From Clostridiales bacterium (GTDB lineage: Bacteria; Bacillota; Clostridia; Lachnospirales; Lachnospiraceae), in the NCBI GenBank assembly GCA_021203365.1, contig JAJQBI010000079.1, forward strand, positions 82,340-139,106: 56,767 nucleotides of DNA. Direction: 5' to 3'. A model generated the notes under the pieces. The model searched no databases, was not told the DNA's origin, and saw nothing but the letters and a program-made list of their open reading frames with translations. Position numbers and translations under genes: made by a program. Shown piece by piece: positions 1-56,767 of this stretch. Within the stretch, counting starts at the first letter, position 1. The number at the start of each line of letters is the position of its first letter.

Positions 1-1
1 C

Positions 2-1909
2 TACACCTATACCGTGCGCTGCACAGACGCCTCCGGCACCTCCCATACCAGCGGCTACGACAAAACCGGAAAAACCATCCGGTACCTTTGTGCACCGGTC
101 CTGTCCGGGGTCTCCAACACAGTCTCCGGGGTGAAGATCACATGGAAGGCTGTTACAGGGGCGGAAAAATACCGGGTATACCGCAAGGCTTCCGGCGATT
201 CCTCCTGGACCAGGGTGAAAACCACTTCCTCCGTCAGTTATACGGATACCTCAGTAAAAAGCGGTACGACCTACACATATACCGTTCGCTGTGTCAATTC
301 CACAGGAACCGCTTTTACCAGCAGCTTTGACAGTACCGGCAAAACGATCCTGTACCTTTCCGCGCCTGTACTGACCAGTGTCACTAACACGACCTCCGGC
401 ATAAAAATAAAATGGAGCTCCGTAACCGGTGCGGTGAACTACCGCGTATTCCGCAAAACCTCCGCTTCCTCCACATGGAAGGGAATCGCAAACACCACAT
501 CCACCAGCTATACAGATACCTCCGCCAAAAGCGGCACGACCTACCTCTATACCGTCCGCTGCATAAATTCCGACGGGACTTCCTATACCAGCAGCTATGA
601 CAGCAGCGGCCTGTCCATCCGGTATCTCTCCGCTCCGGTTCTGTCCAGTGTCTCAAACACAACCTCCGGAGTGAGCATAACCTGGAAGGCCGTAACCGGC
701 GCGGAAAAATACCGGGTGTACCGCAAGGCTTCCGGTGCCTCCTCCTGGACAAGGGTGAAAACCACTTCCTCCACCAGCTGCACGGACACCTCCGTGAAAA
801 CCGGCACAACCTATACCTATACCGTGCGCTGCGTCAACTCCGCGGGAACCGCTTTTACCAGCAGCTTTGACAGTACCGGCAAGTCCATCCTGTATGTCGC
901 TGCCCCGGCTTTGTCCAGCATTTCAGGCTCCTCCACAGGAAGCATCACAGTGAAGTGGACAACAGTCAGTGCAGTGACGGGCTATCAGATCCGGTACTCC
1001 ACCAGCAGCGGCTTTTCCAGCTACAGCACAGTAACCCTGTCCGGCGCCTCCAGCTCCAGCAAAACGATCTCCGGGCTGACGGCCGGAAGCATCTATTATG
1101 TCCGCATCCGGTCTTATATCACCGTCTCCGGAAAAAACTATTACTCCGGATGGAGCGCCACAAAAACCAGCGACCCGGAGGAAGCTTTAAGCGGACTGAA
1201 GACCACGATCTCCTCCATGACTCAGTCCTACGGCGGAACCTGGTCTGTCTACATAAAAAACCTGGAAACCGGCGACATCCTGAACCTGAATGAACAGAGT
1301 ATGTATCCCGCCAGTGTCATCAAGGCTTTTGTCATGGCCTCCGTCTACAATGAAATCAACGAGGGCCGCCTGACCGAAACCTCCACCATCAGCAGCCTGC
1401 TGAATTCCATGATTACGATCAGCGACAATGAGTCCTACAATGAGCTGGTCCGCGTACAGAGTTCCTCCGGCAGCAGCTTTCTGTCCGGCGCCGCGGTGGT
1501 AAACGCATACCTGAGCGCCAACGGTTATACCAATACCTGTGTGCACCACACCCTGCACCCGGCCTACTCTTCGCTGGTAAGCGACGGCGGCAGCAATATC
1601 TCCTCGGCGAAGGACTGCGGTGTACTGCTGGAAAGGATCTACAACGGCACCTGCGTGTCCAAGACGTATTCACAGAAAATGCTGAACCTTCTCCTGGCAC
1701 AGCAAAGACGCACCAAAATCCCGGCCGGGGTTCCCTCTGGCATCCAGGTTGCCAATAAAACCGGGGAAACGTCCACCACGGAAAACGACATCGCCATTGT
1801 ATTTGGAGAAAAAACCGATTATGTGATCTGTGTATTTTCCTCCGGGAGCAGCTATGGCGCCACGGGAATTAAAAACATCTCCAAAACCGTTTATGAATAT
1901 CTGAATTAA
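2..1909 (+). CDS. FN3-repeat surface protein with C-terminal serine beta-lactamase-like domain (5' end outside window)
   Basis: The reading frame is open from the first bases (position 2), so the start lies upstream of the window. Four tandem fibronectin-III-like modules begin at 92, 362, 632 and 902, exactly 270 bp (90 residues) apart, after the tail of an earlier one. Each module has an APxLsxxsnt start and a YTYTVRC-type end. From about 1190 a class A beta-lactamase-like (penicillin-recognising) domain follows: SVIK (SxxK) with its Ser codon at 1313, SDN at 1421-1429 and KTG at 1757-1765. Such domains in Clostridia usually belong to exported cell-wall-associated proteins; I infer peptidoglycan-related hydrolase or transpeptidase-like activity rather than antibiotic resistance. 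The signal peptide cannot be seen. A strong terminator follows. Confidence 0.85.
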   Translation, partial: YTYTVRCTDASGTSHTSGYDKTGKTIRYLCAPVLSGVSNTVSGVKITWKAVTGAEKYRVYRKASGDSSWTRVKTTSSVSYTDTSVKSGTTYTYTVRCVNSTGTAFTSSFDSTGKTILYLSAPVLTSVTNTTSGIKIKWSSVTGAVNYRVFRKTSASSTWKGIANTTSTSYTDTSAKSGTTYLYTVRCINSDGTSYTSSYDSSGLSIRYLSAPVLSSVSNTTSGVSITWKAVTGAEKYRVYRKASGASSWTRVKTTSSTSCTDTSVKTGTTYTYTVRCVNSAGTAFTSSFDSTGKSILYVAAPALSSISGSSTGSITVKWTTVSAVTGYQIRYSTSSGFSSYSTVTLSGASSSSKTISGLTAGSIYYVRIRSYITVSGKNYYSGWSATKTSDPEEALSGLKTTISSMTQSYGGTWSVYIKNLETGDILNLNEQSMYPASVIKAFVMASVYNEINEGRLTETSTISSLLNSMITISDNESYNELVRVQSSSGSSFLSGAAVVNAYLSANGYTNTCVHHTLHPAYSSLVSDGGSNISSAKDCGVLLERIYNGTCVSKTYSQKMLNLLLAQQRRTKIPAGVPSGIQVANKTGETSTTENDIAIVFGEKTDYVICVFSSGSSYGATGIKNISKTVYEYLN

Positions 1910-1947
1910 AGGTTCCGGAAAATAAAACCATAAAATCATTTCCATAC

Positions 1948-1988
1948 AAAAAAGAGGACAGCCCTCAAATGGAGCTGTCCTCTTTTTT
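1948..1988 (+). terminator. Rho-independent terminator after the FN3/beta-lactamase-like gene
   Basis: The stem AAGAGGACAGC pairs with GCTGTCCTCTT around a short loop and runs into a six-T tract. An A-run on the 5' side would let it also work for the minus-strand gene that ends at 2025. Confidence 0.85.
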
Positions 1989-2024
1989 GTCTTCCGTATT
2001 TTCCATTCTTCATTCACAAATGGA

Positions 2025-2243
2025 TTATCTCTCATAAGCAAATGTAAATGTGTTATGTCTCTGGTTATAGTCTATATTTTTGTCTTCCTCCGCAGCTGTG
2101 TATTGCTCCGGAAGATACGCGAAATCGCCATGGCATCCCTCGTAAAAGTTCGTAAGAACCTTATTTTCAAGAAGAGACACAGTGACTTTGTCTCGATTCC
2201 TGCGTGCGTGTTCAGTAAAAATTGACATAATACTCATAATCAT
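2025..2243 (-). CDS. Small protein of unknown function (72 aa)
   Basis: I do not recognise a family. The frame stays open upstream to 2309, but the ATG at 2243 has a GAGAGG ribosome site 5 bases away and gives a 72-residue protein starting MIMSIMSIFTEHA. The product is polar and charged (EHARRNRDK, AAEEDKN) with one Cys and no membrane segment. A TATAAT box lies at about 2286-2291 on the minus strand, and an inverted repeat AACGGA-N7-TCCGTT sits at 2259-2277 between promoter and start. That placement suits a small operator or a leader hairpin. It is transcribed alone and shares the terminator region near 1970 with the convergent gene. Confidence 0.55.
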   Translation of the reverse strand: MIMSIMSIFTEHARRNRDKVTVSLLENKVLTNFYEGCHGDFAYLPEQYTAAEEDKNIDYNQRHNTFTFAYER

Positions 2244-2258
2244 GTACCTCTCTTTCTC

Positions 2259-2277
2259 AACGGATTTCCTCTCCGTT
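2259..2277. promoter_or_regulatory. Inverted repeat AACGGA-N7-TCCGTT between promoter and start of the small gene
   Basis: A six-base inverted repeat lies just downstream of a TATAAT-like box and 16 bases upstream of the ATG at 2243. It could be an operator or a 5' leader hairpin; the sequence cannot decide which. Confidence 0.3.
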
Positions 2278-2396
2278 ATGCTTATATTATACGGATTTTG
2301 AACTCCCAAAAAAAGGTGTGATTCTGATTAAATTTAAGTCGATTTTGACATCGCATACTGGAAACAGCGAAACAATTCCCCTGATATCTCTCCATG

Positions 2397-3545
2397 CTAA
2401 TACAGCAGTTTTCCCTTATGTATCATATGGCAGATTTCCAGACCGTCATTTACCAACAGCAGATTGGCATAGCAACCCGGCCGCAGGCTTGTATAGCGCC
2501 GGGAAATCCCGATACTGCGCGCCGGATTCACCGCAGCCGCCTTTACGGCACTTTCCAGGGGGATGCCCATGGAAAGTACGGCGGTGCGCAGGCAGTCCAT
2601 CAGATTGGTAACGCTGCCGGCAATGGTATCCGGTTCCTCTGCGAGAACGGCCCGGCGGCCGGTTACAGTCACCCCCTGCCCGCCCAGAGTATATGTCCCG
2701 TCCGGCAGCCCGGCCGCCCGCATGCTGTCGCTGATCAGAATCACACGGCTGTCCCCGAAAAGGCGGAAGGTCATACGCACAACAGCGGGATGAATGTGAA
2801 TTCCGTCGGCAATCAGCTCCACCTCCGCCCCCTCTTCCCAGGCCGCCACAACCGGACCCGGCAGGCGGTGGGAGATTCCGGGCATGGCATTGTACAGATG
2901 GGTCATATGGGAGGCTCCGGCCTGGAAAGCCGCCCGGGCCGTCTCATAATCCGCGCAGGTATGGGCAAGAGAAAGCACCACCTGCCCCTTCAGCTTCCGG
3001 ATACACTCCATGGCTCCCGGCTCCTCCGGCGCCAGGTCACACAGCTTAAAAAGGCCCTTTGCCTCTTTTTGCAGGCGAAGAAACATTTCCCCGTCCGGCC
3101 GATGGATACAGGCCGGATTCTGAGCGCCCCTCTTTTTCCGGCTGATAAAAGGACCTTCCATGTTGATTCCCACCAGGTCCGCCCCTTCCCGGTTCTCATG
3201 GTTCGCGGCCGCCCGGGCGATTTCGGTCAGTTTTTCCTCCCCGTAGGTCATAGTAGCCGGACAGATCGCCCCGATTCCGTTTTTCAGCTCATAGGCGGCA
3301 AGCTTTCGGATGGCGGCTTCCGTACCGTCGCAGAAATCCGCCCCGTCACAGCCGTGGAAATGAATGTCCACCAGCATGGGAATCGCCTTTAAAGCGCCAA
3401 AGTCCGGCAGGGCCTCCTCCTTTTTATGAATCTTTGCCCGGCTCTCATGCTCCTCTTTTGTCACAAATTGATCCCCCAGGATCCAGAGATCCCTTCTCAC
3501 AAAGCTTCCACTCTCCTCAAAAACAAGGGCGTTTCTGATCTGCAT
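2397..3545 (-). CDS. nagA: N-acetylglucosamine-6-phosphate deacetylase
   Basis: Cytosolic amidohydrolase-fold enzyme that removes the acetyl group from GlcNAc-6-phosphate in amino-sugar and wall recycling. Visible family marks are the metal-site stretch DIHFHGCDGADF near the N-terminus, SLAHTCADY, the substrate loop HLYNAMPGISHR, LIADGIHIHP, and the catalytic Asp in ILISDSMRAAGLPDG. The length of 382 residues is normal. I chose the ATG at 3545 because GGGAGG lies 6 bases upstream; the ATG at 3551 overlaps that site. It is a single gene with its own promoter, and no nagB neighbour is present. Confidence 0.93.
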   Translation of the reverse strand: MQIRNALVFEESGSFVRRDLWILGDQFVTKEEHESRAKIHKKEEALPDFGALKAIPMLVDIHFHGCDGADFCDGTEAAIRKLAAYELKNGIGAICPATMTYGEEKLTEIARAAANHENREGADLVGINMEGPFISRKKRGAQNPACIHRPDGEMFLRLQKEAKGLFKLCDLAPEEPGAMECIRKLKGQVVLSLAHTCADYETARAAFQAGASHMTHLYNAMPGISHRLPGPVVAAWEEGAEVELIADGIHIHPAVVRMTFRLFGDSRVILISDSMRAAGLPDGTYTLGGQGVTVTGRRAVLAEEPDTIAGSVTNLMDCLRTAVLSMGIPLESAVKAAAVNPARSIGISRRYTSLRPGCYANLLLVNDGLEICHMIHKGKLLY

Positions 3546-3609
3546 ATTCATCCTCCCGCTCTTTGCAATTCTCTTGGCACCGTTTTGACCCTGGTATCAT
3601 CTGAATCAG

Positions 3610-3638
3610 ATTATAAAGGAAGCCTGCCTGTAATTCAA
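3610..3638 (-). promoter_or_regulatory. Predicted sigma-A promoter for nagA
   Basis: On the minus strand TTGAAT (3633-3638) and TATAAT (3610-3615) are separated by exactly 17 bases. The start codon follows 65 bases downstream. The GCCTGCC/GGCAGGC inverted repeat at about 3622-3656 overlaps the -35 region and may have a regulatory role. Confidence 0.6.
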
Positions 3639-3674
3639 CCTGAAATCCGGCAGGCGCAGATATCCGGTTAACCC

Positions 3675-3694
3675 TTGTTCCTGTTCAGGAACAA
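3675..3694. promoter_or_regulatory. Palindrome between nagA and the PurF-like gene
   Basis: TTGTTCCTG and CAGGAACAA-type arms form a near-perfect 20-bp palindrome (9-bp arms, 2-base centre) between two divergent promoters. It is about 55 bases upstream of a candidate -35 (TTGTTC, 3751-3756) and -10 (TATATT, 3772-3777; spacing only 15) of the PurF-like gene. It could be an operator; it has no T-tract and is unlikely to be a terminator. Confidence 0.35.
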
Positions 3695-3821
3695 ACCTTT
3701 GCGACAAAAAGAATTTCACCATTGCCAGATCTCCTGTTTTCGTGTTACACTTGTTCAGGTATTCAGTGTAGTATATTGCAATTATTCATTAATCCGAGAA
3801 CAAATCAAAAGGAGAATCGAC

Positions 3822-5240
3822 ATGGGCGGTATATTTGGAGTAGCGGCAAAGAGAAGCTGCACAATGGAATTGTTTTACGGAGTAGATTACCATTCTCATC
3901 TTGGAACACGCCGCGGCGGAATGACCGTATATGGGGAACAGGGGTTCCAGCGGGCGATTCACAACATTGAGAATTCCCCCTTCCGCACAAAATTTGAGCA
4001 GGACGCAGACGAGATGGAAGGAAATCTTGGGATTGGCTGTATTTCAGACTATGAACCTCAGCCGCTGCTGGTTCAGTCGCACCTGGGCAGCTTTGCCATC
4101 ACCACCGTGGGAAAAATCAACAATATGGAGGAGCTTCTTCAATCCGTCTATGAAAACGACCACACACACTTTCAGGAAATGAGCAACGGCCAGATTAACG
4201 CAACCGAACTGGTGGCCGCGCTAATCTGCAAAAAGGATACGTTAATAGAGGGGATCCGCTATGTCCAGCAGGTGGTGGACGGCTCCATGACCCTGCTTTT
4301 GCTGACCCGTGAAGGCATCTATGCCGCAAGAGACCGGCTTGGCCGTACGCCTCTTGTCATCGGAAAAAAGAAAGATGCTTTCTGCGTCTCCTTTGAAAGC
4401 TTTGCGTACTTAAATCTGGGCTATGAGGATTACCGGGAACTGGGTCCGGCCGAGATTGATTTTATCACTCCGGACGGAGTAAAAATGGTTGGGGAACCTG
4501 GTAAGGAAATGCGGATCTGCTCCTTCCTGTGGGTTTATTACGGCTATCCCACCTCTTCTTATGAAGGTGTGAACGTGGAGGAAATGCGTTATCACTGCGG
4601 CGCAATGCTGGCCAGACGGGACCGGGAGGAGTCCGGAATCTCTCCGGATATTGTAGCCGGAGTGCCGGATTCCGGAACCGCCCATGCGGTTGGCTACGCC
4701 AATGAATCCGGAATTCCCTTCGCACGCCCGTTTATAAAATACACCCCCACCTGGCCCCGCTCCTTCATGCCCACAAGACAAAGTCAGCGAAACCTGATTG
4801 CCCGCATGAAGCTGATCCCGGTCAAGGCTCTGATCAAGAATAAAAAACTGCTGCTCATCGATGACTCCATTGTCCGGGGCACCCAGCTGCGGGAGACAAC
4901 GGAATTTCTCTATCAGAGCGGCGCCCAGGAGGTTCACGTGCGACCGGCCTGTCCTCCTCTGCTCTTTGGCTGCAAATATCTGAATTTTTCCCGTTCCAAG
5001 TCCGACATGGACCTGATTGCCCGGCAGGTTGTACGGGAACGGGAGGGCGACCAGGTTTCCAGAGAAGTTCTCTATGATTACGCCAACCCCTGCAGCAGGA
5101 ATTACAGCGAAATGCTGGAAGCCATCCGTGAAAAGCAGAACTTTACATCCCTGCGCTACCACCGACTGGACGATCTGGAAAAATCCATCGGGATCGAACC
5201 CTGCAGGCTTTGTACCTATTGCTTCAACGGAAAAGAATAA
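3822..5240 (+). CDS. Amidophosphoribosyltransferase (PurF)-like protein without the N-terminal catalytic Cys
   Basis: PurF homolog of 472 residues: an Ntn-type glutaminase-like domain (residues about 1-230) followed by a phosphoribosyltransferase domain with the PRPP-binding loop LLLIDDSIVRGTQ (about 343-355). Cys residues matching the four iron-sulfur ligands of the Bacillus enzyme are present: RICSFLWVYYG, LLFGCKYLN and the C-terminal CRLCTYCF. PurF normally exposes Cys as its first residue (CGIFG); here the start reads MGGIFGV, with Gly in its place, and the usual HRGQES glutamine-site motif reads HLGTRRGGM. So the glutamine nucleophile is missing while the PRPP site looks intact. The ATG at 3822 is fixed by AAAAGGAG 7-8 bases upstream. 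No other purine gene is nearby. It may use free ammonia, or be a regulatory or repurposed paralog. Confidence 0.85.
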   Translation: MGGIFGVAAKRSCTMELFYGVDYHSHLGTRRGGMTVYGEQGFQRAIHNIENSPFRTKFEQDADEMEGNLGIGCISDYEPQPLLVQSHLGSFAITTVGKINNMEELLQSVYENDHTHFQEMSNGQINATELVAALICKKDTLIEGIRYVQQVVDGSMTLLLLTREGIYAARDRLGRTPLVIGKKKDAFCVSFESFAYLNLGYEDYRELGPAEIDFITPDGVKMVGEPGKEMRICSFLWVYYGYPTSSYEGVNVEEMRYHCGAMLARRDREESGISPDIVAGVPDSGTAHAVGYANESGIPFARPFIKYTPTWPRSFMPTRQSQRNLIARMKLIPVKALIKNKKLLLIDDSIVRGTQLRETTEFLYQSGAQEVHVRPACPPLLFGCKYLNFSRSKSDMDLIARQVVREREGDQVSREVLYDYANPCSRNYSEMLEAIREKQNFTSLRYHRLDDLEKSIGIEPCRLCTYCFNGKE

Positions 5241-5271
5241 TCCCCCTGCCCGGCAGGGCCTGAAAAAATTT

Positions 5272-5340
5272 CGCCATGGGCGTAAACCTGTTTGATTTAC
5301 ATAGTCCTATACTCAGGTTTACGGCCATGGCGCCTTTTTG
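5272..5340 (+). terminator. Strong terminator of the PurF-like gene
   Basis: A long stem of CGCCATGG-CGTAAACCTG with CAGGTTTACG-CCATGGCG arms (5272-5290 and 5314-5333) is followed by five T residues. Confidence 0.88.
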
Positions 5341-5425
5341 TCTGGGATAGCTCTTTATCTTTCTTCATTTTCTCATCCGCAGGAATTCTTCACGCGTTCC
5401 TGCGCTGCGTATCATAAAATGAAGA

Positions 5426-5464
5426 AAAGACTGCAGGTTCTTTTCACATTCACCCACAGTCTTT
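5426..5464 (-). terminator. Terminator of the groES-groEL operon
   Basis: On the minus strand AAAGACTG...GGGT pairs with AACC...CAGTCTTT, followed by TCTTCATTTT. It lies about 85 bases beyond the groEL stop. An overlapping larger structure at 5361-5426 has an outer 11-bp arm (TTCTTCATTTT/AAAATGAAGAA) and an inner 8-bp arm (CGCAGGAA/TTCCTGCG). Apart from the two convergent terminators I see nothing else between 5241 and 5547. Confidence 0.65.
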
Positions 5465-5547
5465 CCTCTAAACAGTCAGATGTAATAAAGTATCCCATCA
5501 CTCAGAATACTTCGCACAGATAAAATACAGCTTCTTCCAGTATTGTA

Positions 5548-7173
<1,626 letters not shown>

Positions 7174-7257
7174 TCAATTGCCTCCTGCTTCGTATTTATT
7201 CCCGTATCTGTCTTTGCAGCTGTTCATTTCTTTCACAGCTGCCTGTTATTATTCAGA

Positions 7258-7545
7258 TCAATCTTCCACCAGAGCAAGAATATCGCTCTGCTTTACAATA
7301 ATATATTCATCCTCTCCAAGCTTTACCTCCGTACCGGAATATTTAGAATAAATCACCGTATCACCTGGCTTTACCGTCATCTTTACCTCCTTGCCGTCCA
7401 CAAAGCCGCCCGGCCCAACTGCAATGACTTCCGCTTCCTGCGGCTTTTCCTGGGATCCGGACATCAGGATGATACCGGACTTCGTGGTTTCTTCTGCTTC
7501 GCGCTGTTTCAGCACGACTCTGTCTGCCAATGGTACTAACTTCAT
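7258..7545 (-). CDS. groES: Co-chaperonin GroES (10 kDa)
   Basis: Heptameric lid of the GroEL chamber. The protein starts MKLVPLADRVVLKQ, carries the mobile-loop region (EETTKSGIILMSGS), GPGGFVDGK and the closing IIVKQSDILALVED, and is 95 residues long, the usual size. The ATG at 7545 has AAGGAGGAG 4-6 bases upstream; the open frame that extends to 7626 is untranslated leader. It is the first gene of the operon, with its promoter and HrcA operator about 120-160 bases upstream. Confidence 0.97.
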   Translation of the reverse strand: MKLVPLADRVVLKQREAEETTKSGIILMSGSQEKPQEAEVIAVGPGGFVDGKEVKMTVKPGDTVIYSKYSGTEVKLGEDEYIIVKQSDILALVED

Positions 7546-7665
7546 ATGAGCTCCTCCTTGTTTATTATGCAGGCGCCGATGGGTTCTTCCGTGCAAAACG
7601 AAATGCATGACATGCTTGTTTCGCATATATAAACTCTCTCAGGTGTCATTCTTTTTGTTATACGA

Positions 7666-7694
7666 AATATAGCACATTTATCAGCACTCGTCAA
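7666..7694 (-). promoter_or_regulatory. groESL sigma-A promoter
   Basis: On the minus strand TTGACG (7689-7694) and TATATT (7666-7671) are exactly 17 bases apart. The -35 hexamer lies inside the CIRCE operator, which is how HrcA would block RNA polymerase. Confidence 0.8.
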
Positions 7695-7707
7695 TAGTGA
7701 TTGCTAA
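7681..7707 (-). promoter_or_regulatory. CIRCE operator (HrcA binding site)
   Basis: TTAGCAATC-N9-GAGTGCTGA on the minus strand matches the CIRCE consensus TTAGCACTC-N9-GAGTGCTAA with one mismatch per arm. It overlaps the -35 box of the groESL promoter. Heat-shock repression by HrcA is inferred from this; the hrcA gene is not in the window. Confidence 0.9.
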
Positions 7708-7722
7708 TAATTTATGTTTATT

Positions 7723-8886
7723 TTATATTTTTCCATTTGTTTCAATTCTTTTCAGAGCTTCAAAAAATGTCTTGTACATCAATCCGGAAAATCCTTTCCG
7801 GGCCGAAATTTCGTAATAATCCTCATTGTTCATGGAAAAAAGGACGACCCCTTTATTGCGGGTGTCCATGCGTGAAATTTTTTCTAAAGGAAACACGTAT
7901 TTCCCGACGGACAGATTTACCCGGTTTAACATCAGAGTTCCTGATTCACACAAATGTCGTTTGTGGTCATCCGCAATCCGGAACAGTCTGGCATTCAGGT
8001 CAGAGATTTTAATATTCACACTGCCTTCCACAAGATCTCTCACAAATCCAATCTGCCAGCGGTTCCACTGCCAGATTGTGCGGAATCGGCTGCCTTCGAT
8101 TTTTCCAAAGCCATCATATTCCCAGCTCTTCCCGCATTCAAGGCAGCGAATTTCACTGCCCTTTCCCCTGATTTTTCCCAGAGCGCCACATTCCGGACAG
8201 GCATACAGCACATAGTGAATGCCCTTTGCACCGCGATGGCAGGCCTTTTCGGCGCCTGCCGCAGGCTGCTCCACATACAGATCCCGGTTAAAACGCTCCA
8301 CGATCTCCTCCGGAGTCATATTGTGCAGCATCTCTTTTGTATAAACACCCTTTAGCTTTGCAGAGACTCTGCCTCTGCATAATCTGCTGCTCCACCGCGG
8401 AATAACCTGATAGGCACCGGTCACAGCCACCGTCACAACCGTACAATGCAATGCCCTGAAAAGCTTCCCATTTACAGGGGCCAGGGGTGCCGTAGCTCCA
8501 TCATAAGTAATATTCCCCTCCGCGAACATACAGACATAGTCTCCGGCTTTCAGGCTTCGGGATATCTCAAGAATGGTTCCTGTATTCATTTTCCCTTTTG
8601 AACAGGGAATGCTGCGGAACACATCAACTGCCAGAAAAGCCGCAGCTCTGTGACGAAGCAGGTTCTCTCCCGCAACAAAACAAAGCGGCTGATCCACAGA
8701 CATTGCAACAATCAGAGGATCAAAATAGCAGGTATGATTGACTACCACAAGACAGGGTTCTTTCGGAAGACGGATCTCATCTTCCTTTTTTATTCCAAAA
8801 AGCAGATGACAGGCCGGACCTGCCGCTGCCTTCAATACATGATATAATTTAAAATATCTCCGTTCCTTTTTATTCTTCGTTTTCAT
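7723..8886 (-). CDS. PlsC-type acyltransferase fused to a zinc ribbon and a C-terminal domain
   Basis: Residues about 1-200 form a glycerolipid acyltransferase (1-acyl-sn-glycerol-3-phosphate acyltransferase family) with the catalytic NHX4D box NHTCYFD and the substrate motif FAEGNIT. At about residues 230-260 a four-Cys zinc ribbon follows (CPECG...CLECG), then about 120 residues resembling a PH/GRAM-like C-terminal domain (FPLEKISRMDTRNKGVVLF), which I cannot name with confidence. At 387 residues it is much longer than a plain PlsC (about 240). No N-terminal membrane helix is obvious. The start at 8886 is preceded by GAGTGAG. Its promoter at 9063-9102 matches that of the lipid operon at 17.6 kb, which suggests joint control of membrane-lipid synthesis. 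Confidence 0.8.
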   Translation of the reverse strand: MKTKNKKERRYFKLYHVLKAAAGPACHLLFGIKKEDEIRLPKEPCLVVVNHTCYFDPLIVAMSVDQPLCFVAGENLLRHRAAAFLAVDVFRSIPCSKGKMNTGTILEISRSLKAGDYVCMFAEGNITYDGATAPLAPVNGKLFRALHCTVVTVAVTGAYQVIPRWSSRLCRGRVSAKLKGVYTKEMLHNMTPEEIVERFNRDLYVEQPAAGAEKACHRGAKGIHYVLYACPECGALGKIRGKGSEIRCLECGKSWEYDGFGKIEGSRFRTIWQWNRWQIGFVRDLVEGSVNIKISDLNARLFRIADDHKRHLCESGTLMLNRVNLSVGKYVFPLEKISRMDTRNKGVVLFSMNNEDYYEISARKGFSGLMYKTFFEALKRIETNGKI

Positions 8887-9062
8887 TTCTCACTCGTATC
8901 AGAATTTCCCACAATGCCCTCCAAACGCAAAGCGTTTCCCTGTAGTAAACAGTGCGGCTTGCAGTACTGTCATTTTTTGTCCGGACCGCCGGACGACCCG
9001 ATAATTGTTTCCGTTTTCTATTTTAACAGCTCCTGCTCAATGCTCCCTTCCTGGTTTTCCAG

Positions 9063-9102
9063 GTTACAAATGTGTTATAACTATTACATCCCTGTCTGTC
9101 AA
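9063..9102 (-). promoter_or_regulatory. Promoter and palindromic operator of the PlsC/zinc-ribbon gene
   Basis: On the minus strand TTGACA (9097-9102), 17 bases, TATAAC (9074-9079). The -10 lies inside a palindrome of GTTATAAC-ACA-TTTGTAAC type (9063-9081). The same layout and nearly the same palindrome occur at 17625-17664, with 17 of 19 bases shared. It is a likely repressor site of an unidentified lipid regulator. Confidence 0.7.
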
Positions 9103-9129
9103 GAGTCTGAATCTCATTTTATTTTTTTA

Positions 9130-9171
9130 TTGCTTTTATTTGCCCTTGTGTTATAATTCTTCTATAACACA
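9130..9171 (+). promoter_or_regulatory. Promoter and operator of the cytidylate-kinase-like gene
   Basis: TTGCTT (9130-9135), 16 bases, TATAAT (9152-9157). A perfect inverted repeat TGTGTTATA-N7-TATAACACA (9147-9171) covers the -10 box. Its half-site is also present in the divergent promoter at 9063-9081 and in the one at 17625-17643. Confidence 0.6.
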
Positions 9172-9271
9172 TAGACCTATGCAGACCATACCATATATTT
9201 TTACAGCATGGGAGGTCTGCAAAACTTCAGCAAAAGAATTATATAAATGTAAACACAAATGGAGGTACCCT

Positions 9272-9889
9272 ATGAAACAAATTATCACAATCAGCCGGGA
9301 GTTAGGCAGCGGAGGGCGCACAATCGGAAAACTGGTAGCAAATAAAAATAATATCCCATATTATGACAGGGAATTAATTGATGAATCCGCCAAGATATCC
9401 GGTGTCCCTGCAGAGTACGTTGAAAAATCAGATCAGAAAATCACCAGCAGCTTCCTGTACAACCTTGCTATGGGAACCAGTTACGGCTACGGTATGCTGG
9501 AAGATGCCAATCAGCCGCTTCCCCTAACCACACAGATCTTTTGCGCGCAGCAGAAAATCATCAAAAACTACGCGGATTCCGGAAGCTGTGTCATTGTAGG
9601 CAGGTGCGCCGACTATATCCTCAGAGACCGCAGGGATGTACTCCGTGTCTTTATCTATGCAGATATGGAAAAGCGAATTGAACACAGCGTGAAGGAATAT
9701 GGTATGCCAAAGGCAACTGCCCGCGAAGAAATTGCCCGTTCTGACCGTGAGCGTGCCCGCCACTACAACATGTTTACTGAACAGAAATGGGGAGAGCGGA
9801 CAAACTATGATATCATGTTGGACAGCGGTTCTCTTGGTTATGAAAACTGTGCCCGGATAATCTGTTCCATAGCCGGAATGGACTTATAG
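9272..9889 (+). CDS. Cytidylate kinase-like family protein
   Basis: P-loop nucleoside-phosphate kinase of the cytidylate kinase 2 type (Pfam PF13189-like), 205 residues. It begins MKQIITISRELGSGGRTIGK, whose GSGGRTIGK part is the phosphate loop; later motifs are YYDRELID, VIVGRCADYILRD and the lid region ARSDRERARHYN. These proteins are paralogs of, not replacements for, the housekeeping Cmk, and their substrate is usually unproven. The ATG at 9272 follows GGAGG with 6-bp spacing; the upstream-open frame to 9005 is leader. It is divergent from the acyltransferase at 7723-8886, and their control regions share the TGTGTTATA half-site. A role in CDP-activated lipid-precursor supply is a guess from context. 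Confidence 0.75.
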   Translation: MKQIITISRELGSGGRTIGKLVANKNNIPYYDRELIDESAKISGVPAEYVEKSDQKITSSFLYNLAMGTSYGYGMLEDANQPLPLTTQIFCAQQKIIKNYADSGSCVIVGRCADYILRDRRDVLRVFIYADMEKRIEHSVKEYGMPKATAREEIARSDRERARHYNMFTEQKWGERTNYDIMLDSGSLGYENCARIICSIAGMDL

Positions 9890-9969
9890 GAATACCTGAT
9901 ATTTCTGTTGTACGTTCGGGTTAAAAAGTTCACAGATGCCGGATGAGCCAGCTTCTTTTCATAACCCAC

Positions 9970-9997
9970 GCCTGGCAGCTCTCTCAAGCTGCCAGGC
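9970..9997. terminator. Perfect 11-bp hairpin between convergent gene ends
   Basis: GCCTGGCAGCT and AGCTGCCAGGC form an uninterrupted 11-bp stem with a 6-base loop. It sits between the kinase-like gene (+) and the radical-SAM remnant (-). The T-tract is weak on both sides, so the termination strength is uncertain. Confidence 0.5.
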
Positions 9998-10031
9998 ACT
10001 TCCTCAATCTTTATAAAAATGCAGTGGAGGA

Positions 10032-10392
10032 TCAGCCGAATTTCCATTTTGTGTGCCGGAGTCGATAATAAGATGTATTTTTCACGTTTGACATAAGACG
10101 CGCAAGGCACACCCCCAGCCGTGACACAATCGACAGTCCGACCCGTCTTCTTCCATACTCTGCTCCGAATTTTTCTCCGATAATTTTAGCGGATCTGAAA
10201 TCGTAAAAATACAGATTTGCTTTATAAAATTCCTCCTGAAGATCCCATGGGGACATATTTTTCGGCTGGAAGGTAACATTCATCATATCAAACTGTTCCC
10301 AGCTGCTGTCAAGCATACGATGTTCCCGCTGCATATCTTCATAGACAGGTGTTCCCGGATACGGTGTCAGAATTGCCGGCTGCAGCTGATGT
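10032..10392 (-). pseudogene. C-terminal remnant of a B12-binding/radical SAM protein
   Basis: About 120 residues of the C-terminal end of a radical SAM protein remain. The frame runs LQPAILTPYPGTPVYEDMQ and then NMSPWDLQEEFYKA, both typical of the end of the TIM barrel and the start of the tail in the B12-binding-domain radical SAM group. An in-frame TGA at about 10393 and unrelated sequence upstream cut it off; no CxxxCxxC cluster motif remains. An intact relative would be about 450-600 residues. It lies just beyond the 3' end of the PlsA-like gene and is probably decaying. Confidence 0.7.
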
Positions 10393-10422
10393 TTTCAAAT
10401 TCACATTTTTTATTTTCACCGT

Positions 10423-13400
10423 TTAAGAAACCTTTCTGCCCGTTTCTTCCGGACTGTGGTTCATAATCAGCATCTGCAGCCGGTTCTCCACATTCGCATA
10501 GCTGGTGTCGGGATCGAGGTCAAGGGGCAGAATCGAGATATCCGGATACTCCTCCTTCAGCCGCTTGATGACTCCGCGTCCGCAGACATGGTTCGGCAGG
10601 CAGCCGAAGGGCTGCAGGATAATAAACGACTTCACGCCGGCCTTTGCGTTGTGCGCAATCTCCGCTGCCATCAGCCAGCCTTCTCCGCAGCTCAGGGTTT
10701 CAGGGATAATGTCGCTGACTTCCCGGTACAGTTCTTTCGGTTTTTTCGCGCATTCATAAAGCTCATGACGGACAGCGTTCTTCTCCAGCTGCTTCTGAAC
10801 ATAGTCGAACAGCCCCTCCACCAACTGTGGATAGGGCGGAATGCTGGCATGGTAATCCCGGATCTCACACTCGGTAGCGCGAAAATCCTTCCGCAGCTGA
10901 TCGGTGATCCGGGGGAATGCCGTCTCCATGCCGTTGGCTTCCAGGTACCGCTCAATATTGAAATTAGACCCGGGATGATAGGTCACCAGCAATTCTCCTG
11001 TGACGAACACCTTCGGTTTTAAATGACTCCGGTCGCAGGGAATCTGCCCCATCCGGTCAATGCAGGTCTCAAAGACCTTTCTGGCGTTTTTCACACCTTT
11101 GCGAATGCCCTCCGCCAGCCGGTTCACACAGTCATTGTAAACCTCGTCCGTCTCACCCGGACAAAGCTCGTAAGGACGAATCTTCCGGCAGATGTCCGTG
11201 AGAATATCCAGCATCATAAAGGTCCAGACTGCTTCCCAGATGGCGGAAATTCCGAGAATCATCACACCCGGGTGCATATCCTTCGTGTCATTGGCATCTG
11301 TGGTTACAATGGGAACCTCGGTAAAGCCGGCCCGGTCCAGGCCCTTCCGCAGAAGCCCGGCATAATGGGACATCCGGCAGTCACACTGGAATTTCACCAT
11401 GGCCACCGCCACCTCGTCCTGCCGGTAGTTTCCTCTCTGCAATTCGCTGATAAGTTCCCCGATCACCATCTGACACGGAAAACAGATGTCATTATGGACA
11501 TATTTCTTTCCAAGAGCGATCTGCTCCGGCCCGCCGATGGGCAGGGTTTTCACGGTGTAGTTTTCCTTCTCCATAATGGCAGAGAGCAGCACGGATACTT
11601 CTCTGGAAATGTTCGGCACCAGGATCGTGCGCCGCTTCCGGTCGTCCTTATGAAATTTCGCGGGACTCGGCTCGGACAGTTTTCCCCTGAAAGGTTCCAT
11701 GCATTCCCCTTTGTGTTCGTTTCTGCGCTTAATCGCAATCGTCTCCAGGAACGACTGGATACGGATGCCAAGAGATCCGGCGGCATCACTCTCGTCCACC
11801 TTGAGAATCAGCGGAGACTTGTGGCCGCACTCTGCCAGAATCCGGCTGATCTCATCTGACAGGATTGCGTCATGTCCGCAGCCAAAGCTGACAATCTGCA
11901 CATATTCCAATGCCGGATCCTTTGCCGCCGCCATCGCACCCTCCAGCATCCGCGTGTGGAAGTCATTGGTAATTTCGATTCTGGTATTTTTCAAATCCTG
12001 TTCACTAAGACCTGGCAGGCTGTCCACAGTCAGCACGGGGATACCGCGCTCGGTGAACCGCCGGGACAGATCATGACAGATAAAGGGATCGGTATGATAG
12101 GGCCGTCCGGCCAATACCACCGCATATGTGCCGGATTCATGGGCCTTGCGGATGATCTCACTGCCCCGGCGCACCAGCGTTTCCCGGAAAGACAGAAGCG
12201 CCTGTTTCCCATCTTCGAAAGCAGCCGCGGCCGCGGCTTTCGTCACACCCAGGGTCTCCACCGCATAGCTGCAGATCTGCTTTTTCCGATCTTTTTCCTC
12301 AAACCAGTGAAACACCGGTGTGTCAAAGACAAGATTCCCCTCTTTCTCCGGATTCTGGGAATTGCGCACAACCATCGGATATCCCTGCAAGACAGAACAG
12401 ACATACGGGCTGAGCTTGTCTACTCCCTCCGGAGGCATATGCATCACAAAGGGGAAAAAGATGCGGTCTGCCCCCGTCCCGGCCAGATCCATAATATGCC
12501 CGTGAACCAGTTTTGCCGGAAAACACACCGTATCCGACGCCACGTACTGCAGCCCCTGTTCGTAAAGCTTCCGCGAGCTTTTGTGCGAAAACTTTGTCTG
12601 ATAGCCCAGAGCCCGGAAAAAGGTATTCCAGAACGGCATACTGTCCCAGAATTCCAGAACCTGGGGCAGACCGACCACCTCTCCTTTATCCGGGGACACC
12701 TGATGATATGGATAGTCTGCAAAAAGCAGAGCTTCGCGCTCCCTGAACAGATCTGCCGGCTTCTCCGAATGCCTTTCCGACACAATCGGCTCTCCGGCTC
12801 TGGACATCCGATTCTCTTCAACTGCCGCTCCCTTCTCACAGCGGTTGCCGGACACCCAGGTTTTTCCGGTGGAAAAGGTAACGATCGTGCGGCTGCACCG
12901 GTTTCCACAGCCGGTACACTGCACACCGCTCTGGGTCTCATAGGAAAATTTCTCCAAGGCATCAAATCCAATAAATGAAGAACCGTTTCTCTCCGGACCG
13001 CCCATCTCCGTTATCTGACGTTTCACCTCCAGAGCCGCGCCGATGGCTCCCATCTCCCCCGGATAAGGCGCCAGCTTCACTTCCGTCCCCAGATATTCCT
13101 CCAGCGCACGCAGCACCGCCTGATTGCGGAAGGTGCCGCCCTGCACAACAACATGATTTCCAAGCTGGCTCGTATCTGAAATACGGATGACTTTCGTAAA
13201 AACATTCTCAATTACAGAACGGCAGAGTCCGGCCATTATATCGTCCGGGCCTTTTCCGTTTCGCTGCTCCGTAATGATCGTACTGTTCATAAACACCGTA
13301 CACCGGCTGCCAAGCTTTGCCGGCGATTCAGAGCGAAAGGCCGCCTCCCCAATCTCATCCACCGGTATCTGCAGGCCGGAGGCAAAATTCTCCAGAAAGG

Positions 13401-14823
13401 AGCCACACCCGGACGAACAGGCTTCATTCAGCATGATATTTGTGATAATACCGTCCTTAAGCCAGATTGCTTTCATATCCTGACCGCCGATGTCCAGCAG
13501 GAATGTGGTTTCCGGATAATAATGGGCACAGCCCACGGCATGAGCCACTGTCTCGACCGTATGATAGTCCGCGCCAAATGCCCGCGCTAACAGGTTTTCT
13601 CCATATCCGGTCGTGCCAAGCCCCAGAATGTGGAGGTGAATACCCTGCGCCTCATATTTTCGATTCATTTCGACCAGGCCGTCCCGTACCACCAGCAGGG
13701 CTTCTCCTTTGTTGGGAGCATAAAAGCGGTCAACCACCTGCCCTTCTTCGTTTAACAGAACAAATTTTGACGTAGTGCTTCCGGAATCAATGCCCAGCCA
13801 GACCCGCAGCTCTCCCTTCACCGGTTTCGGTGTACAGACCTCATACAACTCCCGGCCATGTCTCTCCTTAAACCGCTTTTTTTCTTCCGGGGAGACGAAA
13901 AAAGGCCTCGTCTTTTCATCTTCTGCCAGAGGAATTTCATCCGCATCCTTAAGCCTCTCTGTCAATTCCTTCAATGTGACAATATCCGATTCATCCTCCT
14001 CCGGAAAGATCGAATCAATGGAAATGGCTGTCCCATAGGCTACAATCGTTTCCGGATGCTCCGGGCGCACAATATCCCCACTTTTCAGTCCAAGCCTCTT
14101 TGCATAGGTCTTGATCAGGGTCGGATTGAAGGTCAGCGGTCCTCCCTCGAAAATAATGGGCGGTGCCAGTTCCAGTCCCTGCGCCAGGCCGCCAATGGTC
14201 TGTTTTGCAATGGCATGAAAGGTGGACAATGCAATATCCTCCTTTTTTGCCCCGGAAAGCAGCAGCGGCTGAATGTCTGTCTTTGCAAACACGCCGCAGC
14301 GGCCGGAAATATCATAGACAGTCTTACCCTGAGACGCCAGAGATTCAAATTCTTCTGTCTCCACATTCAGAAGCGCCGCCACCTCATCGATAAAGGCGCC
14401 AGTACCGCCGGCACAGCTTCCATTCATCCGCATATCAGAGGTCTGCAGCTGTTTTTTCTGTTCATCATAATAGAAAAACACGATCTTCGCATCCTGGCCG
14501 CCAAGTTCGACGGCGGTTTTCACCTGAGGATATAACACCCGGACTGCGGCCGAGTTGGCTACAACCTCCTGTATGTAATGAACACCCAGCTTTTCGGCAA
14601 TCGTCCGGCCTCCGGAACCGCAGACCGCCGCCCGGAACAGACGGTCTGGATATTGCTCCTTTGCTTCCGCAAGCAGCTCCCCAACCGTCTCCTTTTGTCT
14701 TGCATTATGCCGCACGTATCGCGCGTAAAGCACATCCTGCGTTCCGGCATCCGTGATCACCACTTTCACGGTTGTGGAACCCACGTCGATTCCAATTCGG
14801 AGCTCTCTGTTCGTACCTTCCAC
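10423..14823 (-). CDS. PlsA-like anaerobic plasmalogen synthase homolog (fused BadF/BadG activase x2, DUF2229, 2-hydroxyacyl-CoA dehydratase-like)
   Basis: A 1466-residue cytosolic iron-sulfur protein. Residues 8-270 form one ASKHA activase domain (GIDVGSTTVK, GGQDAK, cluster Cys at 137 in NGSCAGGTG and 176 in GRCGVF). A second begins near 341 (GIDSGSTTSK, EACSSGCGS, GSRCTVF). Then come a CTGCGNRC cluster-like motif, DUF2229, and a dehydratase-like part with TVCFPAK, DICFPCQ and QCDCRMSHYAG. This domain order matches the protein shown in Clostridium perfringens (PlsA) to be needed for making vinyl-ether plasmalogens; that link is from memory of the family. GTG start at 14823 with GAGGAAG upstream. 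It is the last gene of an operon with two acyltransferases and a GT8, which supports a membrane-lipid role. A 2-hydroxyacyl-CoA dehydratase is the alternative. Confidence 0.85.
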   Translation of the reverse strand: MEGTNRELRIGIDVGSTTVKVVITDAGTQDVLYARYVRHNARQKETVGELLAEAKEQYPDRLFRAAVCGSGGRTIAEKLGVHYIQEVVANSAAVRVLYPQVKTAVELGGQDAKIVFFYYDEQKKQLQTSDMRMNGSCAGGTGAFIDEVAALLNVETEEFESLASQGKTVYDISGRCGVFAKTDIQPLLLSGAKKEDIALSTFHAIAKQTIGGLAQGLELAPPIIFEGGPLTFNPTLIKTYAKRLGLKSGDIVRPEHPETIVAYGTAISIDSIFPEEDESDIVTLKELTERLKDADEIPLAEDEKTRPFFVSPEEKKRFKERHGRELYEVCTPKPVKGELRVWLGIDSGSTTSKFVLLNEEGQVVDRFYAPNKGEALLVVRDGLVEMNRKYEAQGIHLHILGLGTTGYGENLLARAFGADYHTVETVAHAVGCAHYYPETTFLLDIGGQDMKAIWLKDGIITNIMLNEACSSGCGSFLENFASGLQIPVDEIGEAAFRSESPAKLGSRCTVFMNSTIITEQRNGKGPDDIMAGLCRSVIENVFTKVIRISDTSQLGNHVVVQGGTFRNQAVLRALEEYLGTEVKLAPYPGEMGAIGAALEVKRQITEMGGPERNGSSFIGFDALEKFSYETQSGVQCTGCGNRCSRTIVTFSTGKTWVSGNRCEKGAAVEENRMSRAGEPIVSERHSEKPADLFREREALLFADYPYHQVSPDKGEVVGLPQVLEFWDSMPFWNTFFRALGYQTKFSHKSSRKLYEQGLQYVASDTVCFPAKLVHGHIMDLAGTGADRIFFPFVMHMPPEGVDKLSPYVCSVLQGYPMVVRNSQNPEKEGNLVFDTPVFHWFEEKDRKKQICSYAVETLGVTKAAAAAAFEDGKQALLSFRETLVRRGSEIIRKAHESGTYAVVLAGRPYHTDPFICHDLSRRFTERGIPVLTVDSLPGLSEQDLKNTRIEITNDFHTRMLEGAMAAAKDPALEYVQIVSFGCGHDAILSDEISRILAECGHKSPLILKVDESDAAGSLGIRIQSFLETIAIKRRNEHKGECMEPFRGKLSEPSPAKFHKDDRKRRTILVPNISREVSVLLSAIMEKENYTVKTLPIGGPEQIALGKKYVHNDICFPCQMVIGELISELQRGNYRQDEVAVAMVKFQCDCRMSHYAGLLRKGLDRAGFTEVPIVTTDANDTKDMHPGVMILGISAIWEAVWTFMMLDILTDICRKIRPYELCPGETDEVYNDCVNRLAEGIRKGVKNARKVFETCIDRMGQIPCDRSHLKPKVFVTGELLVTYHPGSNFNIERYLEANGMETAFPRITDQLRKDFRATECEIRDYHASIPPYPQLVEGLFDYVQKQLEKNAVRHELYECAKKPKELYREVSDIIPETLSCGEGWLMAAEIAHNAKAGVKSFIILQPFGCLPNHVCGRGVIKRLKEEYPDISILPLDLDPDTSYANVENRLQMLIMNHSPEETGRKVS

Positions 14824-14845
14824 TCAAAAACTTCCTCTCTGCGAT

Positions 14846-15718
14846 TCACAGCGCATCTTCTTCAGGCGGTATCCATCCTGCAATATCATCGGTTTTAAAA
14901 TCATATGTGAGCGTTTCTCCATAGGCCTGCTCATAGGCAGCGACCTTCTGCTGATAATCCTGCCGCATCATTTCCTGACTGTTCTCCCTGGCACTTTTAT
15001 CCGGATCCGGATAAATGGGCTTGAGGATATGCATCACATACCGGGTTTTATGGAATTCTTCATTTTCTTTGCCCGGAAGATCCCGGATCTCCACAAAACA
15101 GGAAATAACCGGAACATGATTGACTGCCGCGTAATAATAGGCCCCACGTTTGGGCGGACGGGGTTTCCGGTAATGAAACCACATCTCCTGCTCCGGGTAG
15201 ATCAGAATGGCGTCTCCATGCTTCAGCCGTTCCCGTATCATGGGGCCGAAATATTTGCGCAGATATTCGGAATGATTCACCAGCGGAATGATGTCCTCAT
15301 GATTCATCAGAAAACCAATCCACCCTTTCATGGCCAGATTCGTCTCCTGACTGACGATGAACAGCCGCCGATAGCCGGCCCGGTTTATCGCCTTCCGCAC
15401 CACCGTATTATCCAGAGGGCTGAAATGGTTGCTGGTGACAATCGCCCCTCCATGAATTTCTTCTATATTTTCCAGTCCTTCAATCCTGGTATCCCGATTC
15501 AGCCATCTGGTAGCCGTGTCTGTCAGCGCCCGCGCGCAGATATTGCAAAACCAGTATCCAAAGGTCTTATAATTTTCCAGGTAATGCCGGACGATCTTCT
15601 CCCGCTCTTCCTGGGGCAGAACCGGATCGTCCGTCTCCACCTTACAGTTCAGATCTCCCCTTCTGGCGGCAGACCTCATATTGGCAATTACCTTTTCTTT
15701 ATTTCCGCCGATCAACAT
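14846..15718 (-). CDS. PlsC-type 1-acylglycerol-3-phosphate acyltransferase family protein
   Basis: 290-residue glycerolipid acyltransferase with the catalytic box NHFSPLD (NHX4D), FIVSQETNLAMKG, and the second motif IYPEQEMWF. A conserved N-terminal stretch (MLIGGNKEKVIANMRSAA) precedes the catalytic domain. It probably acts at the inner face of the membrane. It overlaps the stop of the upstream GT8 gene by 7 bases, so the two are translationally coupled, and the PlsA-like gene follows 22 bases downstream. It differs clearly from the other two PlsC-type proteins in this region, so the three probably have different acceptor or acyl specificities. Confidence 0.85.
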   Translation of the reverse strand: MLIGGNKEKVIANMRSAARRGDLNCKVETDDPVLPQEEREKIVRHYLENYKTFGYWFCNICARALTDTATRWLNRDTRIEGLENIEEIHGGAIVTSNHFSPLDNTVVRKAINRAGYRRLFIVSQETNLAMKGWIGFLMNHEDIIPLVNHSEYLRKYFGPMIRERLKHGDAILIYPEQEMWFHYRKPRPPKRGAYYYAAVNHVPVISCFVEIRDLPGKENEEFHKTRYVMHILKPIYPDPDKSARENSQEMMRQDYQQKVAAYEQAYGETLTYDFKTDDIAGWIPPEEDAL

Positions 15719-16680
15719 ATGCGTATATTTTCCCCTTTCTCAAACATTTTGCGAAAGGTAACCTCCTGTGCACACACTCTGGGACCCTTTGCGATCATGT
15801 TTTCAAGGCAGGCCCGATCCGATTTCTTCTGTTTTTCCGGATATTCTTCCTTAAAACGCAGGATATCCGGATAAAAAGGTGATTTTTCCGCGTAATACCA
15901 GAAATATTCCTCATATGGAATCTCATCATAGCACCAGGGCTTCTGGAACAGATTGTAATGAATCAGCTTTGGTTCCTGAAGGATCTCATTTTCCTTTCCG
16001 CCCATTGGCGGCATGGCATCCCATGTCTCATCCAGATAGACAATTTTGCCGCTGCACATCGCATTGATATAATCCTGATCGGGAGCAAGACAATCAAAGT
16101 GAAATGTATGCAGCAGCCGGAGGAAATGATCGCAAAAACCCACTTCCCGCATCTTTTTCAGGTTCATCAGCAGAATACCGGAATTGATATACCGGTCAAT
16201 CGGTACACCGACCGCGTTCTCTACATACTCCACCAGTTCGGGGACCGGCACGATTGAGCGGTCCGCACAGGCTCCGATCATATTGTCTCCCAATTCCACC
16301 CGGTACAACTCAGAAATATCGCCGGGCACCACAATATCGCTGTCAAGATAAATGCCCTTCTCATACTCAGGGAAACGGTCAGCAATAAACAGCCGGAAAT
16401 AAATGGTCAGCGTAAAATAATCACACCGCAGCCGGTTTTCGGTCCGGTCGGTAATGCCTGCCAGCTCTTTTTCCATAGGGACAAAACAGATTTCAAATGG
16501 TGCACGCACACCGGAAGCAATCTTATCCCGGCTCTCTTTCGTCAGATCCTGATGCAGGACGATGATCTGATACCTGTACGCTTCAGACGCGTGCTCTTCC
16601 ATCGAGCGAATGGCGCAGTCCAGCCAGGGAGCATAGCTCTCGTCCGTTGTAAAAAAAATAGGAATTACCGTTTTTTCCAT
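15712..16680 (-). CDS. Glycosyltransferase family 8 protein
   Basis: 322-residue retaining sugar-nucleotide glycosyltransferase. It starts with IPIFFTTDESYAPWL, has the metal-binding DxD site in YLDSDIVVPGD at about residues 112-122, then YINSGILLMNLKKMRE and DQDYINAMCSGKIVYL, all standard GT8 marks. GT8 members use UDP-Glc or UDP-Gal. Because it lies between two lipid acyltransferase genes and before the PlsA-like gene, a lipid-linked acceptor is my inference. It follows the upstream acyltransferase by 27 bases and overlaps the next by 7. Confidence 0.88.
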   Translation of the reverse strand: MEKTVIPIFFTTDESYAPWLDCAIRSMEEHASEAYRYQIIVLHQDLTKESRDKIASGVRAPFEICFVPMEKELAGITDRTENRLRCDYFTLTIYFRLFIADRFPEYEKGIYLDSDIVVPGDISELYRVELGDNMIGACADRSIVPVPELVEYVENAVGVPIDRYINSGILLMNLKKMREVGFCDHFLRLLHTFHFDCLAPDQDYINAMCSGKIVYLDETWDAMPPMGGKENEILQEPKLIHYNLFQKPWCYDEIPYEEYFWYYAEKSPFYPDILRFKEEYPEKQKKSDRACLENMIAKGPRVCAQEVTFRKMFEKGENIRIC

Positions 16681-16707
16681 AGTAGAATCATCCTCTCAAT
16701 TCTGTCA

Positions 16708-17580
16708 TTACAGCAGTATATTCCTGCCCAAAGCTTTTTCCTCCCGGCTGCTCTCTTTCCGGTATTGAATATATTCGCAGGTATTTTCCCGGCTGCGGGA
16801 TTCCATACAGGCATAGATCCTGTCATGCAGCTCCGTCTGCTGTTCCCGTTTATTCCTGCCCGGTTCAGGAAAAAAAGGTCCGTCAATATAAACGACTATT
16901 TTCGGTTTTCTTCCATGCTTCCGCTGCCGGTAAGTTGTCGTCATACAAAAGGCAGGCACATTGTACAGCACCGGAAAGCGAAATGCCGTGGACTGAAAAG
17001 GCCGGATGAACGTACACCAGGGCCAGACATGAGCTTCCGGGTAAATGACAATGCAACGTTTTTTCTCCAAATGATACTGAACCGCCTCCATGAACTTCTT
17101 CATCTGTCCCATGGAATCCGGAATAAACAGACCACCCAGCATAGGGAGAAGCTTCCCGATTATCGGAATCCCCAGATTCGACGGACTGGCAATCGCGCTC
17201 ATCCGCATGGGAAAGCAATACAGAGCCGGGCCGAATACGTCCCCCATGGGCTGCGTGTGGTTTCCGTATAAAAAGCAGCCCGTTTTACCTGCTTCCTTCA
17301 ATACTTTCCTGTTTTTCACGTGAATATGCAGCACCAGTTTGCCATAAATCAGTGCAAATATCAGCGCAACACAGTAAAGCGCCGCAGACATCAGGCGATA
17401 AAAAATATTTTTGTGTATCCAGCGATAACCGTCCGGCAGGGTTTCATCCTGACGGGCACTTTTCACAAAATCATCCGTATAATCCCGATAATAGTATGTG
17501 GTTCCACCCCGCTTCGCACTCATCTGCCTGATACCACCTGCACCTTTTTGCATCTGTTCATCTTTATCCTTTTCCATCAT
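16708..17580 (-). CDS. PlsC-type acyltransferase, first gene of the lipid operon
   Basis: 290-residue acyltransferase with a hydrophobic N-terminal anchor (IFYRLMSAALYCVALIFALIYG, roughly residues 56-75), the catalytic box NHTQPMGD and the motif IYPEAHVWPW. Thr/Gln/Pro within the box resemble other clostridial lyso-lipid acyltransferases. The ATG at 17580 lacks a strong ribosome site; other in-frame Met codons exist at residues 2 and 10. It is the first gene of a four-gene operon (acyltransferase, GT8, acyltransferase, PlsA-like) read from the promoter at 17636-17664. Confidence 0.82.
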   Translation of the reverse strand: MMEKDKDEQMQKGAGGIRQMSAKRGGTTYYYRDYTDDFVKSARQDETLPDGYRWIHKNIFYRLMSAALYCVALIFALIYGKLVLHIHVKNRKVLKEAGKTGCFLYGNHTQPMGDVFGPALYCFPMRMSAIASPSNLGIPIIGKLLPMLGGLFIPDSMGQMKKFMEAVQYHLEKKRCIVIYPEAHVWPWCTFIRPFQSTAFRFPVLYNVPAFCMTTTYRQRKHGRKPKIVVYIDGPFFPEPGRNKREQQTELHDRIYACMESRSRENTCEYIQYRKESSREEKALGRNILL

Positions 17581-17624
17581 CTGACTTTTGTATTCGTCCC
17601 TTCATGCAGAAGGATATCAATTTT

Positions 17625-17664
17625 GTTACAGATGTGTTATAGCACTTATTGTTAGCCATGTCAA
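17625..17664 (-). promoter_or_regulatory. Promoter and palindromic operator of the lipid operon
   Basis: On the minus strand TTGACA (17659-17664), 17 bases, TATAAC (17636-17641). The -10 is inside the palindrome at 17625-17643, which shares 17 of 19 bases with 9063-9081. This is the likely target of one repressor acting on both acyltransferase transcription units. The integrated element to the right starts beyond the -35 box, so the promoter was left whole. Confidence 0.75.
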
Positions 17665-17849
17665 GGTTTGAGTGCTATTTTTTTTCTTTCACTTTTTTGC
17701 TCTTTTCTCGGAAACGTTGAATCTACGCGGTTTTTCGGGCATCCGGGCATCTTTTTTCGTCCTTCAAAAGTAGTGATTTTCCGGGTTTTACGCCATTTTT
17801 ACGCCATTTGCGAATTTAAATATAAATCCGCGGTTTCTGCCCATCAGTT

Positions 17850-19058
17850 TCAGCCTGCCATAATCTCGTCAATCCGGTCAAATTCCTTCCTGATCCGTTC
17901 CTTGCCGGTGATGTGGTTGTAAACCTCCATGGTCACTGCGATGTTGGAATGTCCCATTATATACTGCAGAACTTTTGGATCGAAACCACTTTCCGCCATT
18001 CTCGTACATCCAGTATGCCGGAGGGTATGGGCTGAAATTGACGGCATCAGGATTTCCTTGCGCCTCTGCTTCTGAGCTGCTTTCAGTTCTTCCCGATTGT
18101 AGGCGTTCACAATATTATACAGGACATTATTCAAAGCATTCGGCATGATGGGTGTCCCGTTTTTCGTTGTGAAAATGAATCCCTTGCGTCCCTCAACTTC
18201 TACAGTACGGTCGATTCCAGTCATCATCTGGTATTCCCGTTGTTTCAGGAAAGCCTTCTTAACAGAGCTTGTCATGGGAATTGTCCGGACTCCCGCATCA
18301 GTTTTCGGTTCCTTCAGGTGGAATTTATAACCATCGCCGTAATTTTTGTAAACAAGCTGATGATCAATGGTCACCTCTCGGTTCGCAATGTCAATATCAT
18401 CCCAGGTCAAACCGATCAGCTCGCCAGCTCTCACTGCAGTTCCAACCATAACTTGGAGAAGAGGGAGATAGTTGCTGTAAATCCCATTTTCCACGAAAGC
18501 AAAAATGGCTTCCTGATCTTCTACAGAAAGGGCTTCTTTTTCCTTCGCCTCCCTGCCATAATCGCCAAGTGTACGGACTGCCGGATTTTTCCTGATGATA
18601 TCATCCTCTACCGCCATGCCAAATGCAGGGAGCAACATCGTATGCAGATACTTGATTGTGCTTCTGGCATATCCTTCATTAGACATTTTGGCATACAGCG
18701 CTTTGATGTGCGAAGGCCGTACCGTGACTACCTTCATCTTTCCAAGATCATCCTCAACGTGATATTTCCACATAGCCATGTAGTTAGCCCGCGTTGTTTC
18801 ATCCAGCTTGCGGATAGACATATAACGGTTAAACAGCTCGTTCACATCCATTTTCTTTACATCCGCTGTGGATATAATTCCATCTTCCTGATCTTTCAAA
18901 ATCTCTTTTACCATCTCCCGGAGTTCTGCCAGATCCATGCTGTAGATGGCCACACGCTTTCCTGTGCGCTTGTCTGTATAGCGGTAGTCGTATCTTCCGT
19001 CTGCCCTTTGCGATTCCCCTGTTCGTAAATTCCTGCCACGGTTATCTTTTCTTGTCAT
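17850..19058 (-). CDS. Tyrosine recombinase/integrase of a Tn916-type element
   Basis: 402-residue site-specific recombinase. Residues about 1-60 resemble the Tn916 Int arm-binding domain (DGRYDYRYTDKRTGKRVAIYS). A core-binding SAM-like domain follows (about 70-165). The catalytic domain carries the first Arg in GTAVRAGELIGLTW, the HTLRHTG box, and MGHSNIAVTMEVYNH with the His and the nucleophilic Tyr. The ATG at 19058 has GAAAGGA upstream. It lies at the left end of the element next to its excisionase, as in Tn916, so the chromosomal junction should be in 17665-17849. Confidence 0.93.
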   Translation of the reverse strand: MTRKDNRGRNLRTGESQRADGRYDYRYTDKRTGKRVAIYSMDLAELREMVKEILKDQEDGIISTADVKKMDVNELFNRYMSIRKLDETTRANYMAMWKYHVEDDLGKMKVVTVRPSHIKALYAKMSNEGYARSTIKYLHTMLLPAFGMAVEDDIIRKNPAVRTLGDYGREAKEKEALSVEDQEAIFAFVENGIYSNYLPLLQVMVGTAVRAGELIGLTWDDIDIANREVTIDHQLVYKNYGDGYKFHLKEPKTDAGVRTIPMTSSVKKAFLKQREYQMMTGIDRTVEVEGRKGFIFTTKNGTPIMPNALNNVLYNIVNAYNREELKAAQKQRRKEILMPSISAHTLRHTGCTRMAESGFDPKVLQYIMGHSNIAVTMEVYNHITGKERIRKEFDRIDEIMAG

Positions 19059-19255
19059 AAAACATCCATCCTTTCTCTCACGCGAAATAAATACTGCTGA
19101 AACTGGTTTACAATATATATCCCCAGTATCAGCGTCTGTCCTGTTTCATCCTGCTATATGAATGCTTTATGAGTCTTATCAGGTTTCATCACAGAGTATA
19201 AACTCTTCAAGAGACCATTGCAATCATGTCGCAGCTAACTTTTGCCGTTCAAGTC

Positions 19256-19456
19256 TTATATCGCGATTGAGTCCAGATATTTTTTTACCTTATTTACAGA
19301 ATACAAAACTCTCCTGCCAACCATGATTCTGGCTCCGGCATCCTCACCGATCTGCCGTGCGGTCGCCGTTCCGCAGGAAAGCATCCCTGCAAGCCGCTCT
19401 ATGTCTACTGCAAGCAGCTGTGATGAGTCTATATCATGTTCTTTAGTTTTTTTCAT
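19256..19456 (-). CDS. Excisionase-type DNA-binding protein
   Basis: 66-residue basic winged-helix protein of the Tn916 Xis kind: AVDIERLAGMLSCGTATARQIGEDAGARIMVGRRVLYSVNKVKKYL. This is the usual helix pair plus the GRRVLYS wing. Such proteins bend the element ends and direct Int toward excision. AAAGGAG lies upstream of the ATG at 19456. It sits 197 bases upstream of the integrase gene on the same strand, the standard xis-int order. Confidence 0.85.
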   Translation of the reverse strand: MKKTKEHDIDSSQLLAVDIERLAGMLSCGTATARQIGEDAGARIMVGRRVLYSVNKVKKYLDSIAI

Positions 19457-20003
19457 AAAGCCTTATCTCCTTTCTACTGCTGAAGATGTACGAAAGAATT
19501 CTCTTTCACTTATTCCATTTAGATGATTTGATCTATTATTCAATAGTCCTTGCTACCTATTTCATATATTCTTAGAAATAAAATAATCAAACATCACAGG
19601 CCGCCGCTGGCGCGGCTGTCATAGCTCCGCAGTCACCGTACTGCCCACGCAAATATCCATTGTGAAAGCCACTCCGTAAGATTGGTATGGGTGTTTCTCG
19701 AATGCCGCAGGGTTCTCCCCTAGTCTTTAGGAAGCCGTGAGGAAGTATCATTATGCCCCTGCGCAGTCGTCGCGTCCGGTGTGCCAATACCGGGTTAAGG
19801 CCGACGTTTATCGCTCGCGGAACAGCTTTGTTCATCACCTCCGTGCTGTTCGGTCTTCGCGGCGTGTCTTATTCGCTCGTGCACAGGTTATGTACCTGTA
19901 ATGCCATCCATATAAAGTTGTCAATGTGCAAACAAAATAACCCCTCGGATATAAAATTTATTTATTCCGCTGTCGACCATACTTCACCGCATCGTTATTT
20001 AAC
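19457..20003. other. 547-base GC-rich segment without a convincing gene
   Basis: Between the excisionase gene and the HTH gene no open frame has a ribosome site and family-like sequence. The middle (about 19590-19880) is GC-rich with several short inverted repeats, and the flanks are AT-rich. A perfect 6-5-6 inverted repeat ACAGGT-N5-ACCTGT lies at 19883-19899. Such stretches in Tn916-type elements may hold regulatory RNA or a transfer site, but I see no proof of either here. Confidence 0.4.
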
Positions 20004-20291
20004 TCATTCCACTACTGCCTTTGCGCTGCTAGTATTCTTCTGATGCGGGGATGGATCAAATTTAAGGATTCTTGTGATCAACTTTGTCTCCAGTCTTCGG
20101 CGTAATGTCTCATCAATAAACCAATGAGGATTTCCACACTCGTCATACATGATCCGTATAGACCGACTTGTTATTTCACCCTCATAGTGTTTCAGAACAG
20201 TATTAATCGCCTCTACATCGCCTTCTGACGCAGCCTCTATTACTGCAAAAGACGGTAAATCGTCCTTTGATCTCTGATATTTTCTGTTCAC
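20004..20291 (-). CDS. HTH domain-containing element protein (Tn916 ORF8-like)
   Basis: 95-residue protein with SFAVIEAASEGDVEAINTVLKHYEGEITSRS and ETKLITRILKF, the pattern of the small helix-turn-helix proteins coded next to the sigma-like factor in Tn916/Tn1549-type elements. Its start overlaps the stop of the sigma-like gene by 4 bases (ATGA), showing coupled translation. The role is probably transcription control of transfer functions; those functions are absent here. Confidence 0.75.
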   Translation of the reverse strand: MNRKYQRSKDDLPSFAVIEAASEGDVEAINTVLKHYEGEITSRSIRIMYDECGNPHWFIDETLRRRLETKLITRILKFDPSPHQKNTSSAKAVVE

Positions 20292-20716
20292 TTTTTTATA
20301 TCCTCCATATTCTGTTTCAGTAATTCCAATGCACGTTTCCGATGCTCATAGACAGTGCAGCGCACAAGGCTCATCTCATCCGCGATTTCTGCGTCGCTCA
20401 TATCCAGAAAATAAGACAGCAGAATCACATTTCGCTTCTTTTCTGTAAGAGTCTGTAACGCATTGGCAAGAGAATCATTTTTGATCTTTATGTCACATCC
20501 ATAAATTTGAAAGCAATGACTGTCAAAACTATATTCATCGATTGCACAAAGCTGAGACAATTCCTCTTGAGATAACTCGGAAAACAGTTTTTCGTTCTTT
20601 GATAAACGATCCATTTCCCTCATATAGTCAATTTGCTCTGATTTCATAGCAAGCCTGCACATCCGGTCAAATTGAAACCGTACTGTTGTTTCATCACAGG
20701 AAGAAGATTTACTCAT
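20288..20716 (-). CDS. Sigma-70-like regulator (region 4) of the integrative element
   Basis: 142-residue protein. The C-terminal half (about 87-137) is a sigma region-4 HTH: LTEKKRNVILLSYFLDMSDAEIADE followed by CTVYEHRKRALELL. The N-terminal half matches the Tn916 ORF7-like family (FDRMCRLAMKSE, ELSQEELSQL). AGGAGGTG precedes the ATG at 20716. It is the first gene of a two-gene unit with the HTH protein downstream. Confidence 0.82.
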   Translation of the reverse strand: MSKSSSCDETTVRFQFDRMCRLAMKSEQIDYMREMDRLSKNEKLFSELSQEELSQLCAIDEYSFDSHCFQIYGCDIKIKNDSLANALQTLTEKKRNVILLSYFLDMSDAEIADEMSLVRCTVYEHRKRALELLKQNMEDIKK

Positions 20717-20829
20717 AGGAGTTCACCTCCTTCCCATTCCATATTTGTTCGAGAGTGAATCTTTTTTCCTTTTCACTCATATCCCGAACGGAATTGCCCA
20801 TTTGTATGGGTCTGGAAGAAATTTTTTTA

Positions 20830-20866
20830 TAAAAAATGTCCTGAATGGCAATCGCCACCAGGACAC
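20830..20866 (-). terminator. Terminator downstream of the 64-aa hypothetical gene
   Basis: On the minus strand GTCCTG-GTGGC, loop, GCCAT-CAGGAC, followed by a six-T run. Confidence 0.75.
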
Positions 20867-20959
20867 TCTTTATCTTGCATAATTCTATTTTGCCACACTT
20901 TGAGGGAATAAATAGTTCACTATCAAGCCCATTCTTTTCTGCGCCCAGGGTATTGAACG

Positions 20960-21154
20960 CTATCGCTCTCCTCCATTAATATGCTGGACGAGAAGTTCTT
21001 TACTCTCAATCAGAATAATCTGTCCGATGCTTCCAGTATATATACGATATTCCCCAATCGCCGGTTTAAATATTTTTCTCCTGTTCTTAGTAACCGCTGC
21101 TATATAGGAAAGCTTTACAGGCAAACCATGAATATTATTCGCCGAAAAGTGCAC
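20960..21154 (-). CDS. Small hypothetical protein of the integrative element (64 aa)
   Basis: Family not recognised. The frame uses a GTG at 21154 with only a weak GGG upstream; it reads GLPVKLSYIAAVTKNRRKIFKPAIGEYRIY and ends HINGGER. The composition and codon use look coding, and a good terminator follows, but the start is unsure and it may be the tail of a longer gene cut during decay of the element. It is divergent from the XRE regulator at 21237. Confidence 0.45.
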   Translation of the reverse strand: MHFSANNIHGLPVKLSYIAAVTKNRRKIFKPAIGEYRIYTGSIGQIILIESKELLVQHINGGER

Positions 21155-21236
21155 TATTAGCCCTCGTTTTTGTGAATTAATGTATCATTTTCCTTAGCAT
21201 TTATGGAATATACACTTTGCTCTGGAGGTGTATCAG

Positions 21237-21581
21237 ATGCCAAAGAAAAAACAAAGCAACAAAGAAATGGGATTATTTTTCAAAAAAGCCCGGCAAGAGC
21301 AGAAACTTACCTACGAAGAGCTTGCAGAAATGGCAGGTATCTCCAGCAGATACCTGAAAGAAATTGAAAACAAAGGAAAAGTACCAAGTTTCGAGAAGAT
21401 CCAACAATTGGTTCGTGCTTTAAAAATTTCTCCAACACCTTTGTTTTATAAAAATGATCAAACAGATAATCTGGACTATAAGCGGCTGGAAGCGTACTTG
21501 TCACAATGTTCAGAGGATCAGATTGCTACAATTCTGGCAATCGTTGAAGCTTACCTCAGAACATATAAATATCCCAGCTAA
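21237..21581 (+). CDS. XRE-family HTH transcriptional regulator
   Basis: 114-residue protein with a lambda-repressor-type HTH at residues about 12-66 (FFKKARQEQKLTYEELAEMAGISSRYLKEIENKGKVPS split over two helices) and a C-terminal helical tail (SEDQIATILAIVEAYL). The ATG at 21237 follows TGGAGG by 8 bases. Regulators of this size usually keep integrative elements silent. It is divergent from the 64-aa gene and probably acts on the 21160-21230 intergenic region. Confidence 0.85.
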   Translation: MPKKKQSNKEMGLFFKKARQEQKLTYEELAEMAGISSRYLKEIENKGKVPSFEKIQQLVRALKISPTPLFYKNDQTDNLDYKRLEAYLSQCSEDQIATILAIVEAYLRTYKYPS

Positions 21582-21658
21582 AAAGGTTAGCAGGGACATC
21601 TGGATTTCATTTGGATTTTGATTAGATTTTTCTGTAGAAATGTTTCCGGCAAAGCACC

Positions 21659-21692
21659 GAATGCTGCGTAATTCTTTCTATACGCAGCATTC
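21659..21692. terminator. 12-bp hairpin between convergent genes
   Basis: GAATGCTGCGTA and TACGCAGCATTC form a perfect stem with a 10-base loop between the XRE gene (+) and the gene ending at 21705 (-). T-tracts are weak, so it is at best a modest bidirectional terminator. Confidence 0.55.
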
Positions 21693-21704
21693 ATAATGAA
21701 ATCT

Positions 21705-22040
21705 TTATTTTTGTATTTTGGCAATTAATTTTTTTGCATTTTTACCTGTTTTTATCAGGCCAAGACCACCAAGTATTTGAACAGCATCCATCATTCCCTG
21801 ATAATAAGCCCGCTGTTCTTCCTTAAAATAATCATGTTCTAATACTTCTAAATAATTTTCCAAAAAGGCCCGGTCTTTGCCCGAAAGCTTATCCATGTAA
21901 CAAATCATTTTTCTTTGCCACTTTTTTAATTCTTTTCCTGCGTCTTTTATATCTTCTGCAGCAATCACATACTTTTTCTTTGTGTTTTCACATCTAAGTT
22001 CTTCCAGAAAATTTGCCATAGTTTCATATACTATATTCAT
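21705..22040 (-). CDS. Hypothetical helical protein (111 aa)
   Basis: I do not recognise the family. It is Lys/Glu-rich and largely helical, with hydrophobic GMMDAVQILGGLGLI near the C-terminus and a Lys-rich end. GAAAGGAC precedes the ATG at 22040. It follows the winged-helix regulator gene on the same strand, 97 bases away and across a terminator, so it is probably transcribed separately. Its place beside element genes suggests accessory cargo. Confidence 0.6.
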   Translation of the reverse strand: MNIVYETMANFLEELRCENTKKKYVIAAEDIKDAGKELKKWQRKMICYMDKLSGKDRAFLENYLEVLEHDYFKEEQRAYYQGMMDAVQILGGLGLIKTGKNAKKLIAKIQK

Positions 22041-22121
22041 AGTTTTTGTCCTTTCTTAAATCATTTTGCGATTTGTTTTGAAGCATAGTTTATCTGATAC
22101 TTTCTCAATTTTACAGTATAT

Positions 22122-22155
22122 AAAAAAAGCAGCGGCTTTATCGGCTACTGCTTTT
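22122..22155 (-). terminator. Terminator of the receiver-less regulator gene
   Basis: On the minus strand GCAGTAGC, short loop, GCCGCTGC, followed by seven T residues. Confidence 0.8.
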
Positions 22156-22557
22156 CTTCTCATTGAACTTGTAACCTACTCCCCATACGGTCTGAATATA
22201 AACCGGTTTTTCCGGAACACTCTCGATTTTATGGCGAATATGATAAATGTGGCTCATGACAATGTTGTAATCACCGGCGTATGGTTCTTTCCAGACAGAA
22301 TCATATATCTGCTCTTTACTAAAAATCCTCCCGGGATTTTGTGCCAATAATTGCAAAATCTCAAATTCAGTATAAGTTAGATTAACGGCTTCTCCAGATC
22401 TAACAACCTTCCTTTCTTCAAAATCTATAAATAGACCATCTATTTTTATTAAAGATTTTGGCTTCATTGTTTCTAAAGTGCAAACTTGTTCTTCTGTGCC
22501 CAAAGCAGCCAATACGGAGTTAAGTAATTTTTCTTCATCATTTTCAAATGATAACAA
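22138..22557 (-). CDS. Winged-helix (OmpR-type) DNA-binding protein without a receiver domain
   Basis: 139 residues with a complete OmpR/PhoB winged-helix domain at about 45-133: INLTYTEFEILQLLAQNPGRIFSKEQIYDSVW and VMSHIYHIRHKIE, IQTVWGVGYKF (short segments of the fold). The first 40 residues do not look like a phosphorylation domain and hold no Asp pocket. The start is unclear: TTG at 22557 has poor support, while a good GGAGG at about 22583 precedes an ATG in another frame and an in-frame ATA codon at 22572 where an ATG would fit. The gene may have lost its start or use a rare one. The DNA-binding half resembles VanR-like regulators. Confidence 0.65.
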   Translation of the reverse strand: MLSFENDEEKLLNSVLAALGTEEQVCTLETMKPKSLIKIDGLFIDFEERKVVRSGEAVNLTYTEFEILQLLAQNPGRIFSKEQIYDSVWKEPYAGDYNIVMSHIYHIRHKIESVPEKPVYIQTVWGVGYKFNEKKSSSR

Positions 22558-22631
22558 TAATATTTTCCCTATATGCCATTCGCCTCCTAAGCCTTATATA
22601 TATTATACTCAAATCGTTCGCGTTCTGTATG

Positions 22632-22755
22632 CCGATATCTCAGATTGCAGAAACAATTGGCACCCATGACAGAAAGTATTTTTCACGCATTTTCAGAGAA
22701 AACACAGGTATGTTTCCAAATGAATACAGGAAAAATTATACTGGGGATCACCCGG
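22632..22755 (+). pseudogene. Fragment of an AraC-family HTH domain
   Basis: About 40 codons of the second HTH of an AraC regulator remain: ISQIAETIGTHDRKYFSRIF and ENTGMFPNEYRKNY. No DNA-binding first helix, start codon or sensor domain is present. It lies between the integrative-element region and the P-type ATPase gene and is most likely a rearrangement scar. Confidence 0.7.
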
Positions 22756-22786
22756 CATCAACCAACTTGCATTTTTTCTGCGTTGC

Positions 22787-25258
22787 CTATCGGGTAGTTG
22801 AATCATCCAACGCCAGATGAAATCGTCTTATTTTTCCTGAACGTGTATTTTTTGTATCCATATGTTCGGAACAGTATTTCTGCAAGCCCTCCATACAGGC
22901 GGATGAGTATCGGAAAACAGGTTCCACGGCAACAGAAAATACAATAAGGACTAAAAGGCCTTTCGCAGACAAACTGCTTATGGCAAAAAATGACGGAATA
23001 CAGATACAACAGGCTGCAAATCCAAGCACTGAAAATAGGAGCAATCCCCATTGGAGAATGTTGGAGGGCCGGCCAATTCTATAGAGAAGAAGAAAGCCGA
23101 CAATCGCCAGGAGTATCGTAGCCACTGTAGATATTTCGGTCGTGTCAATACCAAACACCTGTCCAAATATCACTACCCCGCTGACTGCAATCAAATCAGT
23201 CAGTCCGGCTGGCAGCGCTTTCAGCAAAATGGTTTGCATAAATTTTCCGCTTATCCGCTCCCTGTTTTCCCGAAGTGCAAGGAAAAATCCCGGAACACCA
23301 ATAGTAAACAGACTGACCAGCGAAATCTGCGTCGGTTCTAACGGATATGTAATGGCTGTTATTGCCGAAAACAACGCCAGTAAAAACGAAAAAATATTCT
23401 TTACCAGAAACAAACTGGCTGAACACTGGATGTTATTTACAACGCGGCGTCCTTCCAGCACAACGGCAGGCATACAGGCAAAATCCGAATCTAACAGGAC
23501 GATCTGAGCGGCATGAGCCGCAGCATCGCTGCCGGTCGCCATTGCGATGCTGCAATCTGCATCCTTTAATGCCAGCACATCGTTTACGCCGTCTCCAGTC
23601 ATAGCGACCGTCCGCCCCTGATGTTTCAGTGTCTGGATAAACTGCCGTTTTTGTTCCGGAGTAACACGCCCAAACACCACATAATCGTTAATCGCATCCT
23701 CAAGCTCGCTGTCGGTTTTCAATGTACTGGCATCGATGTATTTCTCCGCCCCCATAATTTGTGCGGCTTTTGCAGCTTCCGAGACTGCGAGCGGATTATC
23801 GCCGGAAATCACTTTAATCTCGACTCCCTGCTCCGCAAAGTAAGCAAACGTATCTGGCGCTGTTTCTCTGATCGCATTTGACAGGAGAACATAGCCCAGA
23901 GGCGTTGCTTCCCCTGTCAGAGGTTGTCCTGCGGCCTTACCATCATAAGAAGCAAAAACCAGCACCCGGTATCCGCTGGAAACATAACTGTCCAGCTCCT
24001 CTTTATAGTTCTGAAACTCTTCCCTGAGAACAAATTCCGGAGCGCCAAGGACAAAAGTACCGGTTTCAAAGGTGACGGCACTGTATTTGACTACAGATGA
24101 GAAAGGCGTAACACTGACCGGGGCTTTTCCGGTGCCATCCTGAAAATATGCCTTGACCGCCTGCATGGTGCTGTTATCATTACTCATAGAGTGGGCGAAA
24201 TCACCGATCAGCCTGGATAATTCGGGCATTTGCTCTGGAACATAATGTCTGGTCGGAACCATTCTTTTCACTTCCATTTTGTTTTCTGTAATCGTCCCTG
24301 TTTTATCTACACAAAGAACATCCACCCTGGCCAACGTTTCAATGCATTTCATATTGTGAAGCAGTACCCGTTTGTTTGCAAGCCTTATTGCACTCACAGC
24401 CAGGGCGATGCTGGTCAGAAGATATAAGCCCTCCGGAATCATCCCTATGATGGCTGCTACCGTGGATGTAACACTCTTTGAGACAGTTTCATGATTGACA
24501 CCATAGCTCTGACAGAAAAGAATCATTCCGATCGGAATCAAGGCAATGCCTGCAAACCGAAGAAGTGCGTTAAGGGAGCGCATCATTTTCGATTGTTCAC
24601 CAGCTGGCATCTGCTTTGCTTCCGCCGTCAGCCCGGAAATATAGGAATCACTTCCTACTCTGGTCAGCCTGGCATGACACTCACCCGATACGACAAAGCT
24701 GCCGGAGATCAATTCATCATCTTTATGCTTGACGACCTCATCAGCTTCTCCAGTCAAAAGAGACTCGTTTACCTGAATCTCTCCGGCTATGACCTGAGCA
24801 TCCGCACAAATCTGGTTTCCTGCCCGCAGGATAACAATGTCATCCCGAACCAGCTGTTCCGATGGGACGGACTGAATCATTCCATCCCTTATAACATCGA
24901 GCTGCGGGGCACCCAGCATATTCATCTTTTCCAGGGTGTTTTTTGCCCGGATTCCCTGAATAACACCGATCAATGTGTTTATGAGGATGACCGGGAGAAA
25001 TGTCAGGTTCCGAAAAGAACCGACTGCACAGAGAAGGACAGCCAGGAGCAGAAAGATCAGATTGAAATAAGTACACAGATTATCGCGGACAATACTCGCC
25101 GTTGTCTTTTTGTTTACATTTGTCGGAATATTTGTCCATCCATGTGTGATTCGTTCTTCTACCTGACTGCTGCTCAATCCCTGTTCTATGTCCGCCATCA
25201 CATATTCCACCGGTGTTCTTTTTTCTATGTCTTCTGAATCTCTTTTTTCCCATATCAT
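22787..25258 (-). CDS. Cation-translocating P-type ATPase (CtpE-like)
   Basis: 823-residue integral membrane ion pump. Order: N-terminal cytoplasmic part, two helices (about 60-110), actuator domain with LLTGEADEV (TGES replaced by TGEA), two helices with the ion-site segment IPEGLYLLTS, the phosphorylation motif DKTGTIT, a nucleotide domain, the hinge GDGVNDVLALKDAD, and a C-terminal helix bundle. The PEGLYLLTSIALAV pattern and length fit the CtpE-type group, for which calcium has been proposed; the substrate here is unproven. AGGAGG lies 7 bases before the ATG at 25258. The small membrane gene and GT genes lie just upstream on the same strand, so it may be the last gene of the glycolipid operon. 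Confidence 0.88.
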   Translation of the reverse strand: MIWEKRDSEDIEKRTPVEYVMADIEQGLSSSQVEERITHGWTNIPTNVNKKTTASIVRDNLCTYFNLIFLLLAVLLCAVGSFRNLTFLPVILINTLIGVIQGIRAKNTLEKMNMLGAPQLDVIRDGMIQSVPSEQLVRDDIVILRAGNQICADAQVIAGEIQVNESLLTGEADEVVKHKDDELISGSFVVSGECHARLTRVGSDSYISGLTAEAKQMPAGEQSKMMRSLNALLRFAGIALIPIGMILFCQSYGVNHETVSKSVTSTVAAIIGMIPEGLYLLTSIALAVSAIRLANKRVLLHNMKCIETLARVDVLCVDKTGTITENKMEVKRMVPTRHYVPEQMPELSRLIGDFAHSMSNDNSTMQAVKAYFQDGTGKAPVSVTPFSSVVKYSAVTFETGTFVLGAPEFVLREEFQNYKEELDSYVSSGYRVLVFASYDGKAAGQPLTGEATPLGYVLLSNAIRETAPDTFAYFAEQGVEIKVISGDNPLAVSEAAKAAQIMGAEKYIDASTLKTDSELEDAINDYVVFGRVTPEQKRQFIQTLKHQGRTVAMTGDGVNDVLALKDADCSIAMATGSDAAAHAAQIVLLDSDFACMPAVVLEGRRVVNNIQCSASLFLVKNIFSFLLALFSAITAITYPLEPTQISLVSLFTIGVPGFFLALRENRERISGKFMQTILLKALPAGLTDLIAVSGVVIFGQVFGIDTTEISTVATILLAIVGFLLLYRIGRPSNILQWGLLLFSVLGFAACCICIPSFFAISSLSAKGLLVLIVFSVAVEPVFRYSSACMEGLQKYCSEHMDTKNTRSGKIRRFHLALDDSTTR

Positions 25259-25289
25259 GCAGAAACCTCCTGCGCTATGACCGCCGCTG

Positions 25290-25486
25290 TTATTTTTCTC
25301 TTAACGCTATTGCCACTTCCGCCAAAACAGCTACCCCCCAAAACAAATAGATATATGGATTCGTAAAAACCCTACAAGGCTCCAATGTTTGTGTAAAGCA
25401 AAAACCGTAACCATCCAATGCACCAAAAGCGGCAGCAGCACAGCGCCAAGTATCCTGAATAAAATCAATATAACCGTTTTTCGCAT
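25290..25486 (-). pseudogene. Small two-helix membrane protein broken by a one-base frameshift
   Basis: From the ATG at 25486 (AAGGGGA upstream) the frame reads a typical membrane helix (MRKTVILILFRILG, LLPLLVHWMVTVF) and then ends early at 25331. The frame shifted by one base after the five-A run at 25400-25404 (T-run on the coding strand) continues naturally: TQTLEPCRVFTNPYIYLFWG and then VAVLAEVAIALREK, stop at 25290-25292. One extra base in that homopolymer would give a 65-residue protein with two helices. It is therefore a frameshift mutation, a sequencing error, or slippage. It lies between the LafB/CpoA-like GT and the ATPase genes. Confidence 0.55.
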
Positions 25487-25517
25487 ACCCATCTTCCCCT
25501 TACGCCTGTCCGCGGTG

Positions 25518-26534
25518 TTACCTGTCCGCACACATACCCTCTAATTCATAAATCTGAAGAAGCCGTTTTCCTAACAATTTATAATTTCTGGATTCCGCAA
25601 CCTCTCTGCCGCGCCTTTTCACATTGCCAGCGCAATCTGACGGGCTATCCAGAACCTTCCTGATACAGGCAACAACTTCATCGTCGCTTTTGATTTTATA
25701 AGCGGATTCTCCGTTTTGAAGCCATCCCTCATACACAGGAATATCGCGCAGGATAACTGGAGTCTGGCAGGCCAGAGCCTCTAAAACAACGATGCCCTCC
25801 GTTTCCTCATGGGAGAGGAACAGGAATGCGTCCGCCGCCTGATAGCCTGTGCGGATTTCATCTTGTGGCACATATCTCATGAAGCAACAGTTATCCGGGG
25901 CCGTTTTGATTGCTCTCAGCACTTTTTTTCTGATTAAAAACCGGGGAATGCTTCCATACCACAAAAATAAAACGTCCGGCATTTTTTTCGCTGTCTCAAT
26001 AAAGTCAAGAATTCCTTTTCGTTCAATCGGCAGCCCCGCAGAAATGACTATTTTTGCAGAATCGTCCAGCAGAAGACTTTCTCTGAAGTTGATTCGCGCT
26101 GACCTGTCAGGAATAAAATAATCTGTATCAACACCATTGGAGAGTGTGTAAATTGTTTTTTTTATTCCATAACTTCTCAAAAGCTTTTTAGAATATTCTG
26201 TTGGTGTAATAATGACATCCCCAAGCTGATAGCAAAAAGTGATCCATCTGCGAAAAAGCGGTGCAAGCAAATTGGAACAAGGGAAGGAGTTCCTGAAGTC
26301 CTCCTCTGTGGAATGAACAAACCAGACGACCCGCTGCCCACGTCGTTTTGCCCTGAGTGCTTCCACAACAGAGTCCGGGAAAATGGTATTGATGTGGACA
26401 ATACCTTCCCGGTTCTGGTATTTGTCGCTTGTTTCCACATTCATTGCGCGTAAGATATTACCCTGATGAACGATAGCCTGTCCTACGCCACTTTCACGTA
26501 CCAGTGAATACCCACCCTGATATAATTCAACCAT
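25518..26534 (-). CDS. GT4 glycosyltransferase, glycolipid second-sugar type (CpoA/LafB-like)
   Basis: 338-residue GT-B fold enzyme. The N-terminus MVELYQGGYSLVRESGVGQA carries the SGVGQA nucleotide-side loop typical of the enzymes that add a second sugar to monoglycosyl-diacylglycerol. The C-terminal half has the GT4 region FLFLSHEETEGIVVLEALAC with the conserved E-x7-E. It acts at the cytoplasmic membrane face. AGGAGG precedes the ATG at 26534; the frame upstream of it overlaps the VTT gene and is not coding. It is the third gene of the operon, 14 bases after the VTT gene. Confidence 0.85.
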   Translation of the reverse strand: MVELYQGGYSLVRESGVGQAIVHQGNILRAMNVETSDKYQNREGIVHINTIFPDSVVEALRAKRRGQRVVWFVHSTEEDFRNSFPCSNLLAPLFRRWITFCYQLGDVIITPTEYSKKLLRSYGIKKTIYTLSNGVDTDYFIPDRSARINFRESLLLDDSAKIVISAGLPIERKGILDFIETAKKMPDVLFLWYGSIPRFLIRKKVLRAIKTAPDNCCFMRYVPQDEIRTGYQAADAFLFLSHEETEGIVVLEALACQTPVILRDIPVYEGWLQNGESAYKIKSDDEVVACIRKVLDSPSDCAGNVKRRGREVAESRNYKLLGKRLLQIYELEGMCADR

Positions 26535-26548
26535 TTTGAATGTTCCTC

Positions 26549-27151
26549 CTAAATCAATGTGAGAATCTGCTGATAAATCACCTGGAGGCCAAGGCTGTAT
26601 ACGGCAATGGACAGCGGCTTTCCCAACAGAATGATTGTAATAAACTGACGCCAGCGCATCCTGGTCGTTCCCGCCAGATAACATAGAAAATCATCCGGCG
26701 CAACAGGGAAAAAGATTGCAAGGGCAAACAGTTTTGTAAAACGGCTCTGTTTTTCTGTCCAGTTCTCATATTTTGTGATCAGCTGTTCAGAAAACAACCG
26801 ATAAAGCAGGTCTTTTCCTACATTACGGGAGATAAAAAAGGCTATGCAGGAGCCTAAGGATATCCCCAGATAATTCAGCAAAAAGCCCTTCCATGCGCCG
26901 AATAACAAAACGCCCGCCAAACAGGAAACGCCGCCGGGAATGATCGGGATGACCACCTGTACGACCTGTACGATGAAAAACAGCGCCGCTCCAGTGAACC
27001 CAGTCTCAGCGATCATCTCCTGCAAACCTTCCATAGAAGAAAAAGCACCCGCTCGATAAAGATAAATGGCAGCCAGACCGCAGATTAACAGAAACGCCCA
27101 GGAAATCCATTTGCTGACTGCCTGAAAGGTGAACTGCTTCCTCGCTTTCAT
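26549..27151 (-). CDS. VTT-domain (TVP38/TMEM64, DedA-like) membrane protein
   Basis: 200-residue multipass protein with about five or six hydrophobic segments. It has the VTT core: VVIPIIPGGVSCLAGVLLFG, GISLGSCIAFFISRNVG and FFPVAPDDFLCYLAGTTRM. Relatives are linked to lipid scrambling or membrane transport. The ATG at 27151 (GGAG 5 bases upstream) is preferred; an ATG at 27187 overlapping the upstream gene is possible. It lies between the two glycolipid GT4 genes, consistent with movement of lipid or glycolipid across the membrane. Confidence 0.85.
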   Translation of the reverse strand: MKARKQFTFQAVSKWISWAFLLICGLAAIYLYRAGAFSSMEGLQEMIAETGFTGAALFFIVQVVQVVIPIIPGGVSCLAGVLLFGAWKGFLLNYLGISLGSCIAFFISRNVGKDLLYRLFSEQLITKYENWTEKQSRFTKLFALAIFFPVAPDDFLCYLAGTTRMRWRQFITIILLGKPLSIAVYSLGLQVIYQQILTLI

Positions 27152-27164
27152 ATCCACTCCAAGT

Positions 27165-28346
27165 TCACCCGCATTCCCGGCATTCATGTATTTCCTCACC
27201 TTCCTTTCCCCTGCGACGGGACACCGCCGTTTTATATACATCAACGACGCGGGGGACGATCTGCTGAATATCAAATTGCTCCGCTATTTGCCGGGAGCAT
27301 ATGCCCATCTCGTTGCGTCTTATAAAATCAGTCTCAACAAACAAAGACAGCTTCTCCAGGAAATCATCACTATCCCGATACTGCCAGCCATTTTCGCCCT
27401 GGCGGATCACAGCTTCCAGACATTTGTCCTCCCTGCACAGGAGGGGCAAACCAGTAGCTGCCGCCTCTATATAAGTCAATCCCTGCGTCTCGCTTTGAGA
27501 AGCGGAAACAAACAGATCACCGAGAGAATAATAGGACGATATGGTGTAAGGAGAAACCATGCCTGTAAACCGCGCAGCTACAGTTTCCGGCAAATTTTTC
27601 GCAGCTTCCTCAAGTGTCCTCCGATACGGTCCATCGCCTACAATCAGGAATACAATGTTTCTGCCATGCCATGATTTCAGATGTCGGAAAATCTCATCCA
27701 GATTCTTTTCCTCCGCAAGGCGTCCGACATAGAGCAGCACAGTCTGATTCTCCGGGATATTCCATGCGGCTTTTGCTATTTTCTTGCAATGGCTGAACCG
27801 CTCCATGACCAGCCCGCTGGGAATCACCGTTACATCGGAATTAATCTGATATCCTCGCAGCAGATCTGCAGTTTTCTCCGTAGGAGCAATGACTGCATCC
27901 GCCTCCTGGCATATCTGCCTCGTAAATGCTCTGGCCGCACGCTTTCCCATCTTTTTGCTGGGAGAAAAGTAGTGCGTATAATCCTCGTAAATCGTATGGT
28001 ATGAATGAACCAGCGGAACATCCATCAGCTTTGAAATTTTTTTCGCCAGCCCGAACGTACTGAACTCGCACTGAGAATGTACAATATCAGGTTTCCAGTC
28101 CAGCACCTTTTTCATCCATCTGTCCGAAAACAGGAGCCTCAGCCGGGCATCTGGATAAACAGCGCTCATATCCAAAGAGCCAATGTAGATCACATTGTCT
28201 TCCTGCCATGTTCGGTGCGTCCCTGATAATGTCAGGACCAGCACATCGTGACCTTCTTTTATCAGCTCCTGCCGCAAATTCACAACGGAGGTCACGACAC
28301 CGTTAATTGCGGGACTGTACCAGTCGGTAGTGATCAAAATTTTCAT
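27165..28346 (-). CDS. GT4 glycosyltransferase, monoglucosyl-diacylglycerol synthase-like (MGS/LafA-like)
   Basis: 393-residue GT-B enzyme beginning MKILITTDWYSPAINGVVTS, the first-strand and acceptor-loop pattern of 1,2-diacylglycerol 3-glucosyltransferases. Further marks are HSYHTIYEDYTHYF, TVIPSGLVMERF, LLYVGRLAEEKNLDE and the GT4 box FVSASQSETQGLTYIEAAAT. Predicted to transfer glucose to diacylglycerol in the cytoplasmic leaflet; the product would feed the CpoA/LafB-like enzyme. The ATG at 28346 has GAGGAGG upstream. It is the first gene of the glycolipid operon, and a 40-base copy of its start exists at 28509-28548. Confidence 0.87.
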   Translation of the reverse strand: MKILITTDWYSPAINGVVTSVVNLRQELIKEGHDVLVLTLSGTHRTWQEDNVIYIGSLDMSAVYPDARLRLLFSDRWMKKVLDWKPDIVHSQCEFSTFGLAKKISKLMDVPLVHSYHTIYEDYTHYFSPSKKMGKRAARAFTRQICQEADAVIAPTEKTADLLRGYQINSDVTVIPSGLVMERFSHCKKIAKAAWNIPENQTVLLYVGRLAEEKNLDEIFRHLKSWHGRNIVFLIVGDGPYRRTLEEAAKNLPETVAARFTGMVSPYTISSYYSLGDLFVSASQSETQGLTYIEAAATGLPLLCREDKCLEAVIRQGENGWQYRDSDDFLEKLSLFVETDFIRRNEMGICSRQIAEQFDIQQIVPRVVDVYKTAVSRRRGKEGEEIHECRECG

Positions 28347-28380
28347 TTGGGACCTCCTCACATTTTGTTAACAAATTCCA

Positions 28381-28452
28381 ATAAACAAAACCGCCCTCTG
28401 TCTGCAAATGCATTTTTATCATACAAGAGCAAGCTAAACAGACAGAAGGCAG
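28381..28452 (-). terminator. Terminator overlapping the glycolipid-operon promoter
   Basis: Arms CTGCCTTCTGTCTG (28439-28452) and CAGACAGAGGGCGG (28391-28404) pair with two wobble pairs and are followed by GGTTTTGTTT on the minus strand. The 5' arm carries the -35 of the next operon, so read-through from the 34.5-28.5 kb operon is limited without blocking new initiation. Confidence 0.7.
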
Positions 28453-28472
28453 TTTCTTAAACAATACCTAAA
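28418..28472 (-). promoter_or_regulatory. Glycolipid-operon promoter with CiaR-like direct repeats
   Basis: TTTAGG-N5-TTTAAG (28456-28472) lies upstream of TCTGTC (28441-28446), 17 bases, TATGAT (28418-28423). The whole block aligns with the promoter block at 34618-34683. Confidence 0.6.
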
Positions 28473-28546
28473 CGATTCAGGCAACACCTCAAATCTGGCT
28501 GCCGGCTTGCGGGATTGTACCAGTTGGTAGTGATCAGGATTTTCAT
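28457..28546 (-). pseudogene. 5' fragment of a second MGS-like glycosyltransferase gene
   Basis: A 29-codon frame starting MKILITTNWYNPA overlaps the stop of the upstream gene as ATGA. Its first 40 bases (28509-28548) match the start of the intact GT4 gene (28309-28348) with four mismatches, exactly 200 bases away. After residue 13 the similarity ends. It is a duplicate scar or a remnant of a deleted paralog. Confidence 0.65.
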
Positions 28547-30561
28547 TTGAATCCTCCCTCCTGCATTTGATCCCCGTTCTGCCCGTCAAACCAGTCGCCT
28601 TCCATATTACTCATATTGGTGCCACACGTGGTGGTTCCACTTTCTATCGTGATCTCAACTGAGTTCCCATCCGCTGTAAGAGTTGCCTCTGAATCCAATG
28701 AAAATCCATTTTCATCTGCATTTTCATTTTCTTCGCCCAAAAGCACAGTTACAGTTTCTCCTGTTTCAAGTTCCGCACAGCTTACCATAAACATACTGTA
28801 TTCCTGTTCAGGAGCAAAATATAGAATTGTATTTCCATCGGAATCCAGAATCGTGATGGAACCACTCTCATCGGTTTCCTCACAATAATACTCCAGAATA
28901 TTCTGCGTTGAGTTTTCTGATAATGTTTCTTCCATGGAAGACGCACCGGTGGCAGCCAATATTCCTCCATTGACTGTACATACACCATCCACATCAATAG
29001 CCGTATCATCGCCGCCTGCATATGTGCTGACAAGAACCGTTCCTCCATTAATAGAAACATCTCCGTTGGAATCCAGACCATCCCCCTGAGCCGATACGGA
29101 CAAATAGCCTCCATTCACCACCAGGGATATGCTGTTATCCGTATGTAAAATATACGTATTAACCATACTGTATATTGTAGACATAGCATCTCCATCGGTA
29201 GCATTTATCCCGTCATCTGCTGAATTTACATTGACCGTTCCGCTGTTTATTTCTATATACGCGGCCTCCAGCCCTTCATACGACTGTGTAACCGTAAGAC
29301 TGCCGCCCTCCACCAGAATCACGTCTTCCGCATGTACAGCATCATCATTCGTGGAAACAGAAGCAGTGATATCGGAGATCTGTATACTTCCATCCGAATG
29401 AAGTGCGTCATCCAGGCAGTCAAGCTTCAGCTCTCCTCCTGTCAGATAAATCAGCTTCCCGGCTTTGATGCCCCTGGTGCTTTCCGCATCTTCTTCTTCC
29501 TCCAGCTTATTTTCTGCAAACTCTTCAAATTCAAACGCTTCCGTCATTGTACTGTCTGCGGCTGATTCCTCGCTTTCCATCTCTTCAAACGGACCGTTTC
29601 CAAAATCGGGACTGCCCATTGGCATACTGTCCATATCCGTATTTTCTATCTCAGTACTTCCACCACCAGTAGCGGCTGTCACAATTCCCCCCTCAATCCA
29701 CACAACTGTCTCCGCCTGTATCCCGTCATTCCCACTCACAATATCAATATCACCGCCTGCAATATAGACAAACCCTTTATTCGAATAATTGGTATTTGTG
29801 GATCGGATTCCATCCGCACCGGCCGTAATATTTATAGTGCCTGCATAAATTCTTACGCTGTCCTTCCCTTCAATGGCAGTCGCCTCCGCCTGTACATTCA
29901 GGATTCCCCCCAGAATGGTCAGCGTATCCTTTGACACAATTGCTTTGGAATAATTGCCTTCAACAGAAAGCGTACCGTCCCCATTGATTATAAGGGGAAC
30001 GCGGCTGAATATTGTTCCATCCGCATTCTGGTTTGTTCCGGTCAGGTTATAATCTCCGCTATCGGATATCTCGTTTTCCGTATCTGCTTCCAGTGTGATC
30101 ACAAGACTTCCTGCTGACTCTGCGAAAATCGCAGGTTCTTCACAGCTCTCAATTACTGCCTGACTCAATACAAGCTGTACGGTATCCGTACCCTGTGCCC
30201 TGATATGGACAGACTGATAATTTCCGGAAAGCACGTATGTCCCCTCTTCGGTAATCACTACTTCCTCCTCCGTTACATATTTAGGCGTATAGAGATATTC
30301 CGCTCCATATTCTGCGGAAGATACCGTCACATCCAGGCCGCCTGTCAGAGCTTCAATATCAATCGTATGAGAGATTGTGAGGTTCCGTATGATCGTATTT
30401 CCAAAAATAAACAGAATTACAGCTGCCAGCAGTACCGGAAGTATTGCAAGTAAGTACAGGACTTTTCGCCATCTTCTTTTTTTCTTTCCTTCCCTGTTCT
30501 TTTTTGTCTCTTTATACTTTAATTTTCCCTCCTGATTTCGTGCCAATATTCGTTTTATCAT
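28543..30561 (-). CDS. Membrane-anchored beta-helix protein (DUF4353, Cthe_2159-like)
   Basis: 672-residue protein. A very basic N-terminus (KKNREGKKKRRWRK) precedes one membrane helix (VLYLLAILPVLLAAVILFIFG, about residues 37-57), so most of it is outside the cell. The rest consists of repeated beta-rungs such as GGILNVQAEATAIEGKDS, AGTINITAGADGIRS, GGDIDIVSGNDGIQA, GGSLTVTQSYEGLEA and SGTVNVNSADDGINA. This pattern is seen in the DUF4353 family, of which Cthe_2159 binds polysaccharides. A Glu/Met-rich insert lies at about 310-365. AGGAGG-like GGAGG precedes the ATG at 30561. It is the last gene of the polyphosphate-type operon; an anchored wall or polymer-binding role is inferred. Confidence 0.75.
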   Translation of the reverse strand: MIKRILARNQEGKLKYKETKKNREGKKKRRWRKVLYLLAILPVLLAAVILFIFGNTIIRNLTISHTIDIEALTGGLDVTVSSAEYGAEYLYTPKYVTEEEVVITEEGTYVLSGNYQSVHIRAQGTDTVQLVLSQAVIESCEEPAIFAESAGSLVITLEADTENEISDSGDYNLTGTNQNADGTIFSRVPLIINGDGTLSVEGNYSKAIVSKDTLTILGGILNVQAEATAIEGKDSVRIYAGTINITAGADGIRSTNTNYSNKGFVYIAGGDIDIVSGNDGIQAETVVWIEGGIVTAATGGGSTEIENTDMDSMPMGSPDFGNGPFEEMESEESAADSTMTEAFEFEEFAENKLEEEEDAESTRGIKAGKLIYLTGGELKLDCLDDALHSDGSIQISDITASVSTNDDAVHAEDVILVEGGSLTVTQSYEGLEAAYIEINSGTVNVNSADDGINATDGDAMSTIYSMVNTYILHTDNSISLVVNGGYLSVSAQGDGLDSNGDVSINGGTVLVSTYAGGDDTAIDVDGVCTVNGGILAATGASSMEETLSENSTQNILEYYCEETDESGSITILDSDGNTILYFAPEQEYSMFMVSCAELETGETVTVLLGEENENADENGFSLDSEATLTADGNSVEITIESGTTTCGTNMSNMEGDWFDGQNGDQMQEGGFK

Positions 30562-30575
30562 CCGGATACCTCCGA

Positions 30576-31238
30576 TTATAATTCCCTTTCCGGGACAGAA
30601 ATGTTGCAGCAAATCTCAAGATTTCCGTTCAATGTACGCAATTCATCAATAAAATCCTTTTCACAGTCTGAATTTGCCAGGTCAATGTCCCATGCCACGC
30701 GGAACAGGCTTCCCATATTGGTTGTCCGGACGCCCTGAAATTCACAGCGGGTCGTATATTTCGCAAATATTTCATCAAATTCATGCGTATAGTTCAGATC
30801 TTCCGGTATCGTTATCCGCAGATACCTCTGGCAAATACGGTCATCTGCGAATTTTGATTTCAGATAAATGACATTCAGCAGTATCACAAGGACTGCCAGC
30901 AGGGCTGCTACAGCAATATAACCCGTACCACAGGCCATCCCGATTCCCATAGCGGTAAACATGAAGAGAATATCCCTCGCCTTACCCGGAATCGTCCGGA
31001 ACCGCACCAGTGTAAATGCTCCCGCTACAGCAATTCCGGTGCCAATATTTCCATTCACCACCATCATTACAATCTGCACAATCACCGGCATAATGGCAAT
31101 GGTAGTAAACACGCTTTTTGAAGACTGACTTTTGTACGTACTTCCAAGCGCCGTAAAAAAGCCCAGCACAACAGATGCTGCCGTACAAATCAAAAGGCTC
31201 CCTGTAGTCAGACTGGTTCCAATTACACTATTCAACAT
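30576..31238 (-). CDS. DUF4956 membrane protein
   Basis: 220 residues: three or four membrane helices (SLLICTAASVVLGFFTALG, IAIMPVIVQIVMMVV, and two around GIGMACGTGYIAVAAL) with the family signature AGAFTLVRFRTIPGKARDI between them, then a cytosolic tail with a small ferredoxin-like domain. DUF4956 genes regularly sit beside VTC-domain polyphosphate polymerase genes, as here, and probably supply the membrane part of that system. It starts 44 bases after the VTC gene; the DUF4353-like gene follows 14 bases downstream. Confidence 0.85.
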   Translation of the reverse strand: MLNSVIGTSLTTGSLLICTAASVVLGFFTALGSTYKSQSSKSVFTTIAIMPVIVQIVMMVVNGNIGTGIAVAGAFTLVRFRTIPGKARDILFMFTAMGIGMACGTGYIAVAALLAVLVILLNVIYLKSKFADDRICQRYLRITIPEDLNYTHEFDEIFAKYTTRCEFQGVRTTNMGSLFRVAWDIDLANSDCEKDFIDELRTLNGNLEICCNISVPEREL

Positions 31239-31282
31239 GGTTATGTACCTCCTTCTGTTCCGGATAAGAAACCGGCATTGTT

Positions 31283-32008
31283 TTAAATCATAGCCTGTAC
31301 ATTTTTTGCAGCCGGCATATGATCTGTGAGAATGATTTTCTGATAGGCACTTCCCGCCTTTGAAAATGACTGTGGAAAAATCCCAATCTGTGACAGTACA
31401 TCTGCCAGTTCCAAGGGAAAAGCACCAGAAGCCTTTATCTCCATAATATAATGGTCATCCGCAAGCAGTTTTTCGCCAAAAACTCCCTTCCGCATATCCA
31501 GATTTTCTGTCCTGCCCAGAAGATTCTGGTCAAAAGTGAATCGAAGCTCCTCATTATCCTTGTCCCTGACTGCATATCGGTCACAGCTGCACAGGATAGA
31601 AGGAATGATTCCCGGATAGTGATTGCAGAGCGCATGAATTTCACGGGCGATCTGTGAGGTATCGTTCGCACTGTCATGAAGCCATTCCTCTGTCTGGGCG
31701 TATGGCATAACCATTCTCCGTTTATAAACGACCCCTTTATATTTCTTCTTAATCTCAACAAATGCCTCTGATTCAGTTGCCGGGACACTATAACAGCGTA
31801 CCCTGAGTTTTTCTTTATATACCGGTTTTTCAATCGAATGCCGGATAATACGATAATCCGGTGTATCATAATACAGGCTCATAACGGTCGCCCTGCTGAA
31901 TGCATCCTCTACAACCTTCCCTGACAGATAATCCAGCATTTGTCCATACTGTTCCCGGGTCAGGATATATTTCTCTTCAAGCCGTTCAAATTTATCTTGT
32001 ATCATCAT
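31283..32008 (-). CDS. VTC-domain protein (polyphosphate polymerase domain)
   Basis: 241-residue protein with the VTC/triphosphate-tunnel fold: EEKYILTREQYGQML, MSLYYDTPDY, the basic strand YKEKLRVRCYS, EIKKKYKGVVYKRR, RYAVRD and MEIKASGAFPLEL. The Lys/Arg/Glu residues of these strands build the tunnel that binds ATP and growing polyphosphate in yeast Vtc4. The eukaryotic SPX domain is absent. Two adjacent ATG codons at 32008/32005 follow GGAGGAG. It overlaps the end of the RelA/SpoT-like gene by 17 bases, so the two are translationally coupled. Confidence 0.87.
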   Translation of the reverse strand: MMIQDKFERLEEKYILTREQYGQMLDYLSGKVVEDAFSRATVMSLYYDTPDYRIIRHSIEKPVYKEKLRVRCYSVPATESEAFVEIKKKYKGVVYKRRMVMPYAQTEEWLHDSANDTSQIAREIHALCNHYPGIIPSILCSCDRYAVRDKDNEELRFTFDQNLLGRTENLDMRKGVFGEKLLADDHYIMEIKASGAFPLELADVLSQIGIFPQSFSKAGSAYQKIILTDHMPAAKNVQAMI

Positions 32009-32615
32009 GCTCCTCCTCCCCAATATTTTCCCGAATCATATCCCGGATTGTCTGCATGGATAAATCTACGGAAGCAATCTCATCTGCGCAACGTTTCAGT
32101 TCCTCGCGCACCAGAGGCTCATGTTCAATATAGCGTTTATATTTGATCTGGTGCTCCAGTGCCGCCCAGAAATCAATCGCTATTGTCCGCAGCTGGATTT
32201 CAACAGACAGTCCATCGAATTTTTCTTCTTTTAAAAGCAGTATAAGATGCAGACTCCTGTAACCGTTCGGCTTTGGGTACGCAATATAGTCTTTCTTTTC
32301 AATGACCCTGCATTCCGTTCTTCCGCATAACCAGTCTGCCACTTCGTACACATTATCCGCGAAGGAACAAACAATCCTCAGCCCGACCGCATCATGCATT
32401 TCGCGCAGCGCAGTATCCGGGTCTGCTTCCAATCCCATTTTTGTTAATTTTTTTATCATGCTGTCCGGAGATTTGATTCTTGATGTACAATACATGATCG
32501 GATGCGCCTCTTCCAGTTCCCGATTATCAGGAAACTGCTTTACCAGTTCCAGTAAATACTGCCTCGCATCCTCCAGGAGTCTCAGTTTTTTCCCATAATA
32601 TTCTTCAAAAGTCAT
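31992..32615 (-). CDS. Small RelA/SpoT-domain (p)ppGpp synthetase-like protein
   Basis: 207-residue single-domain alarmone synthetase. Synthetase marks are RIKSPDSMIKKL, DAVGLRIVCSF, the nucleotide loop YIAYPKPNGYRSLH and the catalytic EIQLRT. No hydrolase, TGS or ACT domain is present, so it makes rather than removes (p)ppGpp. A C-terminal helical part (KRCADEIASVDLSMQ) fits small alarmone synthetases. It follows the histidine kinase by 13 bases and overlaps the VTC gene, directly linking two-component signalling, alarmone and polyphosphate. Confidence 0.88.
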   Translation of the reverse strand: MTFEEYYGKKLRLLEDARQYLLELVKQFPDNRELEEAHPIMYCTSRIKSPDSMIKKLTKMGLEADPDTALREMHDAVGLRIVCSFADNVYEVADWLCGRTECRVIEKKDYIAYPKPNGYRSLHLILLLKEEKFDGLSVEIQLRTIAIDFWAALEHQIKYKRYIEHEPLVREELKRCADEIASVDLSMQTIRDMIRENIGEEEHDDTR

Positions 32616-32628
32616 GTATACGCCTTTC

Positions 32629-33873
32629 TCAATAAGGTAAGGTAACGGTAATTAAAAGCGACCTCTCATCTTCTGTTGCCGCAATGATTTTCCCCTTATG
32701 GGCATTCACAATGGACGAAGCAATCGAAAGTCCCAGTCCATAACCGCCGGTTTCGGAATTTCGCGACTGATCAGTCCGATAAAACCGGTCAAACAAATGC
32801 GACAGGCTATCTCTTGCAATCGACGGAGTCGTGTTATATACATCCATGCGCAGATGATTTCTTTGTTTTTTAAGTGTCAAAGAAATGCGGCCCTTTTGCT
32901 CAGAATACTTCACAGCATTGTCAAGCAGGATGTTGACAAGCCGGGCAACCTGGTTCTCGTCCCCACGCATCATCAGCCCCGGCTGTATATCATATTCCAA
33001 TGTTTTATCCTGTGCTTTTGCAAGGTTGTGGAAAGAATGCACAGCCTTTTCCGCCAATTCTGATAAAGAGAACTCCATCATTACCGCTTTTGACTGCCCT
33101 TCCTCCATCCTGGAAAGCGCGATCAGGCTGTTCGTAAGTTCAGTCAGCGCCCCGGTCTGTTTACGAATATCCTCAAGCCATTCATTCTCCCCATAATCCA
33201 TCTCCAGCACTTCAGCATCTGCATTGATAATGGCCAGAGGTGTTTTCAGTTCGTGTCCCGCATCAGTAATAAACCTTTTTTGTTTCTCATAATTATCCCG
33301 GAACGGCCTGACCATACGTCCGGAAATCAATATTAACAGAATCAGTACAGCCATCAGCCCTGCTGCAGAAACTCCAATGCTGGTAATGACATAGCTCTTC
33401 ACCATACTGAGGCTACGTCCGCAATCAAGAAATATGATATAGGTCTCTGCTGCAGGCTCAGAATCGGATTCCATTCCAATTTCTATCATCACGTATCGGT
33501 AGTCTCCAATAAAGCCTTTCGCGTTTCCTTCCTGCCATACATTTCGCGCATATTCCTCAGCGGTACTGTCATCTACCGCAGAAATCTGCTCCGTATCGAC
33601 AGAAAACACCTCCCCGTCCTCATCCATAACAACATAAAAGTAGCGTGATTCGTAGGGCAGTTCCATGGAATTTAAGAACTCATTTCTCGCCCATTCATCA
33701 TAGGTTTCCGGAAAGCGCCCATTATTTTCCGCTAAAATAGAGAGAGTAATATCCGCATTACTCACAACCTGCCGATAATTCAGCAGCCCTATAGCTGTTA
33801 CCAGCACAGTCAGAACTCCGATCAGGGAAAGCATCGCTGACAAAATCAGTTTGGCCCGCAATTTCCCAATCAT
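32629..33873 (-). CDS. Sensor histidine kinase, partner of the 33870-34547 regulator
   Basis: 414 residues. Membrane helix 1 at about 12-30 (LSLIGVLTVLVTAIGLL), an extracellular domain of about 130 residues, helix 2 near 180 (VSAAGLMAVLILLILISG), then the dimerisation/phospho-acceptor box AGHELKTPLAIINADAEVLE and an HATPase domain with DENQVARLVNILLDNAVKYS, FDRFYRTDQSRN and GGYGLGLSIA. The start overlaps the stop of the regulator gene by 4 bases (ATGA). Confidence 0.92.
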   Translation of the reverse strand: MIGKLRAKLILSAMLSLIGVLTVLVTAIGLLNYRQVVSNADITLSILAENNGRFPETYDEWARNEFLNSMELPYESRYFYVVMDEDGEVFSVDTEQISAVDDSTAEEYARNVWQEGNAKGFIGDYRYVMIEIGMESDSEPAAETYIIFLDCGRSLSMVKSYVITSIGVSAAGLMAVLILLILISGRMVRPFRDNYEKQKRFITDAGHELKTPLAIINADAEVLEMDYGENEWLEDIRKQTGALTELTNSLIALSRMEEGQSKAVMMEFSLSELAEKAVHSFHNLAKAQDKTLEYDIQPGLMMRGDENQVARLVNILLDNAVKYSEQKGRISLTLKKQRNHLRMDVYNTTPSIARDSLSHLFDRFYRTDQSRNSETGGYGLGLSIASSIVNAHKGKIIAATEDERSLLITVTLPY

Positions 33874-34547
33874 TTCACCATCTCCAAATGATAGCCGACC
33901 GGATGGTCCAGATTAATCTGGATATCCGCATGTAAATACACCAGCTTCTGACGCAAGTAAGAAAGATACATCCATACCACTGTATCTTCCGCCTTCTCTT
34001 CATATCTCCATATTTTTTCCCTGAATCGTTCTGTCGTAATCCGGTTTCGGGGATTGCACATCATTAATTCCAGCATCTGGAATTCCTGGTTGGCCAGCCG
34101 GAAGCAGCCGTATGGTGTGGACACTTCAAATGTTGCCCGGTCCAGCGTCACATTCCCCATATGCAGCTTCGAACAAAACTGCTGCTCCTGCAGCCTGGTC
34201 ATCGCGCGGATGCGTGCCAGAAGCTCTGCTGAACTAAACGGCTTTGTCAGATAATCATTTGCGCCGGAATCCAGTCCTGCCACTTTATCCTCTTCCTCCG
34301 CTTTCGCCGTAAGCATCAGCACTGGAATCAGACTTCCGTTTTTTCTGATCTGTCTCAACACAGATATTCCATCCAGCTTCGGCATCATAATGTCCAGGAT
34401 AATCGCATCATAATTTGCTGGCTGTGCCTGCTCCAATGCGCTCTGTCCATCCCAGACAGCGTCAACCAGATAATGGTTTCGTTCCAGAATCGTCTTCAAA
34501 GCCTTTGAAAGTGATTTTTCATCCTCCGCAAGTAATAATCGAATCAT
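33870..34547 (-). CDS. OmpR-family response regulator (polyphosphate/alarmone operon)
   Basis: 225 residues: receiver domain (acidic pocket LLLAEDEKS, phospho-site ILDIMMPKLDG, LTAKAEEEDK, KPFSSAELLAR) and a winged-helix domain (FRLANQEFQMLELMM, VVWMYLSYLRQKL, HPVGYHLEMVK). The ATG at 34547 has AAGGAG upstream; the frame extending to 34664 covers promoter DNA and is not coding. It is the first gene of the operon regulator, kinase, RelA/SpoT-like, VTC, DUF4956, DUF4353. Confidence 0.92.
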   Translation of the reverse strand: MIRLLLAEDEKSLSKALKTILERNHYLVDAVWDGQSALEQAQPANYDAIILDIMMPKLDGISVLRQIRKNGSLIPVLMLTAKAEEEDKVAGLDSGANDYLTKPFSSAELLARIRAMTRLQEQQFCSKLHMGNVTLDRATFEVSTPYGCFRLANQEFQMLELMMCNPRNRITTERFREKIWRYEEKAEDTVVWMYLSYLRQKLVYLHADIQINLDHPVGYHLEMVK

Positions 34548-34590
34548 ATCCGCCACTCCTTCCATCCCATAGACGCATAAAATGCAAAAG

Positions 34591-34649
34591 AAAAAAACCT
34601 TCTGTTTATCTGGATACATTCTACCGGCGTATCCTAAACAAACAGAGGG
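34591..34649 (-). terminator. Terminator overlapping the polyphosphate-operon promoter
   Basis: Arms CCTCTGTTTGTTTAGGA (34632-34648) and TCCAGATAAACAGAAGG (34598-34614) pair imperfectly and are followed by seven T residues on the minus strand. It would end transcription from the upstream GNAT operon. Confidence 0.7.
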
Positions 34650-34683
34650 CTTTTCCCTAAACATAATCTAAATTTGACTTAAA
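34618..34683 (-). promoter_or_regulatory. Polyphosphate-operon promoter with three CiaR-like repeats
   Basis: Half-sites TTTAAG (34678-34683), TTTAGA (34667-34672) and TTTAGG (34656-34661) are exactly 11 bases apart on the minus strand. TCTGTT (34641-34646), 17 bases, TAGAAT (34618-34623) follows. The block aligns with the glycolipid-operon promoter at 28418-28472. Confidence 0.6.
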
Positions 34684-34698
34684 CGACAGTAAACGAAA

Positions 34699-35187
34699 TT
34701 ATTCGTTTTGCCAGCCATTCATCCGCTTTTCAAATACACAGACGGGTTCCTCTTCCGTGATTATTTTTGTGATATGGAATCCGCAATGATTTACATAAAA
34801 AACAAGGTTTCGCGTCACATGGAGCGGTGTAATGGTCATCCATACTTTGGTGTCCGGATATTGTTTTTCTAACGCAAACCATGCCCTGGTTCCATAGCCG
34901 TGGCCCAGCTGCTTCGCATCAAAGAAAAACAGTTCCAGTTCGTTGCATTGATCCGTACCCACCCGGATGACAGCACCGCCTACCGGCTGTTCTCCATCAT
35001 AGACTGCCCATGCTTCCATTCCCGGCTCCAGGATGATTTCCTCCAGCGCCGTTCCCATGCCGCCGTCTACAAAAAGCTCGTCTGATACCAGTCCACGCTG
35101 CGTATCAAACGCCTCGCTGCAAAACCGGGCCATCGTGGGCAAAACTTCATTTGTGATTGGTTTCAATATCAGATTTTTCATGATCAT
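34699..35187 (-). CDS. GNAT-family N-acetyltransferase
   Basis: 162-residue acetyltransferase fold: a N-terminal strand/helix pair, AVYDGEQPVGGAVIRVG, ELELFFFDAKQLGHGYGTRAWFALE with the acetyl-CoA-binding QLGHGYGT (Q/RxxGxG/A), and a C-terminal strand with FYVNHCGFHI. The substrate cannot be read. ATG at 35187 with GGAG upstream; a Met at residue 3 is also possible. It follows the response regulator gene by 26 bases and belongs to the same operon as the second two-component system. Confidence 0.85.
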   Translation of the reverse strand: MIMKNLILKPITNEVLPTMARFCSEAFDTQRGLVSDELFVDGGMGTALEEIILEPGMEAWAVYDGEQPVGGAVIRVGTDQCNELELFFFDAKQLGHGYGTRAWFALEKQYPDTKVWMTITPLHVTRNLVFYVNHCGFHITKIITEEEPVCVFEKRMNGWQNE

Positions 35188-35213
35188 AGTCCTTTCTCCA
35201 TTTACAGTATTAT

Positions 35214-35918
35214 TTACTTTTTGTTTAACCGGTATCCAACACCATGCACCGTCTCAATGATCTGCGGGTTTTTGCTGTCTGCTTCAATCTTCTCCCGGAT
35301 ACGGTTGATATGCACCATGACGGTCGCACTGTCGCTCAGATAGTCAAATCCCCATATTTTTTCAAACAGCTGCTCTTTTGAGAATACAATATTGGGATTC
35401 TCAGCCAGGAATTCGAGTATCTCATATTCACGATTGGGAAGTCTGATCTCCTGTGCGCCGCGATATACCCTGTGCGCTTTTTTCTGAATACGAATATCTC
35501 CTATTTGAATCTCATCCTGACTTTTACCTGCAGCGCCGGAAATATTCCGCTCATATTGGCGGATATTTGCACCTACCCTTGCCACAAGCTCCGCCGGGTC
35601 AAATGGTTTGGTAATATAGTCATCCGCCCCAATATTGAGCCCCCGGATTTTATCGATGGACTCTGTTTTGGCTGTCACCATCAGAATCGGCACGGGGCAG
35701 CTTTCCCGTATCTCTTTGCAGATCTCATAGCCGTTTTTCCCGGGAAGCATCAGGTCAAGCAGGATCAAATCAAAATGTTTTGTCTGCAAAAGCGCAGCAA
35801 TCTTGTTGCCGTCTGGTTCAATATGCGTCTCATAACCGCCGTTTTCCAGATATATCTGTTCGATCATGCTGATGTCCTCGTCATCTTCCACGATCAGGAT
35901 TTTATATTTATCGCTCAT
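35214..35918 (-). CDS. OmpR-family response regulator, partner of the 35908-37365 kinase
   Basis: 234 residues: receiver (ILIVEDDEDIS, phospho-site LILLDLMLPGKNG, MVTAKTESID, KPFDPAELVAR) and winged-helix domain (LPNREYEILEFLAENP, IFSKEQLFEKIWGF-like region, VMVHINRIREKIE, TVHGVGYRLNKK). The ATG at 35918 has AGGAGG 6 bases upstream and overlaps the kinase gene by 11 bases. As the most CiaR-like regulator in context, it is one candidate for binding the TTTARG repeats. Confidence 0.93.
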   Translation of the reverse strand: MSDKYKILIVEDDEDISMIEQIYLENGGYETHIEPDGNKIAALLQTKHFDLILLDLMLPGKNGYEICKEIRESCPVPILMVTAKTESIDKIRGLNIGADDYITKPFDPAELVARVGANIRQYERNISGAAGKSQDEIQIGDIRIQKKAHRVYRGAQEIRLPNREYEILEFLAENPNIVFSKEQLFEKIWGFDYLSDSATVMVHINRIREKIEADSKNPQIIETVHGVGYRLNKK

Positions 35919-37365
35919 CTTCATCCTCCTGCGCAGCAGGGAAGGTCATCTTGATCTCAAGCCCCTGATGGTTTTGCGCCTCTACTGTACCGCCCATCAC
36001 CTCGACTAAATATTTTACAATATGAAGGCCAAGGCCATTCCCTTCCGTTTTATTTCTCGACTCATCTGCACGGTAAAATGTATTAAAAATATACGGAAGT
36101 TTTTCATCCGGGACGCCATGCCCGTTATCCGCCACCCAAAGAATAACCCGTCCGTCTTTCGCATGCAGAAGAAAGCTGACAGTCAAAGATTCTACATTCG
36201 CGTATTTCCTGCTGTTTTCCACAATGTTATCCAGAATTCGCTCTATTTGCTGCCGGTCAATCTGAGAGTACAGCTTCTCATCTGTTCCGTAAATATAAAA
36301 CCTGACTTCAGATGCTGTATCATCCAGCTCCAGTTTCTCTTTGTAATCTTTCAAAAACGCATTCCATTCTATCATTTCCAGATAAAGCGGGATGCTCCCT
36401 GTCTCTATTTTTGAGAAATAGAAAAGCTGTTCCAAAAGCTGATCCATTTCCAGAGTTCGTCTGTAAGCGGTATCCAGGAATCTTTTCTGCAATTCTGGTG
36501 TGGCCGCAACACCGTCCTGCAGGCCCTTGATCGTTCCACGGATAGCGGTCAGGGGCGTGCGCAGGTCATGGGAAATTCCTGCAATCATATCCGTCCTTGC
36601 CTTTTCATAGTCTGCTTTCTTTCGGTCAGCCTCCCGGACATGGGATTGCATTTCATTGAAAGACTGGCAGACATCTTCAAACTCCCAGTCTCCATGATAG
36701 GAGACCGGCTGCGAATAATCGCCATTTTTCATTTCATCAGACGCTTTGATCAGGGCATCCAGAGGCTGCATAATATGGCGGCTGATCCGTTTCGCAAATA
36801 GTGCGCTGGCCACGCATAAAATCAGAATGAACAGAACGCTGTTGATAAGATAAAACAGAACAAACGAGGTAAATTCTTTTAAAGCCGCCTTAAAATCAGC
36901 ATACTCTCCATGTATTGCACAGACCCGCAGGGAGCTGTCCGCAGTCTGCAGAGTAATGAAGGTAGTACCATCCATCAGATAGACATGGCTGCTCCCGTCC
37001 GAAGAAAAATAACCTTCCATCTCTTCAAAATCTTCTACAGTAGCATCCTCCATATTGGTAAGCAAAAGAACGCCTTCCTGTTCTACGCAAACATAGAACC
37101 CTAATTCATCCAATTCCGAACACAGAAGCTTCAGGCTTCCGGATTCCCCGCTGATCTGAGACCAGTCATAGTTCTCTAATAATTGGCTGGCTTCATAGCT
37201 GCCCGACGCCAGCTCAGAATCCCCGGCAGGACTATTGCTTTCCCTGTACTCATACAGCTTTATAACAAAGGCGTTCAAAATCAGGAAGATTCCCAAGACG
37301 AGCAAAACCATAAGTGCATTTGAGAAAAAGATATAGTTCTTCACACTTTTCCGCTTTGCAGTCAT
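35908..37365 (-). CDS. Sensor histidine kinase
   Basis: 485 residues. Helix 1 (ALMVLLVLGIFLILNAFVI) near the N-terminus, an extracellular sensing part of about 130 residues, helix 2 (INSVLFILILCVASALFA), HAMP (RISRHIMQPLDALIKASDEM), the phospho-acceptor box ISHDLRTPLTAIRGT and HATPase motifs (QIERILDNIVENSRKYA, VADNGHGVP, EGNGLGLHIVKYLVE). The ATG at 37365 with AGGAGG 9 bases upstream is better than the earlier ATG at 37386. The kinase gene precedes the regulator gene here, the opposite order to the other two systems. Confidence 0.92.
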   Translation of the reverse strand: MTAKRKSVKNYIFFSNALMVLLVLGIFLILNAFVIKLYEYRESNSPAGDSELASGSYEASQLLENYDWSQISGESGSLKLLCSELDELGFYVCVEQEGVLLLTNMEDATVEDFEEMEGYFSSDGSSHVYLMDGTTFITLQTADSSLRVCAIHGEYADFKAALKEFTSFVLFYLINSVLFILILCVASALFAKRISRHIMQPLDALIKASDEMKNGDYSQPVSYHGDWEFEDVCQSFNEMQSHVREADRKKADYEKARTDMIAGISHDLRTPLTAIRGTIKGLQDGVAATPELQKRFLDTAYRRTLEMDQLLEQLFYFSKIETGSIPLYLEMIEWNAFLKDYKEKLELDDTASEVRFYIYGTDEKLYSQIDRQQIERILDNIVENSRKYANVESLTVSFLLHAKDGRVILWVADNGHGVPDEKLPYIFNTFYRADESRNKTEGNGLGLHIVKYLVEVMGGTVEAQNHQGLEIKMTFPAAQEDEDER

Positions 37366-37440
37366 TTCGCATAACCTCCTACACATCCAAGCTTCGCGGG
37401 AATAAAATGATTTATGATTCCATATTGCGCGGTTTTTCTT

Positions 37441-37484
37441 ATTATACCATAGCTCCCGGTTCCGAAACCTAAACAATACTTAAA
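37441..37484 (-). promoter_or_regulatory. Promoter of the kinase-regulator-GNAT operon with CiaR-like repeats
   Basis: TTTAAG-N5-TTTAGG (37468-37484) ends 21 bases upstream of TATAAT (37441-37446) on the minus strand. There is no good -35, which fits activation by a regulator bound at that position and autoregulation. Confidence 0.65.
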
Positions 37485-37530
37485 TATTTTCATGCAGATC
37501 TTATGTATTCCTTATGCGTCCGTGCACATG

Positions 37531-37565
37531 AAAAGGGAAAGCCGGGGGCAGTATACCCCCGGCCA
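37531..37565 (-). terminator. Terminator downstream of htrA
   Basis: On the minus strand GCCGGGGG, loop TATACTG-type, CCCCCGGC, followed by TTTCCCTTTT. Confidence 0.8.
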
Positions 37566-37585
37566 GGATAAAGAAAAACTGTATT

Positions 37586-37708
37586 TCAAAACAGATAATC
37601 ACAACCGTCTCTATTACTGCCGTAACTACCCATGTTGAAACCATCATGAACAATATCTCCAGACTTTAAATCAATACCGGCCATATTCTTCCTGTCACCC
37701 GTACTCAT
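37586..37708 (-). CDS. Possible small ORF after htrA (40 aa)
   Basis: A short frame between the htrA stop and its terminator reads AGIDLKSGDIVHDGFNMG and ends CDYLF. It is in another frame than htrA, and a second Met at residue 9 has AGGA upstream. The MGSYGSN stretch resembles the Gly/Ser/Tyr tail of HtrA, so this may be an old out-of-frame end of that gene rather than an independent one. Confidence 0.25.
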   Translation of the reverse strand: MSTGDRKNMAGIDLKSGDIVHDGFNMGSYGSNRDGCDYLF

Positions 37709-37712
37709 AACC

Positions 37713-39410
37713 TCAAAGCATAGACCCTTCTGCGGAATCGTTATCAGAACTGTCGTCCGAATCGCCGCTGTTTCCATCCGAATCGCCGTAGCCGCCATAA
37801 TTCCCATATCCGCCGAAGCTGTCGCTGCCATCCCCATAGGAGCCATAGCCGTCACTGCCTTCTCCGAAAGAACCATAACTGTCACTTCCACTTCCAAAAG
37901 AGCCATACGGATCGCTGCTGTCCGAAGCAGAATCCTCATCGTCTGTATCCGGCAGCGCAGAGGATGTCTGTGTCCCTACCGTCACAGTGATTTCCATTTC
38001 TTCACCATCCCGGTATACAGTGAGTACCAGTTCATCCCCATCGGACAGCTTCTGCACAGCTAATACAAGATCACTGCTGCTGCTGATTTCAGTATCGCCT
38101 GCTTTTGTAATAATATCTCCGGCCTCAAGTCCCGCGTCTTCTGCCGGGCTTCCCTCGGTTACGCTCTGCACTACCGCGCCGGAGCTTAACCCGGAGCTCG
38201 CAGCTGCATCCGTCGTCATGCTGGAAACACTGACACCAATATAGGACTTTTCTACCGTTCCGTCCTCAATGATGCTGGTAATGATATTTTTCACCTGATT
38301 GATCGGAATCGCAAAGCCAATGTTATCCACGGAAGCACTGGAAGACGTACTGCTGCCCGAATATTTTGCGTTTGTAATACCAATCACTTCGCCATACATA
38401 TTAAACAATGCGCCTCCTGAATTGCCGGAATTGATCGCGCAGTCCGTCTGGATCAGATTCATCGTCACGTTCGTTGAAAGAGTCACTGCTCGGTTCAATG
38501 CGCTGACAACACCTGTGGTTAATGAGAACGTAAGCTCTCCAAGCGGATTGCCGATTGCTGCCACCTCATCGCCGACACTCAGCTCATCCGAATCCCCAAG
38601 GACTACCGGTGTCAGATCCGTCGCCTCTATTTTCAGTACAGCTACATCACTGTCCTCATCATACCCGATCAGCGTTGCCTCATAAGAAGTACCATCGTAG
38701 GTGCTGACCGTGATTTCATCCGAATCCTCAATCACATGATAATTTGTAAAAACATATCCATCCGATGTCAGGATAAATCCGGAACCTGAAGCCGCCGATG
38801 TGGTTTCATAGCCAAAATAATTCGTGGAGGTGGTTGTAGTAATGCCCACCGTTGCGTTCACATTCTGCGCATAAACCTCAGCCGCAGTAAGTGCCTCACT
38901 GGTATCCACGGTGCTGAGCGTGACTGCCGTAGCAGTACTGCTTCTGCTCCCACTCAGAATGGTTGTGGAAGAACTGCCTCCCGAAAGCAGATTTGCGCCG
39001 CCGGCGCCAACCACGCCTCCGACCAGGGCACAGCATAAAGCCAATGCCACCATTTTCCTGCCGCCAAAGCCTCCGTGTGGTGCTTTTTCTTTGGCCTGGC
39101 TGTTTCTTTGCGGTTCTCCATTGCCATATGCGCCTGTATTTCCACGCATATCGTCCTGTCCTAATCCTGCTCCAGTGCCAGGACCAAATCCCATATCCTC
39201 TCTCACTTCACTGTTTTGCTCATTTCTGTCTTGCTCATTTCTATATTCCTGTTCGTTCATAGTATCCTGCTCCTTTCCATCATAATGCAGATTTGCTGAA
39301 TCATCCGTTCTGTCCGAACCATCCAGTCCCTGAACAGTTTCTTCGCATCTATTTAAATTTGTTTCTCCTTCCTGTCCGCTCATACCAGTTTCATCTCTTT
39401 CATAGCCCAT
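37713..39410 (-). CDS. htrA: HtrA/DegP-like membrane-anchored serine protease
   Basis: 565 residues. A long hydrophilic cytosolic N-terminus (about 118 residues, Asn/Asp/Glu/Gln-rich) is followed by one membrane helix (MVALALCCALVGGVVGAGG), then a trypsin-like domain outside the cell with the catalytic His in TNYHVIED, Asp in EDSDVAVLK and Ser in INSGNSGGALF. One PDZ domain follows (IGVSVSSM ... VTEGSPAEDAGLEAGDIITKA). The last about 70 residues are Ser/Asp/Gly/Tyr repeats (SYGSFG, GYGSYG, SFGGYG). It degrades or refolds damaged exported proteins. It is divergent from a two-component system, with 11-bp-period repeats at both promoters. Confidence 0.93.
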   Translation of the reverse strand: MGYERDETGMSGQEGETNLNRCEETVQGLDGSDRTDDSANLHYDGKEQDTMNEQEYRNEQDRNEQNSEVREDMGFGPGTGAGLGQDDMRGNTGAYGNGEPQRNSQAKEKAPHGGFGGRKMVALALCCALVGGVVGAGGANLLSGGSSSTTILSGSRSSTATAVTLSTVDTSEALTAAEVYAQNVNATVGITTTTSTNYFGYETTSAASGSGFILTSDGYVFTNYHVIEDSDEITVSTYDGTSYEATLIGYDEDSDVAVLKIEATDLTPVVLGDSDELSVGDEVAAIGNPLGELTFSLTTGVVSALNRAVTLSTNVTMNLIQTDCAINSGNSGGALFNMYGEVIGITNAKYSGSSTSSSASVDNIGFAIPINQVKNIITSIIEDGTVEKSYIGVSVSSMTTDAAASSGLSSGAVVQSVTEGSPAEDAGLEAGDIITKAGDTEISSSSDLVLAVQKLSDGDELVLTVYRDGEEMEITVTVGTQTSSALPDTDDEDSASDSSDPYGSFGSGSDSYGSFGEGSDGYGSYGDGSDSFGGYGNYGGYGDSDGNSGDSDDSSDNDSAEGSML

Positions 39411-39494
39411 ACGAAAAACCCCTTTCTTTATCAGTTTTTTCTATATCGCTTCAAAGGGCTTTCCCTTTGATGTTTTTCATTGTAACTGCCATTC

Positions 39495-39522
39495 CTTAAC
39501 AGTTCCTGAACCAATCCTTAAC
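39495..39522 (-). promoter_or_regulatory. Direct repeats upstream of htrA
   Basis: On the minus strand GTTAAG-N5-GTTCAG-N5-GTTAAG, half-sites starting exactly 11 bases apart (39495-39500, 39506-39511, 39517-39522). The layout is that of an OmpR-family regulator dimer or tetramer site. Confidence 0.6.
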
Positions 39523-39625
39523 AATTCTAAAGCCTGAGCTTTCAACTCTCCAAAAGCCTGAAGTGAGAAAACTGTGGTAATTTTCTCCAGTATATATTAA
39601 TATAAGAAATAAGGACTTAAGGATT

Positions 39626-39653
39626 GTTCAGATTTCATTCAGAATCTGTTAAG
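39626..39653 (+). promoter_or_regulatory. Direct repeats upstream of the 39704 two-component operon
   Basis: On the plus strand GTTCAG (39626-39631), ATTCAG (39637-39642) and GTTAAG (39648-39653) are 11 bases apart; CTTAAG lies at 39616-39621. They face the regulator gene 50 bases away and mirror the htrA repeats, so autoregulation together with htrA control is likely. Confidence 0.55.
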
Positions 39654-39703
39654 ATATTCAGGATAGAATCTCAGAAAAGGACCATGGAAGGAGATGTTTT
39701 CAA

Positions 39704-40417
39704 ATGAGCATGGAACGAATATTACTGGTCGAAGATGATGCGGAGATCCGCGAGGGTGTGCGTATTCTTCTGGAAAGTGAGGGATATCAGGTAAGTGAAG
39801 CGGAAAACGGGCGCAGCGGTCTGAATTTACTGAATGATAAAACCGATCTGGTAATTCTGGATATCATGATGCCCGGAATGTCCGGGCTGCGCACCTGCGA
39901 AGAAATCCGGAAAGTCTCCAATGTGCCAGTTCTTTTCCTGACAGCGAAGGTTCAGGAATCTGACAAGCTGATCGGGCTGATGGCCGGGGGTGATGATTAC
40001 CTCACCAAGCCGTTTTCCTATGCGGAATTACTCGGACGGGTCAAAGCGCTCCTCCGGCGTTACAAGGTTTATATGGGAAAAGCAAACAACGATGCCCAGC
40101 CAGATCATTATATTGAAATCAGCGGCATCAAAGTCAACCGGGATTTCAATGAAGTATTTGTCAATAATGAGGAAAAGATGCTCTCGGATATTGAATATCA
40201 CATTCTCCTGCTGATGATGAGTCATCCAAAGAAAATCTTTTCCGCACAGAACCTGTATGAAAGTGTCTGGAATGAACCATTTTTCTACACCTGCAACAGC
40301 ACCGTGATGGTTCATATCCGAAAGCTCCGGGTAAAGACCGAGGCAGACCCGCAGGAACCGGTCTACATCAAAACTGTATGGGGAAAGGGGTACAAATTCG
40401 ATGCAGGCAGTGAATAA
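39704..40417 (+). CDS. OmpR-family response regulator (divergent from htrA)
   Basis: 237 residues: receiver with ILLVEDDAEIREG, phospho-site VILDIMMPGMSG, LTAKVQESDK and KPFSYAELLGR, then a winged helix with LSDIEYHILLLMMSHP, VMVHIRKLRVKTE and TVWGKGYKF. AGGAG lies 10 bases upstream of the ATG at 39704; a second ATG two codons later is also possible. The kinase gene overlaps its end by 17 bases. Confidence 0.93.
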   Translation: MSMERILLVEDDAEIREGVRILLESEGYQVSEAENGRSGLNLLNDKTDLVILDIMMPGMSGLRTCEEIRKVSNVPVLFLTAKVQESDKLIGLMAGGDDYLTKPFSYAELLGRVKALLRRYKVYMGKANNDAQPDHYIEISGIKVNRDFNEVFVNNEEKMLSDIEYHILLLMMSHPKKIFSAQNLYESVWNEPFFYTCNSTVMVHIRKLRVKTEADPQEPVYIKTVWGKGYKFDAGSE

Positions 40418-41810
40418 AAGGCATTCGCTCTATTTTCAACTGTTATTTTTACTTCTGGCGGCAGCTTTTGTTTCCACGGCAGTTTTTTTCTGTCTGAACA
40501 TGGTGGGAGAATCTGCTATCAAAACCTATACGGAAAATTCCAATTACTCAGAAAATCAGGATGAAAAATATATCGATCGGCTGCAGAATTATATCACGCA
40601 AAATCAGCTCAGTGTTTTTGATCTGGATGAAATCAGCCAGTGGGTAAAGGACCAGCAGATTCTTTATCTGCGGATTTATCTGAAGGGCTTTTTAATCTAT
40701 GATTCCGGATATTCCGACCAGATTGATTTTTCAGAATTCAGCAGCACTTCCGACGATGTGGAATACAACCTGAGTAATTATTATACCGTCCAGTTTACTG
40801 ACAGCAGCGCGATGGTCGTCATCCTCGGTTTTTACAGCTACCAGCTGGAAATCTGGGCATTTATCATAGAACTGGCCGCCAGCATCCTACTGTTTTTCGT
40901 AATCATATTGCTCGGCATCCGCAGCAAGATGAAATACATCCTCACTCTTGGAAAGGAAATTGAAATTCTGGAGGGAGGACAGCTGGACTATCCGATTACC
41001 ATAAAAGGTAAGGACGAGCTGGCCGGACTCGCAAAGGGACTGGATAATATGCGCATTTCCTTCAAAAAACAGCTTGAACATGAGGCCGTCATGGATCAGG
41101 AAAACCAGCGCGCGGTCACAGAAATGTCGCATGACCTGCGCACACCGCTTACTTCCATTATGCTCTATACGGAGCTTTTGAAAAAAAAGAAATACTCGGA
41201 CGAGGCGCAGCTGCAGGATTACGTAGACAAAATTGACCGGAAAGCATACCAGATGCGCCAATTGACAGATAACCTCTTCAAATACACACTTGTAACCGGT
41301 GAAGAAAAAGAGGAGGAAGTGCTTCTTGAAGATCCTGCAGAATTTAAGGCAATCTTTTACGACCCGCTCTCCGAAACCTGCAGCACGCTCGAACAGATGG
41401 GCTACCGGACGGAATGTGCATTTGAATGGCCGCATGGGCTCCTGCGCGTAAATTCCGACTACGTGATGCGGATTCTGGACAACCTCGTATCAAACATCAT
41501 AAAATACGCAGACCCGGATGTGCCGATTGTTATTTCTGTCCTGATTTCCGGTTCAAAAATCGGGGAAACTCCTGCAGAAATCTCTGGTACAGCAAAAGAA
41601 TGCGGATCTCCTGCGCCAGATTCCGGCAGCTATATGCTGGGCTTCCGATTTGAAAATCAGATCCGGCAAAAAGCTGAGAGCATAGAAAGCAATGGAGTCG
41701 GGCTGCGCAGCATTGAGGCCATGATGAAAAAAATGGGAGGAACTTATCAGGCAGATATCATAAATAACCGCTTCCGGCTGGATATAAAGTTTTCATGTGA
41801 AAGAACCTGA
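40401..41810 (+). CDS. Sensor histidine kinase, partner of the 39704 regulator
   Basis: 469 residues. Helix 1 at about 13-32 (LLFLLLAAAFVSTAVFFCL), an extracellular part of about 110 residues rich in Asp/Tyr/Ser, helix 2 (IIELAASILLFFVIILLGI), a HAMP-like linker, the box MSHDLRTPLTSIMLYTELL and an HATPase domain with VMRILDNLVSNIIKYA and ESNGVGLRSIEAMMKKMGG. The ATG at 40401 follows AAGGGG. A role in envelope-stress sensing is inferred from the htrA neighbour. Confidence 0.91.
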   Translation: MQAVNKRHSLYFQLLFLLLAAAFVSTAVFFCLNMVGESAIKTYTENSNYSENQDEKYIDRLQNYITQNQLSVFDLDEISQWVKDQQILYLRIYLKGFLIYDSGYSDQIDFSEFSSTSDDVEYNLSNYYTVQFTDSSAMVVILGFYSYQLEIWAFIIELAASILLFFVIILLGIRSKMKYILTLGKEIEILEGGQLDYPITIKGKDELAGLAKGLDNMRISFKKQLEHEAVMDQENQRAVTEMSHDLRTPLTSIMLYTELLKKKKYSDEAQLQDYVDKIDRKAYQMRQLTDNLFKYTLVTGEEKEEEVLLEDPAEFKAIFYDPLSETCSTLEQMGYRTECAFEWPHGLLRVNSDYVMRILDNLVSNIIKYADPDVPIVISVLISGSKIGETPAEISGTAKECGSPAPDSGSYMLGFRFENQIRQKAESIESNGVGLRSIEAMMKKMGGTYQADIINNRFRLDIKFSCERT

Positions 41811-41850
41811 TCTCCTCCTAAATTTTTCACTTAAGAGTCAGATATACATC

Positions 41851-43188
41851 CTAATCATTAAGTAAAGATTTTCGAAACCGAACATAAAAGAAAATGCAAA
41901 GAAGTATACCCACACAGGATGATACCGGCGTGGCAAAAGCAATACCAGCCAGAGATGCCTCCGGCTGGATGCTCATAATGTACGCAATCGGCAAACGCAC
42001 CAAAAACGTCTGGATGATTCCACATATCATAGCAATCTCAGACCGGGAATGCCCGTTAAAATATCCATAGAAGCTGAACAGGATCGTTGTGAATATGGCC
42101 TCTAATCCGGCGCCCCTGAGATATTGTGCTGCGCGGACGATCACAGCAGCATCTGTTGTAAAAAAACCGGCCAGAAAATCTCCGCAGAAAATCACCAGAC
42201 ATGAAACAACAGTTCCTATGGACACTCCGAAAAGAATGCTTACCTTTAAAGCGCTTCTGGCTCTTTGTTCTTCATTCGCGCCAACATTCTGTGCAACAAA
42301 AGATGCCATCGACTGAAGAATGGAGGATGGGATCAGCATAACAAACGTCATGATCTTCTGACCGACTCCGTAACCGGAAGACGCATCCAGACCAAGCCGG
42401 TTGATAAATGCGCAGGTTGCCAGAAAAGAAATATAGGTAAAGCACTCTGTGCAGGCCATTGGTGCCCCGGCGCGCAGAAACCTTGTAACTTCTTCAGAAA
42501 AGCAAATGTCTTTCCTGCTTAAGGAAAAGGGAAGCTCACGCCGCCGGATGATGATCAATGAAAGGACTACACTGACAGCCTGCGCAAAAACAGTGGCGAA
42601 TGCGGCTCCGGCTGCATTCATATGGAATACGGCAACGAGAATCAGATCCCCAATAATGTTAGCGATACAGGCGATCATAACAAACAGTAACGGAAGTCTG
42701 GAATCGCCAAGTCCGCGGAATATGCCGCTGATCACATTATAGGCGATTACAAAAAAAATTCCGGCTCCGCATATCCGCAGATACAGCACCGTTTGGCCGA
42801 TGGCTTCTTCGGGTGCCTGCAGCAATCCTGCGATCTGCCTGGAAAACAACAGAAGAAAGCTCATCAAAAGTACGGCAACGAGCGTAAAAAAGCAGATGCC
42901 GCCCCCTATAAGACGGCTGATTCTGGAATGACTCCCCTGCCCAAGATACTGCCCGATCAAAACAGTAAGGCCAACACATAAACCATTGATAATGACTGTG
43001 ATCATTGTAATAACAGAGCTGCCTGTAGAAACTCCGGAAATGCCGGCAGTTGTTCCAAATCTTCCAACGATCAGCAGATCAACCGCCCCATACATTGCCT
43101 GAAGCATCAATGCCCCTAATACAGGAAGCATAAACCGAAGCAGCTTTTGAGGAATACTCCCTTGAGTAAAATCCAAACGGTCAGTCAT
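41851..43188 (-). CDS. MATE-family efflux transporter
   Basis: 445-residue multidrug/toxin extrusion-type carrier with twelve predicted membrane helices in two similar halves. The first helix region reads LLRFMLPVLGALMLQAMYGAVDLLIVG with the family Asp, and the second half begins around AGAPMACTECFTYISF. It exports cationic or hydrophobic compounds using an ion gradient; the substrate is unknown. I chose the ATG at 43188 with GGGGTG upstream. It overlaps the end of the TetR gene by 8 bases, so regulator and pump form one operon. Confidence 0.9.
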   Translation of the reverse strand: MTDRLDFTQGSIPQKLLRFMLPVLGALMLQAMYGAVDLLIVGRFGTTAGISGVSTGSSVITMITVIINGLCVGLTVLIGQYLGQGSHSRISRLIGGGICFFTLVAVLLMSFLLLFSRQIAGLLQAPEEAIGQTVLYLRICGAGIFFVIAYNVISGIFRGLGDSRLPLLFVMIACIANIIGDLILVAVFHMNAAGAAFATVFAQAVSVVLSLIIIRRRELPFSLSRKDICFSEEVTRFLRAGAPMACTECFTYISFLATCAFINRLGLDASSGYGVGQKIMTFVMLIPSSILQSMASFVAQNVGANEEQRARSALKVSILFGVSIGTVVSCLVIFCGDFLAGFFTTDAAVIVRAAQYLRGAGLEAIFTTILFSFYGYFNGHSRSEIAMICGIIQTFLVRLPIAYIMSIQPEASLAGIAFATPVSSCVGILLCIFFYVRFRKSLLND

Positions 43189-43843
43189 TTTTTTGCACCC
43201 CCATCCCACTAATTATTTCTTTGTATTCCAGCCGCCCTTTATCCGTCAAATAAGGGTAAAGCAGGTAAATGCAATTTTCTGAATAACAGAATTTACAGTT
43301 CTCAGCATCAGAAGTCAAAGAGCCGTTTTGATACCAGGTATTCATAAGCTGAACCAGCGTCAGAGCAAGAGCCTGGTATTGTTCATCCGTCACATCGCTG
43401 CGCAGAACCCCATCTGTTTTCAGTGCACGAAACGCAGTAATGTAATACTCTATGACGGTACTTCTTGCGCGTCCCTCCTGTTCCGCAATCAATGGGTATC
43501 CGTTGACAATTTCTGTCAGGTTACGCCAGTACCACGCATTATCCTTCGCCCGCTGTTCAGCTAACAAAAAAACATCATAAACTTTCTGAAGATTGTATGG
43601 ATAAGAATCTCCCTGACGTAATCTTTCTTCAAGAATCCGGGTCAATCCTTCCTGTGATCTTTGAAAGATTACTGATATGAGATCTGCCTTGCTGTGAAAA
43701 TGATGGGTCAGATTTCCAAGCGATGTGGCGGATGCCGCCGCTATGTCGCGCATTGTCACCCTGGAATATCCCTTATCATTAAACAGGTGTTTTGCCTGCT
43801 CTATAATCATATCCCGTGTGGATTTATTGTTTTTCGTATCCAT
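43181..43843 (-). CDS. TetR-family regulator of the MATE pump
   Basis: 220 residues: N-terminal TetR HTH at about 10-55 (IIEQAKHLFNDKGYSRVTMRDIAAASATSLGNLTHHF in three helices) and a ligand-binding C-terminal part with CKFCYSENC, a Cys-rich patch that may sense metal or redox state. The perfect palindrome at 43875-43893 lies just upstream, so it probably represses itself and the pump. The ATG at 43843 lacks a strong ribosome site (GAGCC), with one alternative two codons later not present; I keep this start. Confidence 0.9.
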   Translation of the reverse strand: MDTKNNKSTRDMIIEQAKHLFNDKGYSRVTMRDIAAASATSLGNLTHHFHSKADLISVIFQRSQEGLTRILEERLRQGDSYPYNLQKVYDVFLLAEQRAKDNAWYWRNLTEIVNGYPLIAEQEGRARSTVIEYYITAFRALKTDGVLRSDVTDEQYQALALTLVQLMNTWYQNGSLTSDAENCKFCYSENCIYLLYPYLTDKGRLEYKEIISGMGVQKND

Positions 43844-43874
43844 GGCTCACTTATTCCTTTTCATATTCAATATT

Positions 43875-43893
43875 TACCGTACTAAGTACGGTA
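43875..43893. promoter_or_regulatory. Perfect 19-bp operator of the TetR-MATE operon
   Basis: TACCGTACT-A-AGTACGGTA, 9-1-9 with no mismatch, 32 bases upstream of the tetR start. Single-base-centre palindromes of this size are typical TetR-family sites. Confidence 0.8.
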
Positions 43894-43955
43894 TTTTTCG
43901 TATTCTATCACATAGGACTTCAAAAATCCAGATAAACTTTTAATATTCCCTGCGC

Positions 43956-43991
43956 ATCAAAAGAGCGCCTGACCTGTTTCGATCAGACGCT
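43956..43991 (-). terminator. Terminator of the sugar operon
   Basis: On the minus strand AGCGTCTGA, 10-base loop, TCAGGCGCT (one wobble pair), followed by CTTTTGA. It is located 38 bases beyond the GH78-like gene. Confidence 0.65.
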
Positions 43992-44029
43992 TCTGCTATT
44001 CTCAAATCATTCTCTATTTAGCTGCGAGA

Positions 44030-45631
44030 TCAGTTATGCGCATATTTTCTCAGAAAATAAGCCGGACCACAGCTCCATGCGTGGCAGTAGCTGTTTACAA
44101 TACTGCCGCCATAGGGGGATTCCTGCGGATTTTCCGGGTTATAAAGCTCCCAGAACGTATCTGCGCCTTCATTCACCATACCGCCCCAATAGTTCCGGAG
44201 CAGATCAAGCGCTTTCTTCTTTTCTCCCGCACATATGAGAGCTTCAATATAATGGTGATACATATACGGCGTGACCATTTTATGGGCCGCAGGAATCCGC
44301 TCTACATTTTCTAGTATCGAAGCATCCGCCGCTCCTCCAAGCACCATCCACGCCTGGCTTGCATAGGAAATCTGGCGTGAAACGCCGCTTACCATGACGC
44401 CGGATACGCTATCGTAAAAATACGCTTTTGCCGCTTTCGTTTTTTTCTCCAGATCCAGTTCCAGATCATCGATCAGCCGCTGGATATTCTCTGATGTAAT
44501 TTTCAGACAAACAGACGGATCATTTTCTGTGTTTCCCTGCCCCTTATCTCCATCAAGTGTCTTTGTCAGTTCAAGGAGAGCACGCGAACAGTAAAGATAA
44601 ATTCCCTGTGCGGATGCCTGTTTATTCAGATGCAGATCCCAGTCGACAAAACACCAGCCCATCACATCCGAATCGCGGATAACACCGGTTTCATCAAAAT
44701 TCGTCTGTGCCAGCTGCCATTGCCGCAGCGCGGTCGGATACAGTTCGCGCACTGTTTCCAGATCGCCCGTTGCCTCATAGTAATCACGAAGCGCCGCGAT
44801 GAAAAACAGCGAATAATCAAACATCACTGTATCGTCCGCCTCAATCTCCGGCTCTAAAAAGATGCATGCGCTCACGCGTCCGTCCGCAAGCGTGGAACCA
44901 GCAAACAGGTAAAGACAGGATTTTACCATATCATTCTGCCGGTAGGTCTCATAATTAGCCAGCGCCTGCAGGCGCAGATCGCCGATCCACAGCCGCCTGT
45001 CACGCTTCGGGCCGTCTTCAAAAACTGTCTGCATACACTCGTGCAAAGTACGGCAGGCAATCCGATCCAGTACCGCATCTTCTGATGACCCGTTGTTAAA
45101 CAGCTGAAGCAGGACATCATCTGCGCTTGTTACTGCTGTACAAAACACTTCATCGACAATCAGCTGAAATTTGCTGCTGACATCAAGGACTTCAAGCAGG
45201 ACATAACGAAACGCATAGCGACGCGGCATTTTTATGACTGTCGGCAGGATATCAATATGAAATTCCTCTGACTGAATCCAACCTTTGGAAATCCATCCGT
45301 GATAGGCATTTACATCCTCCTTCAGCTCCTGCAGCCGCTCTGCAAACCGCACCCGCAGCCATACCGGCGCGTCCGGGTGGCTGCCTGTATATCCCAGCTT
45401 CAGAGTCAGATAGCCGACCTGATGGTCACCAAAATCAAGCAAAAGGCTTTCCCCTGTTCCGAGCGGCCCGGTCAGGTCTGTTTTGGAAAAAATTTCTGTT
45501 TTCAGGCTTTCTCTTACATTTCCGACCGGAAACACTTCTGTCTTCCGAAGCTTTGGAAACAGGGCTTTCGCTTTTTCTATAAAGATCTCATTATTTCGTA
45601 CACAGCTTTTATTATCCAAAATATACCTCAT
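44030..45631 (-). CDS. GH78-like (alpha-L-rhamnosidase family) six-hairpin protein
   Basis: 533-residue (alpha/alpha)6-barrel protein preceded by a beta-sandwich part (residues about 60-165). FEDGPKRDRRLWIGDLRLQ aligns with the GH78 signature DCPQRDERLGWTGD, and GGSIVNSYCHAWSCGPAYFLRKY is the standard end. At the position where GH78 enzymes carry the general-acid Glu (DER) this protein has Arg (DRR), so rhamnosidase activity is not assured. It has no signal peptide and would act in the cytosol on an imported glycoside. It is the last gene of the ABC/GH operon, 93 bases after the GH3 gene. Confidence 0.75.
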   Translation of the reverse strand: MRYILDNKSCVRNNEIFIEKAKALFPKLRKTEVFPVGNVRESLKTEIFSKTDLTGPLGTGESLLLDFGDHQVGYLTLKLGYTGSHPDAPVWLRVRFAERLQELKEDVNAYHGWISKGWIQSEEFHIDILPTVIKMPRRYAFRYVLLEVLDVSSKFQLIVDEVFCTAVTSADDVLLQLFNNGSSEDAVLDRIACRTLHECMQTVFEDGPKRDRRLWIGDLRLQALANYETYRQNDMVKSCLYLFAGSTLADGRVSACIFLEPEIEADDTVMFDYSLFFIAALRDYYEATGDLETVRELYPTALRQWQLAQTNFDETGVIRDSDVMGWCFVDWDLHLNKQASAQGIYLYCSRALLELTKTLDGDKGQGNTENDPSVCLKITSENIQRLIDDLELDLEKKTKAAKAYFYDSVSGVMVSGVSRQISYASQAWMVLGGAADASILENVERIPAAHKMVTPYMYHHYIEALICAGEKKKALDLLRNYWGGMVNEGADTFWELYNPENPQESPYGGSIVNSYCHAWSCGPAYFLRKYAHN

Positions 45632-45724
45632 TTCCGCAGCTTCAGATACTGCAGTTTCTGTCGATAATGAATGTTCCCTGCCGCAGCCAGGTTATATTTT
45701 ATAGAAAACAACATTAGTCGTTTC

Positions 45725-47473
45725 CTATATATATTCTTTCCCGCAGAATGGGTCAACCGGACTTTTCCCGGTAAATTCGGCCCGTCCCATGATCCGCTCC
45801 ATCACAGCGTCACAGAAATCTCCTTTCGCGGAATATGCATTGATATAGGTTTTCACCATCGGTGCGTCAAACAGATGATAGGGGTATGCGGTGCTGATCA
45901 TCATCACCGGTATCTCCTGCACCAGCCATGGTGCATCGTCGCCAAGCCCAAACGCAACGTTCCAGTTCAGGCGGAGTGTCGTATTGTTGGACGCATTTTC
46001 CATGTTGCAGATATAAACATAAAGGTCGTATGCTTTTTTTGCCTCACCTACGCTCCGGTACATCTCATGCATCAGGGCAGCTTTTTCCGGGGACAGCTGA
46101 TCTGTCATATAATCCTGCACGGTAATACTGACACGACGATCTCGCACGGTAACTTCAAAACCTTCTTTTTCAAACAATTCCTTCCAGTGGGTCACAACCG
46201 GATTCTCCGGACTCATATCTTTCTGAATCACATTCAGATACACGCGTCTGTATTTTGCAGGAGAAATCGGCAGAAGCTTCTGTGAGTCTTTCACAAGGGT
46301 AATGGATTTCTCCGCCACATTCTTCGCCCAAGCTTTATGCCTTGCACACCCTACCTCACTGAGACGTTCCACCCCGGGCACCAGTGTTCCATCCATCTTC
46401 TTTTTATGAAGTCCCAGCGCGGCTTTCGTCCCGAGTATCCGCATGACCGCCTCATCCAGTCTTGCCTCCGTCAGGATTCCATTTTCCAGGCCTGCCATCA
46501 GAAAACCCAGGTCTTCTTCCAGGTCTTTATTAAACAAAATCATATCTGCGCCCGCTGCAATCGCTGATGGAATCGCCTTTTCCCTGGGCATCGCGGCCGT
46601 AAAACCGACCATTGGCGTCGAATCCGTACAGATCAGGCCGTTAAAGCCTAACTTTCCCCGGAGCAGCCCGGTCAGAAGCACCGGATTCAGACTCGCCGGA
46701 AGCATTTTTTCTTCACAGGTAGCATCCGGTTTGAGCGCGGCTACGTATGCGGGCTGCGCGATGTGCCCTGCCATGACAGTCTGTGCGCCTTTCACAATCA
46801 GTTTCTCATAAACCTTTCCATAGTTTTTATCCCAGTCTTCCACGGAAAGAGAATTCACGCTGGTCAGAATGTGCTGATCCCGCTCGTCCACGCCATCTCC
46901 CGGAAAATGCTTGATGGCAACCGCCACGCCATTCTCGTTCGCCCCGTCCATATACCGGGAAGCATTCGCAATGACACGATCCGGATCGCTGCCAAAGGTA
47001 CGCACATTCGTAATCGGGTTGTGGAATTCCAGATCTATATCGACAATCGGTGCGAAACTCCAGTTCAGCCCAAGGGCTGCGCCCTCTTTTGCTGCCACAT
47101 ACCCCATATGATATGCGTTTTCCGGATCGTCCGTCGCAGCAACTGCCATCGGCTGTCCAAATGAGGTTCCCTCGAATGCCAGACCGTCACCCCCAGCCTC
47201 CGTATTAGCCGCGAGCAGAAGCGGAATTCTCGAAAGCTTCTGAATGGTCTCATGCGTCTTCCGGATATTTGCAGCGGAATCGGCCCGGTACATCAGGCCG
47301 CCGATGCCAACATCACACACCAGATGACGCAGAACATTTTCATCACCTGTAAACCCCATCGGACAGAACACCTGTCCTGCTTTTTCCTCCAGCGTCATGG
47401 AAGAGAGCATCTCTTCCACCCACATCAGATCTGAATCGCTCAGAAAAAATGGTGCCTTCCTTAAATCTACCAT
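45725..47473 (-). CDS. GH3-family glycoside hydrolase, NagZ-type
   Basis: 582 residues: TIM barrel (about 20-350) and a C-terminal alpha/beta sandwich. The substrate Lys-His is in VAIKHFPGDGVDERDQH, where DQH matches the Asp-Ser-His acid/base dyad of Bacillus NagZ, and the nucleophile Asp is in LICTDSTPMVG. So it belongs to the beta-N-acetylhexosaminidase side of GH3, although KHFPGDG replaces the usual KHFPGHG. No signal peptide is seen, which fits cytosolic hydrolysis of imported sugars. It starts 52 bases after the upstream permease gene. Confidence 0.87.
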   Translation of the reverse strand: MVDLRKAPFFLSDSDLMWVEEMLSSMTLEEKAGQVFCPMGFTGDENVLRHLVCDVGIGGLMYRADSAANIRKTHETIQKLSRIPLLLAANTEAGGDGLAFEGTSFGQPMAVAATDDPENAYHMGYVAAKEGAALGLNWSFAPIVDIDLEFHNPITNVRTFGSDPDRVIANASRYMDGANENGVAVAIKHFPGDGVDERDQHILTSVNSLSVEDWDKNYGKVYEKLIVKGAQTVMAGHIAQPAYVAALKPDATCEEKMLPASLNPVLLTGLLRGKLGFNGLICTDSTPMVGFTAAMPREKAIPSAIAAGADMILFNKDLEEDLGFLMAGLENGILTEARLDEAVMRILGTKAALGLHKKKMDGTLVPGVERLSEVGCARHKAWAKNVAEKSITLVKDSQKLLPISPAKYRRVYLNVIQKDMSPENPVVTHWKELFEKEGFEVTVRDRRVSITVQDYMTDQLSPEKAALMHEMYRSVGEAKKAYDLYVYICNMENASNNTTLRLNWNVAFGLGDDAPWLVQEIPVMMISTAYPYHLFDAPMVKTYINAYSAKGDFCDAVMERIMGRAEFTGKSPVDPFCGKEYI

Positions 47474-47524
47474 ACTTCCCGTTTTCCTCCTTCTTCCCAG
47501 GCTTACAGACAGACTGCCGCCTGG

Positions 47525-48505
47525 CTACGCTGCCCTTCGCTCCGCCCTGTGCCCGGTAAAAAATGTTGTAATCTTGTACTCATTGCTCAGGAAGATTACA
47601 AAGCCAACCAGGATCAATGCCGTAACAATCTGCTGAATGGAGGAATCTACATTCAGCCGGCTGTACATCAGGCTGACAAATGCGGAAGTCACCGCACCGA
47701 GCAGATAGCCCAGCTTATCGTTTGAAAACCGCCCGATAAATCCGCCTGCAAACATTGGAAAGAAAGCGGTAAACATCACGCTGATTGAGCCGAAATTCAA
47801 AGACATCTGGATCGTCCCATTGTTTGTTGCGGAAATGAATCCGACCACTCCCATGAACATTCCGGCAATCCCATAGGTGAGGATTGCATTCGGAATTTCT
47901 TTAATGCCCGTATTCACGGATATCTTCTGGCCGTACATCAGTGCCTTATGGTTGTACCCGAAACGGCTGAAGTCAAAAATAACAATCATAAGTACCAGTC
48001 CGACGGCAATCACTGCAAGGTAAAATGGTATGGTTCCAACCGAGGTATATCCAGCGTTCGTCACAAACGATACTCCATAGCCATCTGTGATAACATAGGC
48101 GAAGCCTTCATAAAACAGCGTAACTCCCAGGGAGACGATAATAGCAGGCAGCCGAAGCACCACGTACACAATGCCCGAAATTACGCCAAGTACAAATCCC
48201 GCCAGTATGGAAACCAGCAGCATGATCCAGACAGGCAGCCCTGCCGCTATACAAATCTGTGCGCTGATGACCGAGGATAACAGACTGATTGCCCCAAGTG
48301 AAAAATCAAACCTTCCGGAATTCAGATTGATATGCAGGGCAAATGTTGTAAGCATCACGGTCGCAGATGCCCGCACAAACACTTTCCAGCTGAATGCATT
48401 GGCAAAATACTTCACACCTTCCGCGGTGCAGAGAATCTGACACACCATAAAAGCGATGAGCGGAATGGCAATCGTTCCCATGACTCGTTTTAAATTATTT
48501 TTCAT
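47525..48505 (-). CDS. Ribose-type ABC transporter permease, second copy
   Basis: 326-residue BPD_transp_2 (RbsC-like) inner-membrane subunit with about eight to ten helices. The family core is ALHINLNSGRFDFSLGAISLLSSV, ILAGFVLGVISGIVYVVLRLPAIIVSLG and GVVGFISATNNG-type segments. The ATG at 48505 has AGGTGG upstream. It is clearly different from the other permease (50063-51055), so the transporter is probably a heterodimer. It is followed by the GH3 gene. Confidence 0.87.
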   Translation of the reverse strand: MKNNLKRVMGTIAIPLIAFMVCQILCTAEGVKYFANAFSWKVFVRASATVMLTTFALHINLNSGRFDFSLGAISLLSSVISAQICIAAGLPVWIMLLVSILAGFVLGVISGIVYVVLRLPAIIVSLGVTLFYEGFAYVITDGYGVSFVTNAGYTSVGTIPFYLAVIAVGLVLMIVIFDFSRFGYNHKALMYGQKISVNTGIKEIPNAILTYGIAGMFMGVVGFISATNNGTIQMSLNFGSISVMFTAFFPMFAGGFIGRFSNDKLGYLLGAVTSAFVSLMYSRLNVDSSIQQIVTALILVGFVIFLSNEYKITTFFTGHRAERRAA

Positions 48506-48612
48506 ATCCAACCACCTGCTGTTTCTGCGAAACCTTCTGCCGGTAATCCATCCGGCAGAAGGAAATAATGTGCATCAAATGATTCGAGCGACAAGAGGGT
48601 AGAAACTACGGA

Positions 48613-49791
48613 TTACTCCACACTTGTAATGTCTTCGTAAGTATAGGCGCCCACGAATTCCGCGAATGTCGCATAGTCTGCTTCCAGATACTGGTCAAGG
48701 ATGTCCTTCGTGTAAGCCGGAGACTCTACACTGTCACCACTCTGATAGGTCTGGAAGTCTTCGTAGCTGGTCGCTACCCAGTAGCCCTGTCCAAGCGCGA
48801 GTGCATATCCTTCATCCGTACGGATCGGGTCGCCGTCAATCGCACGCATCACCGCGATGAAGATCGGTCCAATGCTGGAATTGAATTTTCCAGCCAGATA
48901 GTCTACAGAGCCTGCGCTCATGGCCTCGCCAAGAGAATCCACGTAAGAATCTACGGTAGCAATCTTTACACTGTCCGGCTTTGATGCTGCAAAAAAGTCC
49001 GCGCCGTTGCCGACTGCGAGGAATGCCTCCAGTCCTTCCACGTTCACCGCTGCCTCACAGGATGCATACCAGGCGTCATCCATGGTGTAGCCTTCCACAA
49101 CGCTCAGCAGATTGATGGTGCCGATCGAACCGGTCGAGATTGCGCAGCCATCCGCATAAATCTGGGCCACAATGGAATCCTTATCCGTCGCGCCATTATA
49201 ATTCGCATCGTCTCCGCCTGCCTCAACCATTGCGGTCAGCATGCCGGCCACGCGGTAAATATGCATTTCCGTGTAGTACGGAACCGCACCGGTGAAGATG
49301 CCGAAGTTTGTCATACCTTGATCCAGGTAGTATTTTGCCATATCATAGCCGGTCTGGAACTCGGTATCATTATCCGGGCCAATTGCGCCGACATAGTATT
49401 CATATTCCTTGTAAGTCTCATACTGCTCATCCGTCAGGGTGCCTGTCGCGACTGCGTAGTACACGCCTTCCTCCTCGCACTGCTCAATCTGGGCAGGGCG
49501 GTCAAAGGATGAAAATGAAATGATAGCCTTGCAGTTCTGTGCGATCATCGAGTCGATGGCGTCCTTCTCACCAGCCGCATCTTCCAGCTGATCCGAATAA
49601 ATAAAAGTCACATCGTACTGTTCTTCAATATAGTCTTCATAATAAGAGCGGAATCCAAGCGCCTCGCCGGAAGTCGTATCCGACACCAGCACGCCAATCT
49701 TTGTCGTCTTTGCCGCACTTACACAGGGTGCAAATGAAAACGCCATGCTAAGCGACAGAGCCACAGCTGCAACTTTCTTGAAATTTTTCAT
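48613..49791 (-). CDS. Sugar-type ABC transporter substrate-binding protein
   Basis: 392-residue exported protein. The N-terminal signal (MKNFKKVAAVALSLSMAFSF) ends near APCVSAAKT; the Cys there does not fit a standard lipobox, so it may be a released or differently anchored protein. The mature part has the two-domain periplasmic-binding fold (KIGVLVSDTTSGEALGFRSY, IAQNCKAIISFSSFDRPAQIEQ, GIFTGAVPYYTEMH). The ligand is unknown. The upstream gap of 271 bases to the permease gene is long for a ribosome-coupled gene, and strong expression of the binding protein is usual. Confidence 0.85.
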   Translation of the reverse strand: MKNFKKVAAVALSLSMAFSFAPCVSAAKTTKIGVLVSDTTSGEALGFRSYYEDYIEEQYDVTFIYSDQLEDAAGEKDAIDSMIAQNCKAIISFSSFDRPAQIEQCEEEGVYYAVATGTLTDEQYETYKEYEYYVGAIGPDNDTEFQTGYDMAKYYLDQGMTNFGIFTGAVPYYTEMHIYRVAGMLTAMVEAGGDDANYNGATDKDSIVAQIYADGCAISTGSIGTINLLSVVEGYTMDDAWYASCEAAVNVEGLEAFLAVGNGADFFAASKPDSVKIATVDSYVDSLGEAMSAGSVDYLAGKFNSSIGPIFIAVMRAIDGDPIRTDEGYALALGQGYWVATSYEDFQTYQSGDSVESPAYTKDILDQYLEADYATFAEFVGAYTYEDITSVE

Positions 49792-50062
49792 GGTTCTTTC
49801 TCCTTTTCGTTAATACCTGATTCAGGACAACCGGCCATCTCATGCCTTCGTTCTGAAGATGAACAGTTACTGGATATTTATGTTTTACGGCTGTCAGGCC
49901 GCAGAAACCTGATCCATTTACAGCCATTCTCCCGGCACTCCCGATAGCTGCCCGGATATTTTTGCAGAAGCAGATGCCTTGACGGTACAAGTCACACCCG
50001 CGCCACGCACCACGCACCACGCTTCGAGGTGCACAGAGAACGAGTAATGCAGGAGATTTGAC
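49792..50062. other. Gap between permease and binding-protein genes
   Basis: 271 bases without a gene. It contains a short tandem CACCACG motif at about 50008-50023 and several small inverted repeats but no clear T-tract terminator. It may hold a processing or partial termination site that sets a higher level of the downstream binding protein. Confidence 0.35.
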
Positions 50063-51055
50063 TTACCTCGCCAGCATTTTCTGACGGTACCCAAGTGATG
50101 TAAGCACAACTACCGCCAGGAAAATCACCGCCTTTACCATCTGCCCAATTCCGGAGCCTAGCTGCAGGATAGACATGATCTGATCCAGCACAGAAATCGA
50201 AATTGCCCCGATCACCGCCGCTGTAATCTTCGACTTCGCGCCGCCGGATACCGGCATGCCGCCAAACACGATTGCCAGAATGACATTCATTCCGACCCCG
50301 GAAGCCGTATTTCTGGAAACCGTCGGCGCATACGTTACAGTCAGGATTGCCCCGAGCCCGATTCCCACGCCGCAGAGGACAAACGCGACAATTGCCATTT
50401 TTTTCATTGAGATACCGGTCAGCTTTGCACACAGGGGATTCCCGCCAAGGAACTTCTGTGAACGGCCAATCTTCGTATAGTTGAACATAAACACCGCAAA
50501 GATCAGATACAGGATCAGTACGGCCAGTTTAAAAACCATGTTGTCAAACGGATCTACCGCTTCTGACGGGATGCTGATGGAATCGCCCGTCCCGTTGACC
50601 TGTATGAGCACCAGCGCAAATGCGTTCAGAATGGACATCATGGCGACGGTCGTGATAAATACCGGCAAATCCAGAAACGCAGCCAGCAATGAGCTGATCA
50701 GTTCGATCCCAACCGCCACCAGGACGCATACCAGCATCAATACCACAATAGAGCCCGTAGCGTTGTAAGCCATTGCTCCGATCATTGCACTTACCAATGT
50801 CGCAGCTCCCAGACTGATATCAAACGAACCCAGCGTATAGATGAAGATCGCTCCGGTCGCTACGACCGCGCACACCACGCTGGAATTCAAAATCGCCTGA
50901 ATGCCTTTATCAAAACGGATGTCCTCCCAGTACCCGACAAATATATACACCGCGATCAGCACCAGCAGACCAATCACCGGTACCAGATTTAAAATCCTCC
51001 GTTTCATCAGAACCTTTGCTTGAGAAGGTGCCTTTAAAGCTTTTTCCTGTTTCAT
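50063..51055 (-). CDS. Ribose-type ABC transporter permease, first copy
   Basis: 330-residue RbsC-like membrane subunit. Core segments are IFIYTLGSFDISLGAATLVSAM, LLAAFLDLPVFITTVAMMSILNA and FGGMPVSGGAKSKITAAVIG. About nine helices are predicted. It follows the ATPase gene by 16 bases and precedes the binding-protein gene. Confidence 0.9.
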   Translation of the reverse strand: MKQEKALKAPSQAKVLMKRRILNLVPVIGLLVLIAVYIFVGYWEDIRFDKGIQAILNSSVVCAVVATGAIFIYTLGSFDISLGAATLVSAMIGAMAYNATGSIVVLMLVCVLVAVGIELISSLLAAFLDLPVFITTVAMMSILNAFALVLIQVNGTGDSISIPSEAVDPFDNMVFKLAVLILYLIFAVFMFNYTKIGRSQKFLGGNPLCAKLTGISMKKMAIVAFVLCGVGIGLGAILTVTYAPTVSRNTASGVGMNVILAIVFGGMPVSGGAKSKITAAVIGAISISVLDQIMSILQLGSGIGQMVKAVIFLAVVVLTSLGYRQKMLAR

Positions 51056-51071
51056 TTCTATCTCCTCTCGC

Positions 51072-52568
51072 TTATATCATGTAATCAATGACTTTGCTGT
51101 CGGACAGATCGCGGCTGCGCGCGAACTCTCCGGATATCACACCGTCCTTCATAATAACCACGCGGTCGCTCATGCCGATCAGTTCCGAAAGTTCCTCGGA
51201 AATCAGCAGGATCGCTTTTCCCTCCATCCGCATGCGGTACATCATCTGATACATAAACTGCTTGACGCCGATGTCCACACCTCTGGTCGGGCAGTCCAGG
51301 ATCAAAATATCACTGTCGCGCCCAACCCATTTTCCGAATACAACCTTCTGCTTGTTGCCGCCGGAGAGCTGGCTGACCTCCTGCTCCCCATCAAAGCATT
51401 TGATGGAAAGGTTCTCAATCTGCCGGTTCACATATTCTTTTTCCTTATTTCGTAAAATCAGATGTCCGTTTACCGCAAACTGGTCCAGACCGGCGATCGC
51501 GATATTGTCCCCAATTGATGCGTTCAGGTTCAGCGATTCTGTATCCCGATCCTTACTCACATAGCCAATTCCCAGGCTCATGGCCGTGCTTTCATCCTTT
51601 ACCAGTGTGCCTCCTGCCGTCACAGAACCCTGCGCGAGCGGTTCCGCTCCGAACAGCACCTTCCCCAGCGTATGCATCCCGCAGTGCGACAGGCCGCCGA
51701 TACCGAGAATTTCTCCCCTATGCAGCTGCAGGCTCAGATGATTCAGATCCGCCGCACAGCCATCTTTAAGTTCCAGCACCACCTCATTCGAAACAGGCGT
51801 ATCAAAATCACTGCGGTAATAGTCCCCCTGTATCTCACGTCCGACCATGTACTGCTTGACCACATTCTCGTCAAAATCCTTTTTTGAGAGAGTCGCAACC
51901 ATCACACCATCCCTTAAGACGGTCAGCTCATCGCAGACCTCCATGACCTCGTCCAGATCATGGGAGATAAAAATGACAGATTTTCCATTATTTTTAAACT
52001 TCTTTACCACATCATAAAGAATCTTTCTGCCGTCCTGCGAGAGAGCAGTGGTCGTCTCGTCCACGACCAGGATATCCGGGTTCTTCATCACAACTTTCGC
52101 AATCTCGACCAGCTTGCGCGTCTGGAAATCAATTGCTGCCATCGGCATCGCGCCACGTACATCTGCGATTCCGATCGCGTCCAGTGCGGCATCCGCGGCT
52201 GCATTCATTTTCTTGCGGTTCACCAGCCCAAAAGCATTCTGAAACTGCTTCGTCTCACCAAGAAACAGGTTCTCCGCCACAGAGATACCCTGAATTGTAC
52301 CGCTCTCCTGCACAATCATTCCAATGCCGTGCCCCAGTGCGTCAATCATAGATTCCGGCTCCCATGGTTTCCCATGGAAAAGCATCTCGCCGCTGCTTGC
52401 TTTCTGCATCCCGGCCGCAATGGACGAGATCGTCGACTTTCCGGATCCATTCTCACCGATCAGCCCGCGCACTTCCCCAGGATACACGGTAAAGTCAACG
52501 CCCTTCAGCGCGACCGTCGTACCAAAATATTTGGTAATCTGTTTCATTTCGAGTATCGGCTCTGCCAT
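51072..52568 (-). CDS. Ribose-type ABC transporter ATPase with two nucleotide domains (RbsA/MglA-like)
   Basis: 498 residues with two ABC cassettes. The first has Walker A GENGSGKSTI, a degenerate signature (IDFQTRKLVEIAKVVM) and Walker B ILVVDETTTALS. The second has a non-canonical Walker A (GGLSHCGMHTLGKVL), a perfect signature LSGGNKQKV and Walker B ILILDCPTRGVDIG. This asymmetry is typical of the carbohydrate-uptake 2 family. It is the first gene of the ABC-GH3-GH78 operon; GAGGTGAG lies before the ATG at 52568. Confidence 0.93.
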   Translation of the reverse strand: MAEPILEMKQITKYFGTTVALKGVDFTVYPGEVRGLIGENGSGKSTISSIAAGMQKASSGEMLFHGKPWEPESMIDALGHGIGMIVQESGTIQGISVAENLFLGETKQFQNAFGLVNRKKMNAAADAALDAIGIADVRGAMPMAAIDFQTRKLVEIAKVVMKNPDILVVDETTTALSQDGRKILYDVVKKFKNNGKSVIFISHDLDEVMEVCDELTVLRDGVMVATLSKKDFDENVVKQYMVGREIQGDYYRSDFDTPVSNEVVLELKDGCAADLNHLSLQLHRGEILGIGGLSHCGMHTLGKVLFGAEPLAQGSVTAGGTLVKDESTAMSLGIGYVSKDRDTESLNLNASIGDNIAIAGLDQFAVNGHLILRNKEKEYVNRQIENLSIKCFDGEQEVSQLSGGNKQKVVFGKWVGRDSDILILDCPTRGVDIGVKQFMYQMMYRMRMEGKAILLISEELSELIGMSDRVVIMKDGVISGEFARSRDLSDSKVIDYMI

Positions 52569-53129
52569 ATTCTCACCTCACAAGACCATACGCATTTTGT
52601 AATTTGTTTTTTCCTCTGCCTTCTGTTCATTCAAAATCCTTATATTTTGAACCGTGGCTTTGTATATCTGTATTTTAAAAAAAGCGTGTGCTTCTTCACA
52701 GGTCTCAGATTGTTCAGTTTTCCTTTGATTTTTATGGAACCTGAAAATAATTTCGTCAAAATACGCTCCTAAGCTCCTGATTTTAAATTTTCTGATTAAG
52801 AAAAACGATATTTTATGAATTTTGTCTGAAATTATTCTCTGATTTTTGTTCATATTTCCTAAAGCAAAGGCATTTTTGCGCTTATTCAGTTTTTTGTTAT
52901 TCTTAACCCCGCATTCTGCAAAAATAAAATACTGCCCTTTCTGTTATGTTCAGGCTTGAATTTTTATCCTTTTTTCTTAAAAACAGGGACAGATATCCTT
53001 GTATTTTTATTCCATCTAACCTATAATCTAAAAGAAGACGTATCGTGTAACTGATCAGAATTTTCTTTCATAACTGTGAACGTACTGAACAGCTACGAAT
53101 CAGCCGTTATGGCAGAAGGAATCATCCAT
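52569..53129. other. AT-rich intergenic region between the divergent ABC operon and AraC-GH39 gene
   Basis: 561 bases without a gene, very AT-rich. The plus strand carries the AraC-GH39 promoter. For the minus-strand ABC operon only weak boxes are seen (for example TATAAG near 52630). The AraC-GH39 protein, if made, would most likely bind here. Confidence 0.5.
52999..53027 (+). promoter_or_regulatory. Promoter of the AraC-GH39 gene
   Basis: TTGTAT (52999-53004), 17 bases, TATAAT (53022-53027), about 100 bases before the chosen start codon. Confidence 0.65.
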
Positions 53130-55634
53130 ATGCGCCAGAAATATGAAATTCTGAATTTTACCGCAAACACACCAATACACTGCAGTCTGCAGAAAATTGG
53201 GGAAATCGAGCCACACATCCATGATTTTTTTGAAGTAGTGCTGATCTTAAGCGGTTCCTGCACAGTGACAGCGTCCCAGCAGATTTCTCATTTGCAGGCG
53301 GATGATGTAATCGCTTTTGACTGCCACACGCCACACTCTCTGCGCGGCTCCGAGTGTGTGCTGATCAGCATACAGTTTGACCAGACCCTGTTTGAAAATA
53401 CACTGCCTCACCCGTTCCGGCCGAGTTTTTTCTGTGATTCCTCACGCCAGGGTCAGCTTCCCGCCTTTGATGCCATTCGCCGCCTGATCGCACGGCTTGT
53501 GAAAAACAACGCGGAAATGCAGGCCGGATATGAGCTCCGGAACTGGTCGATCATCTATGATCTGATGGATGTGCTGTACAATCACTTTCGTCTGGATGAT
53601 GCCAGCGTACAGAGCCAGAAGCTTCACCGCTACGCAGACCGGATGTCTACGATCAACCAGATCATCAATGAACACTATATGGAAAATTTCACCCTGACCC
53701 GTCTGGCCGATGAGATCCATCTGTCCGCGCCCTACCTGTCCAGATTTTTCGAACAGCATTACGGCATGACCTTTCTCAACTATCTCACTGAAATCCGTAT
53801 CAATCATGCTGTCACCGAATTGTCGCAGACCGATCACAATATCGAACTGGTCTCCGCAAACAGCGGTTTCCCGAACAGCCATTCATTCGCGCAGGCTTTC
53901 AAAAAACGCTACCAAATGCTCCCCAGCGCCTGGCGCCGCCAGGCGCGCGTCAGCAAAGCACCCGAAAATACAATATTGGAGCCGGAACAGCATGATTATA
54001 TCGCCGGGCTGAAAAAATACCTTGATTCTCCTGCAGCCCCGCATCTGCCAGAGCAGGTCTATTCCGTTTCACTGCAGTGCAGCGCAGCTGCCGAGGGCAC
54101 ACCTCTGACTCACAGCTGGAGAAAAATCATGCCGGGCGGAAGCGCCAGAGACCTTCTGTTCGCCAATATTCAGGAAATGGTGCACCGTATGCAGCGTGAA
54201 ATTGGATTTGAATATATCCGTTTTCACGGGATACTCTCGGATGACATGCGTCTTGTCAGCCGCGGAACAGACGGAAAGCTTTCCTTCAGCTTTCTCTTTA
54301 TAGATGAGTTACTCGACTTTCTTTGCAAAATGGATTTAAAACCGGTCATTGAATTCAGCTTCATGCCGGAAACCATGGCCAAAACTCCGCAGAAAAAGTT
54401 TGTCAATTACTGCACCAGTGAACCCCGTTCTTTAAGCGAATGGTGCGATCTTGTGGAGGCTTTCATAAACCATATTCTGGCACGCTATGGAACAGATGCC
54501 GTCCGCACCTGGCTTTTCACCCCGTGGAGCCTGCCCGACACTCCAATCCATATGTTCGGCTTTTCTTCGGCTGAAGCTTTTTATGAATTTTACCGTGCAA
54601 CCTGGAACAGCGTAAAAAAATGCGATCCGCACCTGAACTTTGGAACGCCCGCTACTTACTACATCGTAGGAGAAGAACACTGGTATGCCGCTTTTCTCAC
54701 CTGGTGCGAGAACAACGACTGTCCTCCGGATTTTCTGAACTTTCACTATTACGATACTGTGCAGCGCAGGAACAGCTATGCAGCCATGGATCTGTTCGGC
54801 TTTGCAAATTCCATGACGCTGGGCGAAAGTCCGGATGGCCTCTCCGATTTTGTAAAGCAGGTGCGTCATGATCTGGCCAGCCGCAGCCGTTCCGGCAAAA
54901 TGCGCGGGAGAAATTATCCGGTCTATCTAACCGAGTAGAACAATACCCCCAGCCATCAGGACTGGCTGAATGATACCTGTTTTAAATCCTGTTATCTGGT
55001 TAAGGGAATTCTGGAAAATATGGACGCGTTGGAAAGCTTCTGCTACTGGTCCCTTTCTGACTGGACGGGAGAATCCGCGATCCCTTCCGAATTATTTTTT
55101 GGCGGTCTCGGACTGTTTACCAAAAACGGGATTCCAAAAGCCTCTTTTTACGCTCTGACACTTCTGCGGCGTCTGAGCAATCTCTGCATCGGTCAGGGTC
55201 CTGGCTGGTACGCTACAAAGGTTCGTGATACTTCCTGCGAAGAATTTCAGATTATGCTGTATAACTACCGGCATTTTTCTCATCTGTATGCGCTTGGTGA
55301 ACGCTTTGACATGACTTTCACCGACCGCTATACGCCTTTTTCACCCGAGCAGTCCATGGACACAGATATAAGCCTGACCGATCTTCCGGAAGGCAGCTAT
55401 GCGGTTCGTGAAATCTCAATAGGGCGAAAAGCCGGAAGTGCATTTGATCGCTGGGTATCTATGGGTGCTGTGGAACTGGAACCGGATGAACTGATCAATC
55501 TGGAGGGACATTCCCGCCCCTCCATCACAAAATACACTGTCCATACAAAGAATGGTGTTTTAAAACTCGATATTATGCTGGAGATGCTCGAAGTAAAGCT
55601 TATCATGCTCCATCGGATAAAAGAGCCCGCCTGA
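53130..55634 (+). pseudogene. AraC-type regulator fused to a GH39-like domain, interrupted by an in-frame TAG
   Basis: One frame of 834 codons with a single TAG at 54936-54938. Order: cupin sensor (EPHIHDFFEVVLILSG), two AraC HTHs (LTRLADEIHLSAPYLSRFFEQ, NSGFPNSHSFAQAFKKRY), then a GH39/beta-xylosidase-like barrel that continues past the stop (DALESFCYWSLSDW, LFTKNGIPKASFYAL). GH39 proteins read LTEWN around the nucleophile Glu; here LTE is followed by TAG and NN, so TGG (Trp) became TAG by one base. The acid/base position (WNEP in enzymes) reads WSLPD with Leu at 54531, so the barrel is probably a sugar sensor. The start at 53130 has AGAAGGA; earlier starts at 53076 and 53109 are possible. 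Likely local regulator of the ABC operon. Confidence 0.75.
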
Positions 55635-55728
55635 GTCAGCGGCGCCATTTAAGATTTAGCCTGCTTCTTACTCTTTTATCCTGTCAAAAAGATTCAGGCT
55701 TTGATTTTTCAAAATGAGGAGGTTGCAT

Positions 55729-56256
55729 ATGAAGTTAGAAGAATTATTCTCGTACAGAAGAAGTACAAGAATGTACAAAAATCAACAGATCACAGAAGAA
55801 CAGCTGCAGCAAATTCTGGCAGCAGCTCAGAATGCGCCTTTAGCCGTAGGCAATCGGCCGAAAGCACGTCTAACCGTTGTACAGAATCCTGAATTGTTAG
55901 ATGAAATACGCAAATGCTGCCAGACGGAATCAAGAAAAAGTCCTGGTGTAATTCGAGATTCTCTGTATGGTGCGCCCACTCTGATACTGGTCTCTGAATC
56001 AATCCTGTCCGAAGATCGTATTGAACTATGCGATGCCGCCTGCATCATTGAAAATATGATGCTGGAAGCAACCAGCCTTGGACTAGGCTGCTGCTATATC
56101 TGGGGGTGCCTGTCAAAACTTCGTGCGAACAGTGTACTACTGGAAAAACTGGAACTGGCAAAAGAACAGGTGATCCTCTCAGGCTTCATATGCGGGACAC
56201 CAGTAAAACCACTCTATGCAAAAGAAAGAGAACCGATTTCTGTGAGAAGATTATAA
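55729..56256 (+). CDS. Nitroreductase-family flavoprotein
   Basis: 175-residue FMN-dependent oxidoreductase fold: ELFSYRRSTRMYKNQQIT with the FMN-phosphate Arg residues, ILAAAQNAPLAVGNRP, DAACIIENMMLEATSLGLGCCYIWG with the dimer helix, and a C-terminal ISVRRL. It reduces nitro or quinone-type compounds with NAD(P)H in the cytosol; the natural substrate is unknown. GAGGAGG precedes the ATG at 55729. It is a single gene with its own terminator downstream. Confidence 0.9.
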   Translation: MKLEELFSYRRSTRMYKNQQITEEQLQQILAAAQNAPLAVGNRPKARLTVVQNPELLDEIRKCCQTESRKSPGVIRDSLYGAPTLILVSESILSEDRIELCDAACIIENMMLEATSLGLGCCYIWGCLSKLRANSVLLEKLELAKEQVILSGFICGTPVKPLYAKEREPISVRRL

Positions 56257-56433
56257 TGCCTTGAAGTTGATTTTCGCTCCGATTTTAGTGTCACACGGCG
56301 TTCATAAAACACAAAACCAACACAGTCTGTTTACGTTTTTTCCACAAGTCAATCATTTTTTCTTCACAGAGCCATTGTATTCTCTACTCCAGAAGCAAAC
56401 AGCAAGTGCTTAAAAATCTTTCTTTTTCATACT

Positions 56434-56472
56434 CGCCGGGGTCACAGAACATGACCTCGGCCCTCCTTTTTT
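56434..56472 (+). terminator. Terminator following the nitroreductase gene
   Basis: GCCGGGGTCA, short loop, TGACCTCGGC (small bulge), then CCTCCTTTTTT. Confidence 0.75.
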
Positions 56473-56648
56473 ATTCCGGCATTTTAAAAATGAATTCCCT
56501 GTTTATTATCATTTTTTTAATTTTCAGCTCCTCAGTTTCATTGTCATCGAAATCTGCGATAAGGAAGGGGCTTCATTATATCCTCGTCCCGTCCGCCTGC
56601 CGAAGATTTGTTTTTTACACCACGCCAGCTCTTCAAATTTCCAGATAC

Positions 56649-56689
56649 AAAAAGACGCCGCAGAATACCATGCAGATATCTGCGACGTC
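56649..56689 (-). terminator. Terminator of a minus-strand gene beyond the window
   Basis: On the minus strand GACGTCGCAGA, loop, TTCTGCGGCGTC (one wobble pair), followed by five T residues. Confidence 0.75.
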
Positions 56690-56767
56690 CTTGTTATTGA
56701 AAAATTTAATACAAATGATTTAGGCGACAAAAGGTAAGCACTTTCAGCTTACACAGAGCACCTTGAA

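Follow-up and report, generated by a model that had tools for sequence, protein, structure and literature searches.

An inverted repeat shared by lipid and chaperone promoters in a Lachnospiraceae clade is the probable operator of a heat-shock-type repressor

The window analyzed here, a 57-kb stretch of DNA from a genome whose nearest named relatives are Lachnospiraceae, contains three promoters, A, B, and C (Table 1; all coordinates are window positions). Promoter A precedes an acyltransferase gene (gene A) with a putative zinc-ribbon-like stretch read from its sequence, promoter C precedes the cytidylate-kinase-like gene CK2, and promoter B precedes an operon with the order acyltransferase–GT8–acyltransferase–PlsA-like. 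The PlsA-like protein, PlsAR, has both of the domains that we take to define PlsA/PlsR, a BadF-type activase fused to DUF2229, and from this family assignment it is inferred to make plasmalogen, a vinyl-ether lipid. Two more PlsAR-sized homologs (51% and 36%) are encoded elsewhere in the genome. Among the open reading frames (ORFs) around the window operon, no regulator gene was recognized save those in or beyond an integrative element. The idea that the promoter is borne by that element was rejected because the promoter also occurs without it.

Table 1. Positions of genes, promoters, and operator-like repeats in the window
Feature	Position	Strand	Description
groES-groEL (presumed, from translation)	5548..7626	-	ORFs 7258-7626 and 5548-7170
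CIRCE over -35 of groESL	7681..7707	-	TTAGCAATC-N9-GAGTGCTGA, 2/18 mismatches
Acyltransferase gene A (LPLAT387)	7723..8886	-	PF01553
Operator A	9063..9081	-	GTTATAACACATTTGTAAC, overlies -10 of gene A
Promoter A	9074..9102	-	TTGACA 9097-9102, N17, TATAAC 9074-9079
Operator C, longer form	9147..9171	+	TGTGTTATA-N7-TATAACACA
Operator C	9150..9168	+	core GTTATA-N7-TATAAC, overlies -10 of CK2
CK2, cytidylate-kinase-like	9272..9889	+	PF13189
PlsAR, PlsA/PlsR-like fused protein, 1466 aa, B operon	10423..14823	-	BcrAD_BadFG, DUF2229
AT3, second acyltransferase of B operon	14846..15718	-	PF01553
GT8, glycosyltransferase family 8, B operon	15712..16680	-	GT8
AT1, first acyltransferase of B operon	16708..17580	-	PF01553
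Operator B	17625..17643	-	GCTATAACACATCTGTAAC, overlies -10 of B operon
Promoter B	17636..17664	-	TTGACA 17659-17664, N17, TATAAC 17636-17641
Weakened CIRCE over -35 of promoter B	17652..17678	-	ATAGCACTC-N9-CATGGCTAA, 4/18 mismatches

The three promoters have in common an inverted repeat, GTTATA-N7-T(A/G)TAAC, that overlies the -10 element, with one arm base off in B. The observations on which the initial annotation was built were reproduced: promoters A and B share TTGACA-N17-TATAAC, their repeats are identical at 17 of 19 bases, and a third site covers the -10 of CK2, which is an extended -10 (TGTTATAAT). As had been claimed, the acyltransferase, kinase-like, and PlsA-like genes are connected through one operator-like repeat, in a position that suits repressor action. 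Exact copies of TATAACACATNTGTAAC are found in the 3.13-Mb genome at A and B only; of the 12 genomic occurrences of TATAACACAT, a TTGnnn lies 17 bases upstream only at A, at B, and at the right arm of site C. Taken alone, A and B are only weakly symmetric.

When the motif was combined with a -35, this genome and its 10 relatives together gave 82 matches compared with 5 for the reversed pattern, and this genome alone gave 10 compared with 0. Part of the 82 to 5 difference is plain promoter signal, since the reversed pattern no longer contains a promoter. The left arm doubles as the -10, so that independence is limited to the right arm, the centre, and the GT that precedes the -10. The centre base was left free during the searches; among 43 collected sites, it is C in 38. 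Across 90 loci retrieved through their proteins (1.12 Mb), the promoter motif at N7 spacing, with two mismatches or fewer, had 14 matches, compared with a total of 14 over eleven other spacings (mean 1.3); at least 10 of the 14 N7 matches are AT1 or acyltransferase A promoters. This spacing control and the conservation in relatives described below are the decisive support for a shared element.

Searches made without the promoter context gave no such excess. Allowing 3 mismatches, the A/B motif TATAACACATNTGTAAC had 27 matches in this genome and its control 28; none of the 25 places besides A and B has more than 4 of the 6 bases of a -35, and no lipid gene was seen at the 14 of these places where a downstream ORF was read by eye. 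With 1 mismatch allowed, the 12-base palindrome by itself was not enriched across 11 genomes (97 places compared with 154 for the control), and some of the sites among the matches listed were followed up. Exact TATAACACATNTGTAAC was present in 3 of 392 genomes of the order, this one included, against 2 control matches, and TATAACACATNTGTAAC plus a -35 had no match in a genome contig collection that may omit this genome. Neither the A/B motif nor the bare palindrome alone shows a genome-wide excess; the signal is seen only in promoter context.

Of the 82 matches in this genome and the 10 relatives, 41 have one mismatch or fewer, and 35 of these 41 lie ahead of seven gene families: hsp20 (13), PlsA-like (7), the B operon (6), clpB (3), acyltransferase A (3), GT8 (2), and dnaJ (1). 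Four of the 41 lie ahead of other or unassigned genes. In this genome, the element is borne by dnaJ, hsp20, and clpB, all outside the window, with identities confirmed by Pfam. Over the sigma-A-type -10s of the chaperone and lipid promoters of this genome or its near relatives, it takes the 19-bp form GTTATA-N7-T(A/G)(T/G)AAC; at CK2 and L25, the repeat lies in another promoter frame, TTGnnn-N16-TATAAT, with both arms kept.

The ORFs around the hsp20, clpB, and dnaJ genes of this genome showed no regulator common to all three; a LysR-type gene adjoins dnaJ only. A TetR gene that adjoins one hsp20 was rejected as the regulator, as none was seen at the other hsp20 loci listed, and HxlR autoregulation was rejected, as the neighboring genes are unrelated. 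A PhoP-type direct repeat with an 11-bp period was also rejected; the collected sites retain the left GT and are variable just ahead of the right arm. A CcpN-like box was likewise dropped, nothing useful appearing among the search results listed.

Many of the chaperone promoters also contain CIRCE, which is described in the available part of PMC7464140 as the HrcA operator, TTAGCACTC-N9-GAGTGCTAA. Among the 41 best matches, CIRCE lies over the -35 at all 13 hsp20 sites and all 3 clpB sites (1–4 of 18 mismatches), with 1 mismatch each at the hsp20 and clpB of this genome. The weakened CIRCE of promoter B agrees at 14 of 18 bases, a score that 0 of 200 shuffles equalled, and is less well kept than that of groESL, which adjoins gene A; its counterparts in relatives have 3–4 mismatches in G650 and G655 and 7–10 in G652, G656, and G659. 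No CIRCE was found at promoter A (best 9 mismatches, 188 of 200 shuffles as good), at promoter C (best 8 mismatches, 93 of 200), or at dnaJ and the tested PlsA-like promoter. When eight promoters were compared with HAIR, the HspR operator given in the same source as CTTGAGT-N7-ACTCAAG, all eight had 5–6 of 14 mismatches, with 51–156 of 200 shuffles as good. The consensus CtsR box, a direct repeat, had 4–6 mismatches at all eight, with 52–200 of 200 shuffles as good. The shared repeat is distinct from CIRCE, from HAIR, and from this CtsR box.

Based on these comparisons of sequence, the shared repeat is probably the operator of a putative heat-shock-type repressor, lipid genes included. Because the element precedes hsp20, clpB, and dnaJ, often with CIRCE alongside, the regulon looks like one of heat-shock type with recruited lipid genes and not like a lipid regulon.

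Conservation upstream of orthologs, a check that the initial annotation had put forward, differs among the three window sites. Operator B is found ahead of the B operon in 8 of 10 close relatives, operator A ahead of gene A orthologs in only 3 of 9 genomes (kept in G655 and G657, a deletion derivative in G651), and GTTATA-N7-TATAAC ahead of the CK2 orthologs of G657 (88%) and G650 (90%), sites in related genomes not being independent of one another. In the ∼400 bases upstream (less at contig ends), the refined element was absent from AT1 homologs of 15 other genera (0/15) and from distant homologs of acyltransferase A (0/29; L128–L156, 25–62% identity); it was also absent from CK2 homologs at 29 other loci of the genus, taken from many more matches (0/29). 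Recruitment of the lipid genes into the regulon seems to have taken place in one clade, as the more distant homologs examined are without the element.

Other explanations of the repeat were weighed against this one. The initial annotation had proposed a lipid-only regulon under an undescribed repressor of ether/plasmalogen synthesis, and all three window sites do precede lipid or lipid-adjacent genes, with PlsA-like genes bearing their own copy in 7 of 10 relatives. This proposal is largely refuted, and we regard it as improbable, given that hsp20 is the largest class among the 41 best matches, that dnaJ, hsp20, and clpB of this genome bear the element, often with CIRCE alongside in the collected sites, and that no fab gene was recognized among matches in this genome with a downstream ORF read by eye. 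What stands of it is that the repressor may be an undescribed one; its output would be a stress response, not ether-lipid synthesis alone. The likeness of A and B has only a very slight probability of reflecting chance or promoter duplication: by a base-count estimate, a 16 of 17 match would be no rarity when all parts of the window are compared with one another, but conservation of position over orthologous promoters refutes this explanation, and the dissimilar spacers and dissimilar leaders of A and B indicate that there was no fresh duplication.

It is also unlikely that the repeat is no repressor site at all, TATAAC...TAGAACAAAGGA being a promoter plus initially transcribed sequence that is kept for strength, start-site choice, or leader function at stress genes. 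In favor of this, the left arm falls on the -10 in every case, and AGAACAAAGGA or AGAACAAAAGA lies downstream at most hsp20 sites, but CK2 and L25 retain both arms in their different frame, and A, B, C, and PlsAR have leaders that are unlike one another. A somewhat better, although still doubtful, candidate for the binder is a heat-shock repressor of a known kind whose site has drifted, either CtsR or an HspR-like protein of the MerR type, with its N7 inverted repeat; the gene content (clpB, hsp20, dnaJ, and perhaps lon) resembles that of HspR or CtsR regulons. HAIR has N7 spacing too (PMC7464140, available part), but at the eight promoters 51–200 of 200 shuffles did as well as HAIR or the CtsR box. 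Such a binder would be compatible with the operator of a heat-shock-type repressor that we favor.

Under this heat-shock-type control, a putative repressor, X, would occupy the repeat and block RNA polymerase, and HrcA would block the -35 wherever an intact CIRCE is present. Both repressors would be released by heat, by solvent, or by other stress that damages proteins, and chaperones would rise together with membrane-reshaping enzymes (for ether lipid, acyl chains, and perhaps glycolipid). The arrangement of sites suggests that lipid remodeling may be switched on alongside the protein-damage response. In its fullest form, which we advance tentatively as having somewhat less than an even chance, an undescribed repressor of this Lachnospiraceae clade at GTTATA-N7-TATAAC, often beside CIRCE, would jointly control chaperones (Hsp20, ClpB, DnaJ, possibly Lon and L25) and ether-lipid/glycolipid remodeling, placing membrane composition directly under the protein-damage response.

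The available passages of PMC7884928 (2020) name the mechanism and regulation of anaerobic plasmalogen synthesis in clostridia as an open question, and they report that butanol shock raises heat-shock genes and that plasmalogens are thought to stabilize the membrane. A shared operator would be a concrete, testable link between plasmalogen synthesis and the heat-shock response and, if true, would add a second operator to HrcA-type heat-shock promoters. Among the open-licence papers listed in literature searches, nothing pointed to lipid genes being controlled by a heat-shock operator of this kind.

Several known systems resemble the one proposed here in part. CtsR (class III) differs in its direct-repeat box, which is not above shuffles at these promoters. 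Its target list is similar, with hsp18 and Clp genes in the available part of PMC3828012. The proposal in PMC9702350, as far as the available part of it goes, likewise concerns control of a plasmalogen gene; here, the link is to heat-shock promoters, and the window operon has no recognized adjoining regulator outside the integrative element. HspR-HrcA co-control in Campylobacter and Helicobacter, as described in the accessible text of PMC7464140, is similar in that two different inverted repeats, one of them CIRCE-like, occur on one heat-shock promoter, and the C. jejuni HspR sites listed there include the cbp and clp promoters. N7 spacing is the sole agreement between the two operators: the arm is GTTATA here and CTTGAGT in HAIR, no HAIR match rises above shuffles, and lipid genes are among the targets here. 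Class I control by HrcA is similar in that CIRCE lies over the -35 of groESL in the window and of hsp20 and clpB in this genome and relatives, with a weakened copy at promoter B. In the portion of PMC3828012 available, the HrcA targets of C. acetobutylicum are hrcA-grpE-dnaK-dnaJ, groESL, htpG, and CAC2705, and these four include no lipid gene. Promoters A and C and the tested PlsA-like promoter differ from this class in being without CIRCE, and all of the sites here bear a second, unrelated repeat.

The initial annotation read promoter A (of the acyltransferase A gene), promoter B (of the AT1-GT8-AT3-PlsAR operon, in which AT1 and AT3 are acyltransferases and PlsAR is a PlsA-like fused protein) and site C (before CK2, a cytidylate-kinase-like gene) as one lipid regulon with a shared palindromic operator. 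Its description of the sites was confirmed from the sequence: A and B have an identical -35 (TTGACA), spacing (17) and -10 (TATAAC), their 19-base repeats are identical at 17 positions, and site C is a perfect inverted repeat with 9-base arms and a 7-base centre that spans the extended -10. By sequence comparison with relatives, A, B and C are a single element, GTTATA-N7-T(A/G)TAAC, which is real and conserved.

Features of the window and of other contigs (C numbers) of the same genome
Feature	Location	Repeat or match	Remark
Repeat A	promoter, 9063-9102	GTTATA-ACACATT-TGTAAC	
Repeat B	promoter, 17625-17664	GCTATA-ACACATC-TGTAAC	one base off
Repeat C	9147-9171	GTTATA-ATTCTTC-TATAAC	
dnaJ-like	C79	0 mismatches	Pfam support
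Hsp20	C41	1 mismatch	Pfam support
ClpB	C19	2 mismatches	Pfam support
Short ORF	10032-10334		no Pfam match
GT8	15712-16680		
AT1	16708-17580		
Integrative-element end	17679-19058		Tn916-type integrase
PlsA-like homolog	C20:92886-97325	51% identity	full-length
PlsA-like homolog	C39:32982-37169	36% identity	full-length

When the AT1 alignment was scanned against genome contigs, 80 loci were kept, and 10 of these (73-87% identity) lie in MAGs whose titles read Lachnospiraceae or Clostridiales. The conservation expected upstream of orthologs was seen at AT1 in 8 of these 10 close relatives, as CTTGAC-N17-TTATAACAC followed by a right arm of varying quality; the other two (L192 and L196) lack this element before AT1. 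Acyltransferase A orthologs (60-86%) are present in 9 of 12 genomes queried, and the A site is kept upstream of those in G655 and G657 and absent in G650, G652, G654, G658 (188 upstream bases only), G660 and G661. GTTATA-N7-TATAAC lies upstream of CK2 in G657 and G650. The acyltransferase A gene directly follows the PlsA-like gene in G654 and is separated from it in G650 by one ORF, which we take to resemble a short-chain dehydrogenase. In G651 (L271), the sequence separating operator C from operator A has apparently been lost in a deletion, perhaps because the two repeats recombined, and one site remains before the acyltransferase gene. The element was absent, also on rescanning with the refined motif, from AT1 loci in 15 other genera (27-56% identity, tblastn) and from the G142 acyltransferase A ortholog (62-63%). 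In more distant relatives (L128 and L187, both of G142, and L275 of G661), a gene resembling DUF1836, a possible DNA-binding protein, precedes acyltransferase A.

In a control set of 90 loci retrieved by protein rather than motif (1.12 Mb; at least 2 overlap), the N7 centre gave 14 matches with up to 2 mismatches, compared with 14 for eleven other spacings combined. At least 10 of the 14 N7 matches are AT1 or acyltransferase A promoters, and at least 2 of the rest are chance-like. The centre base, left free by the patterns, is C in 38 of 43 collected sites, which were pattern-selected and are related by descent.

Within the window's own genome (3.13 Mb, 84 contigs, 84% complete), the A/B motif has exact matches at A and B only and is not in excess at 3 mismatches (27 places versus 28 in the control). 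At the 25 other places the -35 matches at no more than 4 of 6 bases, and no lipid gene was recognised among the 14 downstream ORFs that were inspected. Without its promoter context, the palindrome was likewise not enriched in 11 genomes (97 places with up to 1 mismatch versus 154 in the control). The promoter form TTGACA-N15-GTTATA-N7-TRKAAC (up to 2 mismatches) gave 82 matches in 11 genomes, one G656 site being entered on both strands, versus 5 in the reversed control; part of this excess is promoter signal, because reversal destroys the promoter too.

A cleaner set comprised the 41 matches with up to 1 mismatch, 34 of which were assigned to families by tblastn, with L193 added as an AT1 promoter. 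A purely lipid regulon does not fit this set: among 35 of the 41 best matches, hsp20 leads with 13, followed by PlsA-like (7), AT1 (6), clpB (3), acyltransferase A (3), GT8 (2) and dnaJ (1), and the element also precedes dnaJ-like, Hsp20 and ClpB genes of the window's own genome. The other six comprise two contig ends, two sites before the same membrane-protein-like ORF, one before an ORF that we presume to be aquaporin-like, and one without assignment. In G653 (L303, 2968), lon and an L25 (Ctc-like) gene diverge from a region that holds a perfect GTTATA-N7-TATAAC. The palindrome also occurs upstream of L25 genes in G650, G658 and G659. L25 and Lon have Pfam support at one locus each, and the remaining L25 ORFs were identified by eye or position. 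Across these promoters, the regulon is best read as heat-shock-type with lipid members.

Of the 41 matches, the 16 at hsp20 or clpB all have CIRCE, the HrcA operator, over the -35 (1-4 mismatches in 18), with 1 mismatch each at the own-genome hsp20 and clpB; the window groESL has a CIRCE with 2 mismatches. Promoter B has a CIRCE-like match with 4 mismatches, equalled in 0 of 200 shuffles, and CIRCE was not above shuffles at A, C, the own-genome dnaJ or one PlsA-like promoter (G651). In the six AT1 promoters, CIRCE has anywhere between 3 and 10 mismatches and the new repeat is kept throughout, indicating that the repeat is the common element and CIRCE is optional. Neither HAIR, the HspR operator, nor the CtsR box was above shuffles in the promoters scanned. 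At promoter B, the integrative-element end in the window adjoins the left arm of CIRCE. A similar end of ∼130 bases is found at the corresponding position upstream of AT1 in L193 and of hsp20 in L307, L298, L302 and L313, the integrase itself being observed in the window, L193 and L307. From this recurrence, the element family seems to target CIRCE heat-shock promoters for insertion.

The PlsA-like protein has the domains expected of its family and at least a partial match in all 41 genus genomes searched, own included. Its plasmalogen assignment is putative and domain-based, and the genome holds two further homologs of the same size. The AT1-GT8-AT3 arrangement, with or without PlsAR, was found in several genera; in relatives and several other genera, an additional GT8-like match lies between the acyltransferase genes, and the window has one GT8. 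In an alignment of nine sequences, the NHT...D motif of the AT1 family is invariant, with five residues separating H from D; the usual acyltransferase motif has four. The short ORF between the kinase-like and PlsA-like genes appears to be what remains of the C-terminal part of a radical SAM protein.

The repeat covers the -10 to about +7, a position suited to a repressor. At such a two-lock promoter, HrcA would bind CIRCE at the -35 and a putative protein X the repeat, and protein stress would release both, so that chaperones and lipid enzymes would rise together. A possible tie to the regulation of plasmalogen synthesis, named as an open question in PMC7884928, gives the element its interest. 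The two-repressor promoter proposed here is comparable to that of Campylobacter, in which, according to PMC7464140, HspR and HrcA act on a single promoter.
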